From contig WQWL01000009.1 in assembly GCA_009785345.1 (NCBI GenBank), forward strand, positions 1 to 53,495: a stretch of DNA of 53,495 bases, given 5' to 3'. Source of the stretch: Oscillospiraceae bacterium (GTDB lineage Bacteria > Bacillota > Clostridia > Oscillospirales > Oscillospiraceae). This document shows positions 1-53,495 of the stretch, in pieces. A model generated the notes under the pieces. The model did no database searches, was not told the origin of the DNA, and saw only the letters and a list, made by a program, of their open reading frames with translations. Position 1 is the stretch's first letter; every line of letters begins with the position of its first letter. The translations under genes and the position numbers were made by a program.

Positions 1-129
1 CAGATGCTATTGGAGCACTGCCAATCAACGGAAAAAGAACTGGAACTCAAGTGCTTCTCAAATTATTTACATGAACACTTTTGGGCGACTAAAAAAATAT
101 CCTACGAAAACTTGACACTATCACGCTGA
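1..129 (+). CDS. C-terminal fragment of a gene cut by the window edge
   Basis: Reading from base 1 gives 42 uninterrupted codons ending in TGA at 127-129. The peptide is hydrophilic (QMLLEHCQSTEKELELKC near the start, YENLTLSR at the end), with no motif I recognise. It could be the end of a real upstream gene on the same strand or a chance open frame; it is too short to tell. A TTGACA at 112-117 with a poor TAATAG 19 bases further on lies inside it and may serve the next gene. Confidence 0.35.
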   Translation, partial: QMLLEHCQSTEKELELKCFSNYLHEHFWATKKISYENLTLSR

Positions 130-186
130 TATACGGTAATAGACTTTGCGCTGCATATGTGGTATAATTTTGCGTCGGGGGTTTCC

Positions 187-558
187 ATGAAAAGATTTTT
201 TACATTATTACATATATTATTACCAAGCATACTGGTTAGTGGCTTTATTTTGTTGGATTTCCAAGTTAGTATTTATCTTATAGCTATATATATTATAACA
301 ATAATTAGTGTTGTTTTGTTTTTTGTATTTAAAAAACCTTGTGGCTTCTGGGCAATATTACTTGGGATGTTCATATCACCAACATTTCTATTGGTATATG
401 AAGTTGTATTCCAATCGATGACGAGATTTTCAAGACTCATAATAATGCTTTACACTATGCCTTTTTTACTATTATTTTCAGTTATACTGGGCATAATGTT
501 AGTTATCAAAATGGTAAGAGGTAAGCACACAGATTTGATCACGAAAGAGGATGAATAA
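187..558 (+). CDS. Hypothetical four-helix membrane protein
   Basis: A 123-residue protein, not recognised as a named family. It is strongly hydrophobic, with about four predicted membrane helices near residues 5-24, 28-47, 52-75 and 84-110, and a short charged tail (KHTDLITKEDE), so it should sit in the cytoplasmic membrane. I chose ATG 187 because a GGGGG-rich ribosome site lies at 177-181; an in-frame ATG at 157 has none. The stop is two bases before the next gene, so it probably begins a small operon with the VTT-domain protein and the two-component pair. No function is proposed. Confidence 0.7.
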   Translation: MKRFFTLLHILLPSILVSGFILLDFQVSIYLIAIYIITIISVVLFFVFKKPCGFWAILLGMFISPTFLLVYEVVFQSMTRFSRLIIMLYTMPFLLLFSVILGIMLVIKMVRGKHTDLITKEDE

Positions 559-560
559 GT

Positions 561-1244
561 TTGAATTGGTTGAATAAGAATAAGAAATGGATACGTATAG
601 TCGCATTTATTGGACTAGCGTTGCTTATTGTGTTGCATATAAGTCTCATATTTATAGATAACATCACTGTTCATTGGTCATCATCCATTTGGCTGATGGC
701 GTCAGGGCTACTTTTTCTCTACGCAGTGAAGGGTGTTGCTATGGTAATTCCAACCACATTGCTCTACGTTGCAGCAGGGATTACGCTTCCGACATGGATA
801 GCAATTATAGTTACATATATAGGCTTGATAATAGCGCTAAGTATTGCACACACCATGGGGAAGAAATTAGGTGAGGAAAAAGTTAATGCTATGCTTACAA
901 GGCAAAAGAGAGTAGCGAACTTTTTGTGTGGGCATAGAGAAAATGTGCTTTCATTATGCTTTATGACACATTTGCTTCCTACGCCTCTTGGAATTGTCAG
1001 TTTATTTTTTGGTGCGTTAAATGTACCGCTCTTGAAATACGTATTCATTTCATTATTAGGCATTACTCCCTACATGATTCCGGTTGTTTTTGCCGGAGCG
1101 GCTATAGATAATCCTTTATCTGTGGCATTTTTAGTTCCGTTTGGTATCTGTCTCGCAATCACAGTAATTATCTTTGTCGTGTATAAAACCAAATTTTCAA
1201 CAAGAACTCGCGACACGATAAGTTCGGAGATTAAACGCATATGA
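561..1244 (+). CDS. VTT/DedA-like (TVP38/SNARE-associated) membrane protein
   Basis: A 227-residue integral membrane protein resembling the VTT (DedA/TVP38/TMEM64) family, whose bacterial members are linked to phospholipid translocation and envelope homeostasis. The conserved core is visible: a proline-bearing re-entrant segment (AMVIPTTLLYVAAGI, about residues 58-72), a GKKLGEE segment, and a second half with LLPTPLGIVSLFFGALNVP leading into LLGITPYMIPVVFAGAAI. The start is TTG 561, with GAGG at 547-550. Its stop overlaps the ATG of the response regulator (ATGA at 1241-1244), which implies translational coupling and a possible envelope-sensing role for the downstream two-component system. 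The family call is firm; the substrate is unknown. Confidence 0.75.
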   Translation: MNWLNKNKKWIRIVAFIGLALLIVLHISLIFIDNITVHWSSSIWLMASGLLFLYAVKGVAMVIPTTLLYVAAGITLPTWIAIIVTYIGLIIALSIAHTMGKKLGEEKVNAMLTRQKRVANFLCGHRENVLSLCFMTHLLPTPLGIVSLFFGALNVPLLKYVFISLLGITPYMIPVVFAGAAIDNPLSVAFLVPFGICLAITVIIFVVYKTKFSTRTRDTISSEIKRI

Positions 1245-1666
1245 ATGTGGAAAAGAAAATATATATTGCAGATGATGAGGACTCTATCAGGCTTGCAGTT
1301 AAAGCTTTTTTAGAAAATGCCGGTTATGTAGTTGAAGATTTCGCATCCGGAGATTTGCTTCTTGAAGCTTTTGCAGAGAGTCCTGCAGATTTAGTTGTTT
1401 TGGACGTAATGATGCCGGGCTCAAATGGTTTTGTTGTCTGTAAAGAGTTGCGTAAAACGAGCTATGTGCCAATTATAATGCTGACAGCACGAGACAGTGA
1501 TTTGGATTATGCCACGGGTTTGGAGTTAGGCAGCGATGATTATTTAGTTAAACCATTTAGCCCGATGGCACTGACCATGCGGGTTAAAGCTATTTTCAGA
1601 CGGATAGAGTATGAGCGTCAAAGGTCAGTGGGAAACGGTGAATTGGATGAAACCAAGCAAAACTAA
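1241..1666 (+). CDS. Receiver-only response regulator (OmpR-like receiver without a DNA-binding domain)
   Basis: A 141-residue protein made of one receiver domain. The acidic pocket D11-D12, phospho-acceptor D55 (VVLDVMMPG), T82 (MLTARD) and K104 (LVKPF) are all present, so it should be phosphorylated by the adjoining kinase. The last helix (RVKAIFRR) is typical of OmpR/PhoB receivers, which normally continue into a winged-helix domain of about 100 residues. Here the protein ends about 20 residues later (VGNGELDETKQN), about where that domain would begin, and the kinase start lies inside its 3' end. It may signal by protein contact, as Spo0F does, or may be a natural deletion derivative. Confidence 0.8.
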   Translation: MNVEKKIYIADDEDSIRLAVKAFLENAGYVVEDFASGDLLLEAFAESPADLVVLDVMMPGSNGFVVCKELRKTSYVPIIMLTARDSDLDYATGLELGSDDYLVKPFSPMALTMRVKAIFRRIEYERQRSVGNGELDETKQN

Positions 1667-2702
1667 AATACGCACACGTATTTTAATAGCATTTTCTTCT
1701 GTGCTGTTCTTCTCCTTTTTGCTGACAGGAGTAATTTTTAACTTTGCAATAAGAATATTTGCAGTGCAGGGAGAGCTTGATTTAGAGGCGTATCAAACTG
1801 TATACGCTGAAGCATCGCGATTAATTGGAAGAGTTGGTTTAATTTCAATTATTCTAATTAGCTTGATGTTCTTAATGGCCATAATTGTGACATATTTTTT
1901 GGCAAACTCACTTACTCGCCCTATAGAAGAGCTTGGCAAGTTTGCTTTAAATATCGGAAATGGTGATTTTAGTCAAAATGATTTTCAGTTTCAAGAAGAG
2001 GAACTAGAAGACTTAAACATGGCACTAAACAAGTCTGCAAAGCAATTGGCGGAGTACGATAGCCAGCAAAAAACGTTTTTTCAAAATGCATCTCATGAGT
2101 TGCGAACACCGCTTACGTCGATAAAATGCTATGCAGAAGGCATATCTTTTGGCATAATGGAGCCGAAGCAGGCATCTGAAACAATTTTGGTTGAGACAGA
2201 TAAGTTGGCGGATTTAGTTACGGATTTACTATATATTTCCAAAATCGATAATATAACTACGGTTTACACAAAGATGGAGATAAATCTGATGGAATTGTTG
2301 AGAGATTCTGCAGCACGTCAGGAAGCGGTAGCAGAGAAGAAGCGAGTTCGTTTTGCTTTTGATCTTGATGATACACCCATATATTATAGTTGTGTGAGTG
2401 AGTTGCTTGTAAGGGCAATTGATAATCTGATTTCTAACGCAATTCGTTATGCTCACTCTGAAATAGTACTTTCCTGTCATAAACGAGAGGGAAGTATTGT
2501 GCTTTCTGTGATGGATGACGGAGATGGTGTTGAAAATGAAGCGATACCCCATTTGTTTGAGCGTTTCTACAAAGGGGTAGACGGTAATCATGGAATAGGT
2601 CTATCTATTGCCAAGTCAATCGTCGAGCAGCAAGGTGGAAGAATAGCTGTAGAAAACGCGGCGAATGCGGGAGCTGTTTTTATTATTATATTGCCTGCAT
2701 AA
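1647..2702 (+). CDS. Membrane sensor histidine kinase
   Basis: A 351-residue HisKA-type kinase. It has an N-terminal membrane helix (about residues 10-30), a short extracytoplasmic loop, a second helix (about 65-90), a HAMP-like linker (NSLTRPIEEL), and a dimerisation/phospho-acceptor domain with H150 in SHELRTPLTSIK. The ATPase domain shows the N box (NLISNAIRYA), G1 (DDGDGV), F box (FERFYKG) and G2 (GIGLSIAKSI). The sensing loop is only about 35 residues, so the signal may be intramembrane. ATG 1647 was chosen over upstream in-frame codons because GGTGA at 1637-1641 is well spaced. It overlaps the response regulator gene by 20 bases, so the two are coupled partners. Confidence 0.88.
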   Translation: MKPSKTKIRTRILIAFSSVLFFSFLLTGVIFNFAIRIFAVQGELDLEAYQTVYAEASRLIGRVGLISIILISLMFLMAIIVTYFLANSLTRPIEELGKFALNIGNGDFSQNDFQFQEEELEDLNMALNKSAKQLAEYDSQQKTFFQNASHELRTPLTSIKCYAEGISFGIMEPKQASETILVETDKLADLVTDLLYISKIDNITTVYTKMEINLMELLRDSAARQEAVAEKKRVRFAFDLDDTPIYYSCVSELLVRAIDNLISNAIRYAHSEIVLSCHKREGSIVLSVMDDGDGVENEAIPHLFERFYKGVDGNHGIGLSIAKSIVEQQGGRIAVENAANAGAVFIIILPA

Positions 2703-2741
2703 ATTAGGTAATGTAGAATAATTATAAGGGTGAAAATACAA

Positions 2742-3377
2742 ATGAAAGCACGATTTAGCGAAAAAGAGTTTGCGTTACTTAAAGATTTGTTGCATATTTA
2801 CGAGTGGGGTCAAAGAACATTATTGACAAAACTCGATATCATGCATGACGATTTTAGAACATTCCAAGAGTCGAACCCCATTGAGTATATTAGAGGTAGA
2901 ATTAAGTCACCGGAGAGTATTGCAGAAAAACTGCGTAAGTTGAATGTTGAAATAACTGCTGAGAATGTTAAGAAACATTTAAACGATGTCGCAGGTATTC
3001 GGATTATCTGTCCTTTTGCTCGAGATATTCATCATCTGGTTGATTTACTCCGTGCTATGCCTGATGTGAATATTTTGGAAGAAAAGGATTATGTATCTAG
3101 CCCTAAATCAAGTGGATATCGTAGTTATCATGTTATTTTAGAAGTTCCAGTGTTTTATTCGGGTCAAGTTGAACATGTGGTAATTGAAGTGCAAATTCGC
3201 ACTGAGGCAATGAACTTTTGGTCTACATTGGAGCATAAAGCACGATATAAGTACCAAGACCATGTTCCGCAACATTTATGCGATGAGCTTGTAGTGTGTG
3301 CGGATAAGATTGCAGAGCTTGATAATCGTATGTTCTTAATTCATGAAATTATTTCGCTAATTAATCAAGACAACTAA
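2742..3377 (+). CDS. Small alarmone synthetase (RelA/SpoT-domain GTP pyrophosphokinase, YjbM/YwaC type)
   Basis: A 211-residue cytoplasmic enzyme expected to make (p)ppGpp from ATP and GDP/GTP. The RelA_SpoT synthetase fold is visible: RIKSPESIAEKLRK, the NDVAGIRIICPF strand, SSGYRSYHVILEVP for substrate binding, and the EVQIRTEAMNFWSTLEHKARYK signature with catalytic Glu/Gln. There is no HD hydrolase, TGS or ACT domain, so it is a single-domain synthetase of usual length. ATG 2742 was chosen because AAGGGTG at 2726-2732 is a good ribosome site; the in-frame GTG at 2730 lies within that site. It follows the histidine kinase by 39 bases on the same strand, so stress signalling and alarmone synthesis may be co-transcribed. 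Confidence 0.88.
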   Translation: MKARFSEKEFALLKDLLHIYEWGQRTLLTKLDIMHDDFRTFQESNPIEYIRGRIKSPESIAEKLRKLNVEITAENVKKHLNDVAGIRIICPFARDIHHLVDLLRAMPDVNILEEKDYVSSPKSSGYRSYHVILEVPVFYSGQVEHVVIEVQIRTEAMNFWSTLEHKARYKYQDHVPQHLCDELVVCADKIAELDNRMFLIHEIISLINQDN

Positions 3378-3418
3378 CCTGATGGAGTACTACCATTGAA
3401 ACAAAAAAATAAACACTA

Positions 3419-3483
3419 TTGACAAATGGGTTAGTGTGTGCTAACTTAGAACTACGAAAGAGGTTAGTTGTTGCTAACTTAGA
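3419..3483 (+). promoter_or_regulatory. Promoter with two DtxR/MntR-like operators upstream of the ZIP transporter
   Basis: TTGACA (3419-3424) and TAACTT (3442-3447) are 17 bases apart. Two nearly identical 22-base direct repeats (3429-3450 and 3462-3483) start 33 bases apart, about three helical turns. Each contains a dyad GTTAG-N6/N5-CTAAC followed by TTAGA. The first covers the spacer and -10, the second the expected start of transcription, a repressor-like placement. The core resembles the DtxR/IdeR box TTAGGTTAGSCTAACCTAA. With a metal transporter downstream, metal-dependent repression is inferred; the regulator is not in the window. Confidence 0.65.
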
Positions 3484-3505
3484 GTTTTACTAGGAGGTAG
3501 AAGAA

Positions 3506-4288
3506 TTGAATATTATATTATTAAGCTTACTTGCCGGAGTAATAGGGATGGGACTTGGTGCAGTGCTTACTGCGATTTTTGGAACAAAAACCGACAAAAT
3601 GACAAGTATATTCTTGTCATTTGCCGGTGGCGTTATGTTGAGTATTGTTTTTCTAGAGTTGATTCCGGAAGCAGTTGAACTGTCAAATATACCTATTTCG
3701 ATAATTGGACTTGTTGTGGGTGTTGTTATGGTCTTTGTGCTCAATAACATTATTGATCGGATTTCAAACAAAAATGGCGATAAAGAAATTCATGAGTCAT
3801 TTGCAGAGTTTTTCCATTCGAATGATGTTATTGCGAGGAAAAAAAGCATGTTTCGTTCCGGCATTATTATGCTTGTTGCTATTGGTTTACACAATATCCC
3901 GGAAGGCTTGGCTATGGGCGCAGCTGGGCAGTATGACGCTGCTCTAGGTTTTACAATTGCGATTCTCATTGCGTTACATAATATCCCGGAAGGAATGGCT
4001 GTTGCTGTTCCGTTAAATGTTGGTGGGGTATCAAAGATGAAGTCAATAATTATTACTGCATTAGTAGGTGCAACAACTATTATTGGTGCAGTAATTGGTG
4101 TATTGGTTGGTGGGATTTCTGAAATAGCAGTAGGGATTTCATTTGCAATTGCGAGTGGTGCAATGTTGTATGTCGTACTAGCTGAAATATTACCGCAATC
4201 GATAATGATGAGCAAAAACCGCATGCCAACAGTATTTGCAGTAGTTGGAATAATTGTTGGAATGTTGTTTATTGCGATTGTAGCGTGA
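3506..4288 (+). CDS. ZIP-family divalent metal transporter (ZupT-like)
   Basis: A 260-residue polytopic protein of the ZIP family, which imports Zn, Fe, Mn or related divalent ions. About eight hydrophobic helices are visible, with a cytoplasmic His/Asp-containing loop (KEIHESFAEFFHSND, about residues 93-107). The paired metal-site signatures HNIPEG appear twice (VAIGLHNIPEGLAMG and IALHNIPEGMAVA), as in helices 4 and 5 of ZupT. Length is normal for bacterial ZIPs. The start is TTG 3506, with a perfect AGGAGGT at 3492-3498. It is monocistronic and lies behind a tandem DtxR/MntR-like operator, so uptake of iron, manganese or zinc under metal limitation is the likely role. The specific ion cannot be read from the sequence. 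Confidence 0.88.
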   Translation: MNIILLSLLAGVIGMGLGAVLTAIFGTKTDKMTSIFLSFAGGVMLSIVFLELIPEAVELSNIPISIIGLVVGVVMVFVLNNIIDRISNKNGDKEIHESFAEFFHSNDVIARKKSMFRSGIIMLVAIGLHNIPEGLAMGAAGQYDAALGFTIAILIALHNIPEGMAVAVPLNVGGVSKMKSIIITALVGATTIIGAVIGVLVGGISEIAVGISFAIASGAMLYVVLAEILPQSIMMSKNRMPTVFAVVGIIVGMLFIAIVA

Positions 4289-4323
4289 GAATCTGGTTCT
4301 TTGGAATTTTAACAAATATACTA

Positions 4324-4387
4324 AATGACCACCCCTTGTCATCATAATTGTTTCATACATAATGAATTGATGAAGGGGGTGGTCATT
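4324..4387. terminator. Long inverted repeat between convergent zupT-like and lacI-like genes
   Basis: AATGACCACCCCTT (4324-4337) is complementary to AAGGGGGTGGTCATT (4373-4387) with a single bulged G, and shorter pairing (TCATCA/TGATGA) continues inward. Placed between convergent genes it could terminate transcription in both directions, although neither side has a strong T tract. The right arm, followed by AAT and ATG 4391, is the same sequence found as the ribosome binding region of several genes here. The reading frame from ATG 4391 is only ten codons. Confidence 0.5.
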
Positions 4388-4404
4388 AATATGTGCAGAC
4401 GCTG

Positions 4405-5412
4405 TTATGGGAAGTTTCTGTAAATTACTTTTGTCAAAACATATGAAACTTCATGTGGAAGATTTGGGTGTTTCAAGGCAAATAGAATTTTACTTGCAAG
4501 TCTCTCGCCCATTGAGCCTGTTTGTACATCAACAGATGTTATTTTTTCAGCAACATTTGCGTGCTCAGAAGTATTGTCGAACCCTGTAAGGTAGATTTTT
4601 GACTGATCGATTCCAATTTCAGTGAAGCAGCGTTGGACAAAATGAGCTATATAATCACTGACACAAACGAATCCATCGGGCATAGACTTAAGCGAACTCA
4701 AGAACCTCTCGATTTGTTGATAGTGTGTATCAAGATCCAATGATTCAGTCATAATGAAAGTTTTATCAATTTTGAGGTTCCGGTCGGAAAAGGCATCGAC
4801 GAACCCAAGATAACGATCCATGTTTGTTTGAGCATAATTAATGTCACCGATGAATCCGAGTTTATTACATCCATTGTCTAATAAGTGACCTGTAATTTCT
4901 CTGATAGATGAGCGTCCTTCGATAAATACAATATCACCATTCATATCAGCAGGAAGGAGAGTTGGAACACTGTCCAGAAACACTTTTGGTAATGGGAGAC
5001 TTGAGAGCATTTTCAACTGTTGCTCTAAATAAATATTTAAAACGATAATGCCCGAAACTGAGCCGTCTGTTAATGCAGGGGGGAGAGAGTCACCTTCATT
5101 CCATCTGGATGGCATATAGGTATACATTAAGTTGATGCCGTTTAACGCGAGTTCTTTTGCAATTTCGTGAATAATCTGCATCCAAAAGATTGAAGATTCG
5201 GGGCGTGACATGACAACGGCTATGGTTCGGGTTACTTTTTTGTTAGTATCGTCATGGAAAGGTCTTTTAATGTAACCCATTTTTATGGCTTCGTTAACAA
5301 TAATCATACGTAAATCGTCGGAAACGCCAGGTCTATTATTCAACGCTTTCCAAACACTGATTCGTGAAATTGAGAGCGAATCAGCAATATCCTGCATAGT
5401 TAGTTTTTTCAA
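4405..5412 (-). CDS. LacI/GalR-family transcriptional repressor
   Basis: A 335-residue LacI-type regulator. The N-terminal helix-turn-helix reads TMQDIADSLSISRISVWKALNNRPGVSDDLR (shown here as a description of residues 5-35), with the usual variant DNA-contact helix ISRISVWKALN; the rest is a periplasmic-binding-protein-like sugar sensor (VTRTIAVVMSRPESSIFW, KLGFIGDINYA, GFVCVSDYIA, LTGFDNTSE). The start is TTG 5412, preceded by AAGGGG. It is divergent from the GH130-GH38-transport operon, so it most likely represses that operon until a glycan fragment binds. Candidate operators of the form GTTAAC-AAAA-GTTAAC occur between the two units and before the endoglycosidase gene. The effector is not known. 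Confidence 0.85.
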   Translation of the reverse strand: MKKLTMQDIADSLSISRISVWKALNNRPGVSDDLRMIIVNEAIKMGYIKRPFHDDTNKKVTRTIAVVMSRPESSIFWMQIIHEIAKELALNGINLMYTYMPSRWNEGDSLPPALTDGSVSGIIVLNIYLEQQLKMLSSLPLPKVFLDSVPTLLPADMNGDIVFIEGRSSIREITGHLLDNGCNKLGFIGDINYAQTNMDRYLGFVDAFSDRNLKIDKTFIMTESLDLDTHYQQIERFLSSLKSMPDGFVCVSDYIAHFVQRCFTEIGIDQSKIYLTGFDNTSEHANVAEKITSVDVQTGSMGERLASKILFALKHPNLPHEVSYVLTKVIYRNFP

Positions 5413-5451
5413 AACACATCCCCTTTGTTAATAAGCTTCAATATAAAGCGC

Positions 5452-5663
5452 ATCGCGTTGCTTGGTTATGTCCGAGCAAGCTCGGCCGCAACACTCACTT
5501 CGCTTGATTATATCGCGTTGCTCTAATCTGCGCTCGTTCGGTTATGCCCGAGCAAGCTCGGCCGCAACACTCACTTCGCTTGATTATATCGCGTTGCTCT
5601 AATCTGCGCTCGTTCGGTTATGCCCGAGCAAGCTCGGTCGCAACACTCACTTCGCTTGATTAT
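5452..5663. repeat. Tandem 76-bp GC-rich repeat, three copies
   Basis: Copies lie at 5452-5511 (60 bp, lacking about 16 bp), 5512-5587 and 5588-5663 (76 bp each), nearly identical to one another. Each contains the palindrome CCGAGC-AA-GCTCGG, with single-base variants, and flanking GTTGC/GCAAC segments. The repeat is much richer in GC than the surrounding DNA and sits in the divergent region between the lacI-like gene and the GH130 operon. It encodes nothing obvious. It looks like an expandable intergenic palindromic element. Confidence 0.85.
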
Positions 5664-5694
5664 ACACAACTGGGTGTTGAAATGCAACCGTCAT

Positions 5695-5710
5695 GTTAAC
5701 AAAAGTTAAC
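5695..5710. promoter_or_regulatory. Candidate LacI-type operator S1
   Basis: GTTAACAAAAGTTAAC: two GTTAAC hexamers separated by AAAA. It is 158 bases upstream of the start-proximal site S2 and shares its right half exactly. The pair could support looping or autoregulation of the lacI-like gene. Assignment to that regulator is inference. Confidence 0.55.
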
Positions 5711-5835
5711 TAAATCAATTTGTGCATATTGCATACAAATTGTGTTGAACGCAAAAAAGCCCCCGAAACTGTACAAATGACATAAATTGTAAAAATTGCA
5801 CAAACTCAATATGTAAAATTTGTAGGTAAATGTAA

Positions 5836-5882
5836 TTGACAATTTGAAGAATATAAGTTAATATCAAGTAACAAAAGTTAAC
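5836..5882 (+). promoter_or_regulatory. Promoter and operator S2 of the GH130-GH38-transport operon
   Basis: TTGACA (5836-5841), a 17-base spacer and TAATAT (5859-5864) form a strong sigma-A-type promoter. GTAACAAAAGTTAAC at 5868-5882 begins four bases after the -10 and so covers the expected transcription start, the classical place for a LacI-type repressor to block initiation. Confidence 0.75.
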
Positions 5883-5943
5883 GTCATTGACTCAGGAAAC
5901 AGTTTGTGAGGTTAACAGAAGAAGCAAAGGTATGGTCATTGTT

Positions 5944-6930
5944 ATGATTAAATTAATAGGCGACACATTGCCAAACATTCCCTGGCAAGAAAAACCAACA
6001 GACGCAGTAGGACCGCTTTGGCGCTACAGCAACAACCCAATAATCGGACGTAATGGCAATAAACGCTCCAATAGCGTATTTAATAGTGCCGTAGTTCCCT
6101 ACAAAGACGGATTTGCAGGGGTGTTTCGTTGTGACAGTCGTTCGATAAGTATGGATATTTTCGCAGGGTTTAGCAAAGATGGTCTAAACTGGAAAATTGA
6201 AGATGAACCTATAAATCTGGTAGGAATAGAAGATGAAATACTTAATCGTGAGTATCGATATGATCCTCGTGTTCACTACATGGATGGAAAATATTATGTA
6301 ACTTGGTGCAATGGCTATCACGGTCCGACAATTGGTGTTGCACACACAACAGATTTTAAGACATTTACGCAAATGGAAAATGCATTCTTACCTTTCAATC
6401 GTAATGGTGTTATGTTTCCGCGTAAAATCGGTGGCATGTATATGATGATGAGTCGTCCAAGTGATAATGGGCATACTCCGTTTGGGGATATTTTTGTTAG
6501 CCAAAGTCCAGATTTAACATTTTGGGGTAAACATCGCTTTATGATGAGTACTATCAAAACAGATGAATCGGCATGGCAAAGTACAAAAATTGGACCCGGT
6601 CCAATTCCAATTGAGACAAGTGAGGGGTGGTTGATGATATATCACGGTGTTATAACCACCTGTAATGGTTTTGTGTACAGAATGGGTAGCGCATTACTGG
6701 ATATTGATGAACCTTGGAAAGTATTGTACCGCTCGAAAGATTATATTCTTGCTCCACACGAGCTGTATGAATGTGTGGGAGATGTACCAAATGTGGTGTT
6801 CCCATGCGCAGCACTTACAGATTCAGCCACAGGCAGAATAGCTGTATATTATGGCTGTGCAGATACAGTAACAGGGGTAGCATTTACAACTGTAGAAGAG
6901 TTAGTTAACTATACGAAGGAATATTCCTAA
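5944..6930 (+). CDS. GH130 beta-mannoside phosphorylase, candidate Man-beta-1,4-GlcNAc phosphorylase
   Basis: A 328-residue cytoplasmic glycoside phosphorylase of family GH130, which cleaves beta-mannosides with phosphate to give mannose 1-phosphate. Recognisable five-bladed propeller motifs include [26 protein letters not shown] with the likely proton donor D107, the GDIF segment, and [22 protein letters not shown] for phosphate binding. The position of the acid residue and the overall length fit the subfamily that includes N-glycan-acting phosphorylases. ATG 5944 was chosen as the conserved family start; upstream in-frame ATG 5932 and TTG 5887 add non-homologous residues. It is first in an operon with GH38 and transporters, so acting on the core mannose-GlcNAc of imported N-glycans is inferred. 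Confidence 0.85.
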
Positions 6931-6948
6931 TTGAAGGAGAACTCATAA

Positions 6949-9900
6949 ATGGTATTTCTAGATAAAAGAATTAGCGTAATTTGCGATCAACTCAAAAAAT
7001 TATCTATAAAGCAAAAAGCACCTATTGACGGGTGGGAATATAAAAAGGGTAATTTCGTATTTCCTGCAGATGCAGAAAAAGCACCTGCACCTTTTGAACC
7101 GTTCGACCACAAAACTATGCACTGGTACGGACCTGATGCGCACTATTGGTTTAGAGTAAATTATACGGTCCCGACGGAAATGGATGGAAAACCATTGTGG
7201 TTATGTATCCGCACACAAATTGATGAATGGGATGATGGTAAGAATCCGCAATTCTTATTGTTTGTGAATAATGAAATTGTACAGGGTATTGACATGAATC
7301 ACCGAGAGGTATTCATTGAACCTTCTGCGGTAGCAGGTACAACGTATAAGTTTGATTTGCAATCCTACACCGGAACTTTACATAGTGAGTTTAATCTCAT
7401 CGTAGAAGCCAGAGAAGTTGATCCTGAAATTGAGGGATTATACTATGATTTGCGTGTTCCATTGAACGCTTTTCCAAGACTTGAGAAAGATGGTAAGCCA
7501 CGCAGAGAGCTAGAGCGTGTGCTCAATGCTGCAATAAATCTTATCGATCTTCGTACACCATATAGTGATGCGTTTTACGCTTCTGTTAAGAATGCGCGAG
7601 AATATCTACAACAAGCCCTTTACACTGAATTGGCAGGAAATGATGAAATAATTGCAACATGTATTGGGCACACACATATTGACGTTGCTTGGTGGTGGAC
7701 TGTTGAACAAACACGAGAAAAAACAGCACGCAGCTTTGCAACGGTGTTGAAATTTATGGAAGAATACCCTGACTATACTTTCATGTCCAGCCAACCTCAA
7801 CTATATGAGTTTTTGAAAGAACGCTATCCTGAATTATATGAACGTGTAAAAAACCGTATTGTGGACAAGCGTTGGGAGCCGGAAGGTGGCATGTGGGTCG
7901 AGGCTGATACTAATGTAACATCAGGTGAGAGTCTTATACGTCAATTTATATATGGTAAGCGTTATTTCAAGGATGAGTTTGGTCTTGATAATAAAATCTT
8001 GTGGCTGCCGGATGTATTCGGTTATACAGGAGCGTTGCCACAAATTATGGCAAAATGCGGTATTGAGTACTTCATGACAACAAAGCTTGCATGGAATCAG
8101 TTTAACAAAATACCCAATGACACATTCCTTTGGCGTGGAATTGACGGTACAGAGATATTAACACACTTTATTACTACTCTTGGAGTAGGACAAGATGAAG
8201 AAAATTTCTTCACAACATATAATGGTATGTTACACCCGGACTCAATCATAGGTGGGTGGAATAGATATCAAAACAAAAATATAAATAATGATATACTGAT
8301 ATCATTTGGATATGGCGATGGTGGCGGAGGTCCAACACGTGAAATGTTAGAAACATCAAAACGTATGGACAAAGGTATGCTTGGCATCCCAAAAGTAAGG
8401 CAGGTATTTTCCCGCACATATTTCGATGAACTTTCTGCTCGCGTGTCAGATAACCCAAGACTTCAAACATGGGAAGGTGAGCTATACTTTGAATATCATC
8501 GCGGAACATTGACATCAATGGGTCGTAATAAGCGTTCAAATCGTAAGATTGAATTTCAATTAATGGACATAGAGTTGTTATCAGTACTTGCAAATAAGAA
8601 AATCTTGGAAGAAGACTATGATTATGCATGGAAAACCTTGCTGATGAATCAATTCCATGACATATTGCCGGGGACTTCAATCCATGAAGTCTATGAGGTT
8701 ACAAAAAATGAATACGAAAAGATTGAAGAGAATTTAGATGGACACATTACATCACTTCTTGATGATTTATCCAGTGATTGCAAGGAAAGTGTAACAGTAT
8801 TTAATACAACAGGCTTTGATAGAAGTGACGTAGTGCTTCTTGATAATTGCAATGTAAAAGCTCTCGAAGATAGTGACGGTAAGATTTATCCGGTGCAACA
8901 AACTGATGAAGGTGCAGTTGTATATCTTCAAAATATACCGTCAAAAGGCTGGCGTACTTACGGTATTGCAGATGTGAGTGTAGAAGAAAATGCTGTATTC
9001 ACGCTTACCGGTAAAAATGAATTAGAAACACCTCTTTATAATGTGACACTTGATGAAAGCGGCTTAATATCTAAGCTTTATGATAAAGAAAACAATAGAG
9101 AAGTGTTGCAACAAGGTAAGTCCGGGAACCTCATGCGTATGTACGAAGATAAGCCGATTTACTTTGATAATTGGGACATTGACATCTTCTATACTGAGAA
9201 GAGTTGGGATATTACAGAGTTAACTCATATGGAATGGACTGAACTCGGTCCGGTTAGAGCAACACTCAAGCTTGAAAGAAAAGTCAGCAATTCAACAATA
9301 TGCCAGTATATCAGATTTTATGCTGATAGCCGTCGCATTGATTTCGAGACAACAGTTGACTGGAAGGAAAGTCAACACTTGTTGAAAGTTCATTTCCCTG
9401 TAAACATACATACAGATGAAGCAACATTCGATATTCAATTTGGTAATCTTACTCGCAAAACTCATACGAACACAAGCTGGGATGTTGCTCGATTCGAAAG
9501 TTGCGGTCAAAAATGGGTTGACCTTTCAGAAGGTCACTACGGTGTGAGCTTGCTCAACGATTGTAAGTATGGTCATTCTGTGAAGGATTCCAACATTGGA
9601 TTGACATTGATTAAATCAGGAATTGAGCCAAATCCGGTTACAGACCAAGAATTGCACACATTTACATACTCCCTATATCCACATAAAGGTGGCTGGCGCG
9701 ATGGAGCAACTGTAGAGCAATCATACTATCTAAATCAACCGGCAAAGGTAAGCCAAGGTGTAAATGCTGTTGAATCAGGAATATTTTCACTTTGTAGTTC
9801 TGGTGCAAAAAATGTTGTTATTGAAACAATAAAAGTTGCGGAAAATGGCGATGGAATAATTGTGCGCTTATATGAAAGTGACAACTCACTGACAAATGCC

Positions 9901-10041
9901 ACACTAACATGGAATCGTCCATTCTCTACCGTAGAAGAATGCGATCTTCTCGAAGAGACGATAGATAATGTTGGTTTCAAAGGTAATGAAATCAATTTTA
10001 CAATAAAGCCATTCGAAATAAAAACATTCAGAATAAAGTGA
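6949..10041 (+). CDS. GH38 alpha-mannosidase
   Basis: A 1030-residue zinc-dependent alpha-mannosidase. Catalytic features are in order: the zinc ligands H243 and D245 (GHTHIDVAWWW), the nucleophile D355 (WLPDVFGY), a GYGDGGGGPT loop near residue 450, and the C-terminal zinc histidine H570 (MNQFHDILPG), followed by beta-rich domains. There is no signal peptide, so it should act on imported oligosaccharides in the cytoplasm. Length matches bacterial GH38 enzymes such as those of streptococcal N-glycan loci. ATG 6949 follows AAGGAG and lies 18 bases after the GH130 stop, so the two are co-transcribed and would remove alpha-mannose before phosphorolysis of the beta-mannoside core. Exact linkage preference is not readable. 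Confidence 0.93.
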   Translation: MVFLDKRISVICDQLKKLSIKQKAPIDGWEYKKGNFVFPADAEKAPAPFEPFDHKTMHWYGPDAHYWFRVNYTVPTEMDGKPLWLCIRTQIDEWDDGKNPQFLLFVNNEIVQGIDMNHREVFIEPSAVAGTTYKFDLQSYTGTLHSEFNLIVEAREVDPEIEGLYYDLRVPLNAFPRLEKDGKPRRELERVLNAAINLIDLRTPYSDAFYASVKNAREYLQQALYTELAGNDEIIATCIGHTHIDVAWWWTVEQTREKTARSFATVLKFMEEYPDYTFMSSQPQLYEFLKERYPELYERVKNRIVDKRWEPEGGMWVEADTNVTSGESLIRQFIYGKRYFKDEFGLDNKILWLPDVFGYTGALPQIMAKCGIEYFMTTKLAWNQFNKIPNDTFLWRGIDGTEILTHFITTLGVGQDEENFFTTYNGMLHPDSIIGGWNRYQNKNINNDILISFGYGDGGGGPTREMLETSKRMDKGMLGIPKVRQVFSRTYFDELSARVSDNPRLQTWEGELYFEYHRGTLTSMGRNKRSNRKIEFQLMDIELLSVLANKKILEEDYDYAWKTLLMNQFHDILPGTSIHEVYEVTKNEYEKIEENLDGHITSLLDDLSSDCKESVTVFNTTGFDRSDVVLLDNCNVKALEDSDGKIYPVQQTDEGAVVYLQNIPSKGWRTYGIADVSVEENAVFTLTGKNELETPLYNVTLDESGLISKLYDKENNREVLQQGKSGNLMRMYEDKPIYFDNWDIDIFYTEKSWDITELTHMEWTELGPVRATLKLERKVSNSTICQYIRFYADSRRIDFETTVDWKESQHLLKVHFPVNIHTDEATFDIQFGNLTRKTHTNTSWDVARFESCGQKWVDLSEGHYGVSLLNDCKYGHSVKDSNIGLTLIKSGIEPNPVTDQELHTFTYSLYPHKGGWRDGATVEQSYYLNQPAKVSQGVNAVESGIFSLCSSGAKNVVIETIKVAENGDGIIVRLYESDNSLTNATLTWNRPFSTVEECDLLEETIDNVGFKGNEINFTIKPFEIKTFRIK

Positions 10042-10071
10042 CGATAAGATCATAGGGTCAGGAGAAATTCC

Positions 10072-11007
10072 ATGGATACACTTGCAAGAAGAAAAAAGAG
10101 AACGGCAAATATTAGAAGAACCATGGCAATCACTGTAATGATGCTGCCAGGTGCAATTTGGTTGATTGTCATCCGATATCTACCAATGTTTGGCATTGTG
10201 ATGGCGTTTCAAAATCACAGACCGTATACACCAAACCCCGGATTTTTCAACAACATCATAAATAGTCCTTTCGTCGGGCTGAGAAATTTTGAGTTTATAT
10301 TCTTCGGCGATCGTGCTTGGAACATGATTAGCAATACTCTTATTTATAATATGGTATTTATAGTGACAACAACCGTTATTGGCGTTGCTATTGCTGTAAT
10401 ACTGACAGAGATTACGTCAAAGTTTTTTGCTAAAGTCTACCAAACTCTCATGTTTTTTCCGTTTTTCATAAGTTGGGTGGTTGCAAGTTATTTTCTGTTT
10501 GCATTCTTAGAGCCAACATTTGGTCTATTGTCTGATGTTAGAGATTGGTACATGGATCCAACGGGGTGGCCGGTGATATTGACATCAGCCAATCTATGGA
10601 AAAATGTAGGTTTCACTTGTATCATATATGTGGCAGCTATTGCCGGTATTGATCCGGGTATGTATGAGGCCGCAGCAATTGATGGTGCGTCAAAATGGAA
10701 GCAAACATGGTATATAACTTTGCCGACCATAAAACCGATGATAATCATCTTGAACATATTAGCGGTGGGACGAATTGTAATGGCAGACTTTGGACTATTT
10801 TGGAACTTAACTATGGACAGCGGTCCGCTTCAAAGAGCAACAGAAGTGTTTGACACATATGTGTACAGGGTTATGATATCAAATGTTGCCGGAGCTGCAG
10901 ATTTTGCAACAGCCGCGGGTTTATTCCAATCCGTCATCGGAGTTATTTGCATCATCGGTGTAAATGCGCTTGTCAGAAAAATAAATCCGGAAAACGCAAT
11001 GTTTTAA
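10072..11007 (+). CDS. ABC sugar transporter permease (LplB-like, first of pair)
   Basis: A 311-residue inner-membrane permease of the carbohydrate ABC importers (LplB/UgpA-like, often called 'polysaccharide permeases'). About six helices follow an Arg/Lys-rich cytoplasmic N terminus (RRKKRTANIRR). The ATPase-contacting EAA loop is clear: YEAAAIDGASKWKQTWYITLP, near residues 198-218. The start is ATG 10072, with AGGAG upstream. It lies 30 bases after GH38 and before the partner permease and binding protein, so it should import the oligosaccharide processed by GH38/GH130. No ATPase gene is present in this operon. Confidence 0.9.
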   Translation: MDTLARRKKRTANIRRTMAITVMMLPGAIWLIVIRYLPMFGIVMAFQNHRPYTPNPGFFNNIINSPFVGLRNFEFIFFGDRAWNMISNTLIYNMVFIVTTTVIGVAIAVILTEITSKFFAKVYQTLMFFPFFISWVVASYFLFAFLEPTFGLLSDVRDWYMDPTGWPVILTSANLWKNVGFTCIIYVAAIAGIDPGMYEAAAIDGASKWKQTWYITLPTIKPMIIILNILAVGRIVMADFGLFWNLTMDSGPLQRATEVFDTYVYRVMISNVAGAADFATAAGLFQSVIGVICIIGVNALVRKINPENAMF

Positions 11008-11078
11008 GAAGTGGCATAAGCTGTTAAGTATTAGTCGTTATGTGGTTAGGCAGGTAACCGAAAGGGAAGGTCATTATT

Positions 11079-11990
11079 ATGGCAAAACGTAAAAAATTCC
11101 GCATGAACAAAGTGTCATATGCAAGTGAAACCATATTTCACGTAATTATTGCTGCATTTGCACTCATGTGTATTATACCGTTTATATTTATTATCATTAT
11201 TGCATTTTCAAGTGCTGAAAGCCTGAGAACGGTTGGATATTCATTCTTCCCGACGGGAACGACAATGATAAACTTTAATGCAGCATTTGAAATGGGAGAT
11301 TTATTGTGGAGAAGCTTTGCTAACAGCGTTTTTATTACAATAGTAGGTACATTTTTAGCACTCTTGATTTCTTCTATGTATGCTTATGGATTATACAGAA
11401 GTAACTATCCTCTAAAGAAATTCTTTATGTTTTTAATGTTCTTCACAATGATATTTGGTGGTGGCTTGGTACCATTTGTTATCGTAATTCGGAACTTATT
11501 AGGACTTGCTGATACTATATGGGCTTTGATTGTGCCTATGTTGATGGCGCCGTTTCATGTAATAATATTGCGTACATTCTACAGAACCTGTATACCGGAA
11601 TCCCTATTGGATGCAGCAAACATAGACGGTGCAGGCGAGTTTCGCACATTCTTTATGATTGTGATACCTCTATCGAAGCCGGGTTTGGCTACTATCGGAC
11701 TAATGACAGCTATTGGTTTTTGGAATGATTGGTGGCATGCACTACTCTTTATTCGTGACCGTAGTTTAATCCCTTTACAGTTTCTATTGATGGAAATGCA
11801 ACGTAATATAGACTTTTTCAGGCGTCACGCAGCAATGATTGGAGCAACGAATATTGACATGACAGAACTTCCTACGCAAGGCTTGCGCATGGCATTAGCG
11901 GTTATAATTGTAGTACCAATAGCATTCGCATACCCCTTCTTCCAGCGATATATCATATCCGGAATGACAATCGGAGCAGTAAAAGAATAA
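11079..11990 (+). CDS. ABC sugar transporter permease (YtcP/UgpE-like, second of pair)
   Basis: A 303-residue permease with about six membrane helices and the EAA loop LLDAANIDGAGEFRTFFMIV (about residues 179-198), typical of the second permease in LplB-YtcP-type importers. It should form a heterodimeric channel with the protein encoded just upstream. The leader between the two permeases (71 bases) contains a small GGTTA...TAACC hairpin and the recurrent initiation sequence AAAGGGAAGGTCATTATT just before ATG 11079. The next gene encodes the matching binding lipoprotein. Confidence 0.9.
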   Translation: MAKRKKFRMNKVSYASETIFHVIIAAFALMCIIPFIFIIIIAFSSAESLRTVGYSFFPTGTTMINFNAAFEMGDLLWRSFANSVFITIVGTFLALLISSMYAYGLYRSNYPLKKFFMFLMFFTMIFGGGLVPFVIVIRNLLGLADTIWALIVPMLMAPFHVIILRTFYRTCIPESLLDAANIDGAGEFRTFFMIVIPLSKPGLATIGLMTAIGFWNDWWHALLFIRDRSLIPLQFLLMEMQRNIDFFRRHAAMIGATNIDMTELPTQGLRMALAVIIVVPIAFAYPFFQRYIISGMTIGAVKE

Positions 11991-12045
11991 GACTTATCGT
12001 TAGATGAGTTTTAGATAAAAATTTATGTTATGAAAGGAAAGAAAA

Positions 12046-13698
12046 ATGAAAAGATTAATCGCAATTTTACTCAGTGCAATAATGCTACTGGCATTACTGG
12101 CAGCATGCGCACCCGAAGCAGAAACACAAGCTGATCCTGATCCTGTAAATGGTAATGGTGAGCAAGTTGAGGATCCTGTAGAGCCCGTAGACCCAGATCC
12201 TGTAGAGCCAGAACCTGTAGATCCTGGTGAACCACCGACAGAAATCACAATTTGGTTCAATGGTGGAAACGAAAACAATAACGATACTGAAGTTGTTGCA
12301 GCTGCAAATGCTAGATTGCAGGAGCTTGGTCTAAACATCGCCATCAACCCTGTCTGGACAGGCGGATGGGGAATGGGTGACCCTGCTCAAATCGCTCTAA
12401 ATACTGCCGATGCGTCAATTGACATTTTCTGGGCAGGTACATGGGGACTCAATTATTTCAACAATGCTCGTATAGGTAACTTCATCAGACTCGATGATCC
12501 TGACAACAACCTACTCGAGCGCTATGGTCAAGCTATGTTAGCTGAAGTTGAAGATGTTCTATGGGAAGCATTTGTGACTGACGGTCCTTCAGGACGTGGA
12601 CTTTACGGTATTCCAGGACCAAAAGATTATGCAGCATGGTTTAAACTCGAAGTAAATGTTACACGCTTGGAAGAATTAGGCTTTGATTTTGATGAAATAT
12701 TCGACATGAATGGTTCTAACTCTCATATCATTTTTGACCCGATTTTTGAAGAAATCATGCAAGCAGCTAAAGATGAGTATGGCGATACATTCTTCCCGCT
12801 GATGCTTGAATCCGGCAACTGGGTACAACAGTTCTCCAATACAGATGCAGATATCACAGGGCTTGATACGTTCATGTTCCCATTTGACCCGGACAACCCA
12901 GCTTTACCAGCCAGACCGGAAGTTACTTTGCAAATTGAAAATGATGATTTCCTTGCAGTGTTGGAAAGAACACGTCACTTCTGGGAGCAAGGATTTACTG
13001 ATCCAAGATTAGCAATTGGTGATGACGCAATTGACAGGGGAGAAGAACTCAGAGATGGTAACTTTATCTTCTCAACCGGACAGTATGCCCATGGTCACAC
13101 CGGATCAAGACAAGCAGAAAGTAATCTTGATATACGTTTTGTACCACTGTCAAGAGTTCCAATAGTATCAACCATGTCCGCAGCTGGCTCAGGATTTGCT
13201 GTATCAGTATACTCACAAAATCCGGAAGCTGCAGTACAATTTATGAATGCATGGTACACAGATAACACGCTTGCCGTCATTTTGACTGAAGGTGTTGAAG
13301 GTATCCATTGGAATTACGATGCTGATGGACTCATCGTTCTTGACCACGATGCAAGAGACGCAGGTCCGTGGGGCACATGGCGCTTCGGTATGGGTAATGT
13401 ATTCATGCTGACTCCAAGAGATACTGATGGTGCAGGATGGATTGAAGGCTTCCAAGCATACAATGAACAGGGTGTAGGTACTGCATTCTTAGGATTTGTA
13501 TTCGACAATGAGCCTGTTGCTATTCAATATGCAGCAATGCAAAGTGTTGTTGACGAGTTCCGTACTCCACTAACAGTAGGTGCTTTGGATCTTGATACAG
13601 CAATTCCTGATTTTCTTGCAGCACTTCAAGCTGCCGGAGCAGATGATGTTCTTGCTGAAATAAACAGACAGTTAGACGAATTCTTTGCAGGCAGATAG
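12046..13698 (+). CDS. Extracellular sugar-binding lipoprotein of the ABC importer
   Basis: A 550-residue solute-binding protein. The N terminus is a lipoprotein signal (MKRLIAILLSAIMLLALLAA then C21 in a LLAAC lipobox), followed by an acidic Pro-Glu/Asp-rich tether of about 40 residues (PVEPVDPDPVEP) that would hold the domain away from the membrane. The mature domain resembles family 1 binding proteins of the LplA/YtcQ type (TEITIWFNGG, then aromatic-rich segments). Large size suits oligosaccharide ligands. It follows the two permeases by 55 bases and ends at a strong hairpin, so it closes the operon. The ligand is inferred to be a mannosyl N-glycan fragment from the neighbouring enzymes. 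Confidence 0.88.
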   Translation: MKRLIAILLSAIMLLALLAACAPEAETQADPDPVNGNGEQVEDPVEPVDPDPVEPEPVDPGEPPTEITIWFNGGNENNNDTEVVAAANARLQELGLNIAINPVWTGGWGMGDPAQIALNTADASIDIFWAGTWGLNYFNNARIGNFIRLDDPDNNLLERYGQAMLAEVEDVLWEAFVTDGPSGRGLYGIPGPKDYAAWFKLEVNVTRLEELGFDFDEIFDMNGSNSHIIFDPIFEEIMQAAKDEYGDTFFPLMLESGNWVQQFSNTDADITGLDTFMFPFDPDNPALPARPEVTLQIENDDFLAVLERTRHFWEQGFTDPRLAIGDDAIDRGEELRDGNFIFSTGQYAHGHTGSRQAESNLDIRFVPLSRVPIVSTMSAAGSGFAVSVYSQNPEAAVQFMNAWYTDNTLAVILTEGVEGIHWNYDADGLIVLDHDARDAGPWGTWRFGMGNVFMLTPRDTDGAGWIEGFQAYNEQGVGTAFLGFVFDNEPVAIQYAAMQSVVDEFRTPLTVGALDLDTAIPDFLAALQAAGADDVLAEINRQLDEFFAGR

Positions 13699-13734
13699 TA
13701 CATTTACAATTTTAGATTAAACCTATGGTGAAAA

Positions 13735-13760
13735 ATGGGGCTGTTGAAAGACAGCCCCAT
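13735..13760 (+). terminator. Hairpin terminator after the binding-protein gene
   Basis: A perfect 10-bp stem, ATGGGGCTGT / ACAGCCCCAT, with loop TGAAAG, followed by TTGCTTT. The T tract is interrupted, so read-through into the GH3 gene 36 bases later is possible, and the stem may also stabilise the upstream mRNA. Confidence 0.75.
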
Positions 13761-13795
13761 TGCTTTAGATGACATATTGACATAAGGAGAACGTT

Positions 13796-16060
13796 ATGGA
13801 AGCTTTTCGTGACACATCATTGTGTGCAGTTGAGAGAGCGAAAGATTTACTTTCACGTATGAATACCCGAGAGAAAATAGGGCAACTAAATCAAAGACTA
13901 TATGGATTTAGCATTTATGAGCGAGACGGAGATAATATAACCCTTACCGAAGAAGTAAAAGAAGAAATAGCAAAATGGAGTGGGTTGGGCGTATTGTATG
14001 GTCTACTTCGAGCCGATCCATGGTCACAACGAACATACGAATCGGGTATAACAGCCGAATTGGCTGCAAAGGCACACAATATTATACAAAAGGAAGTAAT
14101 TGAAGCTTCGCGTTTTGGTATTCCGGCATTAATGAGTACAGAATGTCCTCACGGTCATCAAGCCCTAGATGGATATTTACTGCCTGTGTGTTTGGCGATG
14201 GGAGCAACATTTAATGTTGAACTGGTGCAAAGCGCCTTTAGCGTTGTGGGAAAGCAAATAAAGTCGCTAGGTGTAGATCTAGCACTTGTTTCCGTACTTG
14301 ATGTGCTTCGTGATCCGAGATGGGGGAGAAGCGAGGAATGCTTTAGCGAAGATCCACATGTATGTGAGGTTATGGCTGAAGCCGTTATATCAGGTTGTAT
14401 GGAGTATGGAGTTGATGTAATAGCGAAACACCTTTGTGCTCAAGGTGGTGCCGAAGGTGGGTTAAATGCAGGACCTGCATCAATTGGACATAGAGAACTT
14501 GAAGAAATACATTTGCCTCCGGCAAAAGCAGCTGTGAAGGCCGGAGCTGCAGGATTTATGGCTGCCTACAATGAAATTGACGGAGTCCCTTGCCATGCAA
14601 ACCCGAAGCTGCTTAGGGACATGCTCCGTAACGAGTGGGATTTTAATGGAGTGGTAATGGCTGATGGTACGGCAATTGATCGTCTGGATATACTAACAGG
14701 AGACAATACCAAGTCAGGTGCTCTTGCACTAAACAGTGGTGTGGATATAAGCCTATGGGACGAAGGGTTTACAAAACTTGAAGAGGCTGTAAGGCTTGGA
14801 TATGTTGACGAAGCAGTGCTCGATGAAGCAGTGCTCCGGGTGCTTACTCTCAAGTTCAAACGCGGTATTTTTGAAAACCCGTATCTGGATGAGAAGAAGT
14901 TGGTTGATGATTATAACGATGTATCAAAATATCCACAAAGCCTTGAACTTGCAAGACAAAGTGCTGTGCTATTAAAAAATGAAAACAGTATACTGCCTTT
15001 AACAAAGGCGTATAATAAAATAGCGATAATAGGTCCGGCGGCGGATGATTTATATTTACAACTGGGCGATTATACTCCGCCTGTAAGACCAGATTCCGGT
15101 ATCACCCTGTGGGAAGGGATTCGTCAATTTGCTTCAGAGGAAACGGAACTTAGTCGAATACAAGGTTGCAGTATAAGTGGCGGGTGTGATGAAGAAATAG
15201 AGAAAGCAGTGAAGCTTGCGGAGCAATCTGATATTGTTATTTTGGCGTTAGGTGGTTCATCAAGCCGATTTTCAGGAGCAAGATTTGATACTAATGGAGC
15301 CGTACTCCACGATGGTGATGTATATATGGACTGTGGAGAAGGAGTGGACAGTGCAAATCTAAGATTACCCGGATTGCAAAATGATTTGGCGAAAGCGATA
15401 TTTGCTGCGAAAACACCTGTAATAACGGTAGTTACGGCAGGCAGACCGTATGCCATACCAGATATTGCTGATGGAACTAATGGGTTAATCTATTCATTTT
15501 ATCCCGGGCCTTGGGGAGGTCAAGGAATTGCGGAGTTAATATTTGGTGAAGCTGAGCCGTCGGGAAGATTGCCTGCATCACTACCACGAGCTTCTGGTCA
15601 ACTTCCTTGTTATTATAATAAGAAAGCATCGAACACTGACATAAACTACTACGACTCATCAAGCTCGCCGCTATATCAATTTGGATATGGTCAAAGCTAC
15701 ACATCTTTTACTATTGATGATGTAAAAGTTGATGTTAAGTCTGACAGGCAGAAGTCGACGGACTCGATAATAGAAGTCAGCTTTACCATATCTAATAAGG
15801 GGACACGAAGTGGCTATGCCGTGCCTACACTATATATTCGTTGGTTGCAAGGAGAAACAACACCCAGAGAAAAAGAACTGAAGGCGTTCAAAAAAATATG
15901 GCTCAACCCACAGCAAATGGAAAAAATTACACTAGAGTTAAATGAAGCGGACTTATCACGTTTTGATCGAGAAATGAAGCGAGCTGTCGGATTTGGAGAT
16001 ATATTACTAATACTAGAAGAAGGTGGCGTAGAAGTTTTTTCTCAAATATGCAGAATATGA
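13796..16060 (+). CDS. GH3 family beta-glycosidase
   Basis: A 754-residue cytoplasmic (no signal peptide) glycoside hydrolase with the usual GH3 layout: an N-terminal TIM barrel (residues about 1-330; DPRWGRSEECFSEDP and AKHLCAQGGAEGG signatures), the nucleophile D290 in NGVVMADGTAIDR, an alpha/beta sandwich domain (RQSAVLLKNENSILPL onward) and a C-terminal fibronectin-III-like domain (SFTISNKGTRSGYAV). The motifs are of the beta-glucosidase/xylosidase branch, not the NagZ hexosaminidase branch. In this locus it could remove beta-linked glucose, xylose or mannose from imported glycans; specificity is uncertain. ATG 13796 follows AAGGAG. It lies after a terminator-like hairpin, so it may be expressed at a lower level. 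Confidence 0.9.
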   Translation: MEAFRDTSLCAVERAKDLLSRMNTREKIGQLNQRLYGFSIYERDGDNITLTEEVKEEIAKWSGLGVLYGLLRADPWSQRTYESGITAELAAKAHNIIQKEVIEASRFGIPALMSTECPHGHQALDGYLLPVCLAMGATFNVELVQSAFSVVGKQIKSLGVDLALVSVLDVLRDPRWGRSEECFSEDPHVCEVMAEAVISGCMEYGVDVIAKHLCAQGGAEGGLNAGPASIGHRELEEIHLPPAKAAVKAGAAGFMAAYNEIDGVPCHANPKLLRDMLRNEWDFNGVVMADGTAIDRLDILTGDNTKSGALALNSGVDISLWDEGFTKLEEAVRLGYVDEAVLDEAVLRVLTLKFKRGIFENPYLDEKKLVDDYNDVSKYPQSLELARQSAVLLKNENSILPLTKAYNKIAIIGPAADDLYLQLGDYTPPVRPDSGITLWEGIRQFASEETELSRIQGCSISGGCDEEIEKAVKLAEQSDIVILALGGSSSRFSGARFDTNGAVLHDGDVYMDCGEGVDSANLRLPGLQNDLAKAIFAAKTPVITVVTAGRPYAIPDIADGTNGLIYSFYPGPWGGQGIAELIFGEAEPSGRLPASLPRASGQLPCYYNKKASNTDINYYDSSSSPLYQFGYGQSYTSFTIDDVKVDVKSDRQKSTDSIIEVSFTISNKGTRSGYAVPTLYIRWLQGETTPREKELKAFKKIWLNPQQMEKITLELNEADLSRFDREMKRAVGFGDILLILEEGGVEVFSQICRI

Positions 16061-16120
16061 TATAAAACGCAGTAATCAGTGACCGTTTTGAGGTAATATT
16101 AATAACAAGATTTATCATAC

Positions 16121-16150
16121 CCGCCACCTACATTTCGCTTCGAGGTGGGG
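16121..16150 (+). terminator. Terminator after the GH3 gene
   Basis: CCGCCACCT (16121-16129) pairs with AGGTGGGG (16143-16150) around a short loop and is followed by ATTTTGAGTTT. It marks the likely end of the GH130-to-GH3 transcription unit. Confidence 0.65.
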
Positions 16151-16168
16151 ATTTTGAGTTTGATTGTT

Positions 16169-16185
16169 GTTTACAAAAAGTTAAC
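16169..16185. promoter_or_regulatory. Candidate LacI-type operator S3
   Basis: GTTTACAAAAAGTTAAC matches sites S1 and S2 except for one extra A between the half-sites and one base in the left half. It lies about 190 bases upstream of the endoglycosidase promoter. Confidence 0.45.
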
Positions 16186-16359
16186 TGCTTGTAGTTGTTA
16201 TACTTAACTATGTATAGTTGTGTGTTAAGCGGCAAATGTATACGTATTGAATGACTAGTGAATATTTATATATATGCTCATTATATTGCTTACTAAAAGC
16301 TATTGCGATGATTGTCATTGTGCACAAAAAATGTCATAAATTTTTGTAGACATACTCTA

Positions 16360-16438
16360 TTGACAAATATTAAAAATACTTCATAATTATACAGTAAGCA
16401 CTTACAAACAGTTAACAAAATGATAGCGGTATGTTAAC
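16360..16438 (+). promoter_or_regulatory. Promoter of the GH85 gene with GTTAAC-type sites
   Basis: TTGACA (16360-16365) is followed after 17-18 bases by ATAATTAT (16383-16390). A perfect dyad GTAAG-CA-CTTAC lies at 16393-16404 over the expected start. It runs into CTTACAAACAGTTAAC (16401-16416, candidate operator S4), and a further GTTAAC is at 16433-16438. The arrangement matches the promoter-proximal operator of the GH130 operon and suggests shared control by the LacI-like protein. The resulting 5' leader is about 240 nucleotides. The remaining bases between 16186 and 16359 show nothing else. Confidence 0.6.
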
Positions 16439-16540
16439 TAAATTGGTAAGCTATGAATTTTGAACGTTGACGTATCTATGGCATAATTTGGAGGTGATAG
16501 TCGAAAACAGAAATAATTATGAGAACCACGACTCAAAAAT

Positions 16541-16599
16541 GTGGCGCTTAACCACGTTGCGCGTCTGCAACGAGGCTGAAAATGAGGAGCCGTAACCTC
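16541..16599 (+). promoter_or_regulatory. Three consecutive hairpins in the GH85 leader
   Basis: GTGG/CCAC (16541-16555), CGTTGC/GCAACG (16555-16572) and GAGG...CCTC (16572-16599, with inner GGCT/AGCC) abut with almost no unpaired bases between them. They lie 38-96 bases before the start codon, in an otherwise AT-rich leader. They could stabilise the mRNA or be a ligand- or protein-binding leader; no known riboswitch consensus is recognised. Confidence 0.5.
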
Positions 16600-16636
16600 A
16601 GAATAAAATAGGTAATATTTTTGGAGGACATATTAT

Positions 16637-19600
16637 ATGCGAAAAAGAATTATTTCATTTGTGCTTATTGCAGTGTTAATGCTCGGAATTGTACCGTTGG
16701 CATCGTTTGTAGGGACACCACCAGCACAAGCTCTCGCAAGAGAAAATGAGCCGCTTACGCAACATGAATCTCTACAACCACTTGGCACACAATTTGACTT
16801 TGATGATATTTTGAGTTGGACACCTGAGTCCAATCCTGACTCTCGCTTCAATCGTTCCAATGTGCCACTTGCGCAGCGCAGACAAGGGCATGTTGTAAAT
16901 CCTTTTGCAAATCCTAATGCCAGAATGGTTCTTAGTGGTGACGCTTATCCTATAGGCGGAACAATGTCACACTCCTATGGCACTGATGGTGCATGGCGTA
17001 GATATGCGCTCAACTTCTGGCAATATGTAGACGTATATAATTTCTGGGGTGGTCCGATAAATCTCCCAACCCCCGAACTAATGGATATGGCAGCCAGAAA
17101 TGGTGTGCCTGTTGTTGGTACGGTATTCTTTGAAAACCGTCCAGTACAGGGTTCTGAGAGAAGAATGTATTATAATCAAGGAACTGAAGCTGAACCCTAC
17201 TTCCCATATGGTGATAAACTGTGGGAAATTGCTGTGTTCTATGGCTTTGACGGATGGTTCTTCAACTTTGAATCAACAGGTACGGATACTACAGTAAACA
17301 GAGCTGAAATATTTGCATTCCTAGAGTACATGTATAATACTAAGCCTTATCCGCATATGATTATTAACACATATGACTCACCAACAACTGGCGGATGGGT
17401 TTCCGGACTCAACGCTACAAACAGGCAACTTCTGCAAGGTCCTGATGGTCAGCAAAGAGCGACATTCCATTTTGGTGATTACAAATGGGTAAGCCGTGGC
17501 TTTTCCACCACCACACAAAATGCCGCTTTAAATGCTCCGGGTACTCCGATTAACCCATATAGAGTTAACTCTACATGGCCTATTCACATGAACAGTTACC
17601 GCACAATAGGTCCGGGTGGTACACAAGATATACACAACGGTCTTATGCATCAATTACCATGGCTGTTCCATGATCCTGCAACAGCAGCAAACTTTAATGC
17701 GGCACTGCCAAATATTCCGAACATTGAAGGTGCAGCTCCTCTGGTTCCAGTTCCAATCCCAACACTGGGCAGAGGTCAATCAGGCGCTGCTCCGGCAAAT
17801 GCTGTAGGATATAGAGATGGCTGGATAATGAACTCAATAGGGTTCTTTGGTGGTCACTCTACCATCAACCCTGCCACAGGTGTAGCGGATTTCTTAAATG
17901 TGCATGATGCTCGCCTCTGGGTAGGTTATAGAGGTCGTGCAATGGATGAAGGTATGCCACATGATCCATCTATTGGATTTAGAGGATGGCAAGATCAAAC
18001 ATTGGCCAGTAATAATGTCAACAATCCCAACGCCAACGCGAATACTGCTGAAGCTTGGGTAGGTGTTAGTCAGTTATTGGCAGACCAAACTGTAATCTTG
18101 GATTTCCCATTTGTTACACGCTTTAATGCAGGTATCGGTCATAACTTCTTTGTTGACGGCGAAGCTGTCAAAGAAGACTGGTCGAACCGTGGTATTCAAG
18201 ACATTCTGCCTACATGGCGCTGGACTGTCAGACAAATTGGAAGAGAATATCCAAGTTATGTAACAGCAACCTCTCATGAAACAGCGATAAATGCATACGG
18301 CAACCCCACAACCTGGCAAGTAACTCCATCATTTGATGATACTACAGCCTGGTACGGCGGAACTTCAATCAACATCACAGGTAATGCCACAGTCAGAAAT
18401 GAGATCCGTCTCTATTCTACATTCCTTGACTTTAGACCCGGCGTAGCATACGAACTCACCTATGTAACAAAAGGTACACCTATTGAGTTCGCATTCTACA
18501 CAGTGCCGGATTATTCTGAATTCCGCACACCTGCAGCAGCCCCGGTTCAAGGCAGAACAGTAAATGGCTGGACAACATGGACTCAAAGCCTTGCCTGCAT
18601 CAATGGTATGGTTTACGGTCTGGGTGTAATCACAGGCACGGGTGAAGTGGAAGTCAACATTGGTAAGATCATGCTAGATACAGTTGCTAAACCTGCACGC
18701 CTACCGGCAGTTACAGGACTGGCACTGGATGCATATCAACCAATCGATGTTGAGTTTGGTGAAGCGAGAATTTACTGGGATCGCATTAGCTACGAAGTAG
18801 CACATCGTTATGAGATTTATCAAATTTTATCAAATGGCACAAGAATTTTCCACAACGCCACATACGCTAACGCTTTCTATCTCGGAAGACTGAGAATTGA
18901 ACCAAACTCACCGAATATAGTATTGGAAGTTACTGGTGTTGATGCTCATCTTCAAAGAGGAGCACCTGCCACATTAACATTCGCTTCCGAAATGTCAGCA
19001 GCATATGGCTATTCCGTTGAAGAAATCGACAATCCTAACTTGATTCTTGATCCGACCATGTCATGGCTCAGAATCATCTCCAGTAGAGGACATGACGGCG
19101 AGCCGGCGAGTGCATTGTTTGATGGCGACAGAGTACAGTCAAAATGGTGCTTTGACGGACAAACCAGTGCATCGATGACCCCAACACCTGCAAATCCCGA
19201 AGCTCAACCGAATGTTAACAATCATTTAATAAGTGATAATGGGCACTTTGTGGTGATCGACACAGGGGTTCCCATCACAGTGTCTCGTTGGGCCGTTCAT
19301 CACGCGGGTCCCGTTGAGTCGCTGTCATTTAATACAAAATCGTATAGATTAAGTTATATTCCGCTCAACGAAGATGGTACGAGCACATTGCACTTTGACT
19401 GGCTTGAAGAATGGGGCAATAATCACAGAGTCAGACCGCAGTCAAGTGGTGCAGCGACCGCAGAGGAAAATGCTCTTCACAATCAGATTCGCGGTGCTGT
19501 AAACGCAAACGTGCCTGGTCAAGGAAATCGTTGGCAATTCCACCATCGAGGTCATGATCCAGCAACTGCCAATAATTGGGCAATAGCAGATCGCGTAATC

Positions 19601-21277
19601 AACAATCCAATGACTCCGGCAGGTAATGCCACAGATCGCGACTTCGCGGGCGGTCCAATTACGGCGCAATACTGGATGTTCCTGGTTGAGGAAGCCATGT
19701 GGTCTCCGAGCAGTGCGGCTCTTCGTGTATTCATGCTTGAGTTCTTTGAGCATGCCTTGGCAACCACGCCTTCACCAACTGTAAATCTGAATCAAGTCAG
19801 AGTCGTAAGGGATGAAGAGTGCGATACTGTACATTTCAGAAATCTCCCGACTATAATGGATTTGCCTGTAACTGTCCGTGTCTATGATGCACTCCATGCC
19901 ACTACTCCAATTGGATACGCAATGCGTCAAGAAGATGGTACTGCTGTTATCACAGAACTCAACTTGGACCCTGAGGGCGGACGTCTCTACTATGATCTGC
20001 AGATTCAGGGCTATGCGGCAAGTAAACGCCTCAGTATTCCTTTCTTCCCGGCAGAAGGAGCAGAAACAGCGTGGCCTGATTTTGAAACATTACTGCTTGT
20101 CAGAAACCGTTTTGGTGACAATTATCCAAATGAAGCATCACGCAACTCGACTGTTGCAGTGCCGATTTTCGATCATGTAAACGATGATCCAAACTTACCA
20201 AGAGATAATGCAGTAGTTCCACAAGGTCAACCTTCTACTGGACTGGTTCCGGTCGGTGCAGGCAGACTTTGGGCTAATGCTGCGAGTAGGCCAAGTGATA
20301 TTCCTTCTACAAGTACGGCAGGAACAACGTTTCACAGACCAACAAGAAGCCCATGGATATTGGTACATGATGGTTTCTTTGCTGCAATAGACTTTACCGC
20401 TTTGCCTGAAGGTACACGTGTATTTATGTACGAGAATGAAGACGATGTCTACCCGACAAGAATAAGTGCACCAGTGGCGATTGGCAGTGATACGACAAGA
20501 ATCGACGCCCTACCGTTCAGCAGTTCCGGAGGATACTTCTGGCTCACATTCCAAGAGCCGGGTCAAGCAGAATCCCGTAGACTCAGATTTGTGTATGATG
20601 AGTATGGCGAGATTGATATCGAAGCCATGATTCCGCAAATTCCTGTTGATCCAACAATATTTGATGGAACTAATCCGAATCATGTACAGAGACTTCTGGA
20701 AGATGGATATGATGTGATAATACAAACACGCGGCAACTTAGGTATATTTACACAACATAGTCCGTTTACGGTACCAGAAGGTAGAACACTGTACATAGAA
20801 ACCACGTTGAACATACAACGCGACGCCGAACTTGTTATAAAAGGTACTGTTGTTGTACGTGAAGGCGGAAGAATCAATAACCAAGGCAGCCCCAACGGAG
20901 GCGGTACAATTACCATTGAGGAGAATGGCAGATTGGTGAATGATGGGCATGTTGAGAACGTATCAAATTCAACATTGCGAAACAATGGTACCATAACCAA
21001 CAATGCAAGATTTGAAGTGCGCGCAAGTGTAACATTCTATGATAATGGTGACGTTGGTGGAACAGCTCCGCTTAATGTCAACAGAGGCGCAAATGTGATT
21101 CGAGATCAAGTTGTATGTAATGAATGTGAAGAGTATCCTTGTACTTGCGAAGTGATTCTGGAACCATGTGGTCTATGTTGGGTATGTTATGACAATTTTG
21201 AATGCCCATGCCATCAATGGTGTGTATGTGTATCTTGTGAGTACCACGGATTCTTACCAAGAGAAGATCCAGAATAG
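16637..21277 (+). CDS. Secreted GH85 endo-beta-N-acetylglucosaminidase with C-terminal cysteine-rich tail
   Basis: A 1546-residue secreted enzyme that should cut the GlcNAc-GlcNAc core of N-glycans. A signal peptide (MRKRIISFVLIAVLMLGIVP) ends near residue 34. The GH85 barrel follows (SGDAYPIGGTMSHSYGTDGA, WQYVDVYNFWGG), with the catalytic pair N210 and E212 in GFDGWFFNFES, as needed for substrate-assisted catalysis. Downstream are Gal-binding-like and fibronectin-like modules, a carbohydrate-binding discoidin-like segment (residues about 810-1040), and a beta-helix-like repeat region (RTLYIETTLNIQRDAELVIKG onward). The last 45 residues hold 12 cysteines in CxxC/CxC patterns. There is no LPXTG motif. 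ATG 16637 follows GGAGG. It is the expected first enzyme for the importer and GH38/GH130 upstream. Confidence 0.9.
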   Translation: MRKRIISFVLIAVLMLGIVPLASFVGTPPAQALARENEPLTQHESLQPLGTQFDFDDILSWTPESNPDSRFNRSNVPLAQRRQGHVVNPFANPNARMVLSGDAYPIGGTMSHSYGTDGAWRRYALNFWQYVDVYNFWGGPINLPTPELMDMAARNGVPVVGTVFFENRPVQGSERRMYYNQGTEAEPYFPYGDKLWEIAVFYGFDGWFFNFESTGTDTTVNRAEIFAFLEYMYNTKPYPHMIINTYDSPTTGGWVSGLNATNRQLLQGPDGQQRATFHFGDYKWVSRGFSTTTQNAALNAPGTPINPYRVNSTWPIHMNSYRTIGPGGTQDIHNGLMHQLPWLFHDPATAANFNAALPNIPNIEGAAPLVPVPIPTLGRGQSGAAPANAVGYRDGWIMNSIGFFGGHSTINPATGVADFLNVHDARLWVGYRGRAMDEGMPHDPSIGFRGWQDQTLASNNVNNPNANANTAEAWVGVSQLLADQTVILDFPFVTRFNAGIGHNFFVDGEAVKEDWSNRGIQDILPTWRWTVRQIGREYPSYVTATSHETAINAYGNPTTWQVTPSFDDTTAWYGGTSINITGNATVRNEIRLYSTFLDFRPGVAYELTYVTKGTPIEFAFYTVPDYSEFRTPAAAPVQGRTVNGWTTWTQSLACINGMVYGLGVITGTGEVEVNIGKIMLDTVAKPARLPAVTGLALDAYQPIDVEFGEARIYWDRISYEVAHRYEIYQILSNGTRIFHNATYANAFYLGRLRIEPNSPNIVLEVTGVDAHLQRGAPATLTFASEMSAAYGYSVEEIDNPNLILDPTMSWLRIISSRGHDGEPASALFDGDRVQSKWCFDGQTSASMTPTPANPEAQPNVNNHLISDNGHFVVIDTGVPITVSRWAVHHAGPVESLSFNTKSYRLSYIPLNEDGTSTLHFDWLEEWGNNHRVRPQSSGAATAEENALHNQIRGAVNANVPGQGNRWQFHHRGHDPATANNWAIADRVINNPMTPAGNATDRDFAGGPITAQYWMFLVEEAMWSPSSAALRVFMLEFFEHALATTPSPTVNLNQVRVVRDEECDTVHFRNLPTIMDLPVTVRVYDALHATTPIGYAMRQEDGTAVITELNLDPEGGRLYYDLQIQGYAASKRLSIPFFPAEGAETAWPDFETLLLVRNRFGDNYPNEASRNSTVAVPIFDHVNDDPNLPRDNAVVPQGQPSTGLVPVGAGRLWANAASRPSDIPSTSTAGTTFHRPTRSPWILVHDGFFAAIDFTALPEGTRVFMYENEDDVYPTRISAPVAIGSDTTRIDALPFSSSGGYFWLTFQEPGQAESRRLRFVYDEYGEIDIEAMIPQIPVDPTIFDGTNPNHVQRLLEDGYDVIIQTRGNLGIFTQHSPFTVPEGRTLYIETTLNIQRDAELVIKGTVVVREGGRINNQGSPNGGGTITIEENGRLVNDGHVENVSNSTLRNNGTITNNARFEVRASVTFYDNGDVGGTAPLNVNRGANVIRDQVVCNECEEYPCTCEVILEPCGLCWVCYDNFECPCHQWCVCVSCEYHGFLPREDPE

Positions 21278-21371
21278 ACAAATCTTCTAAACAATTACGC
21301 GACAATAATCACAACGGATAATCAATCCGTACAGTAAAATTAAATCATAGAAAAAGTATATGATTTAGAGC

Positions 21372-21543
21372 AAAAGGGGCTGTTGCAAAATAATGCAACA
21401 GCCCCTAAAACGTGCAGAAATGAGCATTCGTCATTGCGGCCTCCGAGCCGCAATCTGATAGAATCAAGCTTTGTAATAGATCCCGGGTCAAGCCCGGGAT
21501 GACGGGTTTTCGGTTTTTCTGTATTTTTCAACAGCCCCTTTTA
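21372..21543. repeat. Palindromic MITE/REP-like element between convergent genes
   Basis: The outer arms AAGGGGCTGTTG (21374-21385) and CAACAGCCCCTT (21529-21540) are inverted copies. Inside, CGTCAT (21429-21434) pairs with ATGACG (21499-21504), enclosing two hairpins: ATTGCGGC/GCCGCAAT (21433-21454) and ATCCCGGG/CCCGGGAT (21480-21500). One minus-strand frame through it reads RHPGLDPGS, a hallmark of dispersed palindromic repeats seen in many bacterial genomes, not of a real protein. It is much richer in GC than its surroundings. Confidence 0.75.
21375..21406. terminator. Strong hairpin terminator after the GH85 gene
   Basis: A perfect 13-bp stem AGGGGCTGTTGCA / TGCAACAGCCCCT with loop AAATAA, preceded and followed by A-rich sequence. 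The same arm sequence occurs again, inverted, at 21529-21540 near the end of convergent ribF, so both genes can be terminated here. Confidence 0.75.
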
Positions 21544-21552
21544 TCCCTTTAC

Positions 21553-22458
21553 CTAGCGGTTGCTAAAATGCTTTCGTACATGATCTAGGTCAATATCGAT
21601 TTGTGCTCTTACTTCATCGAGATTGTTGAACTTGCGTGTTTCGCGAACATAGAGACTAAGCTCTGTTTCAATCTGTTTGCCATAAATGTCACGATCAAAA
21701 TCCAAAAGGAATGTTTCGATGGTTACATGTGGTGAATCATCCACAGTTGGTCGTAGTCCGATATTTGTCATACCGAGATATTGCTCGCCATCTACCTTTG
21801 TCACTGTGGCATATACACCATGTGCAGGTATAAATTTGGAAGGGTGAGCTTGCAAATTTGCTGTGGGCATTTTTGCGCCTCTGCCGAGTGCTTTGCCGTG
21901 CACCACCACACCTCGCAGTGTGTAGCGGTTGTCAAGATATTGATTTGCACGCTCCAGATTGCCGTTCATAAGGTCATTGCGTATAATATCTGATGTAATT
22001 ATGTCGTCATCTTTACACACATTGTCAACTACAATCACTTCATACTCAAGTTGCTCGGCGTATTTCTTGAGTAGCTGCACATCTCCGCGTCCGTCTTTGC
22101 CGAATCGGCAATTTTCGCCTACGACGATTTTTTTTGCACCGAGCCTTTGTGAGAGTATTTTTGCTATAAATGCTTCAGGTTCGATGCAATCCAGTTCAGA
22201 AACAAATGGGTGAGAGATAATAATCTGCGGACAATTTTCTTGCAATATATCGCGAATATCATCATCGACAGTCAGGCATTTAGCTTGGCGTTGTAAGTCG
22301 TGATTAACAAATCTGAACATTACTGATGTGTGTTCATTTTGCTCTTGTTGCTTCAATACTTCAAAAACTTTTTTGTGTCCGGCATGGAGTCCATCGAAGT
22401 TTCCAAAAGTAATGCATGTGTTTTGTAAGTTGAAATCATTTGAATATTCATAAGTCAT
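21553..22458 (-). CDS. ribF: Bifunctional riboflavin kinase / FAD synthetase
   Basis: A 301-residue cytoplasmic enzyme that phosphorylates riboflavin to FMN and adenylates FMN to FAD. The N-terminal nucleotidyltransferase half shows ITFGNFDGLHAGHKKV (the HxGH-type motif) and the VVGENCRFGKDGRG segment; the C-terminal flavokinase half shows GRGAKMPTANL and the later GxTNIGxRPT segment. Length is usual. The start was set at ATG 22458 because AGGAG is correctly spaced; an upstream in-frame start would overlap the permease gene. Only one base separates it from the permease stop, so the two are co-transcribed. No FMN riboswitch is seen. Confidence 0.93.
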   Translation of the reverse strand: MTYEYSNDFNLQNTCITFGNFDGLHAGHKKVFEVLKQQEQNEHTSVMFRFVNHDLQRQAKCLTVDDDIRDILQENCPQIIISHPFVSELDCIEPEAFIAKILSQRLGAKKIVVGENCRFGKDGRGDVQLLKKYAEQLEYEVIVVDNVCKDDDIITSDIIRNDLMNGNLERANQYLDNRYTLRGVVVHGKALGRGAKMPTANLQAHPSKFIPAHGVYATVTKVDGEQYLGMTNIGLRPTVDDSPHVTIETFLLDFDRDIYGKQIETELSLYVRETRKFNNLDEVRAQIDIDLDHVRKHFSNR

Positions 22459-22459
22459 A

Positions 22460-23866
22460 TTATTGTTCTCCTTCTGCACTCTTTGCAGGTTCATCTTTAT
22501 TTTTTTGAGCACTCTTATTTATCCTGCTAAAAGCTGTTATCAAAACCAATGCACCGATGGCATACCATGAAATGATGTAAGCCCACAATGCGAAGCTATT
22601 TATGAGACCGGGGATATATGCAGCCACAATTAGAGCGATGGTAGCTATGGGTAGGATATGTCCGCCCGGAGCACGATATTGTCCCGGAATATATGTTTGC
22701 TTTTTGCGGGCAGCCATCAGTGATATGCAGTTTATCGATATAGTTATGACCGCGAAAAGTGCACCAATGTTGACGATTAAGAAGGTAAACTGTGGAAGAC
22801 ATGAAATTATCATGCTGGCGACAGTTATAATTAAAGTCGCATATATGGGAGCTTTTAGTGATTTGTTGCTTTTGGCAAGGAATTTCGGCAAAAATCCTCC
22901 TTCGGCAGTTGCAACTATGGCGCGGGTCGTCAAGGCCATTACAATAATCATTGTTGTGACCAATGCCAATAATGCTGAGATGGAGATTACTTTGGGAAGC
23001 CAGGTGAGATGCTGCATTTGTGTTAAGGCAACAGCGGATAGGGGAATGAAGCGCATGCCGGGATTATCAATGAAGAATTGAGTGTTTTGCAATCCCATAA
23101 TCGTAGCAAGAACTAAAAGGTAGAGTGCAGCTGCAATGCCCATAGAGATGGCCATTGATTTAGGCACATTCTTATTTGGATTTTTGACTTCACCTACCAA
23201 AAATGCTATTGCAACGATCGAACCGTATGCCATCATGGCATTTGGTACTGCGGTTATAAATCCTGTGGTGCCACCTACACCTTGTGTGAAGAACGGTGTC
23301 ATTAATGATGCGCTCCATTTTCCACTGAAAATTCCGGCGCAAATGAAAATGAGCATTGTCCCGACTAAGCCTGCAACTAAAACAGCATTAGCTCGATTTG
23401 TGATTTTTGTGCCTAGCAAATTCAGGACGCCGGTAATCACACATGCAGCTACAGCAAGCGGTATTTGGTACTGTCCAAGTGCAGGAAAACCGCCACCAAG
23501 ATACGTAGCTATGTGAATGGCAGCGAAAGCGATGGCGATTATATTAGCTCCGATATATCCCCATACTGAAATAAATCCCCAGATTTTTCCTTGACGTTCA
23601 GTACGTCCGAGTGATTTGGCTGGGAATACAAATACGCCTCCAGATCTTGGGAAAAGCACGGATAATTCTGCTATTTGTAGCCCATACATCATTTGGATGG
23701 CAGCAGCGATAATCCAAGTTAGTAGAGCTGCGGCTCCTGCATGCCAAATTGTCAGTCCTGAAATCGAAAAAATAGCACTACCTATCATGCCTCCAAGCAG
23801 AATGCTGACACAGGAAAACAGTCCTAGTGAGCCACCGCCAGGGCTACCAGTTGGTTTGTTTGACAT
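22460..23866 (-). CDS. APC-superfamily amino acid permease
   Basis: A 468-residue transporter with about twelve membrane helices. The start of helix 1 (SCVSILLGGMIGSAIFSISG) carries the glycine-rich substrate-backbone motif of APC amino-acid permeases, and helices 6-8 (NAMMAYGSIVAIAFLVGEVKNPNKNVPKS) carry the conserved E-V-KNP-NVP loop. Substrate is unknown; family members carry amino acids or polyamines by cation symport or exchange. ATG 23866 was chosen because AAAGGAGG precedes it; an in-frame start ten codons upstream lacks a site. It is immediately upstream of ribF in one transcript. Confidence 0.88.
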   Translation of the reverse strand: MSNKPTGSPGGGSLGLFSCVSILLGGMIGSAIFSISGLTIWHAGAAALLTWIIAAAIQMMYGLQIAELSVLFPRSGGVFVFPAKSLGRTERQGKIWGFISVWGYIGANIIAIAFAAIHIATYLGGGFPALGQYQIPLAVAACVITGVLNLLGTKITNRANAVLVAGLVGTMLIFICAGIFSGKWSASLMTPFFTQGVGGTTGFITAVPNAMMAYGSIVAIAFLVGEVKNPNKNVPKSMAISMGIAAALYLLVLATIMGLQNTQFFIDNPGMRFIPLSAVALTQMQHLTWLPKVISISALLALVTTMIIVMALTTRAIVATAEGGFLPKFLAKSNKSLKAPIYATLIITVASMIISCLPQFTFLIVNIGALFAVITISINCISLMAARKKQTYIPGQYRAPGGHILPIATIALIVAAYIPGLINSFALWAYIISWYAIGALVLITAFSRINKSAQKNKDEPAKSAEGEQ

Positions 23867-23948
23867 ATAAATGCCTCCTTTTGTATTATTTTGCATTGTT
23901 ATACTGATTACTGATAGAAAACGTTGATATATTTGTGAGATTATTTTT

Positions 23949-24015
23949 CGTCATTCAAGGCAAGAATTCAAAGTAATGCCAGCGACCTTTCAAGGAATTT
24001 CAGCGACGAATGACG
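23949..24015. repeat. Small inverted-repeat element CGTCATTC...GAATGACG
   Basis: CGTCATTC (23949-23956) and GAATGACG (24008-24015) are perfect inverted copies enclosing about 50 bases. The ends resemble those of the palindromic element after the GH85 gene (CGTCAT...ATGACG). It lies between the alcohol dehydrogenase stop and the permease start and may be a miniature mobile repeat or a terminator. Confidence 0.45.
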
Positions 24016-24060
24016 GTAAATAGCTCGCAAAGATTTAATGGTTTCTGTTAGTGATTAATA

Positions 24061-25119
24061 TTAATTGATACAATCCAATATCACGCGATATGTTTCGGGT
24101 TTCATTGCCAGTTTTAATGCGCTGTCCATTTCCTCTAGAGGGAGCACATCAGAGATGAGTCGTGATACATCAATCAGGTTATATGATAGTAAGCGTACAG
24201 CAGTCAAGAAGTCACGTCTGCATGGATTGACAGACCCGGTTATTATTGTTTCATAAGAGTGAATTTTGTTAACATCAATTTCTACCGGAAGATTGGGGTG
24301 GAATGATGAGTATAAAACAACACGGCCTAATTTGCCTGCCATATCAATACTTTCTTGAGCAAGCTTTGCAATCGCGGCTGTGCAGAAAACAGCGTGTGCA
24401 CCTCTTCCCTCTGTGAGTGCTTTTACTCGTTCAACGGCATTTTCGGTTGAGGAATTGATAGTGACATCAGCACCCATCGTAGCGGCAAGTTCAAGCCTTG
24501 CATTGTCTACTTCACATACGATGACACGAGCGCCTCGAAGCTTAGCAAGCTGAATATGAAACATACCCATAATTCCTGCACCGATTACAACAACATCGTC
24601 ACCCATACCGATTTCAGCGTTTCCAATACTGTGTACACAGCAAGCTAACGGTTCTGTTAACGCTGCATGGACAAGATCTACGCTATCATTAAGTTTGTAG
24701 ACGCTTTGAGCGCTGGTTAACATGTATTCAGCAAATCCGCCCGGACCATTGAAGCCCTCGTGCATTGAAGCTTTGAATGAAACCTCACATTGGTTTTCAT
24801 TGCCTGCTCGACAGTAGTAACATTCGCCACATGAGGTCAGTAGTCGAACAGCGACCTTATCTCCAGTGTTGACACTTGTGACATTTTCGCCGATGCTTTC
24901 GACCACTCCGGATATTTCATGACCGCCGGCAAAGGGATATCTTGGCAATACACCGCTATATATTCGTTGTTCCAAAGTGCAGATAGCGCAGTAATGAATT
25001 TTGACCAAAACTTGGTCTGGGTTTACTTCGGGTAAGCTCACTTCTTCAAAGTTAACTTCTCCATTTCCGCTGATAAGTCCTAGCATATAGGACTGTGTTT
25101 TTTTTGATTCCATAAACAT
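24061..25119 (-). CDS. Zinc-dependent medium-chain alcohol dehydrogenase
   Basis: A 352-residue MDR-superfamily dehydrogenase, probably NAD(P)-dependent and acting on a polyol or sugar alcohol. Visible are the catalytic zinc ligands C47 region (HYCAICTLEQRIYSG) and GGHEISGVVESIG, the four-cysteine structural zinc lobe (CGECYYCRAGNENQC), and the Rossmann motif VVVIGAGIMGMFHIQLAK. ATG 25119 follows AAGGATG. It is the last of three minus-strand genes (iron-type dehydrogenase, aldolase, zinc-type dehydrogenase) with spacings under 15 bases, so it belongs to one catabolic operon. The substrate is not identified. Confidence 0.88.
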   Translation of the reverse strand: MFMESKKTQSYMLGLISGNGEVNFEEVSLPEVNPDQVLVKIHYCAICTLEQRIYSGVLPRYPFAGGHEISGVVESIGENVTSVNTGDKVAVRLLTSCGECYYCRAGNENQCEVSFKASMHEGFNGPGGFAEYMLTSAQSVYKLNDSVDLVHAALTEPLACCVHSIGNAEIGMGDDVVVIGAGIMGMFHIQLAKLRGARVIVCEVDNARLELAATMGADVTINSSTENAVERVKALTEGRGAHAVFCTAAIAKLAQESIDMAGKLGRVVLYSSFHPNLPVEIDVNKIHSYETIITGSVNPCRRDFLTAVRLLSYNLIDVSRLISDVLPLEEMDSALKLAMKPETYRVILDCIN

Positions 25120-25131
25120 TCACATCCTTAA

Positions 25132-25932
25132 TTAAAATATTTTGTTAAGTTCTTTTAATGCGATATCGACGCTGCAATCCTCGTGGATTAGCTTGGCAAT
25201 GGCTGCTGAATATTTTGCAGGTTGTTCGTGACCCCAAATATTTCGACCCATAGCAACACCTGCGCCCCCGGCTTCCATAGCATCTTTTATTTCTTGAAGC
25301 AGTTGTCGTTCCGGCACTTTTTTTGCTCCACCTAGAATTACCACAGGTGCATAAACGCTGTCAGTTAGATTTTGAAAGCTATCTTGATCGCCTGTATAGA
25401 TAGTTTTTATAATATCTGCACCGAATTCTACGCTTTGACGACATGCAAAGGTTATGTTTTCAGGAGTGCGTGCATCGTCGCTTTTTTCAAAACCGCGTGG
25501 TAATGCTTCAGCAGTGACAGGAAGTCCCCAACGATGAGCATCCATAATGACTCGAGACAGGTTTGAGAGGATTTCATTTTCAAACGTGGAGCCGGGAAAG
25601 CACATTGTGATGATTGAATCGGCACCTAAGCGTAGTGCGTCTTCTGCAGTTACTACCCATTGAATAGGTTTTGAGTGATCTCCCAAGAAGGATACGCCTC
25701 CATCTACGCGAAGAATGAGACCCTTCCCAAGAAAATCATCTGCGAAATAAGTTGCCATGCCGGGTGTTGCAAGGAAAGCATCTACCCCTGCATTTGCAAC
25801 TTCTCGAATTATCCTACCGGGATATTTTAAACCAGGTAAAACATTGAAGTTTGCGCCATGATCCATTGCCATAATGAAAGTTTTTTTGTCCGATGCGAAA
25901 ATGTGGTTTTTGCGGTGAGTTGTGTTGTTCAT
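25132..25932 (-). CDS. Class I (Schiff-base) aldolase of the DeoC/FbaB/LsrF type
   Basis: A 266-residue TIM-barrel aldolase related to archaeal-type fructose-bisphosphate aldolase and LsrF. Typical elements are AMDHGANFNVLPG near the N terminus, DAFLATPGMA, TVxAEALPRGFE-like (PVTAEALPRGFE), the active-site lysine strand GADIIKTIYTGD, and the phosphate-binding VVILGGAKK and GVAMGRNIWGHE. ATG 25932 follows AGGAG; upstream codons in frame would overlap the dehydrogenase gene. Located between two alcohol dehydrogenases, it probably splits a keto-sugar (phosphate) whose aldehyde or alcohol products those enzymes handle. The exact substrate is unknown. Confidence 0.8.
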   Translation of the reverse strand: MNNTTHRKNHIFASDKKTFIMAMDHGANFNVLPGLKYPGRIIREVANAGVDAFLATPGMATYFADDFLGKGLILRVDGGVSFLGDHSKPIQWVVTAEDALRLGADSIITMCFPGSTFENEILSNLSRVIMDAHRWGLPVTAEALPRGFEKSDDARTPENITFACRQSVEFGADIIKTIYTGDQDSFQNLTDSVYAPVVILGGAKKVPERQLLQEIKDAMEAGGAGVAMGRNIWGHEQPAKYSAAIAKLIHEDCSVDIALKELNKIF

Positions 25933-25939
25933 ATAATTT

Positions 25940-27115
25940 TTATTCTCCTTTTTTATTTCCATAAAAGGCAGCACTTAATAGAGAGCATGCCTCTTCATAT
26001 GATGGTCTTTTGGGTGATATCGCAGCTGAGTAGGAACTAATGGCTGCAACAGCGAAGTCGCCTAATTTTTGCATATAATCGCTTTCGTCAACGTCAAGTT
26101 CACAAAAGTTACGGGTAATACCTATTTTTTGGCAAAAATCTTGCAAATGCACAACGAGTTGGTTACAAAGTTCTGATTCATTTCCTGTATACCCAAGTCT
26201 TTGGCTGAGTTTTGCATAGATGGGGTGAGGGGAGTGGAATGCTGTTGTGTAAGGCAGCAATGTTCCACAGACGAGTCCGTGAGGCAGATTGAAATACGGA
26301 CCGACTTGATCTAATGCATGTACTAATCCAGCACTTGAGTTATTGATTGCTATACCGGCAATAGTCGAAGCATAGTGACATCTTTCGCGTGCTATGGCTC
26401 TTTCTGAACTGCCAGGCTCAGAGTTAACTGAAATAGGAAGATTTTCAAGTATGTCAACAGCAGCAGTCAGAGCAAGACTGACCACCAATGGTGAGGACTC
26501 TTTGCATACAGCAGCCTCCATTGCATGTGACAAAGCATCCATCCCTGTATATGCAGCAATCACAGGTGGCATAGAATCTGCGAAATCTGCATCCAGAATG
26601 GCGTATGTAGGAGTGATGCTATGTCCCAATATCAACATCTTTTGCACATTTTCTTGGTCAGTAAATACACTACAGCAAGTAGTTTCAGCACCTGTGCCAC
26701 TAGTTGTAGGGATTGCAACCAGTGTTGAGTAGTTACAATCTGGGATTTGATAAGGTTTCAGAGCATCTTCAATCGATAAATCAGGATTTTCGTAAAACAG
26801 CCATGCTGCTTTTGCTGTATCTATGACTGAGCCACCGCCAAATGCTACTATTAAGTCCGGTTTATATTTTCGTATTTCTTCGAGTGCGTGCAAAATATCA
26901 GAAAAGTATGGCTCATTGCGTATATCGGCTACAAATAAGGATTCACAGTATCCATTGGCAAGAATAGCTGCGAGTTTTGCTTTTCCGTTTTCGTCCAGTA
27001 AGCGTCTGTCATAAATAATTGCAGCTCGTTTTTTATCGAGAGTAGATAAAAATTCAATCGAACCGCGGCCGTGAATCAAGTGTCCGTGTCTAAGTTGAGC
27101 ATATCGATTTTTCAT
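25940..27115 (-). CDS. Iron-containing (group III) alcohol dehydrogenase
   Basis: A 391-residue enzyme of the Fe-ADH family, normally reducing aldehydes with NAD(P)H. It has the nucleotide motif FGGGSVIDTAKAAW near residue 95, PTTSGTGAETTCCSVF, and the iron-binding helix region GMDALSHAMEAAV and the later ALDQVGPYFNLPHGLVCG with metal-ligand histidines. Length is standard. It is the first gene of a minus-strand operon with the aldolase and the zinc dehydrogenase and is divergent from a MerR-type regulator, which probably controls it. Confidence 0.9.
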   Translation of the reverse strand: MKNRYAQLRHGHLIHGRGSIEFLSTLDKKRAAIIYDRRLLDENGKAKLAAILANGYCESLFVADIRNEPYFSDILHALEEIRKYKPDLIVAFGGGSVIDTAKAAWLFYENPDLSIEDALKPYQIPDCNYSTLVAIPTTSGTGAETTCCSVFTDQENVQKMLILGHSITPTYAILDADFADSMPPVIAAYTGMDALSHAMEAAVCKESSPLVVSLALTAAVDILENLPISVNSEPGSSERAIARERCHYASTIAGIAINNSSAGLVHALDQVGPYFNLPHGLVCGTLLPYTTAFHSPHPIYAKLSQRLGYTGNESELCNQLVVHLQDFCQKIGITRNFCELDVDESDYMQKLGDFAVAAISSYSAAISPKRPSYEEACSLLSAAFYGNKKGE

Positions 27116-27206
27116 AAAACTCCTCCGTTATTTTTGTTTTCAAAATTTTGATATATATTCACATTATTAATGTCTATAAAAACCTGCTGAATAAATGTAA
27201 GCTATG

Positions 27207-27324
27207 GTGCTACATCAATGTCAATATGATGTAAAAAAAATATTTGCTCGTTAAAAACGTTGCAAATACAGTAAATATCAAAATATTGCAATTAATTACA
27301 AACAAAAAAACATTGGTGTAGCAC
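27207..27324. promoter_or_regulatory. Paired inverted sites in the adh operon / merR divergent region
   Basis: GTGCTACATCAATG (27207-27220) and CATTGGTGTAGCAC (27311-27324) are inverted copies with one mismatch, 90 bases apart, in the 310-base region between the divergent genes. One lies toward each gene, as expected if one regulator bound at both promoters. The MerR-type product is the natural candidate. The rest of the region is AT-rich and shows nothing else I can support. Confidence 0.5.
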
Positions 27325-27425
27325 TAAACTTTGCGCTTATATCTGACGATAACTATGATGTGATTCTACGAAGATATTTTGTGTAGAAAAATCGGCAATA
27401 TGCATTTATATATGGAGGTAAAATC

Positions 27426-28319
27426 TTGAAACTGAACATTACTTTTTCAATAAAGGAATTTGCGGAGTTTTCACGAACAACTCGTGATACGTTACGACAT
27501 TATGACAAGATAGGTTTGCTATCACCTGCGATAAGGGGAGAAAATAAGTATCGTTATTACAACAATGCACAACTGTCTGTTGTGAACGTGATACGGACGC
27601 TGCAGGAGTCCGGAATGACTTTGGATGAAATCAAGAAATTCATTGACACCAGAACTCCGGAACTGACCGATGAAGTATTTTCTCGTCAGGTTAAGAAAAT
27701 CGATGAAATAATTGAAGAATGGATCAATGCAAAGAAACTCTTGCAGACACTTAGAAAGACCATTCGTTCAGCGAAAGATGTTGACGAGAATAAAGTGTCT
27801 ATCGAGTTCGTCCCTGCAGAGGCAATTATTCTTGGAGATATCAATGACTACAGCCGTAACAGAAATGTTATTGATGCACTTTTGAGTTTTTATAAAAAAA
27901 CCCGAGAGGAGTATCCGGATTTGAGTCTTAATTATTCCGTATGGGGTAAGTATTCAGAAAAACGAATAAAGCAGGCTGACTGGGTTTGGCCTGATCGTTT
28001 CTATTTTTACAACCCTGAGGGACACGACAGAAAACCCGCCGCTATGTATGCCATTGGCTACAAGCGCGGCGGGTATGGTCAAAGTGATGATTTGTACAAG
28101 CGGATAATTGAGTATATAGATAAAAATGGTTTTGAAATATGCGGAGATGCATATGAGGAATATCCACTAAATGAAGTCTGTATGACAGATGATAAAAACT
28201 ATCTGATGCGAGTGATGATTACTGTACGTGAAAAAGGCGGCAGGGAGACCTCGCGCTCAGACTATGGCAAAAGGAATGCGGAGAGGAGAGTGCGATCAGA
28301 TTTGAGGAGACTTCGGTAG
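27426..28319 (+). CDS. MerR-family transcriptional regulator with C-terminal effector domain
   Basis: A 297-residue regulator. The MerR winged helix-turn-helix occupies residues 5-75 (FSIKEFAEFSRTTRDTLRHYDKIGLLSP then KYRYYNN), followed by a dimerisation helix (residues about 80-120) and a GyrI-like effector domain (FVPAEAIILGDIND onward, ending near residue 270), which in BmrR relatives binds small hydrophobic or cationic molecules. A basic tail (RNAERRVRSDLRRLR) is unusual. The start is TTG 27426 with GGAGGT at 27414-27419. Divergent from the aldolase/dehydrogenase operon, it probably regulates that operon and itself. Confidence 0.85.
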   Translation: MKLNITFSIKEFAEFSRTTRDTLRHYDKIGLLSPAIRGENKYRYYNNAQLSVVNVIRTLQESGMTLDEIKKFIDTRTPELTDEVFSRQVKKIDEIIEEWINAKKLLQTLRKTIRSAKDVDENKVSIEFVPAEAIILGDINDYSRNRNVIDALLSFYKKTREEYPDLSLNYSVWGKYSEKRIKQADWVWPDRFYFYNPEGHDRKPAAMYAIGYKRGGYGQSDDLYKRIIEYIDKNGFEICGDAYEEYPLNEVCMTDDKNYLMRVMITVREKGGRETSRSDYGKRNAERRVRSDLRRLR

Positions 28320-28347
28320 TCGTGAATATATAAATTATGAGTAATCA

Positions 28348-28400
28348 AAACCCCCTTGAGTCAAGGCGATAAAAGCCTTACCTCAAGGGGTTTATTTTGT
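28348..28400 (+). terminator. Two-tier hairpin terminator after merR
   Basis: AAACCCCCTTGAG (28348-28360) pairs with CTCAAGGGGTTT (28382-28393) with one bulged C, and an inner AAGGC/GCCTT extends it. TATTTTGTTTC follows. It is a convincing intrinsic terminator and could also serve the convergent YbjQ gene. Confidence 0.8.
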
Positions 28401-28415
28401 TTCTAGGTTTAATTT

Positions 28416-28724
28416 CTAGACAAACTTAACTGCAGTTCCAAAAGCTAATACCTTTGATGAGCCTTCAATGGAAGCGATACCGTAGCGGACACAGATGATT
28501 GCATCAGCATTCATGTTTTTTGCGTCTTCCAACATACCAAGAGTAGCCTGTGCTTGTGCTTCATCTTGCATTTGTGAGTAAATAGTGACTTCGCCACCTA
28601 CTATTTTTCTGACTCCGGCCAGAAAATCTCTACCGAGATGCTTTGTTTGCACGGCTCCGCCTGTTACAAGTCCAATGGTTTCAATATTCTTTCCTGTGAT
28701 AAAATCTGTTGTGTAAAGTTGCAT
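28416..28724 (-). CDS. YbjQ / UPF0145 family protein
   Basis: A 102-residue protein of the YbjQ (UPF0145, 'heavy-metal-binding') family, a small pentameric fold of unsettled function. Conserved features are TTDFITGKNIETIGLVTGGAV at the N terminus, DFLAGVRKIVGGEVTIYSQM, and the C-terminal NADAIICVRYGIA with a final beta strand. ATG 28724 is preceded by GGAGG. It is downstream of the ribbon-helix-helix and SPFH genes on the same strand, about 100 bases after them, so it may be co-transcribed or independent. Metal binding is only suggested by the family name. Confidence 0.85.
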   Translation of the reverse strand: MQLYTTDFITGKNIETIGLVTGGAVQTKHLGRDFLAGVRKIVGGEVTIYSQMQDEAQAQATLGMLEDAKNMNADAIICVRYGIASIEGSSKVLAFGTAVKFV

Positions 28725-28820
28725 GTCTTTCCTCCAATAATTTTTATTTTAGTAAATTGCGAAAGTTGCCTGTCTCTAGCTAGACTTTCCCAATTGCCTA
28801 TATTTTATCAGTGTTTAGTA

Positions 28821-28997
28821 TTAATCTTCTTTCTCTTTCTTGCTCCGTGATTTTCGCTTTTGTACAACGGCTTCATGGAGCAAATACTCTATCTGTCCGT
28901 TAAGTGAGCGGAAGTCATCCTCTGCCCACGCGACAAGCTCTTTCCAGAGCGAAGCTGACAGCCGGAGAGGAACTTGCTTTTTTCCTTTCTCATCCAA
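28821..28997 (-). CDS. Arc-like ribbon-helix-helix protein
   Basis: A 58-residue protein. The sequence KQVPLRLSASLWKELVAWAE then DDFRSLNGQIEYLLHEAVV is a clear Arc/MetJ-type ribbon-helix-helix: the beta strand (VPLRL) would enter the DNA major groove and the helices dimerise. A charged tail (KRKSRSKKEKED) follows. The start is TTG 28997 with AAAGGTGGCG eight bases upstream. The gene lies 29 bases after the SPFH stop, and similar small Arc-type genes often accompany SPFH genes in Clostridia. It might regulate that operon. No toxin partner is visible. Confidence 0.75.
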   Translation of the reverse strand: MDEKGKKQVPLRLSASLWKELVAWAEDDFRSLNGQIEYLLHEAVVQKRKSRSKKEKED

Positions 28998-29026
28998 AAC
29001 TCATCGCCACCTTTAATGTTTTTAGA

Positions 29027-30079
29027 TTAATAAAGTGAGCCGGTGTTTACAACAGGCTGAGTTTCTTTATTACCACAGAGTATAACGAGCAGGTTGCTGA
29101 CCATAGCGGCTTTGCGCTCCTCGTCCAAATGAACGATATCGTTCTCGCTCAGTTTTGCTAGTGCCATTTCTACCATGCCTACAGCACCTTCGACAATCAT
29201 ATTTTTTGCATCTACAATTGCTGACGCTTGCTGTCTTTGGAGCATTACTGCTGCAATTTCTTCTGCATATGAAAGATGAGTGATGCGAGCTTCAACAATT
29301 TCAAGACCTGCATTTTCGACCTTGGCTTGAATTTCAGTTCTTAGTTCTTCGGCGATTTCTTGACTGCTTCCACGTAAGGAATGCTCATTGTCATTACCGG
29401 GGTTATCATATGGATATAATCTAACAATATTACGAAGGGCAGAGTCACATTGTATAGATAGAAACTCTTTGTAATTCTCAACATTAAATGCTGCTCTAGC
29501 CGTATTAACAACTCGCCAAATAACAACGATTCCAATAATAATCGGATTACCAAGTTGATCATTTATTTTTAATCTGTCATTGTTGAGTGTATTATCTTTA
29601 AGAGATATTTTTTTATTGACAAGATTTAGTGAATTCATACTTGTGAGAGCGGATGCGACGGGATCAGCGGCGGGCTTTACACTTGCACTTGTGGTAGTAG
29701 TAACTCCAGCTGCGGGATTTACTGCAATACAAAATGGATTTACCCAATAGAAGCCTGCACCTTTAAGAGTGCCGATGTATTTACCAAATAATGTCATGAC
29801 CATTGCTTCATTTGGCTTAATAACTTTTAAACCAATAAAGAGCAAGGGTCCGACGATAAATCCGTAAACTGAACCTATGATTATCAGTGCGATTGCGAGA
29901 CCTTGTGCGCTCTGTGATGTTGTTGCTATAGTTCCTTCAATCATCAAAATGCCAATAATGAATGCTGCGATGCTTGCCAGTACAGCGAGAATGTTCATTA
30001 TTAAACATGCCATACCGTTCATTGCTTTCAATTCAATTTCTTCTGTCTGCATAACTTTATTGTTAATTGTAGTTGTCAT
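29027..30079 (-). CDS. SPFH/Band 7 domain membrane protein (flotillin/stomatin-like)
   Basis: A 350-residue protein with two N-terminal membrane helices (about residues 22-45 and 58-85) followed by an SPFH domain (LKVIKPNEAMVMTLFGKYIGTLKGAGFYWVNPFCI split over residues 87-125) and a coiled-coil tail (ARITHLSYAEEIAAVMLQRQQ then AIVDAKNMIVEGAVGMVEMAL). SPFH proteins form large membrane-associated oligomers and scaffold or protect membrane proteins. ATG 30079 was chosen because TGGAGG precedes it. It is followed by the small ribbon-helix-helix gene in the same transcript. Specific function is unknown. Confidence 0.88.
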   Translation of the reverse strand: MTTTINNKVMQTEEIELKAMNGMACLIMNILAVLASIAAFIIGILMIEGTIATTSQSAQGLAIALIIIGSVYGFIVGPLLFIGLKVIKPNEAMVMTLFGKYIGTLKGAGFYWVNPFCIAVNPAAGVTTTTSASVKPAADPVASALTSMNSLNLVNKKISLKDNTLNNDRLKINDQLGNPIIIGIVVIWRVVNTARAAFNVENYKEFLSIQCDSALRNIVRLYPYDNPGNDNEHSLRGSSQEIAEELRTEIQAKVENAGLEIVEARITHLSYAEEIAAVMLQRQQASAIVDAKNMIVEGAVGMVEMALAKLSENDIVHLDEERKAAMVSNLLVILCGNKETQPVVNTGSLY

Positions 30080-30251
30080 GATTTTACCTCCAATAATAGT
30101 GTATATCAAAATGATATCACAATCATATTAACATGAGTCAGAGGAAGTTGTCAACCGGATTTTGATAATATTATGAAGAAATGTGTAAAAGTGCAGTATA
30201 AATGAGGTCCATTATGGGGCATAACCAACTTGTGGAAAAAAGTCACAAAAA

Positions 30252-30284
30252 TCAGCTTGAATATCATTTTGACAATCAAGCTGA
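30252..30284. other. Isolated hairpin in the SPFH / ylxM divergent region
   Basis: TCAGCTTGA (30252-30260) and TCAAGCTGA (30276-30284) are perfect inverted copies with a 15-base loop, flanked by A-rich sequence on the right and, read on the minus strand, followed by ATTTTTGTGACTTTTTT. It belongs to no gene I can see and might end a small minus-strand transcript. Bases 30080-30250 contain no gene. Confidence 0.35.
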
Positions 30285-30343
30285 AAAACTATGATATTTT
30301 CTACATTGCGATGCATAAAATATTGCCATTCAACTAATTTTAC

Positions 30344-30372
30344 TTGACAACCCTATGCAAATCGTTTATTAT
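30344..30372 (+). promoter_or_regulatory. Promoter of the ylxM-ffh operon
   Basis: TTGACA (30344-30349), exactly 17 bases, then TATTAT (30367-30372). Transcription should begin near 30379, giving a leader of about 167 nucleotides before the ylxM start codon. Confidence 0.75.
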
Positions 30373-30378
30373 GTATTA

Positions 30379-30545
30379 GGTGTCAAGCAATAATGCTTTA
30401 AGGGGTATAGTATGAATAAATTCATACTATGCGAAGTATGTGCCAATTGTGATTATTGGAATCGCAATTAATGCACGAAAATGACCATACCTTTCATGGT
30501 CGTTTTATCAAGCTTAATGATTACAGTAAAGGAATGGTCATTAAT
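30379..30545 (+). promoter_or_regulatory. Structured leader RNA of ylxM-ffh, candidate translational switch
   Basis: P1 is a perfect 10-bp stem with loop TAAA (30407-30430). P2 (30440-30476) pairs GTGC with GCAC and AATTGTGATT with AATCGCAATT around loop ATTGG, with a C opposite AAT as an internal bulge. Immediately after comes GAAAATGACCATACCTTT (30477-30494). Its AAAATGACCAT can pair with the adjacent ATGGTCGTTTT, or AATGACCAT-ACCTTT can pair with AAAGGA-ATGGTCATT (30528-30542), the ribosome binding region of ylxM. The two pairings exclude each other. The thiN leader has the same plan. The ligand or factor is unknown. Confidence 0.6.
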
Positions 30546-30854
30546 ATGACTGACCAAACGCTCATAAAGACAATGTTGTTTGACTTTTACGGAGAAACAC
30601 TCACCGACAAGCAACAAGAGTACTACGACCTGTATCATAACGATGACTTATCACTATCAGAGATAGCAGATAGCGCAGGCATTTCTAAGCAGGGAGTACA
30701 TGATATTATAGTACGTGCTGAGAAGAAGCTTATGGAGCTTGAGCAGAAAACAGGTATAATAAACAAGTGGAGCGAAACACGAGCAAAGTTAGAGCAAGAT
30801 ATTTCTAACGGAGCAATGGTTTCAGAAGCCGTACAGGATTATTTTTTACTGTAA
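30546..30854 (+). CDS. ylxM: YlxM/p13-like helix-turn-helix protein
   Basis: A 102-residue protein of the YlxM family, which accompanies ffh in Bacillota and stimulates or modulates signal recognition particle function. A sigma-70 region 4-like helix-turn-helix is seen at residues about 20-65 (LTDKQQEYYDLYHNDDLSLS then EIADSAGISKQGVHDIIVRA), followed by a helical tail. ATG 30546 was chosen because the conserved family sequence begins at MTDQTLIKTMLFDFYGETLT; the 30 codons upstream in frame belong to the structured leader. It lies 21 bases before ffh in the same operon. Confidence 0.92.
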   Translation: MTDQTLIKTMLFDFYGETLTDKQQEYYDLYHNDDLSLSEIADSAGISKQGVHDIIVRAEKKLMELEQKTGIINKWSETRAKLEQDISNGAMVSEAVQDYFLL

Positions 30855-30875
30855 CGAAGATATGAGGAAACAATA

Positions 30876-32225
30876 ATGGCGTTTGAAAGCTTATCAGAAA
30901 AATTAAATGCCGCATTCAAAAAGCTACGCGGAAAAGGACGACTCAAGGAAGCCGACATAAAAGAAGCAATGCGTGAAGTACGCCTTGCTTTGCTTGAAGC
31001 AGATGTTGGATTCAAAGTAGTGCGTGATTTTATAAAGACAGTCAGCGAGCGTGCAGTTGGCAAAGATGTACTTGAAAGTCTTACACCTGCACAAATGGTT
31101 ATAAAGATAGTTAATGAAGAACTTTGTGCATTAATGGGATCAGAGAATGCGAAAATTACCATTTCATCAAAACCGCCAACAGTAATCATGCTTATCGGGC
31201 TTCAAGGTGCAGGTAAAACAACAAATGGCGCAAAATTGGCCGGTTACCTAAGAAAGAATAATAGTAAAAATCCACTTCTGGTCGCATGTGATATCTACAG
31301 ACCGGCAGCGATACAGCAATTAAAAACAGTAGGTGGTCAGCTTGATATTCCAGTTTTTGAAATGGGAACAGCAAACCCTGTAAACATCGCGAAAGCTGCG
31401 ATAGCGCACGCAAATAAAAATGGAAATGACCTGGTAATTCTCGATACGGCCGGACGACTTCATATAGACAATGACCTTGTTGATGAACTAAAGCAAATTA
31501 AAGCAGCAGTCAATCCAACAGAAATATTATTAGTAATTGACGCTATGACAGGACAAGATGCTGTGAATGCTGCAACTGCATTCAATGATGCACTCGGTAT
31601 TGACGGCGTTATACTAACAAAGTTAGACGGTGACGCACGTGGTGGTGCAGCACTTTCTGTTAGAGCAGTCACAGGTAAGCCAATCAAATTTTCAGGTACA
31701 GGCGAAAAGCTTGACCAAATCGAACCATTCCATCCGGACCGTATGGCATCACGGATTTTAGGAATGGGTGACGTGCTGACGCTGATCGAAAAAGCCGAAC
31801 TGGCTTTTGATGAGAAAAAAGCACAAGAATTGACAGAAAAACTGATGAAAAATCGGTTTACATTATCCGATTACTACGAACAGTTGACACAAGTCAGATC
31901 AATGGGCGGTCTATCAGATATCGCAGGAATGCTTCCGGGAATGGATGCAAAAGCATTGGCAGGAGCATCAGTCGATGAAAAAATGCTCTCAAAAACTGAA
32001 GCGATAATTCTTTCGATGACAGTGCATGAGCGCGAAAACCCATCTATTCTTAACAGCAGCAGGAAAAAACGTATAGCAGCAGGAAGTGGCACAGCTGTTG
32101 TTGATGTCAATAGACTACTCAAGCAATTTGAAGCTATGCAAGCGATGACAAAACAGATATCCAAAGGCAAAATGCCCGCAATGTTCGGAGGAGGCAAAGG
32201 CAGGAAAGGTTTATTTGGAATGTAG
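30876..32225 (+). CDS. ffh: Signal recognition particle GTPase Ffh
   Basis: A 449-residue SRP54 homologue that binds signal peptides and 4.5S/scRNA and delivers ribosomes to FtsY. The N domain (residues 1-90, ALLEADVGFKVV) is followed by the GTPase: G1 GLQGAGKTT near residue 107, DIYRPAAIQQL, G3 DTAGRLH, G4 TKLDGDARGG. The methionine-rich M domain (residues 300-449) carries GxLPGM (GMLPGMDAK) and the RNA-binding SRKKRIAAGSGTAVVDVNRL segment, ending in a Gly/Lys-rich tail. ATG 30876 has AGGAAAC upstream. It is the second gene of the ylxM-led operon. Confidence 0.97.
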   Translation: MAFESLSEKLNAAFKKLRGKGRLKEADIKEAMREVRLALLEADVGFKVVRDFIKTVSERAVGKDVLESLTPAQMVIKIVNEELCALMGSENAKITISSKPPTVIMLIGLQGAGKTTNGAKLAGYLRKNNSKNPLLVACDIYRPAAIQQLKTVGGQLDIPVFEMGTANPVNIAKAAIAHANKNGNDLVILDTAGRLHIDNDLVDELKQIKAAVNPTEILLVIDAMTGQDAVNAATAFNDALGIDGVILTKLDGDARGGAALSVRAVTGKPIKFSGTGEKLDQIEPFHPDRMASRILGMGDVLTLIEKAELAFDEKKAQELTEKLMKNRFTLSDYYEQLTQVRSMGGLSDIAGMLPGMDAKALAGASVDEKMLSKTEAIILSMTVHERENPSILNSSRKKRIAAGSGTAVVDVNRLLKQFEAMQAMTKQISKGKMPAMFGGGKGRKGLFGM

Positions 32226-32255
32226 TGAGTACAGGGCATAGCAAACTACGTTCGC

Positions 32256-32347
32256 AGGGGGTAGGGTCTAGGGTTTAGGGGTTAGATAGCCGTGAAAGTA
32301 ATGCTTGACAATGACATAAACCTGAAAAAGTGAGCTAACCCCTAAGC
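32256..32347. repeat. Telomere-like TAGGG repeat between ffh and rpsP
   Basis: A run of AGGGGGTAGGGTCTAGGG then TTTAGGGGTTAG (32256-32285) is followed by an inverted copy CTAACCCCTAA (32335-32345). The inverted parts, 11 bp each, could form a long hairpin inside the operon. Similar sequences occur near 40.0, 44.1 and 48.8 kb. Confidence 0.7.
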
Positions 32348-32406
32348 AAAAGCAGTTGAATATTATAATAATATTACTGATATAGATTAACGGAGGAAAA
32401 TGAATC

Positions 32407-32694
32407 ATGGTAAAAATCAGACTTCGCAGAATGGGCGCAAAAAAGAATCCTTTTTACAGAGTAGTAGTAGCAGACTCAAAATCGCCTCGTGATGGCAGAT
32501 GTATCGAAGAAATCGGCACATATGATCCTGTTGCACAACCATCAATTATCAAAATTGACGTCGAGCGTGCAAACTACTGGATTAAAAATGGAGCACAACC
32601 AACCGATACAGTTAGAGCTCTAATAAAGAAAGCAGAAGCTACTCAAGAAAAAGTAGAGGAAGCAACAAAGGCAGAGGAAACAACAAATGAGTGA
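32407..32694 (+). CDS. rpsP: Small ribosomal subunit protein bS16
   Basis: A 95-residue S16 protein, a 30S assembly component. The family signature is plain: [41 protein letters not shown], here as separate matched segments from residue 2 to 41, with a C-terminal Lys/Glu-rich extension ([19 protein letters not shown]). ATG 32407 follows CGGAGG. Its 3' end overlaps the start of khpA by eight bases, so the two are translationally coupled in the SRP/ribosome operon. Confidence 0.97.
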
Positions 32695-32926
32695 CTTGAA
32701 GGAACTATTGACATACATAGTTAAAAATCTTGTCGATAATCCTGATGAAGTGAACATTTCAGAACGTGAAGAAGAAACTGAAACGGTTTATGAAATACGC
32801 TGCAACTCATCTGATATGGGTAAAGTCATTGGAAGACAAGGGCGCATTGCGAAAGAAATTCGCGTGTTAATGCGTAGTGTTGCACAAAAGCAAGGCAAAC
32901 GCATCAGCGTCGATATCGTTGACTAA
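32687..32926 (+). CDS. khpA: KH-domain RNA-binding protein KhpA
   Basis: A 79-residue single KH-domain protein that, with KhpB/EloR, binds RNA and influences cell division and elongation in Bacillota. The GxxG loop is GRQG in [21 protein letters not shown] (written as residues about 45-65), and the tail [12 protein letters not shown] is typical. ATG 32687 lies inside the end of rpsP, with GAGG upstream. Position between rpsP and rimM is the standard order. Confidence 0.94.
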
Positions 32927-32938
32927 TTTTATAAGATT

Positions 32939-33427
32939 ATGAAAAACGAGTTAATCGAAGCAGGTAAAATCGTAAACACTCATGGCATACGTGGTGAACT
33001 AAGACTTCAACCGTGGGCTGATTCACCTGACTTCTTAACAGGCTTTGAATATTTATATATTGACGAAAAGCCGACAAAAGTTTTATCTTCAAGAGTTCAT
33101 AAGGGTTGCGTAATTGCAACCCTTGAAGGCGTTACGGACATTGATGCCGCTATAAAGATGAAAAACAAGGTTATTAAAGTCAAAAAAGCAGATATCCACC
33201 TTGAAGAAGGTACATATCTCATTGCAGACCTGATAGGTTTGAGTGTCGAAGATGCGGAAACAGGTGAGCAGCTAGGACGCATAACAGATGTTCTCTCACT
33301 ACCATCAAATAATGTATACGTCATACAAGGGGAGCGCGAGATACTAGTTCCGGCTGTACCCGAATTTATTGTAGAAACGAATCTAGATGAAGGGTATATC
33401 AAATTGCGCTTGATTGAAGGATTGTAA
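32939..33427 (+). CDS. rimM: Ribosome maturation factor RimM
   Basis: A 162-residue factor needed for maturation of the 30S head. The N-terminal RimM barrel begins IEAGKIVNTHGIRGELRLQP and the C-terminal PRC-barrel is seen in YLIADLIGLSVEDAETGEQL and EILVPAVPEFI. Length is normal. ATG 32939 is 12 bases after khpA; the ribosome site is weak, so coupling to khpA is likely. Usually trmD follows directly, but here nanE and a sugar kinase lie between. Confidence 0.95.
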   Translation: MKNELIEAGKIVNTHGIRGELRLQPWADSPDFLTGFEYLYIDEKPTKVLSSRVHKGCVIATLEGVTDIDAAIKMKNKVIKVKKADIHLEEGTYLIADLIGLSVEDAETGEQLGRITDVLSLPSNNVYVIQGEREILVPAVPEFIVETNLDEGYIKLRLIEGL

Positions 33428-33442
33428 AGGAAAATTAGCTTT

Positions 33443-34153
33443 ATGAAAATCAATGAACTAAAAAAAGGTCTTATTGTATCTTGCCAAGCGACAGCAGAGG
33501 AACCTATGCGAGACTCGGCCATAATTGGACGTTTTGCTCTTGCAGCAGAAATGGGTGGTGCTGTTGGTGTGAGAGTCAACGGTGTTGCTGATATATTGGC
33601 GGCGAAGCAATTAATAACAATTCCTGTATTAGGCATTATCAAACATGATTATCCGGGATATTGGAGTTATATAACACCAACCTTGCGAGATGTGGAAGTT
33701 GTATATAACACAGGCGCAGAGATGGTAGCGGTGGATGTGTCATCGATGCCAAAACCGGGTGGATTAGACGCAAAAACACTCATTAAAGAGATTAAACGCA
33801 ATTTTCCTGAAATTGTATTAATGGGTGATATTTCTACATTAGATGAAGGGCTACAAGCAGAACAGGCAGGTGTTGATTTGATTTCAACAACTCTGGCAGG
33901 TTATACACCACATACTAAAGATAAAAATTCAAATGAAATTATGGAGCTGCGACCACCAGACGTAGAGTTAGTTGAACAGTTAGTGCAACGTGTTAAGGTA
34001 CCGGTTGTAGCTGAAGGTCGATATTGGGATGAGGGAAATGCAATCAAAGCATTTGAAGCAGGTGCTCATAATGTTGTGATTGGTGCAGGAATTACTCGCC
34101 CACAGGTGATAACGAAGAAAATAGTTGATAATATCACGCCGTATTGTAATTAA
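33443..34153 (+). CDS. nanE: N-acetylmannosamine-6-phosphate 2-epimerase
   Basis: A 236-residue TIM-barrel enzyme converting ManNAc-6-phosphate to GlcNAc-6-phosphate in sialic-acid and ManNAc catabolism. Family features: KGLIVSCQATAEEPMRDS at the N terminus, PVLGIIKHDYPG with the catalytic Lys region, GAEMVAVDVSS, LMGDISTLDEGLQAE, ISTTLAGYTPHTK, and VVAEGRYWDEGNAIKAFEAG near the C terminus. ATG 33443 follows AAAGGA. It sits between rimM and trmD, 15 bases after the former and nine before the ROK kinase, which is not its usual place. Confidence 0.93.
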   Translation: MKINELKKGLIVSCQATAEEPMRDSAIIGRFALAAEMGGAVGVRVNGVADILAAKQLITIPVLGIIKHDYPGYWSYITPTLRDVEVVYNTGAEMVAVDVSSMPKPGGLDAKTLIKEIKRNFPEIVLMGDISTLDEGLQAEQAGVDLISTTLAGYTPHTKDKNSNEIMELRPPDVELVEQLVQRVKVPVVAEGRYWDEGNAIKAFEAGAHNVVIGAGITRPQVITKKIVDNITPYCN

Positions 34154-34162
34154 GGAGCAATC

Positions 34163-35101
34163 ATGCTAGTTGTCGCTATTGATACTGGTGCTACTAAAAT
34201 TGCCGGTGCGGTTATCGATGAAAATGGTGTTATTTTGGAAAAAATACAACTACCAAACATCGAGCGTACCGGTTCTTCGATTATAGAAGTATATTTAGAT
34301 ATAATTACAGAATTTCAAAAAAACTACCGGATAGATGCAGTTGGAATCGGTGCAGGGGGACGTATTGAACCTACTAATGGAAAAGTCTTATTTGCTACAG
34401 ATGTATATACAGACTACATAGGGCTTTCAATTGTAGATGAGGTCACAAAGAAATGTGGTCTGCCCACTGTTGTGGATAATGATTGCAGAGTGGCTGTGTA
34501 TGGTGAATACTGGAAAGGTGCCGTAAAAGGTTTCGACGATGTTTTTGGAATCATTCTTGGCACAGGTGTAGGTGGCGGCTATATTCAAGCCGGAAAACCT
34601 ATATATGGTGCAGCATGTAGTGCTGGAGAGATTGGACATCTCATTCTTCATCCGGGTGGAAAACGATGCTTATGTGGGCAACGTGGTTGCGTAGAACAAT
34701 ACTTATCAGGAACAGCACTTTGGGAGTCATATAATGTGTTATCAGGAAAAAAGGTGATTTCATCAGGTTATGAGTTCTTTGAGTTATTAGATGATGGTGA
34801 TGATAGTGCTCAGAGCATATTAGATATTTTTATATATAATTTAGCAATATGCGCAATTTCAATTGCAAATCTTATATCACCAAATGCTATTTTATTTGGT
34901 GGTGGTCTTATCGATACAGCTGACAGATGGTGGAATCGCTTTGAAGAAACATATATTGAAAATGGGAGTAGTCACTGCCGTAATGTTAGCATACTACGTG
35001 CAAAAGCAGGAAATAATGCAGCACTCTTAGGTGCAGCATGGATGACACTAAATAGCTTGTCAAAAACAAATGACATTGAAAAGGAACAATCATTTTTATG
35101 A
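34163..35101 (+). CDS. ROK-family sugar kinase, probable N-acetylmannosamine kinase
   Basis: A 312-residue ROK kinase. It has the ATP-binding DTGATKIAGAVIDENG, the sugar site ending in a catalytic Asp (VVDNDCRVAVYGEYWKGA), ILGTGVGGGYIQAGKPIYG, and the zinc motif with His and three Cys (HPGGKRCLCGQRGCVEQYLSG). ROK kinases phosphorylate glucose, ManNAc or related sugars; pairing with NanE makes ManNAc the best guess (NanK role). ATG 34163 follows AAGGAG. It ends ATGA, overlapping the start of trmD by four bases, so translation of trmD is coupled to it. Confidence 0.85.
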   Translation: MLVVAIDTGATKIAGAVIDENGVILEKIQLPNIERTGSSIIEVYLDIITEFQKNYRIDAVGIGAGGRIEPTNGKVLFATDVYTDYIGLSIVDEVTKKCGLPTVVDNDCRVAVYGEYWKGAVKGFDDVFGIILGTGVGGGYIQAGKPIYGAACSAGEIGHLILHPGGKRCLCGQRGCVEQYLSGTALWESYNVLSGKKVISSGYEFFELLDDGDDSAQSILDIFIYNLAICAISIANLISPNAILFGGGLIDTADRWWNRFEETYIENGSSHCRNVSILRAKAGNNAALLGAAWMTLNSLSKTNDIEKEQSFL

Positions 35102-35784
35102 GGATTGATATTTTAACTCTATTTCCTGATGTTGTCGGGGATATGCTTTGTGAAAGTATTTTAGGTCGTGGACAAGAACGTGGATATATACGTATCGAAT
35201 GCCATCAGATTCGTGACCATACAAAGAACAAGCAAAGGCAGGTTGATGATTACCCCTATGGTGGGGGACGTGGTTGTGTGATGCTTGCACAGCCACTTTA
35301 TGATTGTTGGAAGCATATCTGTGATGAAGCGGGTCGTCGCATTCACACTATATTTATGTCACCATGTGGCAATGTGTTTAAACAAGAGGATGCTAAACGT
35401 TTACAACGTGAACATGATAGGTTAATCATTGTGTGTGGCAGGTATGAAGGCGTTGATGAACGCTTTATCGAAGAGTGTGTCGATGAAGAAATATCTATTG
35501 GCGATTTTGTCGTAACCGGAGGAGAAATACCTGCAATGGCTGTTGCTGACGCAGTATGCAGACTTGTGCCGGGTGTATTACCTGATGAAGAATGTTTTAT
35601 AGATGAAAGTCATTGGGATGGTCTGCTCGAATATCCACAATATACAAGACCTGAGACATGGCATGATAGAAAGGTGCCAGATGTGTTACTATCCGGACAT
35701 CATGAGAACATAAATAATTGGCGCAGGGAGAAGTCACTGGAAAGAACCCGCACTCGTCGTCCCGATATGTTAAAAAATAGGTAA
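35098..35784 (+). CDS. trmD: tRNA (guanine37-N1)-methyltransferase TrmD
   Basis: A 228-residue SPOUT methyltransferase that makes m1G37 and prevents frameshifting. The trefoil-knot SAM site is clear: LIIVCGRYEGVDERF and EISIGDFVVTGGEIPAM, with VPGVLPDEECFIDESHWDGL and EYPQYTRPETW. The N terminus MRIDILTLFPDVV is the family start. It overlaps the kinase stop (ATGA). No rplS follows, unlike the common rimM-trmD-rplS order; the next gene is an unrelated lipoprotein 183 bases on. Confidence 0.96.
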   Translation: MRIDILTLFPDVVGDMLCESILGRGQERGYIRIECHQIRDHTKNKQRQVDDYPYGGGRGCVMLAQPLYDCWKHICDEAGRRIHTIFMSPCGNVFKQEDAKRLQREHDRLIIVCGRYEGVDERFIEECVDEEISIGDFVVTGGEIPAMAVADAVCRLVPGVLPDEECFIDESHWDGLLEYPQYTRPETWHDRKVPDVLLSGHHENINNWRREKSLERTRTRRPDMLKNR

Positions 35785-35967
35785 ACATATGCAACTATTT
35801 GCGAAGATGCATAGTGTTATCTATATGTGCTTTATTTCATTTCATATTTTTGTTGGTTATCATAGGAGTTGGGTTGCGTGTTACAATGAAGCGGAACAAA
35901 TCAAGAAATAATTCGTCTAATAGTAAAACCCAATAAATCATTATAGCTGATTGAGGAGGAAAATCAA

Positions 35968-37086
35968 ATGAAGAAGATTATACCTATCATACTATGCATA
36001 ATTCTTTCATTAGTGCTACTAACAGGATGTGCTGAAGCGGCCAGACCAACGAACGATTCTGCTCTTGGCTTCATGTCGGATGCTGCGATAACTCGCTATG
36101 TAGCAATGGAAGCTCCTGCGATGGCTCCACCGATGCCAATACTGACGCCGGAACCGATGCCGGAACCTGAACTGTTGAGTGCTAGTTTTGACTTCGATGA
36201 AGCCATGAATGATAGTATGTGGATGTACTCTGTTGCCGAACAAGAAGCTGGCGGTGGCATAGTACCGATATCTGCACCTATACCGGATGATAATTTAATG
36301 GCAGATAAAATTATACATACTGTTTTTGCAGAAGTTGAAACCATGAGTTTCGACGAAACCATTGTAGGGGTGCATACTTTGATAACCATGTACAATGCTT
36401 TTGTTGAGAGTTCCAGCGTAAGTGGTGTCAACTATGCGGCACAGTTTCACGGTTGGTCTGATTTCAGATTTGCACACTTCGTAATAAGAGTCCCGGTTCA
36501 ACATCTTGACGTTATGACAGGACGCCTTGATGATCTCGGAAATGTCATACACCAAAGTAGCGATGCAGTAAATATTACAGCACAATTTTTTGATACTCAA
36601 TCTCGTTTAAACTCTCTACGCATTCAAGAAGAACGCTTGCTTGCAATGCTTGCTCAAGCAGAGGATGTACCTGATCTTATTTTAATTGAAGAAAGGCTTA
36701 GTGAAGTTCGATTCCAAATTGAATCATTGACAACCACAATAAACACATGGCAAAGTCAAGTTGATTTCAGTACGTTGACATTAAGCATTCGCGAAGTCGA
36801 GCAATTCACAGAGCCTCAAGTAATTCATCGCACATATTGGCAGCAAATAGGTGATGGTTTCACATCAACTATACGAGGCATTGGTAGGTTCTTTATGAAT
36901 TTGTTTATGTGGCTAATCGTCTCTGCTCCGGTGATTTTGATAATTGCAGTTATTGTGGTAGTTGCATTACTGATAATACGGGCAAAGATTCGTAAACATA
37001 GGAAGAAAAAGAATCTGAGCGTACAGAATATAAGTTCAAATATACAAATAGCAGAGGAAGCAACTCCAGAAAATAAAGAACAATAA
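35968..37086 (+). CDS. DUF4349 lipoprotein
   Basis: A 372-residue lipoprotein: signal and lipobox LSLVLLTGC with C21, a Pro/Met-rich linker (APPMPILTPEPMPEPE), then the DUF4349 domain (DKIIHTVFAEVETMSFDETI through about residue 300). That domain includes a helical coiled-coil segment (DTQSRLNSLRIQEERLLAML, EERLSEVRFQIESL) and ends with a membrane helix (about 315-340) and a basic cytoplasmic tail (RAKIRKHRKKKN). It should span the outer face of the membrane. Function unknown. ATG 35968 follows GAGGAGG. An extended -10 (TGTTACAAT, 35879-35887) is a likely promoter. Confidence 0.85.
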   Translation: MKKIIPIILCIILSLVLLTGCAEAARPTNDSALGFMSDAAITRYVAMEAPAMAPPMPILTPEPMPEPELLSASFDFDEAMNDSMWMYSVAEQEAGGGIVPISAPIPDDNLMADKIIHTVFAEVETMSFDETIVGVHTLITMYNAFVESSSVSGVNYAAQFHGWSDFRFAHFVIRVPVQHLDVMTGRLDDLGNVIHQSSDAVNITAQFFDTQSRLNSLRIQEERLLAMLAQAEDVPDLILIEERLSEVRFQIESLTTTINTWQSQVDFSTLTLSIREVEQFTEPQVIHRTYWQQIGDGFTSTIRGIGRFFMNLFMWLIVSAPVILIIAVIVVVALLIIRAKIRKHRKKKNLSVQNISSNIQIAEEATPENKEQ

Positions 37087-37101
37087 CTCTTACTCATATT
37101 C

Positions 37102-37137
37102 AAAAAGACGCGGTTTAATCAATGACTGCGTCTTTTT
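37102..37137. terminator. Bidirectional terminator after the DUF4349 gene
   Basis: AAAAAGACGC (37102-37111) and GCGTCTTTTT (37128-37137) form a perfect 10-bp stem with A and T tracts on either side. Bases 37138-37367 between it and the convergent decarboxylase gene hold nothing I can support. Confidence 0.85.
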
Positions 37138-37367
37138 GATGTCGTGTATCATGGGGCGCTGTTCATAGCATCATTGATAGTAATGATATATTTCAATTTA
37201 ATAGCAACATTTACTGTTATTGGAGTGGTAGAGCTAATGGCACGGAATGGCGAGTTTGCAAATTATAGCACAGTTGTAGAAGTGTAATTCAAATCCGAAT
37301 GGTGCGACAAATTATCCATTATTGTATGAAAACTATTGCGATCGAGAGACTTTGAAAAATAGCTACA

Positions 37368-38519
37368 TCATATTTCGGAATAAGTTTCATCAATTGCAAT
37401 CAACGCATCAGCCAATCGTTTAAAGCCTTCTGATGTATCACAAATGCTAGTCATTGCAATTATATAATCATCACATACACGCTCGATTTCTATCTTATGC
37501 TCACGTCGCAATATATAAGCAAGAACCTCACTACTAATAGGTGAGTTTTTTGTTGTTATTACAATTTTGCCTAAGTCAAAGTCATAAAAATCGGGATGAG
37601 GTGAATCATTTCCGTGATGTAGAACAGATAGCATCTTAAGTTCCTTCACTCGCTCGCTAAACGTGGATAACTTTTCCTCATACGCGCGAAAAAGTTCTAC
37701 ACTGTCAGATTTTAGCAATCTCAAGCAATAATCAATCGATGACATCAAAACATACGACGGGCTACTGGTTTGCAAAATATATAACATATCCTTTAATGCA
37801 TTGACATTAACACGCTCACTACAGACATGTAACAATGAACATTGTGTCATTGCCGGAAGTGTTTTATGTAGACTTATAACGACAATATCAGCACCCATAA
37901 CAGTTGCACTTTTTGGGAATGTATCAGAAAATCCCAAGTGTGCACCATGTGCACTATCAACGATAAGCAAGCAACCATGAGCATGAGCAATTGCAGCGAT
38001 TGCAGCGACATCACTAACAACACCCTCGTATGTTGGAGATGTAATTATGACAAGCTTTATCTTCGGGTTTTCAAGCAAAGCATGTTCAATAGCCTTAGGA
38101 GAAATACTACAAGGCACACCAGAATTTTCGTCAATTTCTGCGTCGATTGTTATAAGTTCTAACCCAAATAATTTTGCGGCATTTGATGTTGACCAATGAT
38201 AATTATCGACAGCAAGGATTTTGTCTCCACGCTCAGTATGTGCACCAATTGATGCAAGTATACCAACAGTAGTGCCATTTACAAGCATAAGAGATTTACG
38301 ACTGCCGTATAATTCAGCAGCAAGGGTTTCAGTTTCTAATAAAATGCCATGAGGATTATGCAAATCATCGAATCCATATATCTCGGTTATATCAAGCTCA
38401 TTCAACATTGCGGGAGGCAAAAATCTCTTATTGCCTTTATGTCCCGGCATATGCATCGGATACACATCAGAGTTAGTGTGCTTTTTAATTTCTTTATATA
38501 ACATAATGTTGATGCTCAT
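37368..38519 (-). CDS. PLP-dependent Orn/Lys/Arg decarboxylase-family protein (short form)
   Basis: A 383-residue fold-type I PLP enzyme of the Orn/Lys/Arg decarboxylase major domain. It shows YPMHMPGHKGNKRFLPP, DITEIYGFDDLHNPHG, the cofactor region MLVNGTTVGILASIGAH, DSAHGAHLGFSD with the PLP-ring His/Asp, and the Schiff-base lysine in VVISLHKTLPAMTQ. It is shorter than full inducible decarboxylases and resembles the small Bacillota forms (YaaO/SpeA-like), which often have unclear substrates. ATG 38519 was chosen as the nearest start with family homology. A minus-strand promoter TTGATA-N17-TATCAT lies just upstream, overlapping the divergent thiN promoter. Confidence 0.85.
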   Translation of the reverse strand: MSINIMLYKEIKKHTNSDVYPMHMPGHKGNKRFLPPAMLNELDITEIYGFDDLHNPHGILLETETLAAELYGSRKSLMLVNGTTVGILASIGAHTERGDKILAVDNYHWSTSNAAKLFGLELITIDAEIDENSGVPCSISPKAIEHALLENPKIKLVIITSPTYEGVVSDVAAIAAIAHAHGCLLIVDSAHGAHLGFSDTFPKSATVMGADIVVISLHKTLPAMTQCSLLHVCSERVNVNALKDMLYILQTSSPSYVLMSSIDYCLRLLKSDSVELFRAYEEKLSTFSERVKELKMLSVLHHGNDSPHPDFYDFDLGKIVITTKNSPISSEVLAYILRREHKIEIERVCDDYIIAMTSICDTSEGFKRLADALIAIDETYSEI

Positions 38520-38541
38520 ACTTTCTATATAAGTGTTTCTA

Positions 38542-38721
38542 TGATACAATGCCTTGAGAAAAATATCAAGGGAGCATGATGTCATAAGTTTGAATAAATT
38601 CAAACTTACAATGTGCCAATTTGCTCTCCCTGCGGGAAACCGCAAATTAATGCACGAAATGACCATCCCCTTATTTATGGTTGTTTTGTGGCTAGGTATC
38701 GCAAAAGGAATGGTCATAAAT
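38542..38721 (+). promoter_or_regulatory. Extended -10 promoter and structured leader RNA of thiN
   Basis: TGATACAAT (38542-38550) is an extended -10, placing the start near 38557. The leader repeats the ylxM plan: P1 is a perfect 10-bp stem with loop TAAA (38585-38608); P2 (38613-38655) has GTGC/GCAC, the same C-versus-AAT bulge and AATTTGC/GCAAATT, with an inner CCC/GGG hairpin. Then GAAATGACCATCCCCTT (38656-38672) can pair with ATGGTTGTT (38677-38685) or with AAGGAATGGTCAT (38705-38717) at the thiN ribosome site. No TPP riboswitch consensus is present. Confidence 0.6.
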
Positions 38722-39372
38722 ATGAACACAAAAAACCGTTGTTATATAGTTGGAGCAGGGGAGTTTCATGAAAATGAATTGCCACAGCAGAGCGATTATG
38801 TTATAGCTGCTGATGGCGGTTATTCTGTACTGGCAAAACTTAACATTGTGCCTGATATGCTCATTGGAGATTTCGATTCACTCAAAAAAGTACCAAATCA
38901 TCCCAATATTATCACGTGTCCCGTTGAAAAAGATGACACAGATATGATGCTTGCAGTTCGGCAAGGCTTGGATTTGGGATATAAAACATTCATCATTAAT
39001 GGTGGACTTGGGGGCAGACTTGATCACACTCTCGCAAATATCCAAATCTTGAAATATCTTGCTGAAAAAACTGCACGCGGAACGCTAATTGGGAACAACG
39101 AGAGAATTACAGTCATAAATAATGATGAAATAACAATAGACTCAAATATAGCAAAAGGACACACATTATCAATATTCAGTATGGGGGATACTGCAGAGGG
39201 TGTAACACTCAAAGGTTTGAAATACTCACTGGAAAACAAGACGCTAACTAATGATTATCCGATTGGTTGCAGCAACGAATTCATAGGTCAACCTGCGACT
39301 ATATCGGTGAGAAACGGTACATTAATTATAATTACACAGCAGAAAGGGAGCAAAGCATATGCAAGAAATTAA
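38722..39372 (+). CDS. thiN: Thiamine pyrophosphokinase
   Basis: A 216-residue enzyme that makes thiamine diphosphate from thiamine and ATP. Motifs include YVIAADGGYSVLAKL, PDMLIGDFDSL, CPVEKDDTDMMLAVRQGLDL with the metal-binding DDTD, and GGLGGRLDHTLANIQIL, followed by a C-terminal beta-sandwich. Length is normal. ATG 38722 is the family start; the in-frame codons upstream are the structured leader. Its 3' end overlaps the HAD gene by 14 bases. Confidence 0.94.
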   Translation: MNTKNRCYIVGAGEFHENELPQQSDYVIAADGGYSVLAKLNIVPDMLIGDFDSLKKVPNHPNIITCPVEKDDTDMMLAVRQGLDLGYKTFIINGGLGGRLDHTLANIQILKYLAEKTARGTLIGNNERITVINNDEITIDSNIAKGHTLSIFSMGDTAEGVTLKGLKYSLENKTLTNDYPIGCSNEFIGQPATISVRNGTLIIITQQKGSKAYARN

Positions 39373-40009
39373 AGGTGTGATATTTGATCTTGATGGAACA
39401 TTGATAGACTCAATGTGGATATGGGGAGATGTAGCGGAAAAATACGTTAGAAGTCACGGTGGAACACCCAGTCCAACATTCAGAGAAGAACTCCGTACTC
39501 TCAATACGACAGAGGAAGCACAGTATTATATCGATAAATTCGGAGTAAACCTTCCTGTAGAAGAAGTCATAATAGGCAGAGATGATATGATGCTTGAGCA
39601 TTTAAAAACTGTTGTACAATTAAAAACAGGTGTTATGCAGGTGCTGAAGGAACTAAAAAAACGTGGAATAAGAATATGTATAGCAACAGCCACCGAAAGG
39701 CGACTTGTTGAGCCATCAATTGAGCGTCACGGACTTGGAGAATATATCGAGCATATTTTCACATGCACAGAAGAAAACACAAGCAAAAGCAGCCCGGACA
39801 TATACTTCCAAGCTGCAGAATTCCTGGGAACTGATATAAATCAAACCCTTGTTGTCGAAGATGCACTATACGCAATGAAAACGGCAAAAGAGGCAGGATT
39901 CGTGGTTGCCGGTGTATATGATAAAGTATCAGATGACGAACAAGATGAAATAAAGTCAGTTTGTGATTACTACTGGATAACTCTTGACGAAATGCTTGCG
40001 CATTTCTAG
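39359..40009 (+). CDS. HAD-superfamily hydrolase (beta-phosphoglucomutase-like)
   Basis: A 216-residue HAD phosphatase/mutase. Motif I is VIFDLDGTLIDS with the nucleophile Asp near residue 10; the helical cap follows (residues 18-85); motif II is ICIATATERR; motif III/IV is KSSPDIYFQAAEFLG and LVVEDALYAMKTAKEAGF. Cap type and size resemble beta-phosphoglucomutase and related sugar-phosphate phosphatases. ATG 39359 overlaps thiN, with AAAGGGAG upstream. Substrate unknown. Confidence 0.9.
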   Translation: MQEIKGVIFDLDGTLIDSMWIWGDVAEKYVRSHGGTPSPTFREELRTLNTTEEAQYYIDKFGVNLPVEEVIIGRDDMMLEHLKTVVQLKTGVMQVLKELKKRGIRICIATATERRLVEPSIERHGLGEYIEHIFTCTEENTSKSSPDIYFQAAEFLGTDINQTLVVEDALYAMKTAKEAGFVVAGVYDKVSDDEQDEIKSVCDYYWITLDEMLAHF

Positions 40010-40080
40010 GGTTTAGTTACGAGATGAAAAAGAAAGATAGACTTCAATTCTAAACCCTAACCCCTAAATCCTAGCCCCTA
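40006..40080. repeat. Telomere-like repeat forming a hairpin between convergent HAD and ahcY genes
   Basis: TAGGGTTTAG (40007-40016, starting in the HAD stop codon) is inverted at CTAAACCCTA (40050-40059), which runs on into CCCCTAAATCCTAGCCCCTA. It probably acts as a bidirectional terminator. Confidence 0.65.
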
Positions 40081-40083
40081 AAA

Positions 40084-41397
40084 CTAGGCATCCACCTCAA
40101 TATCCCAACTAAGCAAATACTTCGCTTGTTCAGGATTTAGCTCATCAATTGCCAGTCCATCAGCTGCCAGTTTCATGAATGCGACATTTTGGTCAATTTC
40201 CTTTGGAACTGCAACAACGCCAGGCTCGAGTTTACTATGATTTTCAGCAATAAATTCAGCAGCCAGAGCTTGGATCGCGAAGCTCATGTCCATAATTTCT
40301 ACAGGGTGACCATCACCGGATGCAAGATTGACAAGACGGCCTTCTGCAATAACGAACACTTTTTTGCCATTATCTAGCGTATAACCCATGATATTTGGCT
40401 TGTGCTCGGCGCTTTCTGTGTTATTATCCAGCCATTCAACATCTACTTCGACGTTGAAATGTCCGGCATTACACATGATAGCGCCATCTTTCATTTTGTC
40501 GAAATGTTTTTGAGTTATAACACCAAGACAACCTGTTGCTGTGATAAATAAATCACCAAGCTCTGCAGCTCGTTCCATAGGCATAACGTCAAAGCCATCC
40601 ATAGATGCTTCAAGCGCTTTAACAGGATCGATTTCTGTAACGATGACTCTTGCACCGAATCCTTTGGCACGCATGGCAATACCTTTACCGCACCAACCGT
40701 AGCCGGCGATAACAACATCTTTACCTGCAACGACAAGGTTTGTCGTACGGTTAATGCCATCCCAAACAGATTGCCCTGTGCCATACCTATTGTCGAATAG
40801 ATATTTACACTGAGCATTATTAACAGCAACCATTGGGAACTTCAGAGATTTGTCTGCTGCCATCGAAAATAGGCGCATAATGCCTGTTGTTGTTTCTTCA
40901 CAACCACCGTAAACGCCGGGCATTAAGTGTTGAAGTTTAGTATGCATTATGTTTATAAGATCACCGCCATCATCAATGATGATATTTGGACCGGACTCCA
41001 ATGCTTTCGTTAAATGCCTGTCGTACTCTTCGGCTGTAGAGTTATGCCATGCGAAAACTTTCATTGGTGGTTCGCCATCAGCACCTAAAGATAATGCTGC
41101 AGCAACATCATCTTGCGTCGAAAGTGGATTACAACCTGCTGCATACATTGTAGCTCCACCTGCTGCCAAGGTTCGGCAAAGAACAGCAGTTTTTGCCTCC
41201 ATGTGAATTGATAATGTAATATTCAGACCTTCAAAGGGCTTGGTCTTTTCAAATTCTTTTTTAATTGATTGCAAAAGTGGCATATTTCTCCATGCCCATT
41301 GAATTTTTCTTTCTCCTGATGGTGCGAGTGATACATCACGCACCTCGCTTTCATGTACTACAGCACCATTTGCCGCGGCTGTTGCGTTATTAGTCAT
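40084..41397 (-). CDS. ahcY: Adenosylhomocysteinase
   Basis: A 437-residue NAD-dependent S-adenosylhomocysteine hydrolase. Signatures: NITLSIHMEAKTAVLCRTLA, GCNPLSTQDDVAAAL, catalytic region PMVAVNNAQCKYLFDNRYGT then WDGINRTTN, Rossmann VVIAGYGWCGKGIAMRAKG, MKDGAIMCNAGHFNVEVD, and the C-terminal KYLLSWDIEVDA. It would split SAH to adenosine and homocysteine. It overlaps the upstream mtaD by four bases, so the two act together on SAH and related nucleosides. Confidence 0.96.
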   Translation of the reverse strand: MTNNATAAANGAVVHESEVRDVSLAPSGERKIQWAWRNMPLLQSIKKEFEKTKPFEGLNITLSIHMEAKTAVLCRTLAAGGATMYAAGCNPLSTQDDVAAALSLGADGEPPMKVFAWHNSTAEEYDRHLTKALESGPNIIIDDGGDLINIMHTKLQHLMPGVYGGCEETTTGIMRLFSMAADKSLKFPMVAVNNAQCKYLFDNRYGTGQSVWDGINRTTNLVVAGKDVVIAGYGWCGKGIAMRAKGFGARVIVTEIDPVKALEASMDGFDVMPMERAAELGDLFITATGCLGVITQKHFDKMKDGAIMCNAGHFNVEVDVEWLDNNTESAEHKPNIMGYTLDNGKKVFVIAEGRLVNLASGDGHPVEIMDMSFAIQALAAEFIAENHSKLEPGVVAVPKEIDQNVAFMKLAADGLAIDELNPEQAKYLLSWDIEVDA

Positions 41398-42671
41398 CGT
41401 GTTCCTATCCTTTCACATATCTTTGAAACCTCATGATAGACTCTATCAGAATCTATATGCGGGAATTCTCTATTTTCCATAAGTACTCTACCACCAACAA
41501 TCACTGTTTCAACCTCACTTCCATTTGCTGAGTAGGCAAGGGCAGATTGTGGATTGTTTACTGGTTGCATATTGGGACATTTGATGTCAAGAATAACTAA
41601 ATCAGCGATATTGCCGGGCTTGATTTCGCCAATGTCATTGCGACCCATGGCCATTGCTCCGCCTTTTGTTGCAATTGAAAATCCCTCTTGAGCGGTTATA
41701 GCAAGTGCGTCGCGGTTTACACCTTTATGTATAAGTGATAGCATAGATAGCTCACGGAACATATTAAGAGTATTATTACTTGCAGCTCCGTCAGTACCAA
41801 GTGCTACTTTAACTCCGGCTTTCAACATCTTGGGGATTGGTGCAACACCATTTGCAAGTTTCAAATTACTGACAGGGTTTGTAGCAACTGTTACACCACG
41901 TTCAGCCAAAATTGCAATATCGCTGTCTGTGACTTGCACACAATGTGCAGCAACAGTTGTGTCTGTGAGCAGTCCTGTTCTATCCATCAACTCTACAGGA
42001 GAGCAGCCATATTGCTTTTTGATAGTTTCGATTTCGACAGGACCTTCGGAGAGATGAGTGTTTATTGCCATACCTGTGCGCTTAGCTTCCTGAGCAACAA
42101 CACGTTGGAAACCTTCATCACATGTATATGGTGCATGAGGTGCAAGCATAAAAGTAAGATTATGACGACCTTCATAACGCTCTGCTGTATCTAATGCTTC
42201 ACGGAGTTTCGATTCGCCAACAGTCAGATCATTAGGGTCACCAACTAATCCACGTGAGAGAACGGCACGTATACCTGTATCATCAACAGCGCGTACCATA
42301 TCATCAATGAAATCGTACATGTCTATGAAAGAAGTAGTGCCACTACGAAGCATTTCTGTAATTGCGAGCATTGTACCCCAGTAAATGTCCTCACGATTAA
42401 GTTTTTCTTCTAATGGCAAAATACGTCCAAAGAGCCACTCGTGAAAGAGCAGGTCATCAGCGCAGTTTCGTAATATCGTCATAGGTGCATGTGTATGAGC
42501 ATTTACAAGTCCGGGTATCAGCATTTTGCCATTACCGAAGATAGTTTTATCAATAATAAAATTTTCCGGCTCAGTGGAGATAGATTTAATAATGCCATTA
42601 CTAATATGGACGGAGCAGGTTATTGCTTCGTCAGGCAGTACCGCAAGAATGTCCTTGATGAGAATATTCAT
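41394..42671 (-). CDS. mtaD: 5-methylthioadenosine/S-adenosylhomocysteine deaminase
   Basis: A 425-residue amidohydrolase that deaminates MTA, SAH or adenosine. Metal-site motifs: LIPGLVNAHTHAPM (HxH), NTHLSEGPVEIE, AAHCVQVTDSDI and LGTDGAASNNTLNMF with the catalytic Asp. C-terminal barrel MGRNDIGEIKPGNIADLVILD is typical. ATG 42671 was chosen because the family starts at MNILIKDILAV; it is preceded by AAAGGATGGCTATTTATT, a relative of the recurrent initiation sequence. It lies directly upstream of, and overlaps, ahcY. Confidence 0.92.
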   Translation of the reverse strand: MNILIKDILAVLPDEAITCSVHISNGIIKSISTEPENFIIDKTIFGNGKMLIPGLVNAHTHAPMTILRNCADDLLFHEWLFGRILPLEEKLNREDIYWGTMLAITEMLRSGTTSFIDMYDFIDDMVRAVDDTGIRAVLSRGLVGDPNDLTVGESKLREALDTAERYEGRHNLTFMLAPHAPYTCDEGFQRVVAQEAKRTGMAINTHLSEGPVEIETIKKQYGCSPVELMDRTGLLTDTTVAAHCVQVTDSDIAILAERGVTVATNPVSNLKLANGVAPIPKMLKAGVKVALGTDGAASNNTLNMFRELSMLSLIHKGVNRDALAITAQEGFSIATKGGAMAMGRNDIGEIKPGNIADLVILDIKCPNMQPVNNPQSALAYSANGSEVETVIVGGRVLMENREFPHIDSDRVYHEVSKICERIGTR

Positions 42672-42793
42672 AATAAATAGCCATCCTTTACTCATTGTTT
42701 GTGTGGTTATCACTGCTTAATTTCACCTAACCAATAATACCAACAATAAGGTCAGAATGCAAGATGATTCACGGTATCATTTATGTTACAAAG

Positions 42794-43465
42794 TTATGCG
42801 TACTGTAGATACTGTTTTAGCTTTTCATCTCTTGGATCTGATAGTAAACTGCCTGTAGAACCGGACGCACGCACCTCACCGTTATGCATGAAGAACACAT
42901 GTTCACAGAGTCGCCTAATATTAGAAAGCTGATGACTTATTATCACCCAAGTCATTGGCTTTTTACTTTGCATTTCTAGTATATAGTTTTCAAAGAAAGC
43001 AACACTTTCGATGTCCATGTTAGAAAAACCTTCGTCTATGAAAATAACTTTTGGTGAAAAAATCAACGCTCTGGCAAGGGCAAGCTTTTGTTGCTCACCG
43101 CCGGATAGACCATGAGCATATTCGTCACGAAGATTTGTAAGTCCTGTGATTTCAAGAAAGTGATTGACAAGTCCATCATCTGGTTTTATATTTCGAAGTT
43201 TCAGCGGGTAAACTAGATTGCGAATAACAGTATCATTAAGAAGATAAGGTTTTCTCAAAACCATCGTCATATCGCGTTCTGTGAGTCCTTCGTAGTCAAT
43301 TTGACCGCTATCAGGCTTTTCAATGCCCGCAATAAGTTTCATAGCAGTAGTTTTACCACAACCGTTAGGACCGATAATGCCATATATCTTTCCCTCATCA
43401 ATCGAGAGGCTGTCGATATTTAGCGAGAATTTCTCATAGTTTTTTTTTAGATTAGAAATTTTCAT
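42794..43465 (-). CDS. tupC: Tungstate ABC transporter ATP-binding protein
   Basis: A 223-residue ABC ATPase with Walker A GPNGCGKTT, Q-loop, signature LSGGEQQKLALARAL and Walker B VIFIDEG, then the H-loop IISHQLSNIRRLCEH. Similar to ModC/TupC but lacks the molybdate-binding TOBE extension, as is usual for TupC. It overlaps tupB by 14 bases and would power tungstate (possibly molybdate) import. Confidence 0.9.
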   Translation of the reverse strand: MKISNLKKNYEKFSLNIDSLSIDEGKIYGIIGPNGCGKTTAMKLIAGIEKPDSGQIDYEGLTERDMTMVLRKPYLLNDTVIRNLVYPLKLRNIKPDDGLVNHFLEITGLTNLRDEYAHGLSGGEQQKLALARALIFSPKVIFIDEGFSNMDIESVAFFENYILEMQSKKPMTWVIISHQLSNIRRLCEHVFFMHNGEVRASGSTGSLLSDPRDEKLKQYLQYA

Positions 43466-44123
43466 TAATTCGTCGCTCTCTCTTTCTTAGAAAACCTGCA
43501 ATTAATTGCACGGCAAATGCAATAAGCATGAGTATGATGCCAAGAAATATCGCCTGATTTATTTCACCACGGTTGCGCAAGAGTGAAATCGTCGTTGTCA
43601 TAACTCGTGTATGATGGCGAATATTACCACCGACAATCATTATAGCCCCAACTTCACTCATAGCACGTCCGAAACCTGTGATTATGGAAAAGTAAATCTC
43701 ATTACTGAGTTCTTTAATTAGCAGTACTTGTGTTTGAAACTTGCTTGCGCCCATTGTCTTTGCAAATGTGCGTATGTGAGAAGAGTTGCGTTCTGAAGCT
43801 GTATAAACAATTCCACATATAATTGGTGTAAGTAGTAGAACTTGTGCAATAATCATTGCTTCCAATGTAAATAATAAGCCCATGAAGCCAAATGGTCCAT
43901 TTCGCATCAGAAGTAGATAAACAACAAGTCCTATAACGACAGGTGGGGAAGCCATAAGTGTTCGATTAATAAGAACAACAATATGCTTGCCCCTAAACTG
44001 CGCATGGTCAAGCCAAAGACCAAGGGGAACACCAAGAATCGTAGAAATAACCGTGGATAATAAAGTCATCCGCAGTGTCAATGTAATGATTCCGAGTATT
44101 TCTCTATCAAGTAATTCGAACAT
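43452..44123 (-). CDS. tupB: Tungstate ABC transporter permease
   Basis: A 223-residue permease with five or six membrane helices. The EAA-type ATPase-contact loop is in AKTMGASKFQTQVLLIKEL, and LMASPPVVIGLVVYLLLMRNG and GFGRAMSEVGAIMIVGGNI are characteristic of TupB/ModB. It is between tupA and tupC; 83 bases carrying a telomere-like inverted repeat separate it from tupA. Confidence 0.9.
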   Translation of the reverse strand: MFELLDREILGIITLTLRMTLLSTVISTILGVPLGLWLDHAQFRGKHIVVLINRTLMASPPVVIGLVVYLLLMRNGPFGFMGLLFTLEAMIIAQVLLLTPIICGIVYTASERNSSHIRTFAKTMGASKFQTQVLLIKELSNEIYFSIITGFGRAMSEVGAIMIVGGNIRHHTRVMTTTISLLRNRGEINQAIFLGIILMLIAFAVQLIAGFLRKRERRINENF

Positions 44124-44136
44124 GTGTGCACTCTTT

Positions 44137-44195
44137 CTAGGGGTTAGGGTGTAGGGTGTTAGTGATGTTCTAAAAAGCCATCCTCTAACCCCTAG
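44137..44195. repeat. Telomere-like inverted repeat between tupB and tupA
   Basis: CTAGGGGTTAG (44137-44147), extended by GGTGTAGGGTG, and its perfect inverse CTAACCCCTAG (44185-44195) enclose 37 bases. In the transcript this could form a hairpin lowering tupBC expression relative to the binding protein. Confidence 0.7.
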
Positions 44196-44206
44196 CCCCT
44201 ATAATA

Positions 44207-45022
44207 CTACGCTTCCGGGAAGAATAATGGTTGACCGAAGTCTTCAACACCAAAGGTTGCGATTAGTGCTTGGGTTGCAGGACTAATCATCCAATCAACA
44301 AATGCCTGTGCACCTGTAGGTTCGAGAGTTGTAGAAACTACTAGCAAACCGTAGGGATTAAGTAGTCTTGGATTACCTTCGCAAACGATAATTAAATCCA
44401 TGACATTTGGATAGGCAAGCCATGTTGCACGATCAGAAAGTGTGAAAGCGTTCATTTCAGCAGCCATGCCGAGTGTTGCGCCCATGCCTTGACCTGATTC
44501 AAGGTAGTTTGGATTACCTTCAGGAGTAAGACCTAGTGCATCCCAAATTTGCAATTCTCTCATGTGAGTTCCGGAGTCATCTCCGCGAGAGATGAAGAGT
44601 AGTTCTTGATCTAAAATATCCCTGAAAGTTTGTTCAATGTCATCATTATGAGATATCGCTCCATGATAAGGACCAACTATAACAAAGTCATTGTACATAA
44701 CATCATAACGTCTTTCGGCATAGCCATCTGCTACAAATTGATCTTCTGCTTCACGTGCGTGAACAAGAAGTACATCGGCTTCTCCATCACGCCCAAGTTG
44801 CATTGCTGCTCCGGTTCCGACGGAGATAACTTGAACATCCCAACCTGTTTCCTCTGTAAAAACGGGAAGCAGGAAGTCAAGCAGTCTTGAGTCATATGTA
44901 CTTGTCGTTGTTGCGAGGACAATGGTTCCGGTTTCATTGGAATCGTCACATCCTACTGTGAAGGCGAGGGTAATGCTGAGAATTAAAAATACGGCGAGGA
45001 TCGATGCAAAATTTCTTTTCAT
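44207..45022 (-). CDS. tupA: Tungstate-binding lipoprotein
   Basis: A 271-residue oxyanion-binding lipoprotein. The lipobox is FTVGC, and the ligand-site signature ATTTSTYDSRLLDFLLP is the TTTS motif of TupA/WtpA-type proteins. Further matches are SVGTGAAMQLGRDGEADVLL, FISRGDDSGTHMRELQIWD and LSDRATWL. ATG 45022 follows AAGGAG; a longer in-frame start has no site. TupA proteins prefer tungstate over molybdate. It heads the minus-strand tupABC operon. Confidence 0.92.
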   Translation of the reverse strand: MKRNFASILAVFLILSITLAFTVGCDDSNETGTIVLATTTSTYDSRLLDFLLPVFTEETGWDVQVISVGTGAAMQLGRDGEADVLLVHAREAEDQFVADGYAERRYDVMYNDFVIVGPYHGAISHNDDIEQTFRDILDQELLFISRGDDSGTHMRELQIWDALGLTPEGNPNYLESGQGMGATLGMAAEMNAFTLSDRATWLAYPNVMDLIIVCEGNPRLLNPYGLLVVSTTLEPTGAQAFVDWMISPATQALIATFGVEDFGQPLFFPEA

Positions 45023-45254
45023 TTGGGTATCTCCTTGTAAAAATATTCGCACATAATGCGTTTATGATAAAGGTCTAGTATATCTTTGACCAATACCTTC
45101 AAACTTTTACATCAGGAGATTGCTCGTCCACAGCCGCACTGGTGTATATATTCAATTGTAGTTTGCACTAGAAATGTGCTCGTCAACACATTACTTTAGA
45201 CTAAATGCGGTTTTGATTATACTAATTAAAATTTCTGTTGTCAATAAATTTTTG

Positions 45255-45283
45255 TTGACACAAGCGTGTATATTGTGTATCTT
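45255..45283 (+). promoter_or_regulatory. Promoter of the cobalamin-riboswitch transcript
   Basis: TTGACA (45255-45260), 17 bases, TATCTT (45278-45283). Start expected near 45290. Bases 45023-45254 between it and tupA show no gene. Confidence 0.7.
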
Positions 45284-45304
45284 AACTACAGAGTTTAATA
45301 ACTA

Positions 45305-45460
45305 AAAATGACGGTGCCTTGTGATGTTCATATTGAATATGAATATCATCGGGAGAATAGGGAATCAGTGTGAAAATCCTGAACAGTCCTGCTGCCGTAT
45401 TGACAAAGCTTGTTTTACTGCGAAGAGCTTCTGTCTAAGTCGGAAGACCTGCCTCATTTT
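45305..45460 (+). promoter_or_regulatory. Cobalamin riboswitch
   Basis: The P1 arms AAAATGA (45305-45311) and TCATTTT (45454-45460) are perfectly complementary. Between them are the family landmarks: GGTGCC near the 5' side, GGGAATCAGTGTGAAAATCC, GTCCTGCTGCCGT in the B12-box region, and AAGTCGGAAGACCTGCC at the 3' side. It should repress downstream genes when adenosyl- or other cobalamin is abundant. Confidence 0.93.
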
Positions 45461-45562
45461 GCGGCTTGCGCCGTTCTGTAGTGAATCCACAGAGAATGGA
45501 TGACTATAGTCTTTGAAGGTTTATTAATTTTGAATGAATTCAGAGTTAGAAATCTTTGCGCG

Positions 45563-45586
45563 AGCGGCATGGTTGCCGCTTTTTTG
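45563..45586 (+). terminator. Intrinsic terminator of the riboswitch expression platform
   Basis: AGCGGCA (45563-45569), loop TGGT, TGCCGCT (45574-45580), then TTTTT. The GCGGC directly after the aptamer (45461-45465) is complementary to the GCCGC of the stem and could form the antiterminator, so cobalamin would cause premature termination. Confidence 0.8.
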
Positions 45587-45626
45587 TGTTGTTATTCTTA
45601 AAATTAATTTAAGAGGTAAATTTAAA

Positions 45627-46052
45627 ATGAAGACGAAAATTATTCTTACGCTACTATTGGCATTAGTGCTCACTTTTGCAGTTGTTGGATGTGATACTGC
45701 AACACCAGCACCGGCAGAGACAACACCTGCTGTAGGTGGTGTTCAGGCGATAGGGCAAGGCGACACCGTGTTTCGTTTTGTAGTCACAGATCCTGATGAA
45801 AATTTCAATGCTTGGGATGTAAGTACAAATGAAGAAACAGTTGGAGCCGCACTTGTGGCTGTTGGTCTTATTTCAGGTGATGATTCTGAATGGGGATTAA
45901 TGGTTACTGAAGTTAATGGCGTCACAGCAGATTTTAGCGTAAATAGTGCATTTTGGGCATTCTATGTCGATGGTGACTTTGCAATGGCAGGCGTAGATGC
46001 TACATACATTGAGCCGGGAGTAACTTATGCATTCGTCTACACGATTGGCTAG
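45627..46052 (+). CDS. DUF4430 (transcobalamin-like C-terminal domain) lipoprotein
   Basis: A 141-residue lipoprotein: signal MKTKIILTLLLALVLTFAVV, lipobox VVGC, a short Thr/Pro/Ala linker, then a DUF4430 domain (VFRFVVTDPDENFNAWDVST, VGAALVAVGLI, GLMVTEVNGVTADFSVNSAF, AFYVDGDFAMAGVDATYIEP). The domain is named for similarity to the C-terminal part of transcobalamin/intrinsic factor. Behind a cobalamin riboswitch and overlapping an ECF S component, it is likely a surface capture protein for cobalamin. ATG 45627 follows AAGAGGT; an in-frame start upstream would lie in the terminator. Confidence 0.85.
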   Translation: MKTKIILTLLLALVLTFAVVGCDTATPAPAETTPAVGGVQAIGQGDTVFRFVVTDPDENFNAWDVSTNEETVGAALVAVGLISGDDSEWGLMVTEVNGVTADFSVNSAFWAFYVDGDFAMAGVDATYIEPGVTYAFVYTIG

Positions 46053-46566
46053 GATTCCTACAAGGGATATAACTATTTTTGCATCGCTGGCAGCGATATT
46101 GTATTTGTCACGATTTGGTTTACAATGGCTTCCCGGAATACATCCAATGGGACTAATTATTGCATCTATGACACTTACATACCGCAAGCGAGCATTAATT
46201 CCATTATATAGCTATATTTTTCTGGACGGTATACTTTCAGGATTTTCTATGTGGTGGATGCCATACCTTTATATTTGGCTACTACTGTGGGGTATGTTCA
46301 TGTTGCTGGGGAAAATTGAGATGCCCTTGATTGTAAAGGCTCCGGTATACATGATCGCATGTGGTTTGCATGGTCTATCATTTGGCACGCTATATGCTCC
46401 TGCGCAAGCATTAATGTTTGGTCTAAGTTTTGAGGGAATGATAGCTTGGATTATAGCAGGGATACCATTTGATGTGACACACGGGATTGGTAATTTTGCG
46501 TTTGGAAGTCTGATAATACCACTTCATTTGTTAATGAAACGTCTAAGTAATGGACAGCAGATGTAG
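46027..46566 (+). CDS. ECF transporter S component, probably cobalamin-specific
   Basis: A 179-residue membrane protein with five or six helices (IFASLAAILYLSRF, MGLIIASMTLTY, LIPLYSYIFLDGILSGFSMW, LYIWLLLWGMFMLLG, GLHGLSFGTLYAPAQALM, TLHLLMK-like end), the size of substrate-binding S components of energy-coupling-factor importers. Overlap with the DUF4430 gene by 26 bases and the upstream cobalamin riboswitch point to cobalamin or a precursor. The start is ATG 46027, with GGGAG before it. The shared EcfAA'T module must be encoded elsewhere. Confidence 0.8.
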   Translation: MHSSTRLARIPTRDITIFASLAAILYLSRFGLQWLPGIHPMGLIIASMTLTYRKRALIPLYSYIFLDGILSGFSMWWMPYLYIWLLLWGMFMLLGKIEMPLIVKAPVYMIACGLHGLSFGTLYAPAQALMFGLSFEGMIAWIIAGIPFDVTHGIGNFAFGSLIIPLHLLMKRLSNGQQM

Positions 46567-46648
46567 TACATCTTTAAAAACATATTTGAATCTTGAAAGA
46601 TATTGTGATATGTTGTTAGATCATTAGGAATGAATGTGGAGGAGAGCT

Positions 46649-47665
46649 ATGAAATTACAAAAATATGAAGGAAATCCTATTGTTTCCCCAAACGAAGCCA
46701 ACGAGTGGGAATCACTTGTTACAACGAACCCCGGAGCTTGGTATGACGAAGATACTGGAGAGTTCATATTATTGTATCGTGTTGCCGGAAAAGATGCAGA
46801 ACACAGGATAAATATCGCTCTTGCAACAAGTAAGGACGGATTTAACTTTGAGCGAAAAAGCAAGCAACCACTGTTCCCTACATATGAAGGCGGCTGGGAT
46901 TGTGGAGCAATCGAAGACCCGCGCATTGTAAAATACGGTGAGTATTACTTTATTACTTATGCAACAGTACCATATTTTCCAGGCAGATACTGGGAAAACA
47001 CAACAGGACCACGTAATAGTCCTGACGTATCCGAAGACGCACCGTTTATACTCCGACATAACCAAACACGTACAGGTTTGGCAATAACGAAGGACTTTAA
47101 GACGATATACAGACCGGGTAGCCTTACAGACAGCACAGTGGATGATAGAGATGTCATATTATTCCCGGAAAAAGTGAATGGCAAGTTTGTTCTATTGCAC
47201 AGACCGATGCAATGGGTTGGTGAGCAATATGGCACAGAGCATCCGGCAATGTGGATAAGTTACTGTGATGATTTGCTTGAGCACAAAGTTCCGACAATGC
47301 TGGCAAAAGCTGAATATGAATGGGAAGACAAAATTGGAGGGTCAACGCCGCCACTCAAAACAGAGCACGGTTGGTTCGTAATTTATCATGCCGTAGGTCA
47401 AGATAAAATATATAGGGTCGGCGTAATGATGCTCGACCTTGAAAACCCGTCACGAGTAACACACAGAGTACCCACACCCATCATGGAGCCTGAGCATGAC
47501 TACGAAATGGAAGGTATATACAAGGGTATCTGCTTCCCTTGTGGAAACGTAGTAAAAGACGATCGCCTATATGTCTACTACGGAGGTGCGGATCAATACG
47601 TTGGAGTAGCAACTTGTTCATTTAGTGAAATGATAGACTATGTACTAAAATTCCCGGTAAACTAA
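46649..47665 (+). CDS. Second GH130 beta-mannoside phosphorylase
   Basis: A 338-residue GH130 enzyme, different from the one in the N-glycan operon. It has LQKYEGNPIVSPNEANEWES, NPGAWYDEDTGEFILLYRVAG, the likely acid D90 in AIEDPRIV, VDDRDVILFPEKVNGKFVLLHRPM, and IGGSTPPLKTEHGWFVIYHA for phosphate binding. Its motifs are closer to enzymes acting on beta-1,2- or beta-1,4-manno-oligosaccharides than to Man-GlcNAc phosphorylases, but subfamily cannot be fixed by eye. ATG 46649 follows GGAGGAG. It seems to be monocistronic, ending at a strong terminator; no GTTAAC-type operator is nearby. Confidence 0.88.
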   Translation: MKLQKYEGNPIVSPNEANEWESLVTTNPGAWYDEDTGEFILLYRVAGKDAEHRINIALATSKDGFNFERKSKQPLFPTYEGGWDCGAIEDPRIVKYGEYYFITYATVPYFPGRYWENTTGPRNSPDVSEDAPFILRHNQTRTGLAITKDFKTIYRPGSLTDSTVDDRDVILFPEKVNGKFVLLHRPMQWVGEQYGTEHPAMWISYCDDLLEHKVPTMLAKAEYEWEDKIGGSTPPLKTEHGWFVIYHAVGQDKIYRVGVMMLDLENPSRVTHRVPTPIMEPEHDYEMEGIYKGICFPCGNVVKDDRLYVYYGGADQYVGVATCSFSEMIDYVLKFPVN

Positions 47666-47703
47666 CAGATATTTTGCTTTCAAGCTATAAATGTGATATT
47701 CTT

Positions 47704-47737
47704 AAACTCATACTAATCAAATGATTAGTATGAGTTT
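47704..47737 (+). terminator. Terminator after the second GH130 gene
   Basis: A 16-bp perfect inverted repeat beginning AAACTCATAC and ending GTATGAGTTT around AA, followed by ATTTA. Outer segments (TCAAGCT / AGCTTGA) lengthen it. Confidence 0.85.
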
Positions 47738-47760
47738 ATTTACAGCTTGAAAGGCTTATT

Positions 47761-48792
47761 ATGAAACAAATAAGAACACAAGATGCGGTTGGTCATGTTT
47801 TATGCCATGATGTAACCCAAATAATCAAAGGAGAAGTGAAAGACGCATTATTTCGTAAAGGACATATCATTGTTGAAAGTGATGTGCCTGCGCTTTTATA
47901 TATCGGAAAAGACCATGTATATGTATGGGAAGAGAACGAAAACATATTGCATGAAAACGATGCAGCTGAAATATTAAGTAAGTTATGCATAAATGAAAAC
48001 ATGCATGCTTCTGAACCAAAAGAAGGGAAAATTGATTTAATGGCAGACAAGGATGGTCTGCTTATTGTCGATGACAAATTACTAAATGAGGTTAATTCTT
48101 TTGGTGAATTAATTATATCCACTCGTGCTTCGGGAAGTTATGTAAAAAAAGGTGAAAAGCTATGCGGCACGCGAATAATCCCATTAGTTATAGATAAGAG
48201 TAAAATAAAGCAAGTATGCCGGATAACAAATGGTAAACCATTACTTAAATTGCTTCCAATAAAAAAGAAAAAATATGGAATCATAACAACCGGGAATGAA
48301 CTGTTTTATGCCAGAAAAAAAGATACATTCACACCTGTAGTATGTGAGAAACTCAACGAGTATGGTTGTGAAATGGTAACACATGTTACGTTGGAAGATA
48401 GCCACGAGCATATAACAACTGCAATAAGGGGTATATTAGATTCGGGAGCAGAACTTGTGCTGTGTACAGGTGGCATGAGTGTTGACCCTGATGACAATAC
48501 GCCGCTTGCAATTAAAAATGCAGCAGATAGAGTTGTAAGTTATGGTGCACCGATGCTTCCCGGTTCTATGTTCATGCTGGCATATATGAAAGATGGGCGA
48601 GCAATTTGTGGATTGCCCGGTTGTGTTATGTACTCAAAGAACACAATATTTGATATCGTATTGCCGCACTTACTTGCGGATATTCCGGTTACAGAGCAGT
48701 GGCTTGCATCACTAGGTAACGGTGGATTATGTCTTGAATGCGAGCATTGTCATTTTCCAAACTGCACGTTTTGGAAAGGGATGTCGTTTTAG
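47761..48792 (+). CDS. MoeA-like molybdopterin-binding protein of the selenium-dependent hydroxylase system
   Basis: A 343-residue protein. The N-terminal part (RTQDAVGHVLCHDVTQIIKGEVKDALFRKGHIIVESD) and the MoCF-like domain (YGIITTGNELFYARKKDTF, DSGAELVLCTGGMSVDPDDNTP, YGAPMLPGSMFMLAYMKDGR, ICGLPGCVMYS) identify the short molybdopterin-binding proteins found with yqeB/yqeC and xdhC. It probably takes part in metal insertion or maturation of molybdopterin. It begins a run of four co-oriented cofactor genes. A Cys/His cluster (CLECEHCHFPNCTFW) at the C terminus might bind a metal. Confidence 0.85.
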   Translation: MKQIRTQDAVGHVLCHDVTQIIKGEVKDALFRKGHIIVESDVPALLYIGKDHVYVWEENENILHENDAAEILSKLCINENMHASEPKEGKIDLMADKDGLLIVDDKLLNEVNSFGELIISTRASGSYVKKGEKLCGTRIIPLVIDKSKIKQVCRITNGKPLLKLLPIKKKKYGIITTGNELFYARKKDTFTPVVCEKLNEYGCEMVTHVTLEDSHEHITTAIRGILDSGAELVLCTGGMSVDPDDNTPLAIKNAADRVVSYGAPMLPGSMFMLAYMKDGRAICGLPGCVMYSKNTIFDIVLPHLLADIPVTEQWLASLGNGGLCLECEHCHFPNCTFWKGMSF

Positions 48793-48821
48793 GGATTAGG
48801 GTCTAGGGGGTTAGGGGTTAG
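48790..48821. repeat. Telomere-like TAGGG repeat after the molybdopterin-binding gene
   Basis: TTAGGGATTAGGGTCTAGG then GGGTTAGGGGTTAG, beginning within the stop codon. Here only the G-rich strand occurs; no inverted arm is visible within the gap. Four G tracts could allow a G-quadruplex. Confidence 0.65.
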
Positions 48822-48848
48822 AATCAAAACCAGCTCACGACAGTTAGT

Positions 48849-49487
48849 GTGAAGATGATGCTTGATAAAATTAGTAGAATAGATAGTAATGACTTTTGTG
48901 GTCTTTCAACGTTGTTAAATATAACTAATGGGAGTGTTGTTTCTGTTGTTGGATGTGGTGGAAAGACGTCGCTTATTAATCAACTTGCTAGGTGCAATGC
49001 TGATAAAAAGGTGCTCATATCACCAACAACTAAAATATTTCCTATGACTTTGCCGGATGTTACCCAGTGCTATACTGTAGAAGAAAGTATCAAGCATAAA
49101 TCTCATCAAGGCGTACAATGTTTAGGTCAAATGAATGGGAAAGGTAAACTTGAAGCCTTGCCAGAGCAAGTATTGGCAGATTTAATTCCTCAATATGATA
49201 TTGTATTATTAGAGGCTGACGGTTCTCGCTCTTTACCATTTAAAGGTTGGACTGATAATGAGCCTGTAGTTCCAATGTATTCTACCCATACAATTGGTGT
49301 TGTTTCACTTGACTCATTAGGGTGTCGTGCAACTGAGGATAATGTTCATAATCTGCGTGAATTTTTATTGTTAACCGGACTGAAGGAAGGCAACATAATA
49401 ACGCAAGATGCTGTTGATGCAATGATATATTCACCGAATGGTATGTTCAAAAATGCTGTAGGCGCGAAGTATGTGGTTGTGCGCTGA
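48849..49487 (+). CDS. yqeC: YqeC-like selenium-dependent molybdenum hydroxylase cofactor protein
   Basis: A 212-residue P-loop protein. The Walker A is VVSVVGCGGKTSLINQLA, then VLISPTTKIF, and DIVLLEADGSRSLPFKGWTDNEPVVP is the YqeC signature. Such proteins accompany YqeB and XdhC in making the labile selenium-containing cofactor of molybdenum hydroxylases. GTG 48849 is used; ATG 48855 or 48858 are also possible since no strong ribosome site is seen. Confidence 0.87.
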   Translation: MKMMLDKISRIDSNDFCGLSTLLNITNGSVVSVVGCGGKTSLINQLARCNADKKVLISPTTKIFPMTLPDVTQCYTVEESIKHKSHQGVQCLGQMNGKGKLEALPEQVLADLIPQYDIVLLEADGSRSLPFKGWTDNEPVVPMYSTHTIGVVSLDSLGCRATEDNVHNLREFLLLTGLKEGNIITQDAVDAMIYSPNGMFKNAVGAKYVVVR

Positions 49488-49522
49488 TATAGAAACATGC
49501 AATTATTGGAGTGATTAGTAAT

Positions 49523-50332
49523 TTGAACGATACAATTGTCATACGTGGTGGTGGAGATTTAGCAACCGGGGTAATTCAGAAGTTTTTTCGTTCCGGATTC
49601 AATGTTGTTATATTGGAAACACATGCACCAACAGCGATACGTCGAAGAGTGTCGCTTTGCGAAGCTGTATATGATGGAGAATCAACTGTTGAAGATATGT
49701 ATTGTCGAAAGGTTGCAACTATTGATGAATTTGAATCATGTTGGAGCAACAATGTAATTCCTTTACTTATTGATCCAGACGGATTGTCTATAAGCAGTAT
49801 AAAACCCGATGGGGTTATTGATGCAATAATTGCAAAAAAGAATGTAGGCACAAGCAGACAAATGGCAAACATTACAATTGCGTTGGGACCCGGCTTTTAT
49901 GCCGGAAAAGATGTAGATGTGGTTATTGAAACAATGCGTGGTCATGATCTTGGTAGGCTTATATTTGATGGGTACGCGACTTCTGATACAGGAGTGCCTG
50001 CAGAGATAGCAGGGGAGAGCACTGAGCGAGTTATATATGCGACCATTGCAGGTGAAATAAGACATATACAACAGATTGGAAACATTGTTAAGCAGGGAGA
50101 AGCATTACTCAAAATTGATGATATGGATGTCAATGCACCAATTGGTGGATTGCTACGGGGCTTAGTGCGTGACGGAATGATAGTGAAAGAAAGAATGAAA
50201 ATCGCAGATATAGACAAGAGAACAGATATTGATTATTGCACTATTTCAGATAAAGCGCGCTGTCTCGGCGGTGCGGCGTTGGAAGCGTATTTACACTTGA
50301 AAAGGAATGGTCGTAAAAATAATGACAGCTAA
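49523..50332 (+). CDS. yqeB: YqeB-like selenium-dependent molybdenum cofactor biosynthesis protein
   Basis: A 269-residue protein of the EF2563/YqeB selenium-dependent molybdenum hydroxylase system: TIVIRGGGDLATGVIQKFFRS (dinucleotide-binding-like), VVILETHAPTAIRRRVSLCEAV, DAIIAKKNVGTSRQMANITI, and a biotinyl-like C-terminal part (GNIVKQGEALLKIDDMDVNAPIGG split). TTG 49523 was chosen because GGAGTGA is properly spaced; GTG 49511 falls within that site. It overlaps xdhC by 11 bases. Confidence 0.87.
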   Translation: MNDTIVIRGGGDLATGVIQKFFRSGFNVVILETHAPTAIRRRVSLCEAVYDGESTVEDMYCRKVATIDEFESCWSNNVIPLLIDPDGLSISSIKPDGVIDAIIAKKNVGTSRQMANITIALGPGFYAGKDVDVVIETMRGHDLGRLIFDGYATSDTGVPAEIAGESTERVIYATIAGEIRHIQQIGNIVKQGEALLKIDDMDVNAPIGGLLRGLVRDGMIVKERMKIADIDKRTDIDYCTISDKARCLGGAALEAYLHLKRNGRKNNDS

Positions 50333-51101
50333 TGTACTAGAATTTGCATTAATGCGTACAGCAGAAGGTAAGAAAGTTGCGCTCGTCACGGTCACTAGTA
50401 TAGTAGGCAGTTCACCTGCAACGCCGGGACAAATGATGGCAGTGCTTGCTGATGGTACAACAAGTGGTACTGTTGGCGGTGGTGCTTCTGAGCATAAAAT
50501 AATGACTGGAGCAATTGAAGCTATGAAAAATGGTGACAATGTATTTTCGCTCTTTATTGACCACGCTGAGACTGGCATGACATGTGGAGGAAGTATGGAA
50601 GTGTTTGGAAATATACTTGGCAATAAACCTGGGCTTTGCATTTTTGGTGGCGGACATATATCGCAATGTCTTGCGAAAATAGCAGATCAAGTTGGATTTA
50701 GTATCTCTGTCATTGAAGATCGTGCAGAATATAGCGGACATTTCAATTTTGCAAATTACATATTATGCAAAACAGATGAGTATGATAACTACACTCCAAA
50801 TATACAAGGTGATTATGCGGTAATCTGTACGCGAGGGCACAGCACAGATATGGATGCATTACGGTATTGTATGAAGAAGAATTTTAAGTACATTGGAATG
50901 ATTGGTAGTAAGAAGAAAGTTGCTGAAATCTTTTCAAGTCTTCTGGACGAGGGAATCGAGCACTCTGCATTTGACAAAGTTTATGCCCCGGTTGGGTTAG
51001 ATATAGCGAATACTTCACCGGAAGAAATCGCAATTGCAATTTTTGCCGAAATACTACTGATAAAAAATAACGGAAATATGCAGCATAAAAGACTTTCATA
51101 A
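50322..51101 (+). CDS. XdhC/CoxI-family molybdenum hydroxylase maturation protein
   Basis: A 259-residue protein. The N-terminal XdhC_CoxI domain has GSSPATPGQMMAVLADGTTS, TVGGGASEHKI and MTCGGSMEVF; the C-terminal Rossmann domain has CIFGGGHISQCLAKIA, DYAVICTRGHSTDMDALRY and YIGMIGSKKKVAEIFSSLL. Relatives insert the sulfur or selenium ligand into the molybdenum cofactor. ATG 50322 is preceded by AAAGGAATGGTCGTAAAAA, a variant of the recurrent initiation sequence. It ends the run of four maturation genes; no hydroxylase subunit is in the window. Confidence 0.9.
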   Translation: MTANVLEFALMRTAEGKKVALVTVTSIVGSSPATPGQMMAVLADGTTSGTVGGGASEHKIMTGAIEAMKNGDNVFSLFIDHAETGMTCGGSMEVFGNILGNKPGLCIFGGGHISQCLAKIADQVGFSISVIEDRAEYSGHFNFANYILCKTDEYDNYTPNIQGDYAVICTRGHSTDMDALRYCMKKNFKYIGMIGSKKKVAEIFSSLLDEGIEHSAFDKVYAPVGLDIANTSPEEIAIAIFAEILLIKNNGNMQHKRLS

Positions 51102-51162
51102 TTGCATAATAATTACACAAATATTATGTAGTTGTTTTTAAAGAAATAACTTGTTACATTCA

Positions 51163-51191
51163 TTGCAGTTATAGTTTTGTTATGTTAAAAT
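51163..51191 (+). promoter_or_regulatory. Promoter of the half-MFS-like gene
   Basis: TTGCAG (51163-51168), 17 bases, TAAAAT (51186-51191). The leader is about 50 nucleotides and ends in the recurrent initiation sequence. Confidence 0.5.
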
Positions 51192-51249
51192 ATCCGTGTG
51201 ACACAATCTAGTAACGGAATAGATTTCTGAAAGGGATGGTCATTACAAT

Positions 51250-51864
51250 ATGGAACAATCGGTACAAAAAAGTAATGGAAAGTTGAGTATTGCAATATTA
51301 ATAATGCTTCTTGCCGGAGTTGTATTGGCAATGCATATTACTAATATGCCTTTAGTAAAGGTTAACTTTGGTACTCTTACCACTGCAGGACAGCTTTGGA
51401 CGAATATTGCAATATTATTTATGTTTTTATTTTGCGGTGTCTTTATTTCATTATTGTTATCAAAAAAAACATCTCCAACATTTCGATTTATATTAAGCAC
51501 AATTTTACTTTTAATAAGTTTATTAGCGGCAATACTTCAAATGGAATCCCTTCCATATGTAGATAACTATTATCTATTTTGGAGAGTGTACAATGTTTCA
51601 GGGGGGATAGGTGTTGGAATTGCATACAGCACTCTTTTCTCTACAACAAATTTATGGTTTCCAAAAAACATAGGATTTTTCTTATTAATGTTGTTAACAG
51701 GATTTGTCATAGGTGTGTTGGTTATTGGCAGCATTATATATGTACTAATTAATGTTGCGAACATTGATTGGCTAAGAGTATATTCAATATTTTCGATTAT
51801 ACTGGGCATATGCGTCATCATAGCAGCAGCCGTGTTTAGATTTCCGTTTCGAAAAGCTGGTTAG
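51250..51864 (+). CDS. Six-helix membrane protein resembling half of an MFS transporter
   Basis: A 204-residue hydrophobic protein with about six membrane helices. The segment YNVSGGIGVGIAYSTLFSTT then NLWFPKNIGFFLLMLLTGFVIG strongly resembles helices 4-5 of the oxalate/formate-antiporter branch of the MFS. A whole MFS protein has twelve helices; this one stops after six. It could work as a dimer, be a remnant, or only resemble MFS. ATG 51250 is preceded by AAAGGGATGGTCATTACAA. Confidence 0.6.
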   Translation: MEQSVQKSNGKLSIAILIMLLAGVVLAMHITNMPLVKVNFGTLTTAGQLWTNIAILFMFLFCGVFISLLLSKKTSPTFRFILSTILLLISLLAAILQMESLPYVDNYYLFWRVYNVSGGIGVGIAYSTLFSTTNLWFPKNIGFFLLMLLTGFVIGVLVIGSIIYVLINVANIDWLRVYSIFSIILGICVIIAAAVFRFPFRKAG

Positions 51865-51917
51865 TAGTCACCAGATAACATAGTTGTATGTACTACAATT
51901 GAAAAGGAATTGAAGAA

Positions 51918-52235
51918 ATGCCATTCTTAGGAAATAAGCAACGAACAGCACAACAAAAGGCACAGGGAGCGAAAACGCGAATGATGCTACGAGCAGTAGG
52001 GGTGCTATTTGTTGTATTCTATGTTATTGTACCATTCATTAGCATGACCCCCGAGGAAATTGAAGAGATTAGCCCAGTTTTTAGATATGGTACAATAGCA
52101 TTTTTTACAGTTGCATGCATTGCAATTTCAGCGTTAACAATATTTGAACATGTGAAAAACAAAAAAACTGGAAAATACGAAGCAAGTGCGTATACTGACG
52201 ATGAAGTTGAAGGCGAAAATTCTGAGCGGGAATAA
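51918..52235 (+). CDS. Hypothetical small membrane protein
   Basis: A 105-residue protein, not recognised. A basic N terminus (NKQRTAQQKAQGAKTR) is followed by two membrane helices (about residues 26-42 and 58-78) and a charged, acidic C terminus (DDEVEGENSERE). ATG 51918 follows AAAAGGAA. It lies 53 bases after the six-helix protein on the same strand, so they may form an operon. Confidence 0.65.
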   Translation: MPFLGNKQRTAQQKAQGAKTRMMLRAVGVLFVVFYVIVPFISMTPEEIEEISPVFRYGTIAFFTVACIAISALTIFEHVKNKKTGKYEASAYTDDEVEGENSERE

Positions 52236-52268
52236 TGTTATCATGTTTTAAGTTTAGAAAATTTGTTC

Positions 52269-52319
52269 TTGACATAGGTAGATTATCTACATATAATTGT
52301 ATGTAGATAATCTACCTAT
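52269..52319 (+). promoter_or_regulatory. Consensus promoter overlapped by a 46-bp palindrome (PadR operator)
   Basis: TTGACA (52269-52274), 17 bases and TATAAT (52292-52297) match the sigma-A consensus exactly. A perfect inverted repeat with 20-base arms (52274-52293 and 52300-52319, core GTAGATTATCTAC) and six-base centre covers the spacer, -10 and start. With padR 19 bases downstream, autorepression is inferred. Confidence 0.85.
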
Positions 52320-52337
52320 ATATTTGAGGAGGAAAAA

Positions 52338-52685
52338 ATGGCAACTGATAATAAATTATTTTCGGGTAACACGACAATGCTGGTTCTCAAGCTACTTGAA
52401 GCTGAAGACATGTATGGATATCAAATCATAGAGGAACTTGCAAAAAAATCAGATGACGTATTCCGTTTGAAAACAGGAACATTATATCCACTATTGCATG
52501 GCTTGGAGAATGACGGCATAGTAACGTCTTATGATGAGCACGCAGATAATCAGCGAGTAAGGAAGTATTACAAACTAACAAGTCAAGGGAAGAACTTGCT
52601 GAAGAAGAAACAATCTGAGTGGAAGAACTATACAGACGCTGTGAGTCGTGTTATGGACGGAGGTGTGAGTCATGCATTCGCTTGA
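52338..52685 (+). CDS. PadR-family transcriptional regulator
   Basis: A 115-residue winged-helix regulator: GNTTMLVLKLLEAEDMYGYQ, IIEELAKKSDDVFRLKTGTL, YPLLHGLENDGIVTSYDE and RVRKYYKLTSQGKNLLKKK are textbook PadR. It would bind the palindrome in its own promoter and release it on binding an effector. ATG 52338 follows GAGGAGG. Its 3' end overlaps the next gene by 14 bases, a common PadR / permease-prefix pairing. Confidence 0.92.
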   Translation: MATDNKLFSGNTTMLVLKLLEAEDMYGYQIIEELAKKSDDVFRLKTGTLYPLLHGLENDGIVTSYDEHADNQRVRKYYKLTSQGKNLLKKKQSEWKNYTDAVSRVMDGGVSHAFA

Positions 52686-53263
52686 TAGAATTAACGAGTA
52701 TGTGAACACACTTTGCCAACAAATCCGCTGGAAGAAAGCACATCTGCGAGTTTCAGATGAAATGACAAACCATATTATTGATGGTCGAGATGCAAGTAAG
52801 GGCAATATTAAGTGAAGCAGTATTGTTGGGAGAAAGTGAAATGTTTAGTGGGACTATCCCGGAAACTATCCCAAACACAAGGACTATTTTTCTTGACTTT
52901 ATACCTGGTTTTTTTCTACTGACAATACTTACTCATAATTTTGGATGGATTCCGCTTGTAGTCACCTTGAGTGCATTGCTCTTTTTCATTATAAAAATAA
53001 CTATGAGATGTATGAAGCAAAAAAGCGATTTGGGTGTTATCGTGTCAATAGCTATCGTACTAACATTTTCTATCCAAGTTCTTTCATACATTTTTACTAA
53101 CTTTGGTTTTATACTTTTTCGGGGTTCACTACCACTTTTATCAGCAAATCCCGCATCAATGACCATAAATTTAGCTCTGATTGGCTTTATGCTGTCTGTT
53201 TTCCGAACAGGAGATGTGGTTATTGACGAGAAAATTGCACCTGTCACAAAGCAGAGAAATTAG
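52672..53263 (+). pseudogene. Frameshifted permease-prefix-domain membrane protein
   Basis: ATG 52672 with a perfect GGAGGTG site opens a frame reading MHSLDRINEYVNTLCQQIRW then KKAHLRVSDEMTNHIIDGRD, the start of a permease prefix domain, but it stops at 52815 after 47 codons. The expected continuation (AILSEAVLLGESEM, matching the usual A...MGDP segment) occurs in another frame from about 52790 and runs to 53263 with four hydrophobic helices. A frameshift near 52790, perhaps with a small deletion, explains both. It could be an assembly error. Intact relatives lie next to PadR genes. Confidence 0.7.
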
Positions 53264-53417
53264 TGTTTTATTAGAAGTATTAGAATAAGAGAAGCTCAAG
53301 CAAAACAGTGGGAGCATGCCGCGCTACTGGTAACACATGCATAAAATCCGCCTACATCAAGCAATATGTCCTGAATTTTTCGCTAGAACGGGTCTCATCG
53401 CCCTAATATGAGATGCG

Positions 53418-53465
53418 TTCGCCGATAGGCGAATGAGTGGCGAGAGCCACTGGTGCGAAGCGCCA
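53418..53465. repeat. Three consecutive short hairpins near the window end
   Basis: TTCGCC-GATA-GGCGAA (53418-53433), GTGGC-GAGA-GCCAC (53437-53450) and TGGTGC-GAA-GCGCCA (53451-53465) follow each other. Apart from them, 53264-53495 holds no gene I can support; no tRNA fold is evident. Confidence 0.55.
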
Positions 53466-53495
53466 CATTGAAATATCAACGTAGTTACATACGCG

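Follow-up and report, generated by a model that had tools for sequence, protein, structure and literature searches.

In translational riboswitches and RNA thermometers, an anti-Shine-Dalgarno (anti-SD) strand masks or frees the Shine-Dalgarno sequence (SD). Group IIC introns, for their part, insert behind terminator stems. Among small repeats, BOX/RUP/SPRITE (PMC3049150) and MITEs (PMC10969869, PMC2229807) are described as short, structured and multi-copy sequences which need no coding capacity, and whose insertion is inferred from empty sites. Pneumococcal BOX repeats can extend leaders and lie between T-boxes (PMC3049150), and a MITE review (PMC10969869) contains no mention of Shine, ribosome binding or start codon. 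The TAACTGA repeats of Beggiatoaceae are 7-nt direct repeats with little SD character which lie over the SD position, just before the start codons of many unrelated genes, ribosomal-protein genes included; both a translational role and a mobile-element spread are discussed by the authors (PMC4679880). The TAACTGA repeats (PMC4679880) and BOX/RUP/SPRITE (PMC3049150) are the closest in print to the element presented here among the open-access literature searched, where no description of a repeat splitting an SD from its start codon was found.

The element was recognized in a 53,495-nt stretch of DNA of an Oscillospiraceae bacterium (contig WQWL01000009.1, referred to as "the window"). The best reading of its high copy number, patchy distribution, empty sites, start-codon position, own SD and covariation is a mobile element which replaces the signal that it splits. 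With a probability of roughly 0.7, it is a dispersed, non-coding element of ~135 nt, inserted in sense between a native SD and its start codon, and carrying its own SD in a two-state fold. Like BOX/RUP/SPRITE and MITEs, it is short, structured and multi-copy, does without coding capacity, and its insertion is deduced from empty sites; unlike them, it lies in sense to an open reading frame (ORF) in 88/106 matches, between SD and start, with its own SD, anti-SD and decoy, and with neither terminal inverted repeat nor target duplication. It shares with the TAACTGA repeats (PMC4679880) the position just before the start codons of many unrelated genes, those of ribosomal proteins among them, and differs from them in being a folded sequence of 135 nt with its own SD. 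As in riboswitches and thermometers, its anti-SD strand would mask or free an SD, yet it has neither conserved ligand core nor regulon, and about a hundred matches occur in one genome. A sub-class located at terminators uses the same kind of target as group IIC introns; unlike these, the element is only ~140 nt long, no reverse transcriptase is found in the high-copy genomes, and no Rfam family is above threshold.

The copies in the window

Three copies of the element are found in the window (Table 1). An earlier note on this DNA had described leaders of the same plan before ylxM and thiN, and each part that it described is present in both. The three differences between their P1 arms are compensated in the opposite arm, as it had claimed, and its proposal of an anti-SD strand with two competing partners, a nearby strand (here the decoy) and the ribosome site, is supported by the comparisons below. 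The interval that it proposed, 30379-30548, does hold the element, but the first 29 nt (30379-30407) are native ylxM leader and not repeat; and its "two leaders", although both real, understated a family with 106 covariance-model matches at E≤0.1 in the same genome.

Table 1. Features of the window related to the dispersed element (positions of the window, 5' to 3').
Feature	Position	Strand	Evidence or remark
Promoter-like TTGACA-17-TATTAT of ylxM-ffh	30344..30372	+	Consensus match only, 11/12 positions
Native ylxM leader dyad GTGTCAAGCAATAATGCTTTAA	30380..30401	+	Conserved in relatives
Native SD-like AAGGGG, left of the element	30400..30405	+	Read from sequence
Dispersed element, ylxM-ffh copy	30408..30542	+	Covariance-model match, E 1.2e-19
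P1 hairpin	30406..30431	+	Arms 30406-30416/30421-30431, loop TAAA; outermost pairs may be flank
P2 hairpin, GTGC-C-AATT...AATT-AAT-GCAC	30440..30476	+	
Central anti-SD strand AATGACCATACCTTT	30480..30494	+	
Decoy strand ATGGTCGTT (P3, putative "on" hairpin)	30496..30504	+	
Element's SD strand AAAGGAATGGTCATT (P4 partner, putative "off")	30528..30542	+	
ylxM (UPF0122)	30546..30854	+	PF04297, 1.5e-24
ffh (SRP54)	30876..32225	+	
Native SD-like AAGGGAG upstream of the thiN copy	38568..38574	+	Read from sequence
Dispersed element, thiN copy	38586..38718	+	Covariance-model match, E 5.2e-24
P1, thiN copy	38585..38608	+	
P2, thiN copy	38613..38655	+	
Anti-SD strand, thiN copy	38658..38672	+	
Decoy strand, thiN copy	38677..38685	+	
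SD strand, thiN copy	38704..38718	+	
thiN (thiamin pyrophosphokinase)	38722..39372	+	PF04263/PF04265
Third copy, degenerate	4268..4393	+	Weak match, E 0.0045

The boundaries of the element were placed where similarity between copies is lost. Before ylxM, the conserved dyad and the SD-like AAGGGG precede the element, whose 5' arm of P1 includes an ATG (30412-30414). The promoter-like pattern occurs three times in the window, versus 1.9 expected in shuffles. The dyad (GTGTCAAG...CTTTAC, window 30380-30401) is possibly an operator, perhaps for YlxM itself; YlxM matches the sigma-70 region 4 helix-turn-helix model. The anti-SD and SD strands of the third copy have changed together (AATGACCACCCCTT opposite AAGGGGGTGGTCATT); its P1 is not evident, and no long ORF lies behind it. 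The window also contains a cobalamin riboswitch (RF00174, 45294-45470, + strand, 51.3 bits).

Copy number and distribution

A BLAST search of 30379-30548 against its own genome, in which 40 of 122 candidates were scored, gave at least 56 rows, the query among them, and at least 42 of these fell below 1e-6. With 36 copies (alignment A1) as its basis, a covariance model produced 106 matches at E≤0.1 in this 3.5-Mb assembly, 66 of them at E<1e-6, all to one ~135-nt element. The copies in A1 had been filtered for ATG or GTG at their 3' end, and this alignment is unusable for start-codon counts because the filter demanded these codons. Such a search had been suggested in the earlier note, and it did reveal further homologues with covariation.

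The element is patchily distributed, and the per-genome counts in genus, family and order are lower bounds because few candidates were scored. Within the genus, the extremes are G001, G003, G011 and G017, where none was found, and G010, with at least 51 copies. In the family, matches at E≤1e-5 occur in at least 36 of 200 sampled genomes, the own one counted, and in at least 27 of 106 genera; in an order-wide sample matches were present in at least 6 of 295 genomes, again counting the own genome, one of them belonging to another family. Distant copies were searched with a second model, built from alignment A2 (see below); 55 matches were found in genome G112.

A pattern scan of genome contig and viral contig collections found no carrier, although very near records may be absent from them. 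The relatives of Ffh belong mostly to Oscillospiraceae and other Clostridia MAGs (best identity 80%), and no element was found in the 55 of 80 Ffh-relative loci scanned, one match at E 0.83 being taken as chance. The comparison with Rfam, also proposed by the earlier note, showed no family reaching its threshold on the element. For the window copies, Rfam 15 gave no match at gathering score and, with the cut-off relaxed to E≤5, a single match by chance (snR97, 18.6 bits versus a gathering score of 100); for 20 loci with distant copies, nothing on the element was above threshold. One distant copy (L323) is overlapped by STnc180 below threshold (26.3 bits versus 50, E 0.25), a chance match.

Proposed insertion between the native SD and the start codon

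Most of the own-genome matches (88/106, and 58/66 among the best) lead in sense into a start codon and an open frame. The test asks for a start codon at the 3' end, followed by at least 40 codons in the same sense or by a frame open to the contig edge; of sense positions drawn at random from the window, 17.7% reach the 40 codons. The remaining 18 of the 106 have no downstream ORF, some of them being well preserved. The eight misses among the best 66 include two copies cut by contig ends (L020, L021), and L016 starts at a contig end. Others of these eight are well preserved but have no long ORF (L010, L011, L025); they may be recent insertions at pseudogenes, or their starts may be misplaced. 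A start codon is located at the match end, or at most 3 nt from it, in all 61 copies fetched from twelve other genomes; matches ending in NTG are favoured because the model includes the start codon, so the ORF test is the fairer measure. Furthermore, 36 of the 43 distant copies fetched are of the start-codon class (class 1; 15 genomes), and 32 of these have a start codon followed by at least 35 open codons.

The element's SD lies ~13 nt before the start, and the distance from AAAGG to the start is 18 nt in 87/117 copies. On the other side of the element, an SD-like 5-mer is present within 24 nt left of the junction in 70/111 copies, versus 11/111 control windows further upstream, and no such 5-mer is found in the other 41. 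For the distant class-1 copies, the corresponding values are 25/36 and 6/36. With a native SD-like 5-mer to the left of 70/111 copies, most copies of the element therefore come between a native SD and its start codon.

Empty sites are seen in the same genus. Of 18 other genomes searched, 17 yielded a YlxM and 13 a ThiN, and none of these 17 ylxM and 13 thiN relatives has the element in the 110 nt upstream. One ThiN relative (L172, in G005) contains one in-frame TAA. The ylxM dyad (GTGTCAAGYAWTANTRCTTTAC-like) is located 10-82 nt before the start in 16/17 relatives, versus 144 nt in the window. We propose that, in many genes, the element has inserted in sense behind the native SD and ahead of the start codon; the native SD being parted from the start, the gene would depend on the SD of the element.

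A proposed two-state fold around the SD

The structure was evaluated in alignment A2, formed by 54 copies that we chose among 117 collected (15 own and 39 from 11 other genomes). The proposed "off" structure (P1, P2 and P4) comprises 37 pairs with 91.4% paired cells, a covariation of 0.263 (versus 0.107 shuffled and at most 0.055 slid) and 27 pairs changed on both sides (versus 14.0 shuffled). The SD helix P4 alone has a covariation of 0.228 versus 0.085 shuffled, with double changes in 9/14 pairs. The decoy hairpin P3, which is rich in G-U pairs, reaches 0.229 versus 0.164 shuffled, with double changes in 6/12 pairs; on two measures it is weaker, as 39/500 shuffles attain its six double-change pairs and 24/500 its pair types, whereas none of the 500 attains its score or its number of double-change cells. 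Covariation is thus strong for P1, P2 and the SD helix and weaker for the decoy hairpin.

In a swap test, the anti-SD strand of each copy was paired with its own partners and with those of unlike copies. The duplex with the copy's own SD has a mean energy of -16.5 kcal/mol, versus -11.9 kcal/mol with the SDs of unlike copies, the own SD being better in 97/115; the own decoy is likewise paired better in 87/115 copies. Folds with the SD masked and with the decoy masked are within 3 kcal/mol of each other in 53/108 copies (mean -37.2 for "on" and -38.3 for "off", standard deviation of the difference 5.6 kcal/mol). The central strand reads GCAC-AAA-TGACCAT-CCTT, and its full pairing with the decoy costs the base of P2; the P2 base and P4 therefore stand together against P3. 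In the widely diverged sequence of genome G112, a strong SD, GGAGG (ATGGAGGATT), still lies opposite an anti-SD (AATCCTCCAT) and a decoy.

As in SD-sequestering control, the SD pairs with an upstream anti-SD in a helix maintained by compensatory changes, and an alternative pairing that would free the SD also exists, with weaker covariation. From its base pairing, the element appears to work like SD-sequestering translational control. In the putative "off" state, the anti-SD strand would pair with the element's SD while the P2 base is closed; in the "on" state, it would pair with the decoy lying between, as a local hairpin. Both states may alternate in the cell and set translation.

Probable mobility, terminator sites and remnants

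Neither terminal inverted repeats (a mean of 2.7 of 12 terminal positions match, n=107) nor target-site duplications (best excess over shuffled pairs 0.085, at all the offsets and lengths tried) were found, and the transposition event is therefore something that we infer rather than read. The high-copy genomes G000 (only 86% complete), G010 and G005 contain no reverse transcriptase (RVT_1); Y1_Tnp is absent from G010 and G005, with three in G000. Neither enzyme correlates with copy number, and both were rejected as mobiliser: the high-copy genomes lack the reverse transcriptase of a group II intron-mobilised element, and do not consistently hold the Y1 transposase of an IS200/IS605-derived one. 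With MITEs and IS-derived elements it has in common the dispersed copies and the empty sites, but not the terminal repeats or the target duplication. In this sense, it spreads like a small interspersed repeat, yet fails the defining features of MITEs and of metabolite riboswitches. The element probably moves, or moved recently.

Besides the start-codon class, a second one is found just behind the stems of intrinsic terminators. In nine distant copies (eight genomes), selected by a motif of our own with a mismatching candidate (L319) left out, the element's 5' T-run follows a stable stem at a distance of 0-3 nt in 9/9 cases. The mean z of this stem versus mono-nucleotide shuffles is -4.9, compared with -0.23 for the upstream flanks of class 1 (n=145). 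P1, the P2 motif and a long P4 are all retained in terminator-class copies, with no SD seen in most. Four of seven also pass the start-codon/ORF test, which therefore cannot by itself separate the classes. T-box, TPP, FMN and fluoride elements were found by Rfam in the loci of distant copies, and three of the nine copies (L317, L320 and L321) immediately follow a T-box, a fluoride riboswitch and a TPP riboswitch, at the T-run of their terminators. In this distant sub-class, the 5' end of the element would give a T-run to the native terminator stem, analogous to the replacement of the SD.

Shortened copies were also recovered. All of the 20 weak matches fetched run up to a start codon, 19 of them with an ORF of at least 77 codons behind it, and 16 measure no more than 70 nt and are made up of the SD-bearing 3' part; having been picked mainly for shortness, they show that remnants exist and not how frequent they are. 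Short ones that precede an intact gene have neither P1 nor P2, and the anti-SD of many was unrecognisable by eye (not counted), while it is kept in some (e.g., L210, L225, L226, L227). The genes behind remnants encode, according to Pfam, an acyl-carrier-type protein, Obg and CoaE. That remnants keep the 3' SD part fits a host that relies on the replacement SD and not on the switch, as expected if this SD is all that it needs.

This decay pattern is the best argument for an alternative that we consider unlikely: a mobile element whose RNA or single-strand structure is kept only for its own movement, with anti-SD, SD and decoy exerting no control over the host gene. Besides the intact genes behind remnants devoid of P1, P2 and often of a visible anti-SD, it accounts for host genes that are unrelated, and for a terminator class which keeps the P1-P2-P4 plan without an SD. 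However, the frequent G-U pairs in P3 point to RNA rather than to DNA, and the diverged G112 copies still oppose an SD with an anti-SD and a decoy.

Reading frames in the element

An NTG is located in the P1 arm of 102/111 copies (81 TTG, 12 GTG and 9 ATG) and of 30/36 distant class-1 copies. This codon raises the alternative of a leader-peptide attenuator, in which ribosomes coming from the native SD would read an ORF starting at the NTG and free the downstream SD. Copies in tandem or behind a remnant have been observed (L014, L015, L189, L190, L194, L199); in tandem copies the SD of the upstream element faces the NTG in the next P1 at the spacing seen at genes, as such an attenuator would have it. 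Some copies are moreover open throughout: in L015 (2069-2207), L023 (2066-2204) and L026 (2054-2196), a frame runs from P1 to the gene start, which it overlaps or abuts, but this is not general. A first count, in which the frame from the P1 NTG passes or stops over the ATG at the P2 foot in 84/102 copies, was spoiled, as the sequence of P1 alone suffices to close the other two frames. When counted fairly, from behind P1 to the anti-SD, frames 0, 1 and 2 are open in 63, 49 and 58 of the 102 copies, with no preference. A coding leader was rejected on this basis, as the conserved reading frame of a leader-peptide attenuator is not found. Terminator-class copies also show (by eye) an NTG in P1, where no start codon is needed, and we hold the attenuator to be rather improbable.

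A same-strand open frame of at least 60 codons ends at most 60 nt upstream in 41/117 copies (a count made without a control comparison), and a location within operons is thus possible for many. The "on" state might be favoured by translation that reaches the element, either from the native SD or from an upstream operon gene.

Downstream genes

The genes behind the element are diverse. Those confirmed by Pfam include rpoC (RNA polymerase beta'), HisS, LeuS, enolase (eno), SecY and the ribosomal proteins L24 and L9, together with a GTPase with a KH domain (Era-like) and a class II tRNA synthetase (AspS-like). A comparison of 117 copies, a sample which includes, e.g., 20 of the 51 G010 matches, gave five pairs with similar downstream proteins, only one of them clearly orthologous (parA, L114 and L120, in G004 and G016, 92% identical). 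No common pathway was found among the downstream genes compared or identified by Pfam. Even positions ahead of essential genes thus appear to be accessible to the spreading element.

The housekeeping and translation genes among these targets, and the two states lying within 3 kcal/mol in 53/108 copies, would suit a global leader sensing a condition such as temperature or ribosome availability, and kept because many genes gain the same response. We give this little credence: the distribution is patchy, with close relatives at zero (G001, G003, G011, G017), targets are little shared, and copies that have lost the switch persist.

That the element is a new class of metabolite riboswitch, or one resembling T-boxes, with a regulon under its control is very improbable: two mutually exclusive structures around the SD do covary in these 5' leaders, but the downstream genes have no pathway in common, one position among the copies compared is clearly orthologous, no Rfam family is above threshold, and the apical part of P2 varies in length and sequence, with no conserved unpaired ligand core in the alignment and therefore no visible ligand pocket. 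The unrelated downstream genes mean that the element is not a metabolite regulon, and gene content and the variable P2 top led us to reject this class, none of whose features (known class, one pathway, unpaired ligand core) was found. The undescribed RNA switch advanced in the earlier note therefore stands as a structured leader with competing pairings and covarying homologues, and finds no support as a ligand riboswitch or shared regulon; the "mobile RNA" that it mentioned in passing is the option favoured by the evidence.

Significance

The two target types invite a bolder reading, which we put forward tentatively as possible and no more: an undescribed kind of mobile element, inserting in the middle of a two-part RNA signal with ends that imitate the missing halves, and recognising its target at the level of the transcript or translation complex rather than through a DNA motif. 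At SD/start sites, the 3' end would supply an SD and the 5' end perhaps a start codon; at terminators, the 5' end would supply a T-run and the 3' end a stem. If true, the element could thereby invade essential genes almost without notice, and each of these would acquire, and come to rely on, a translational switch built into it.

In the usual view, bacterial small repeats survive by landing where they are harmless. On the contrary, the element occupies a site where insertion should silence the gene, be it rpoC, secY, enolase or those of ribosomal proteins and tRNA synthetases, and brings a replacement signal with it. If this holds, it would represent a route to many structured leaders without adaptation, and its copies would form a naturally occurring library of bistable SD switches, rich in covariation. 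It would also raise a testable question, namely what picks out an SD/start-codon pair or the stem of a terminator as a target, be it an enzyme or some other process.
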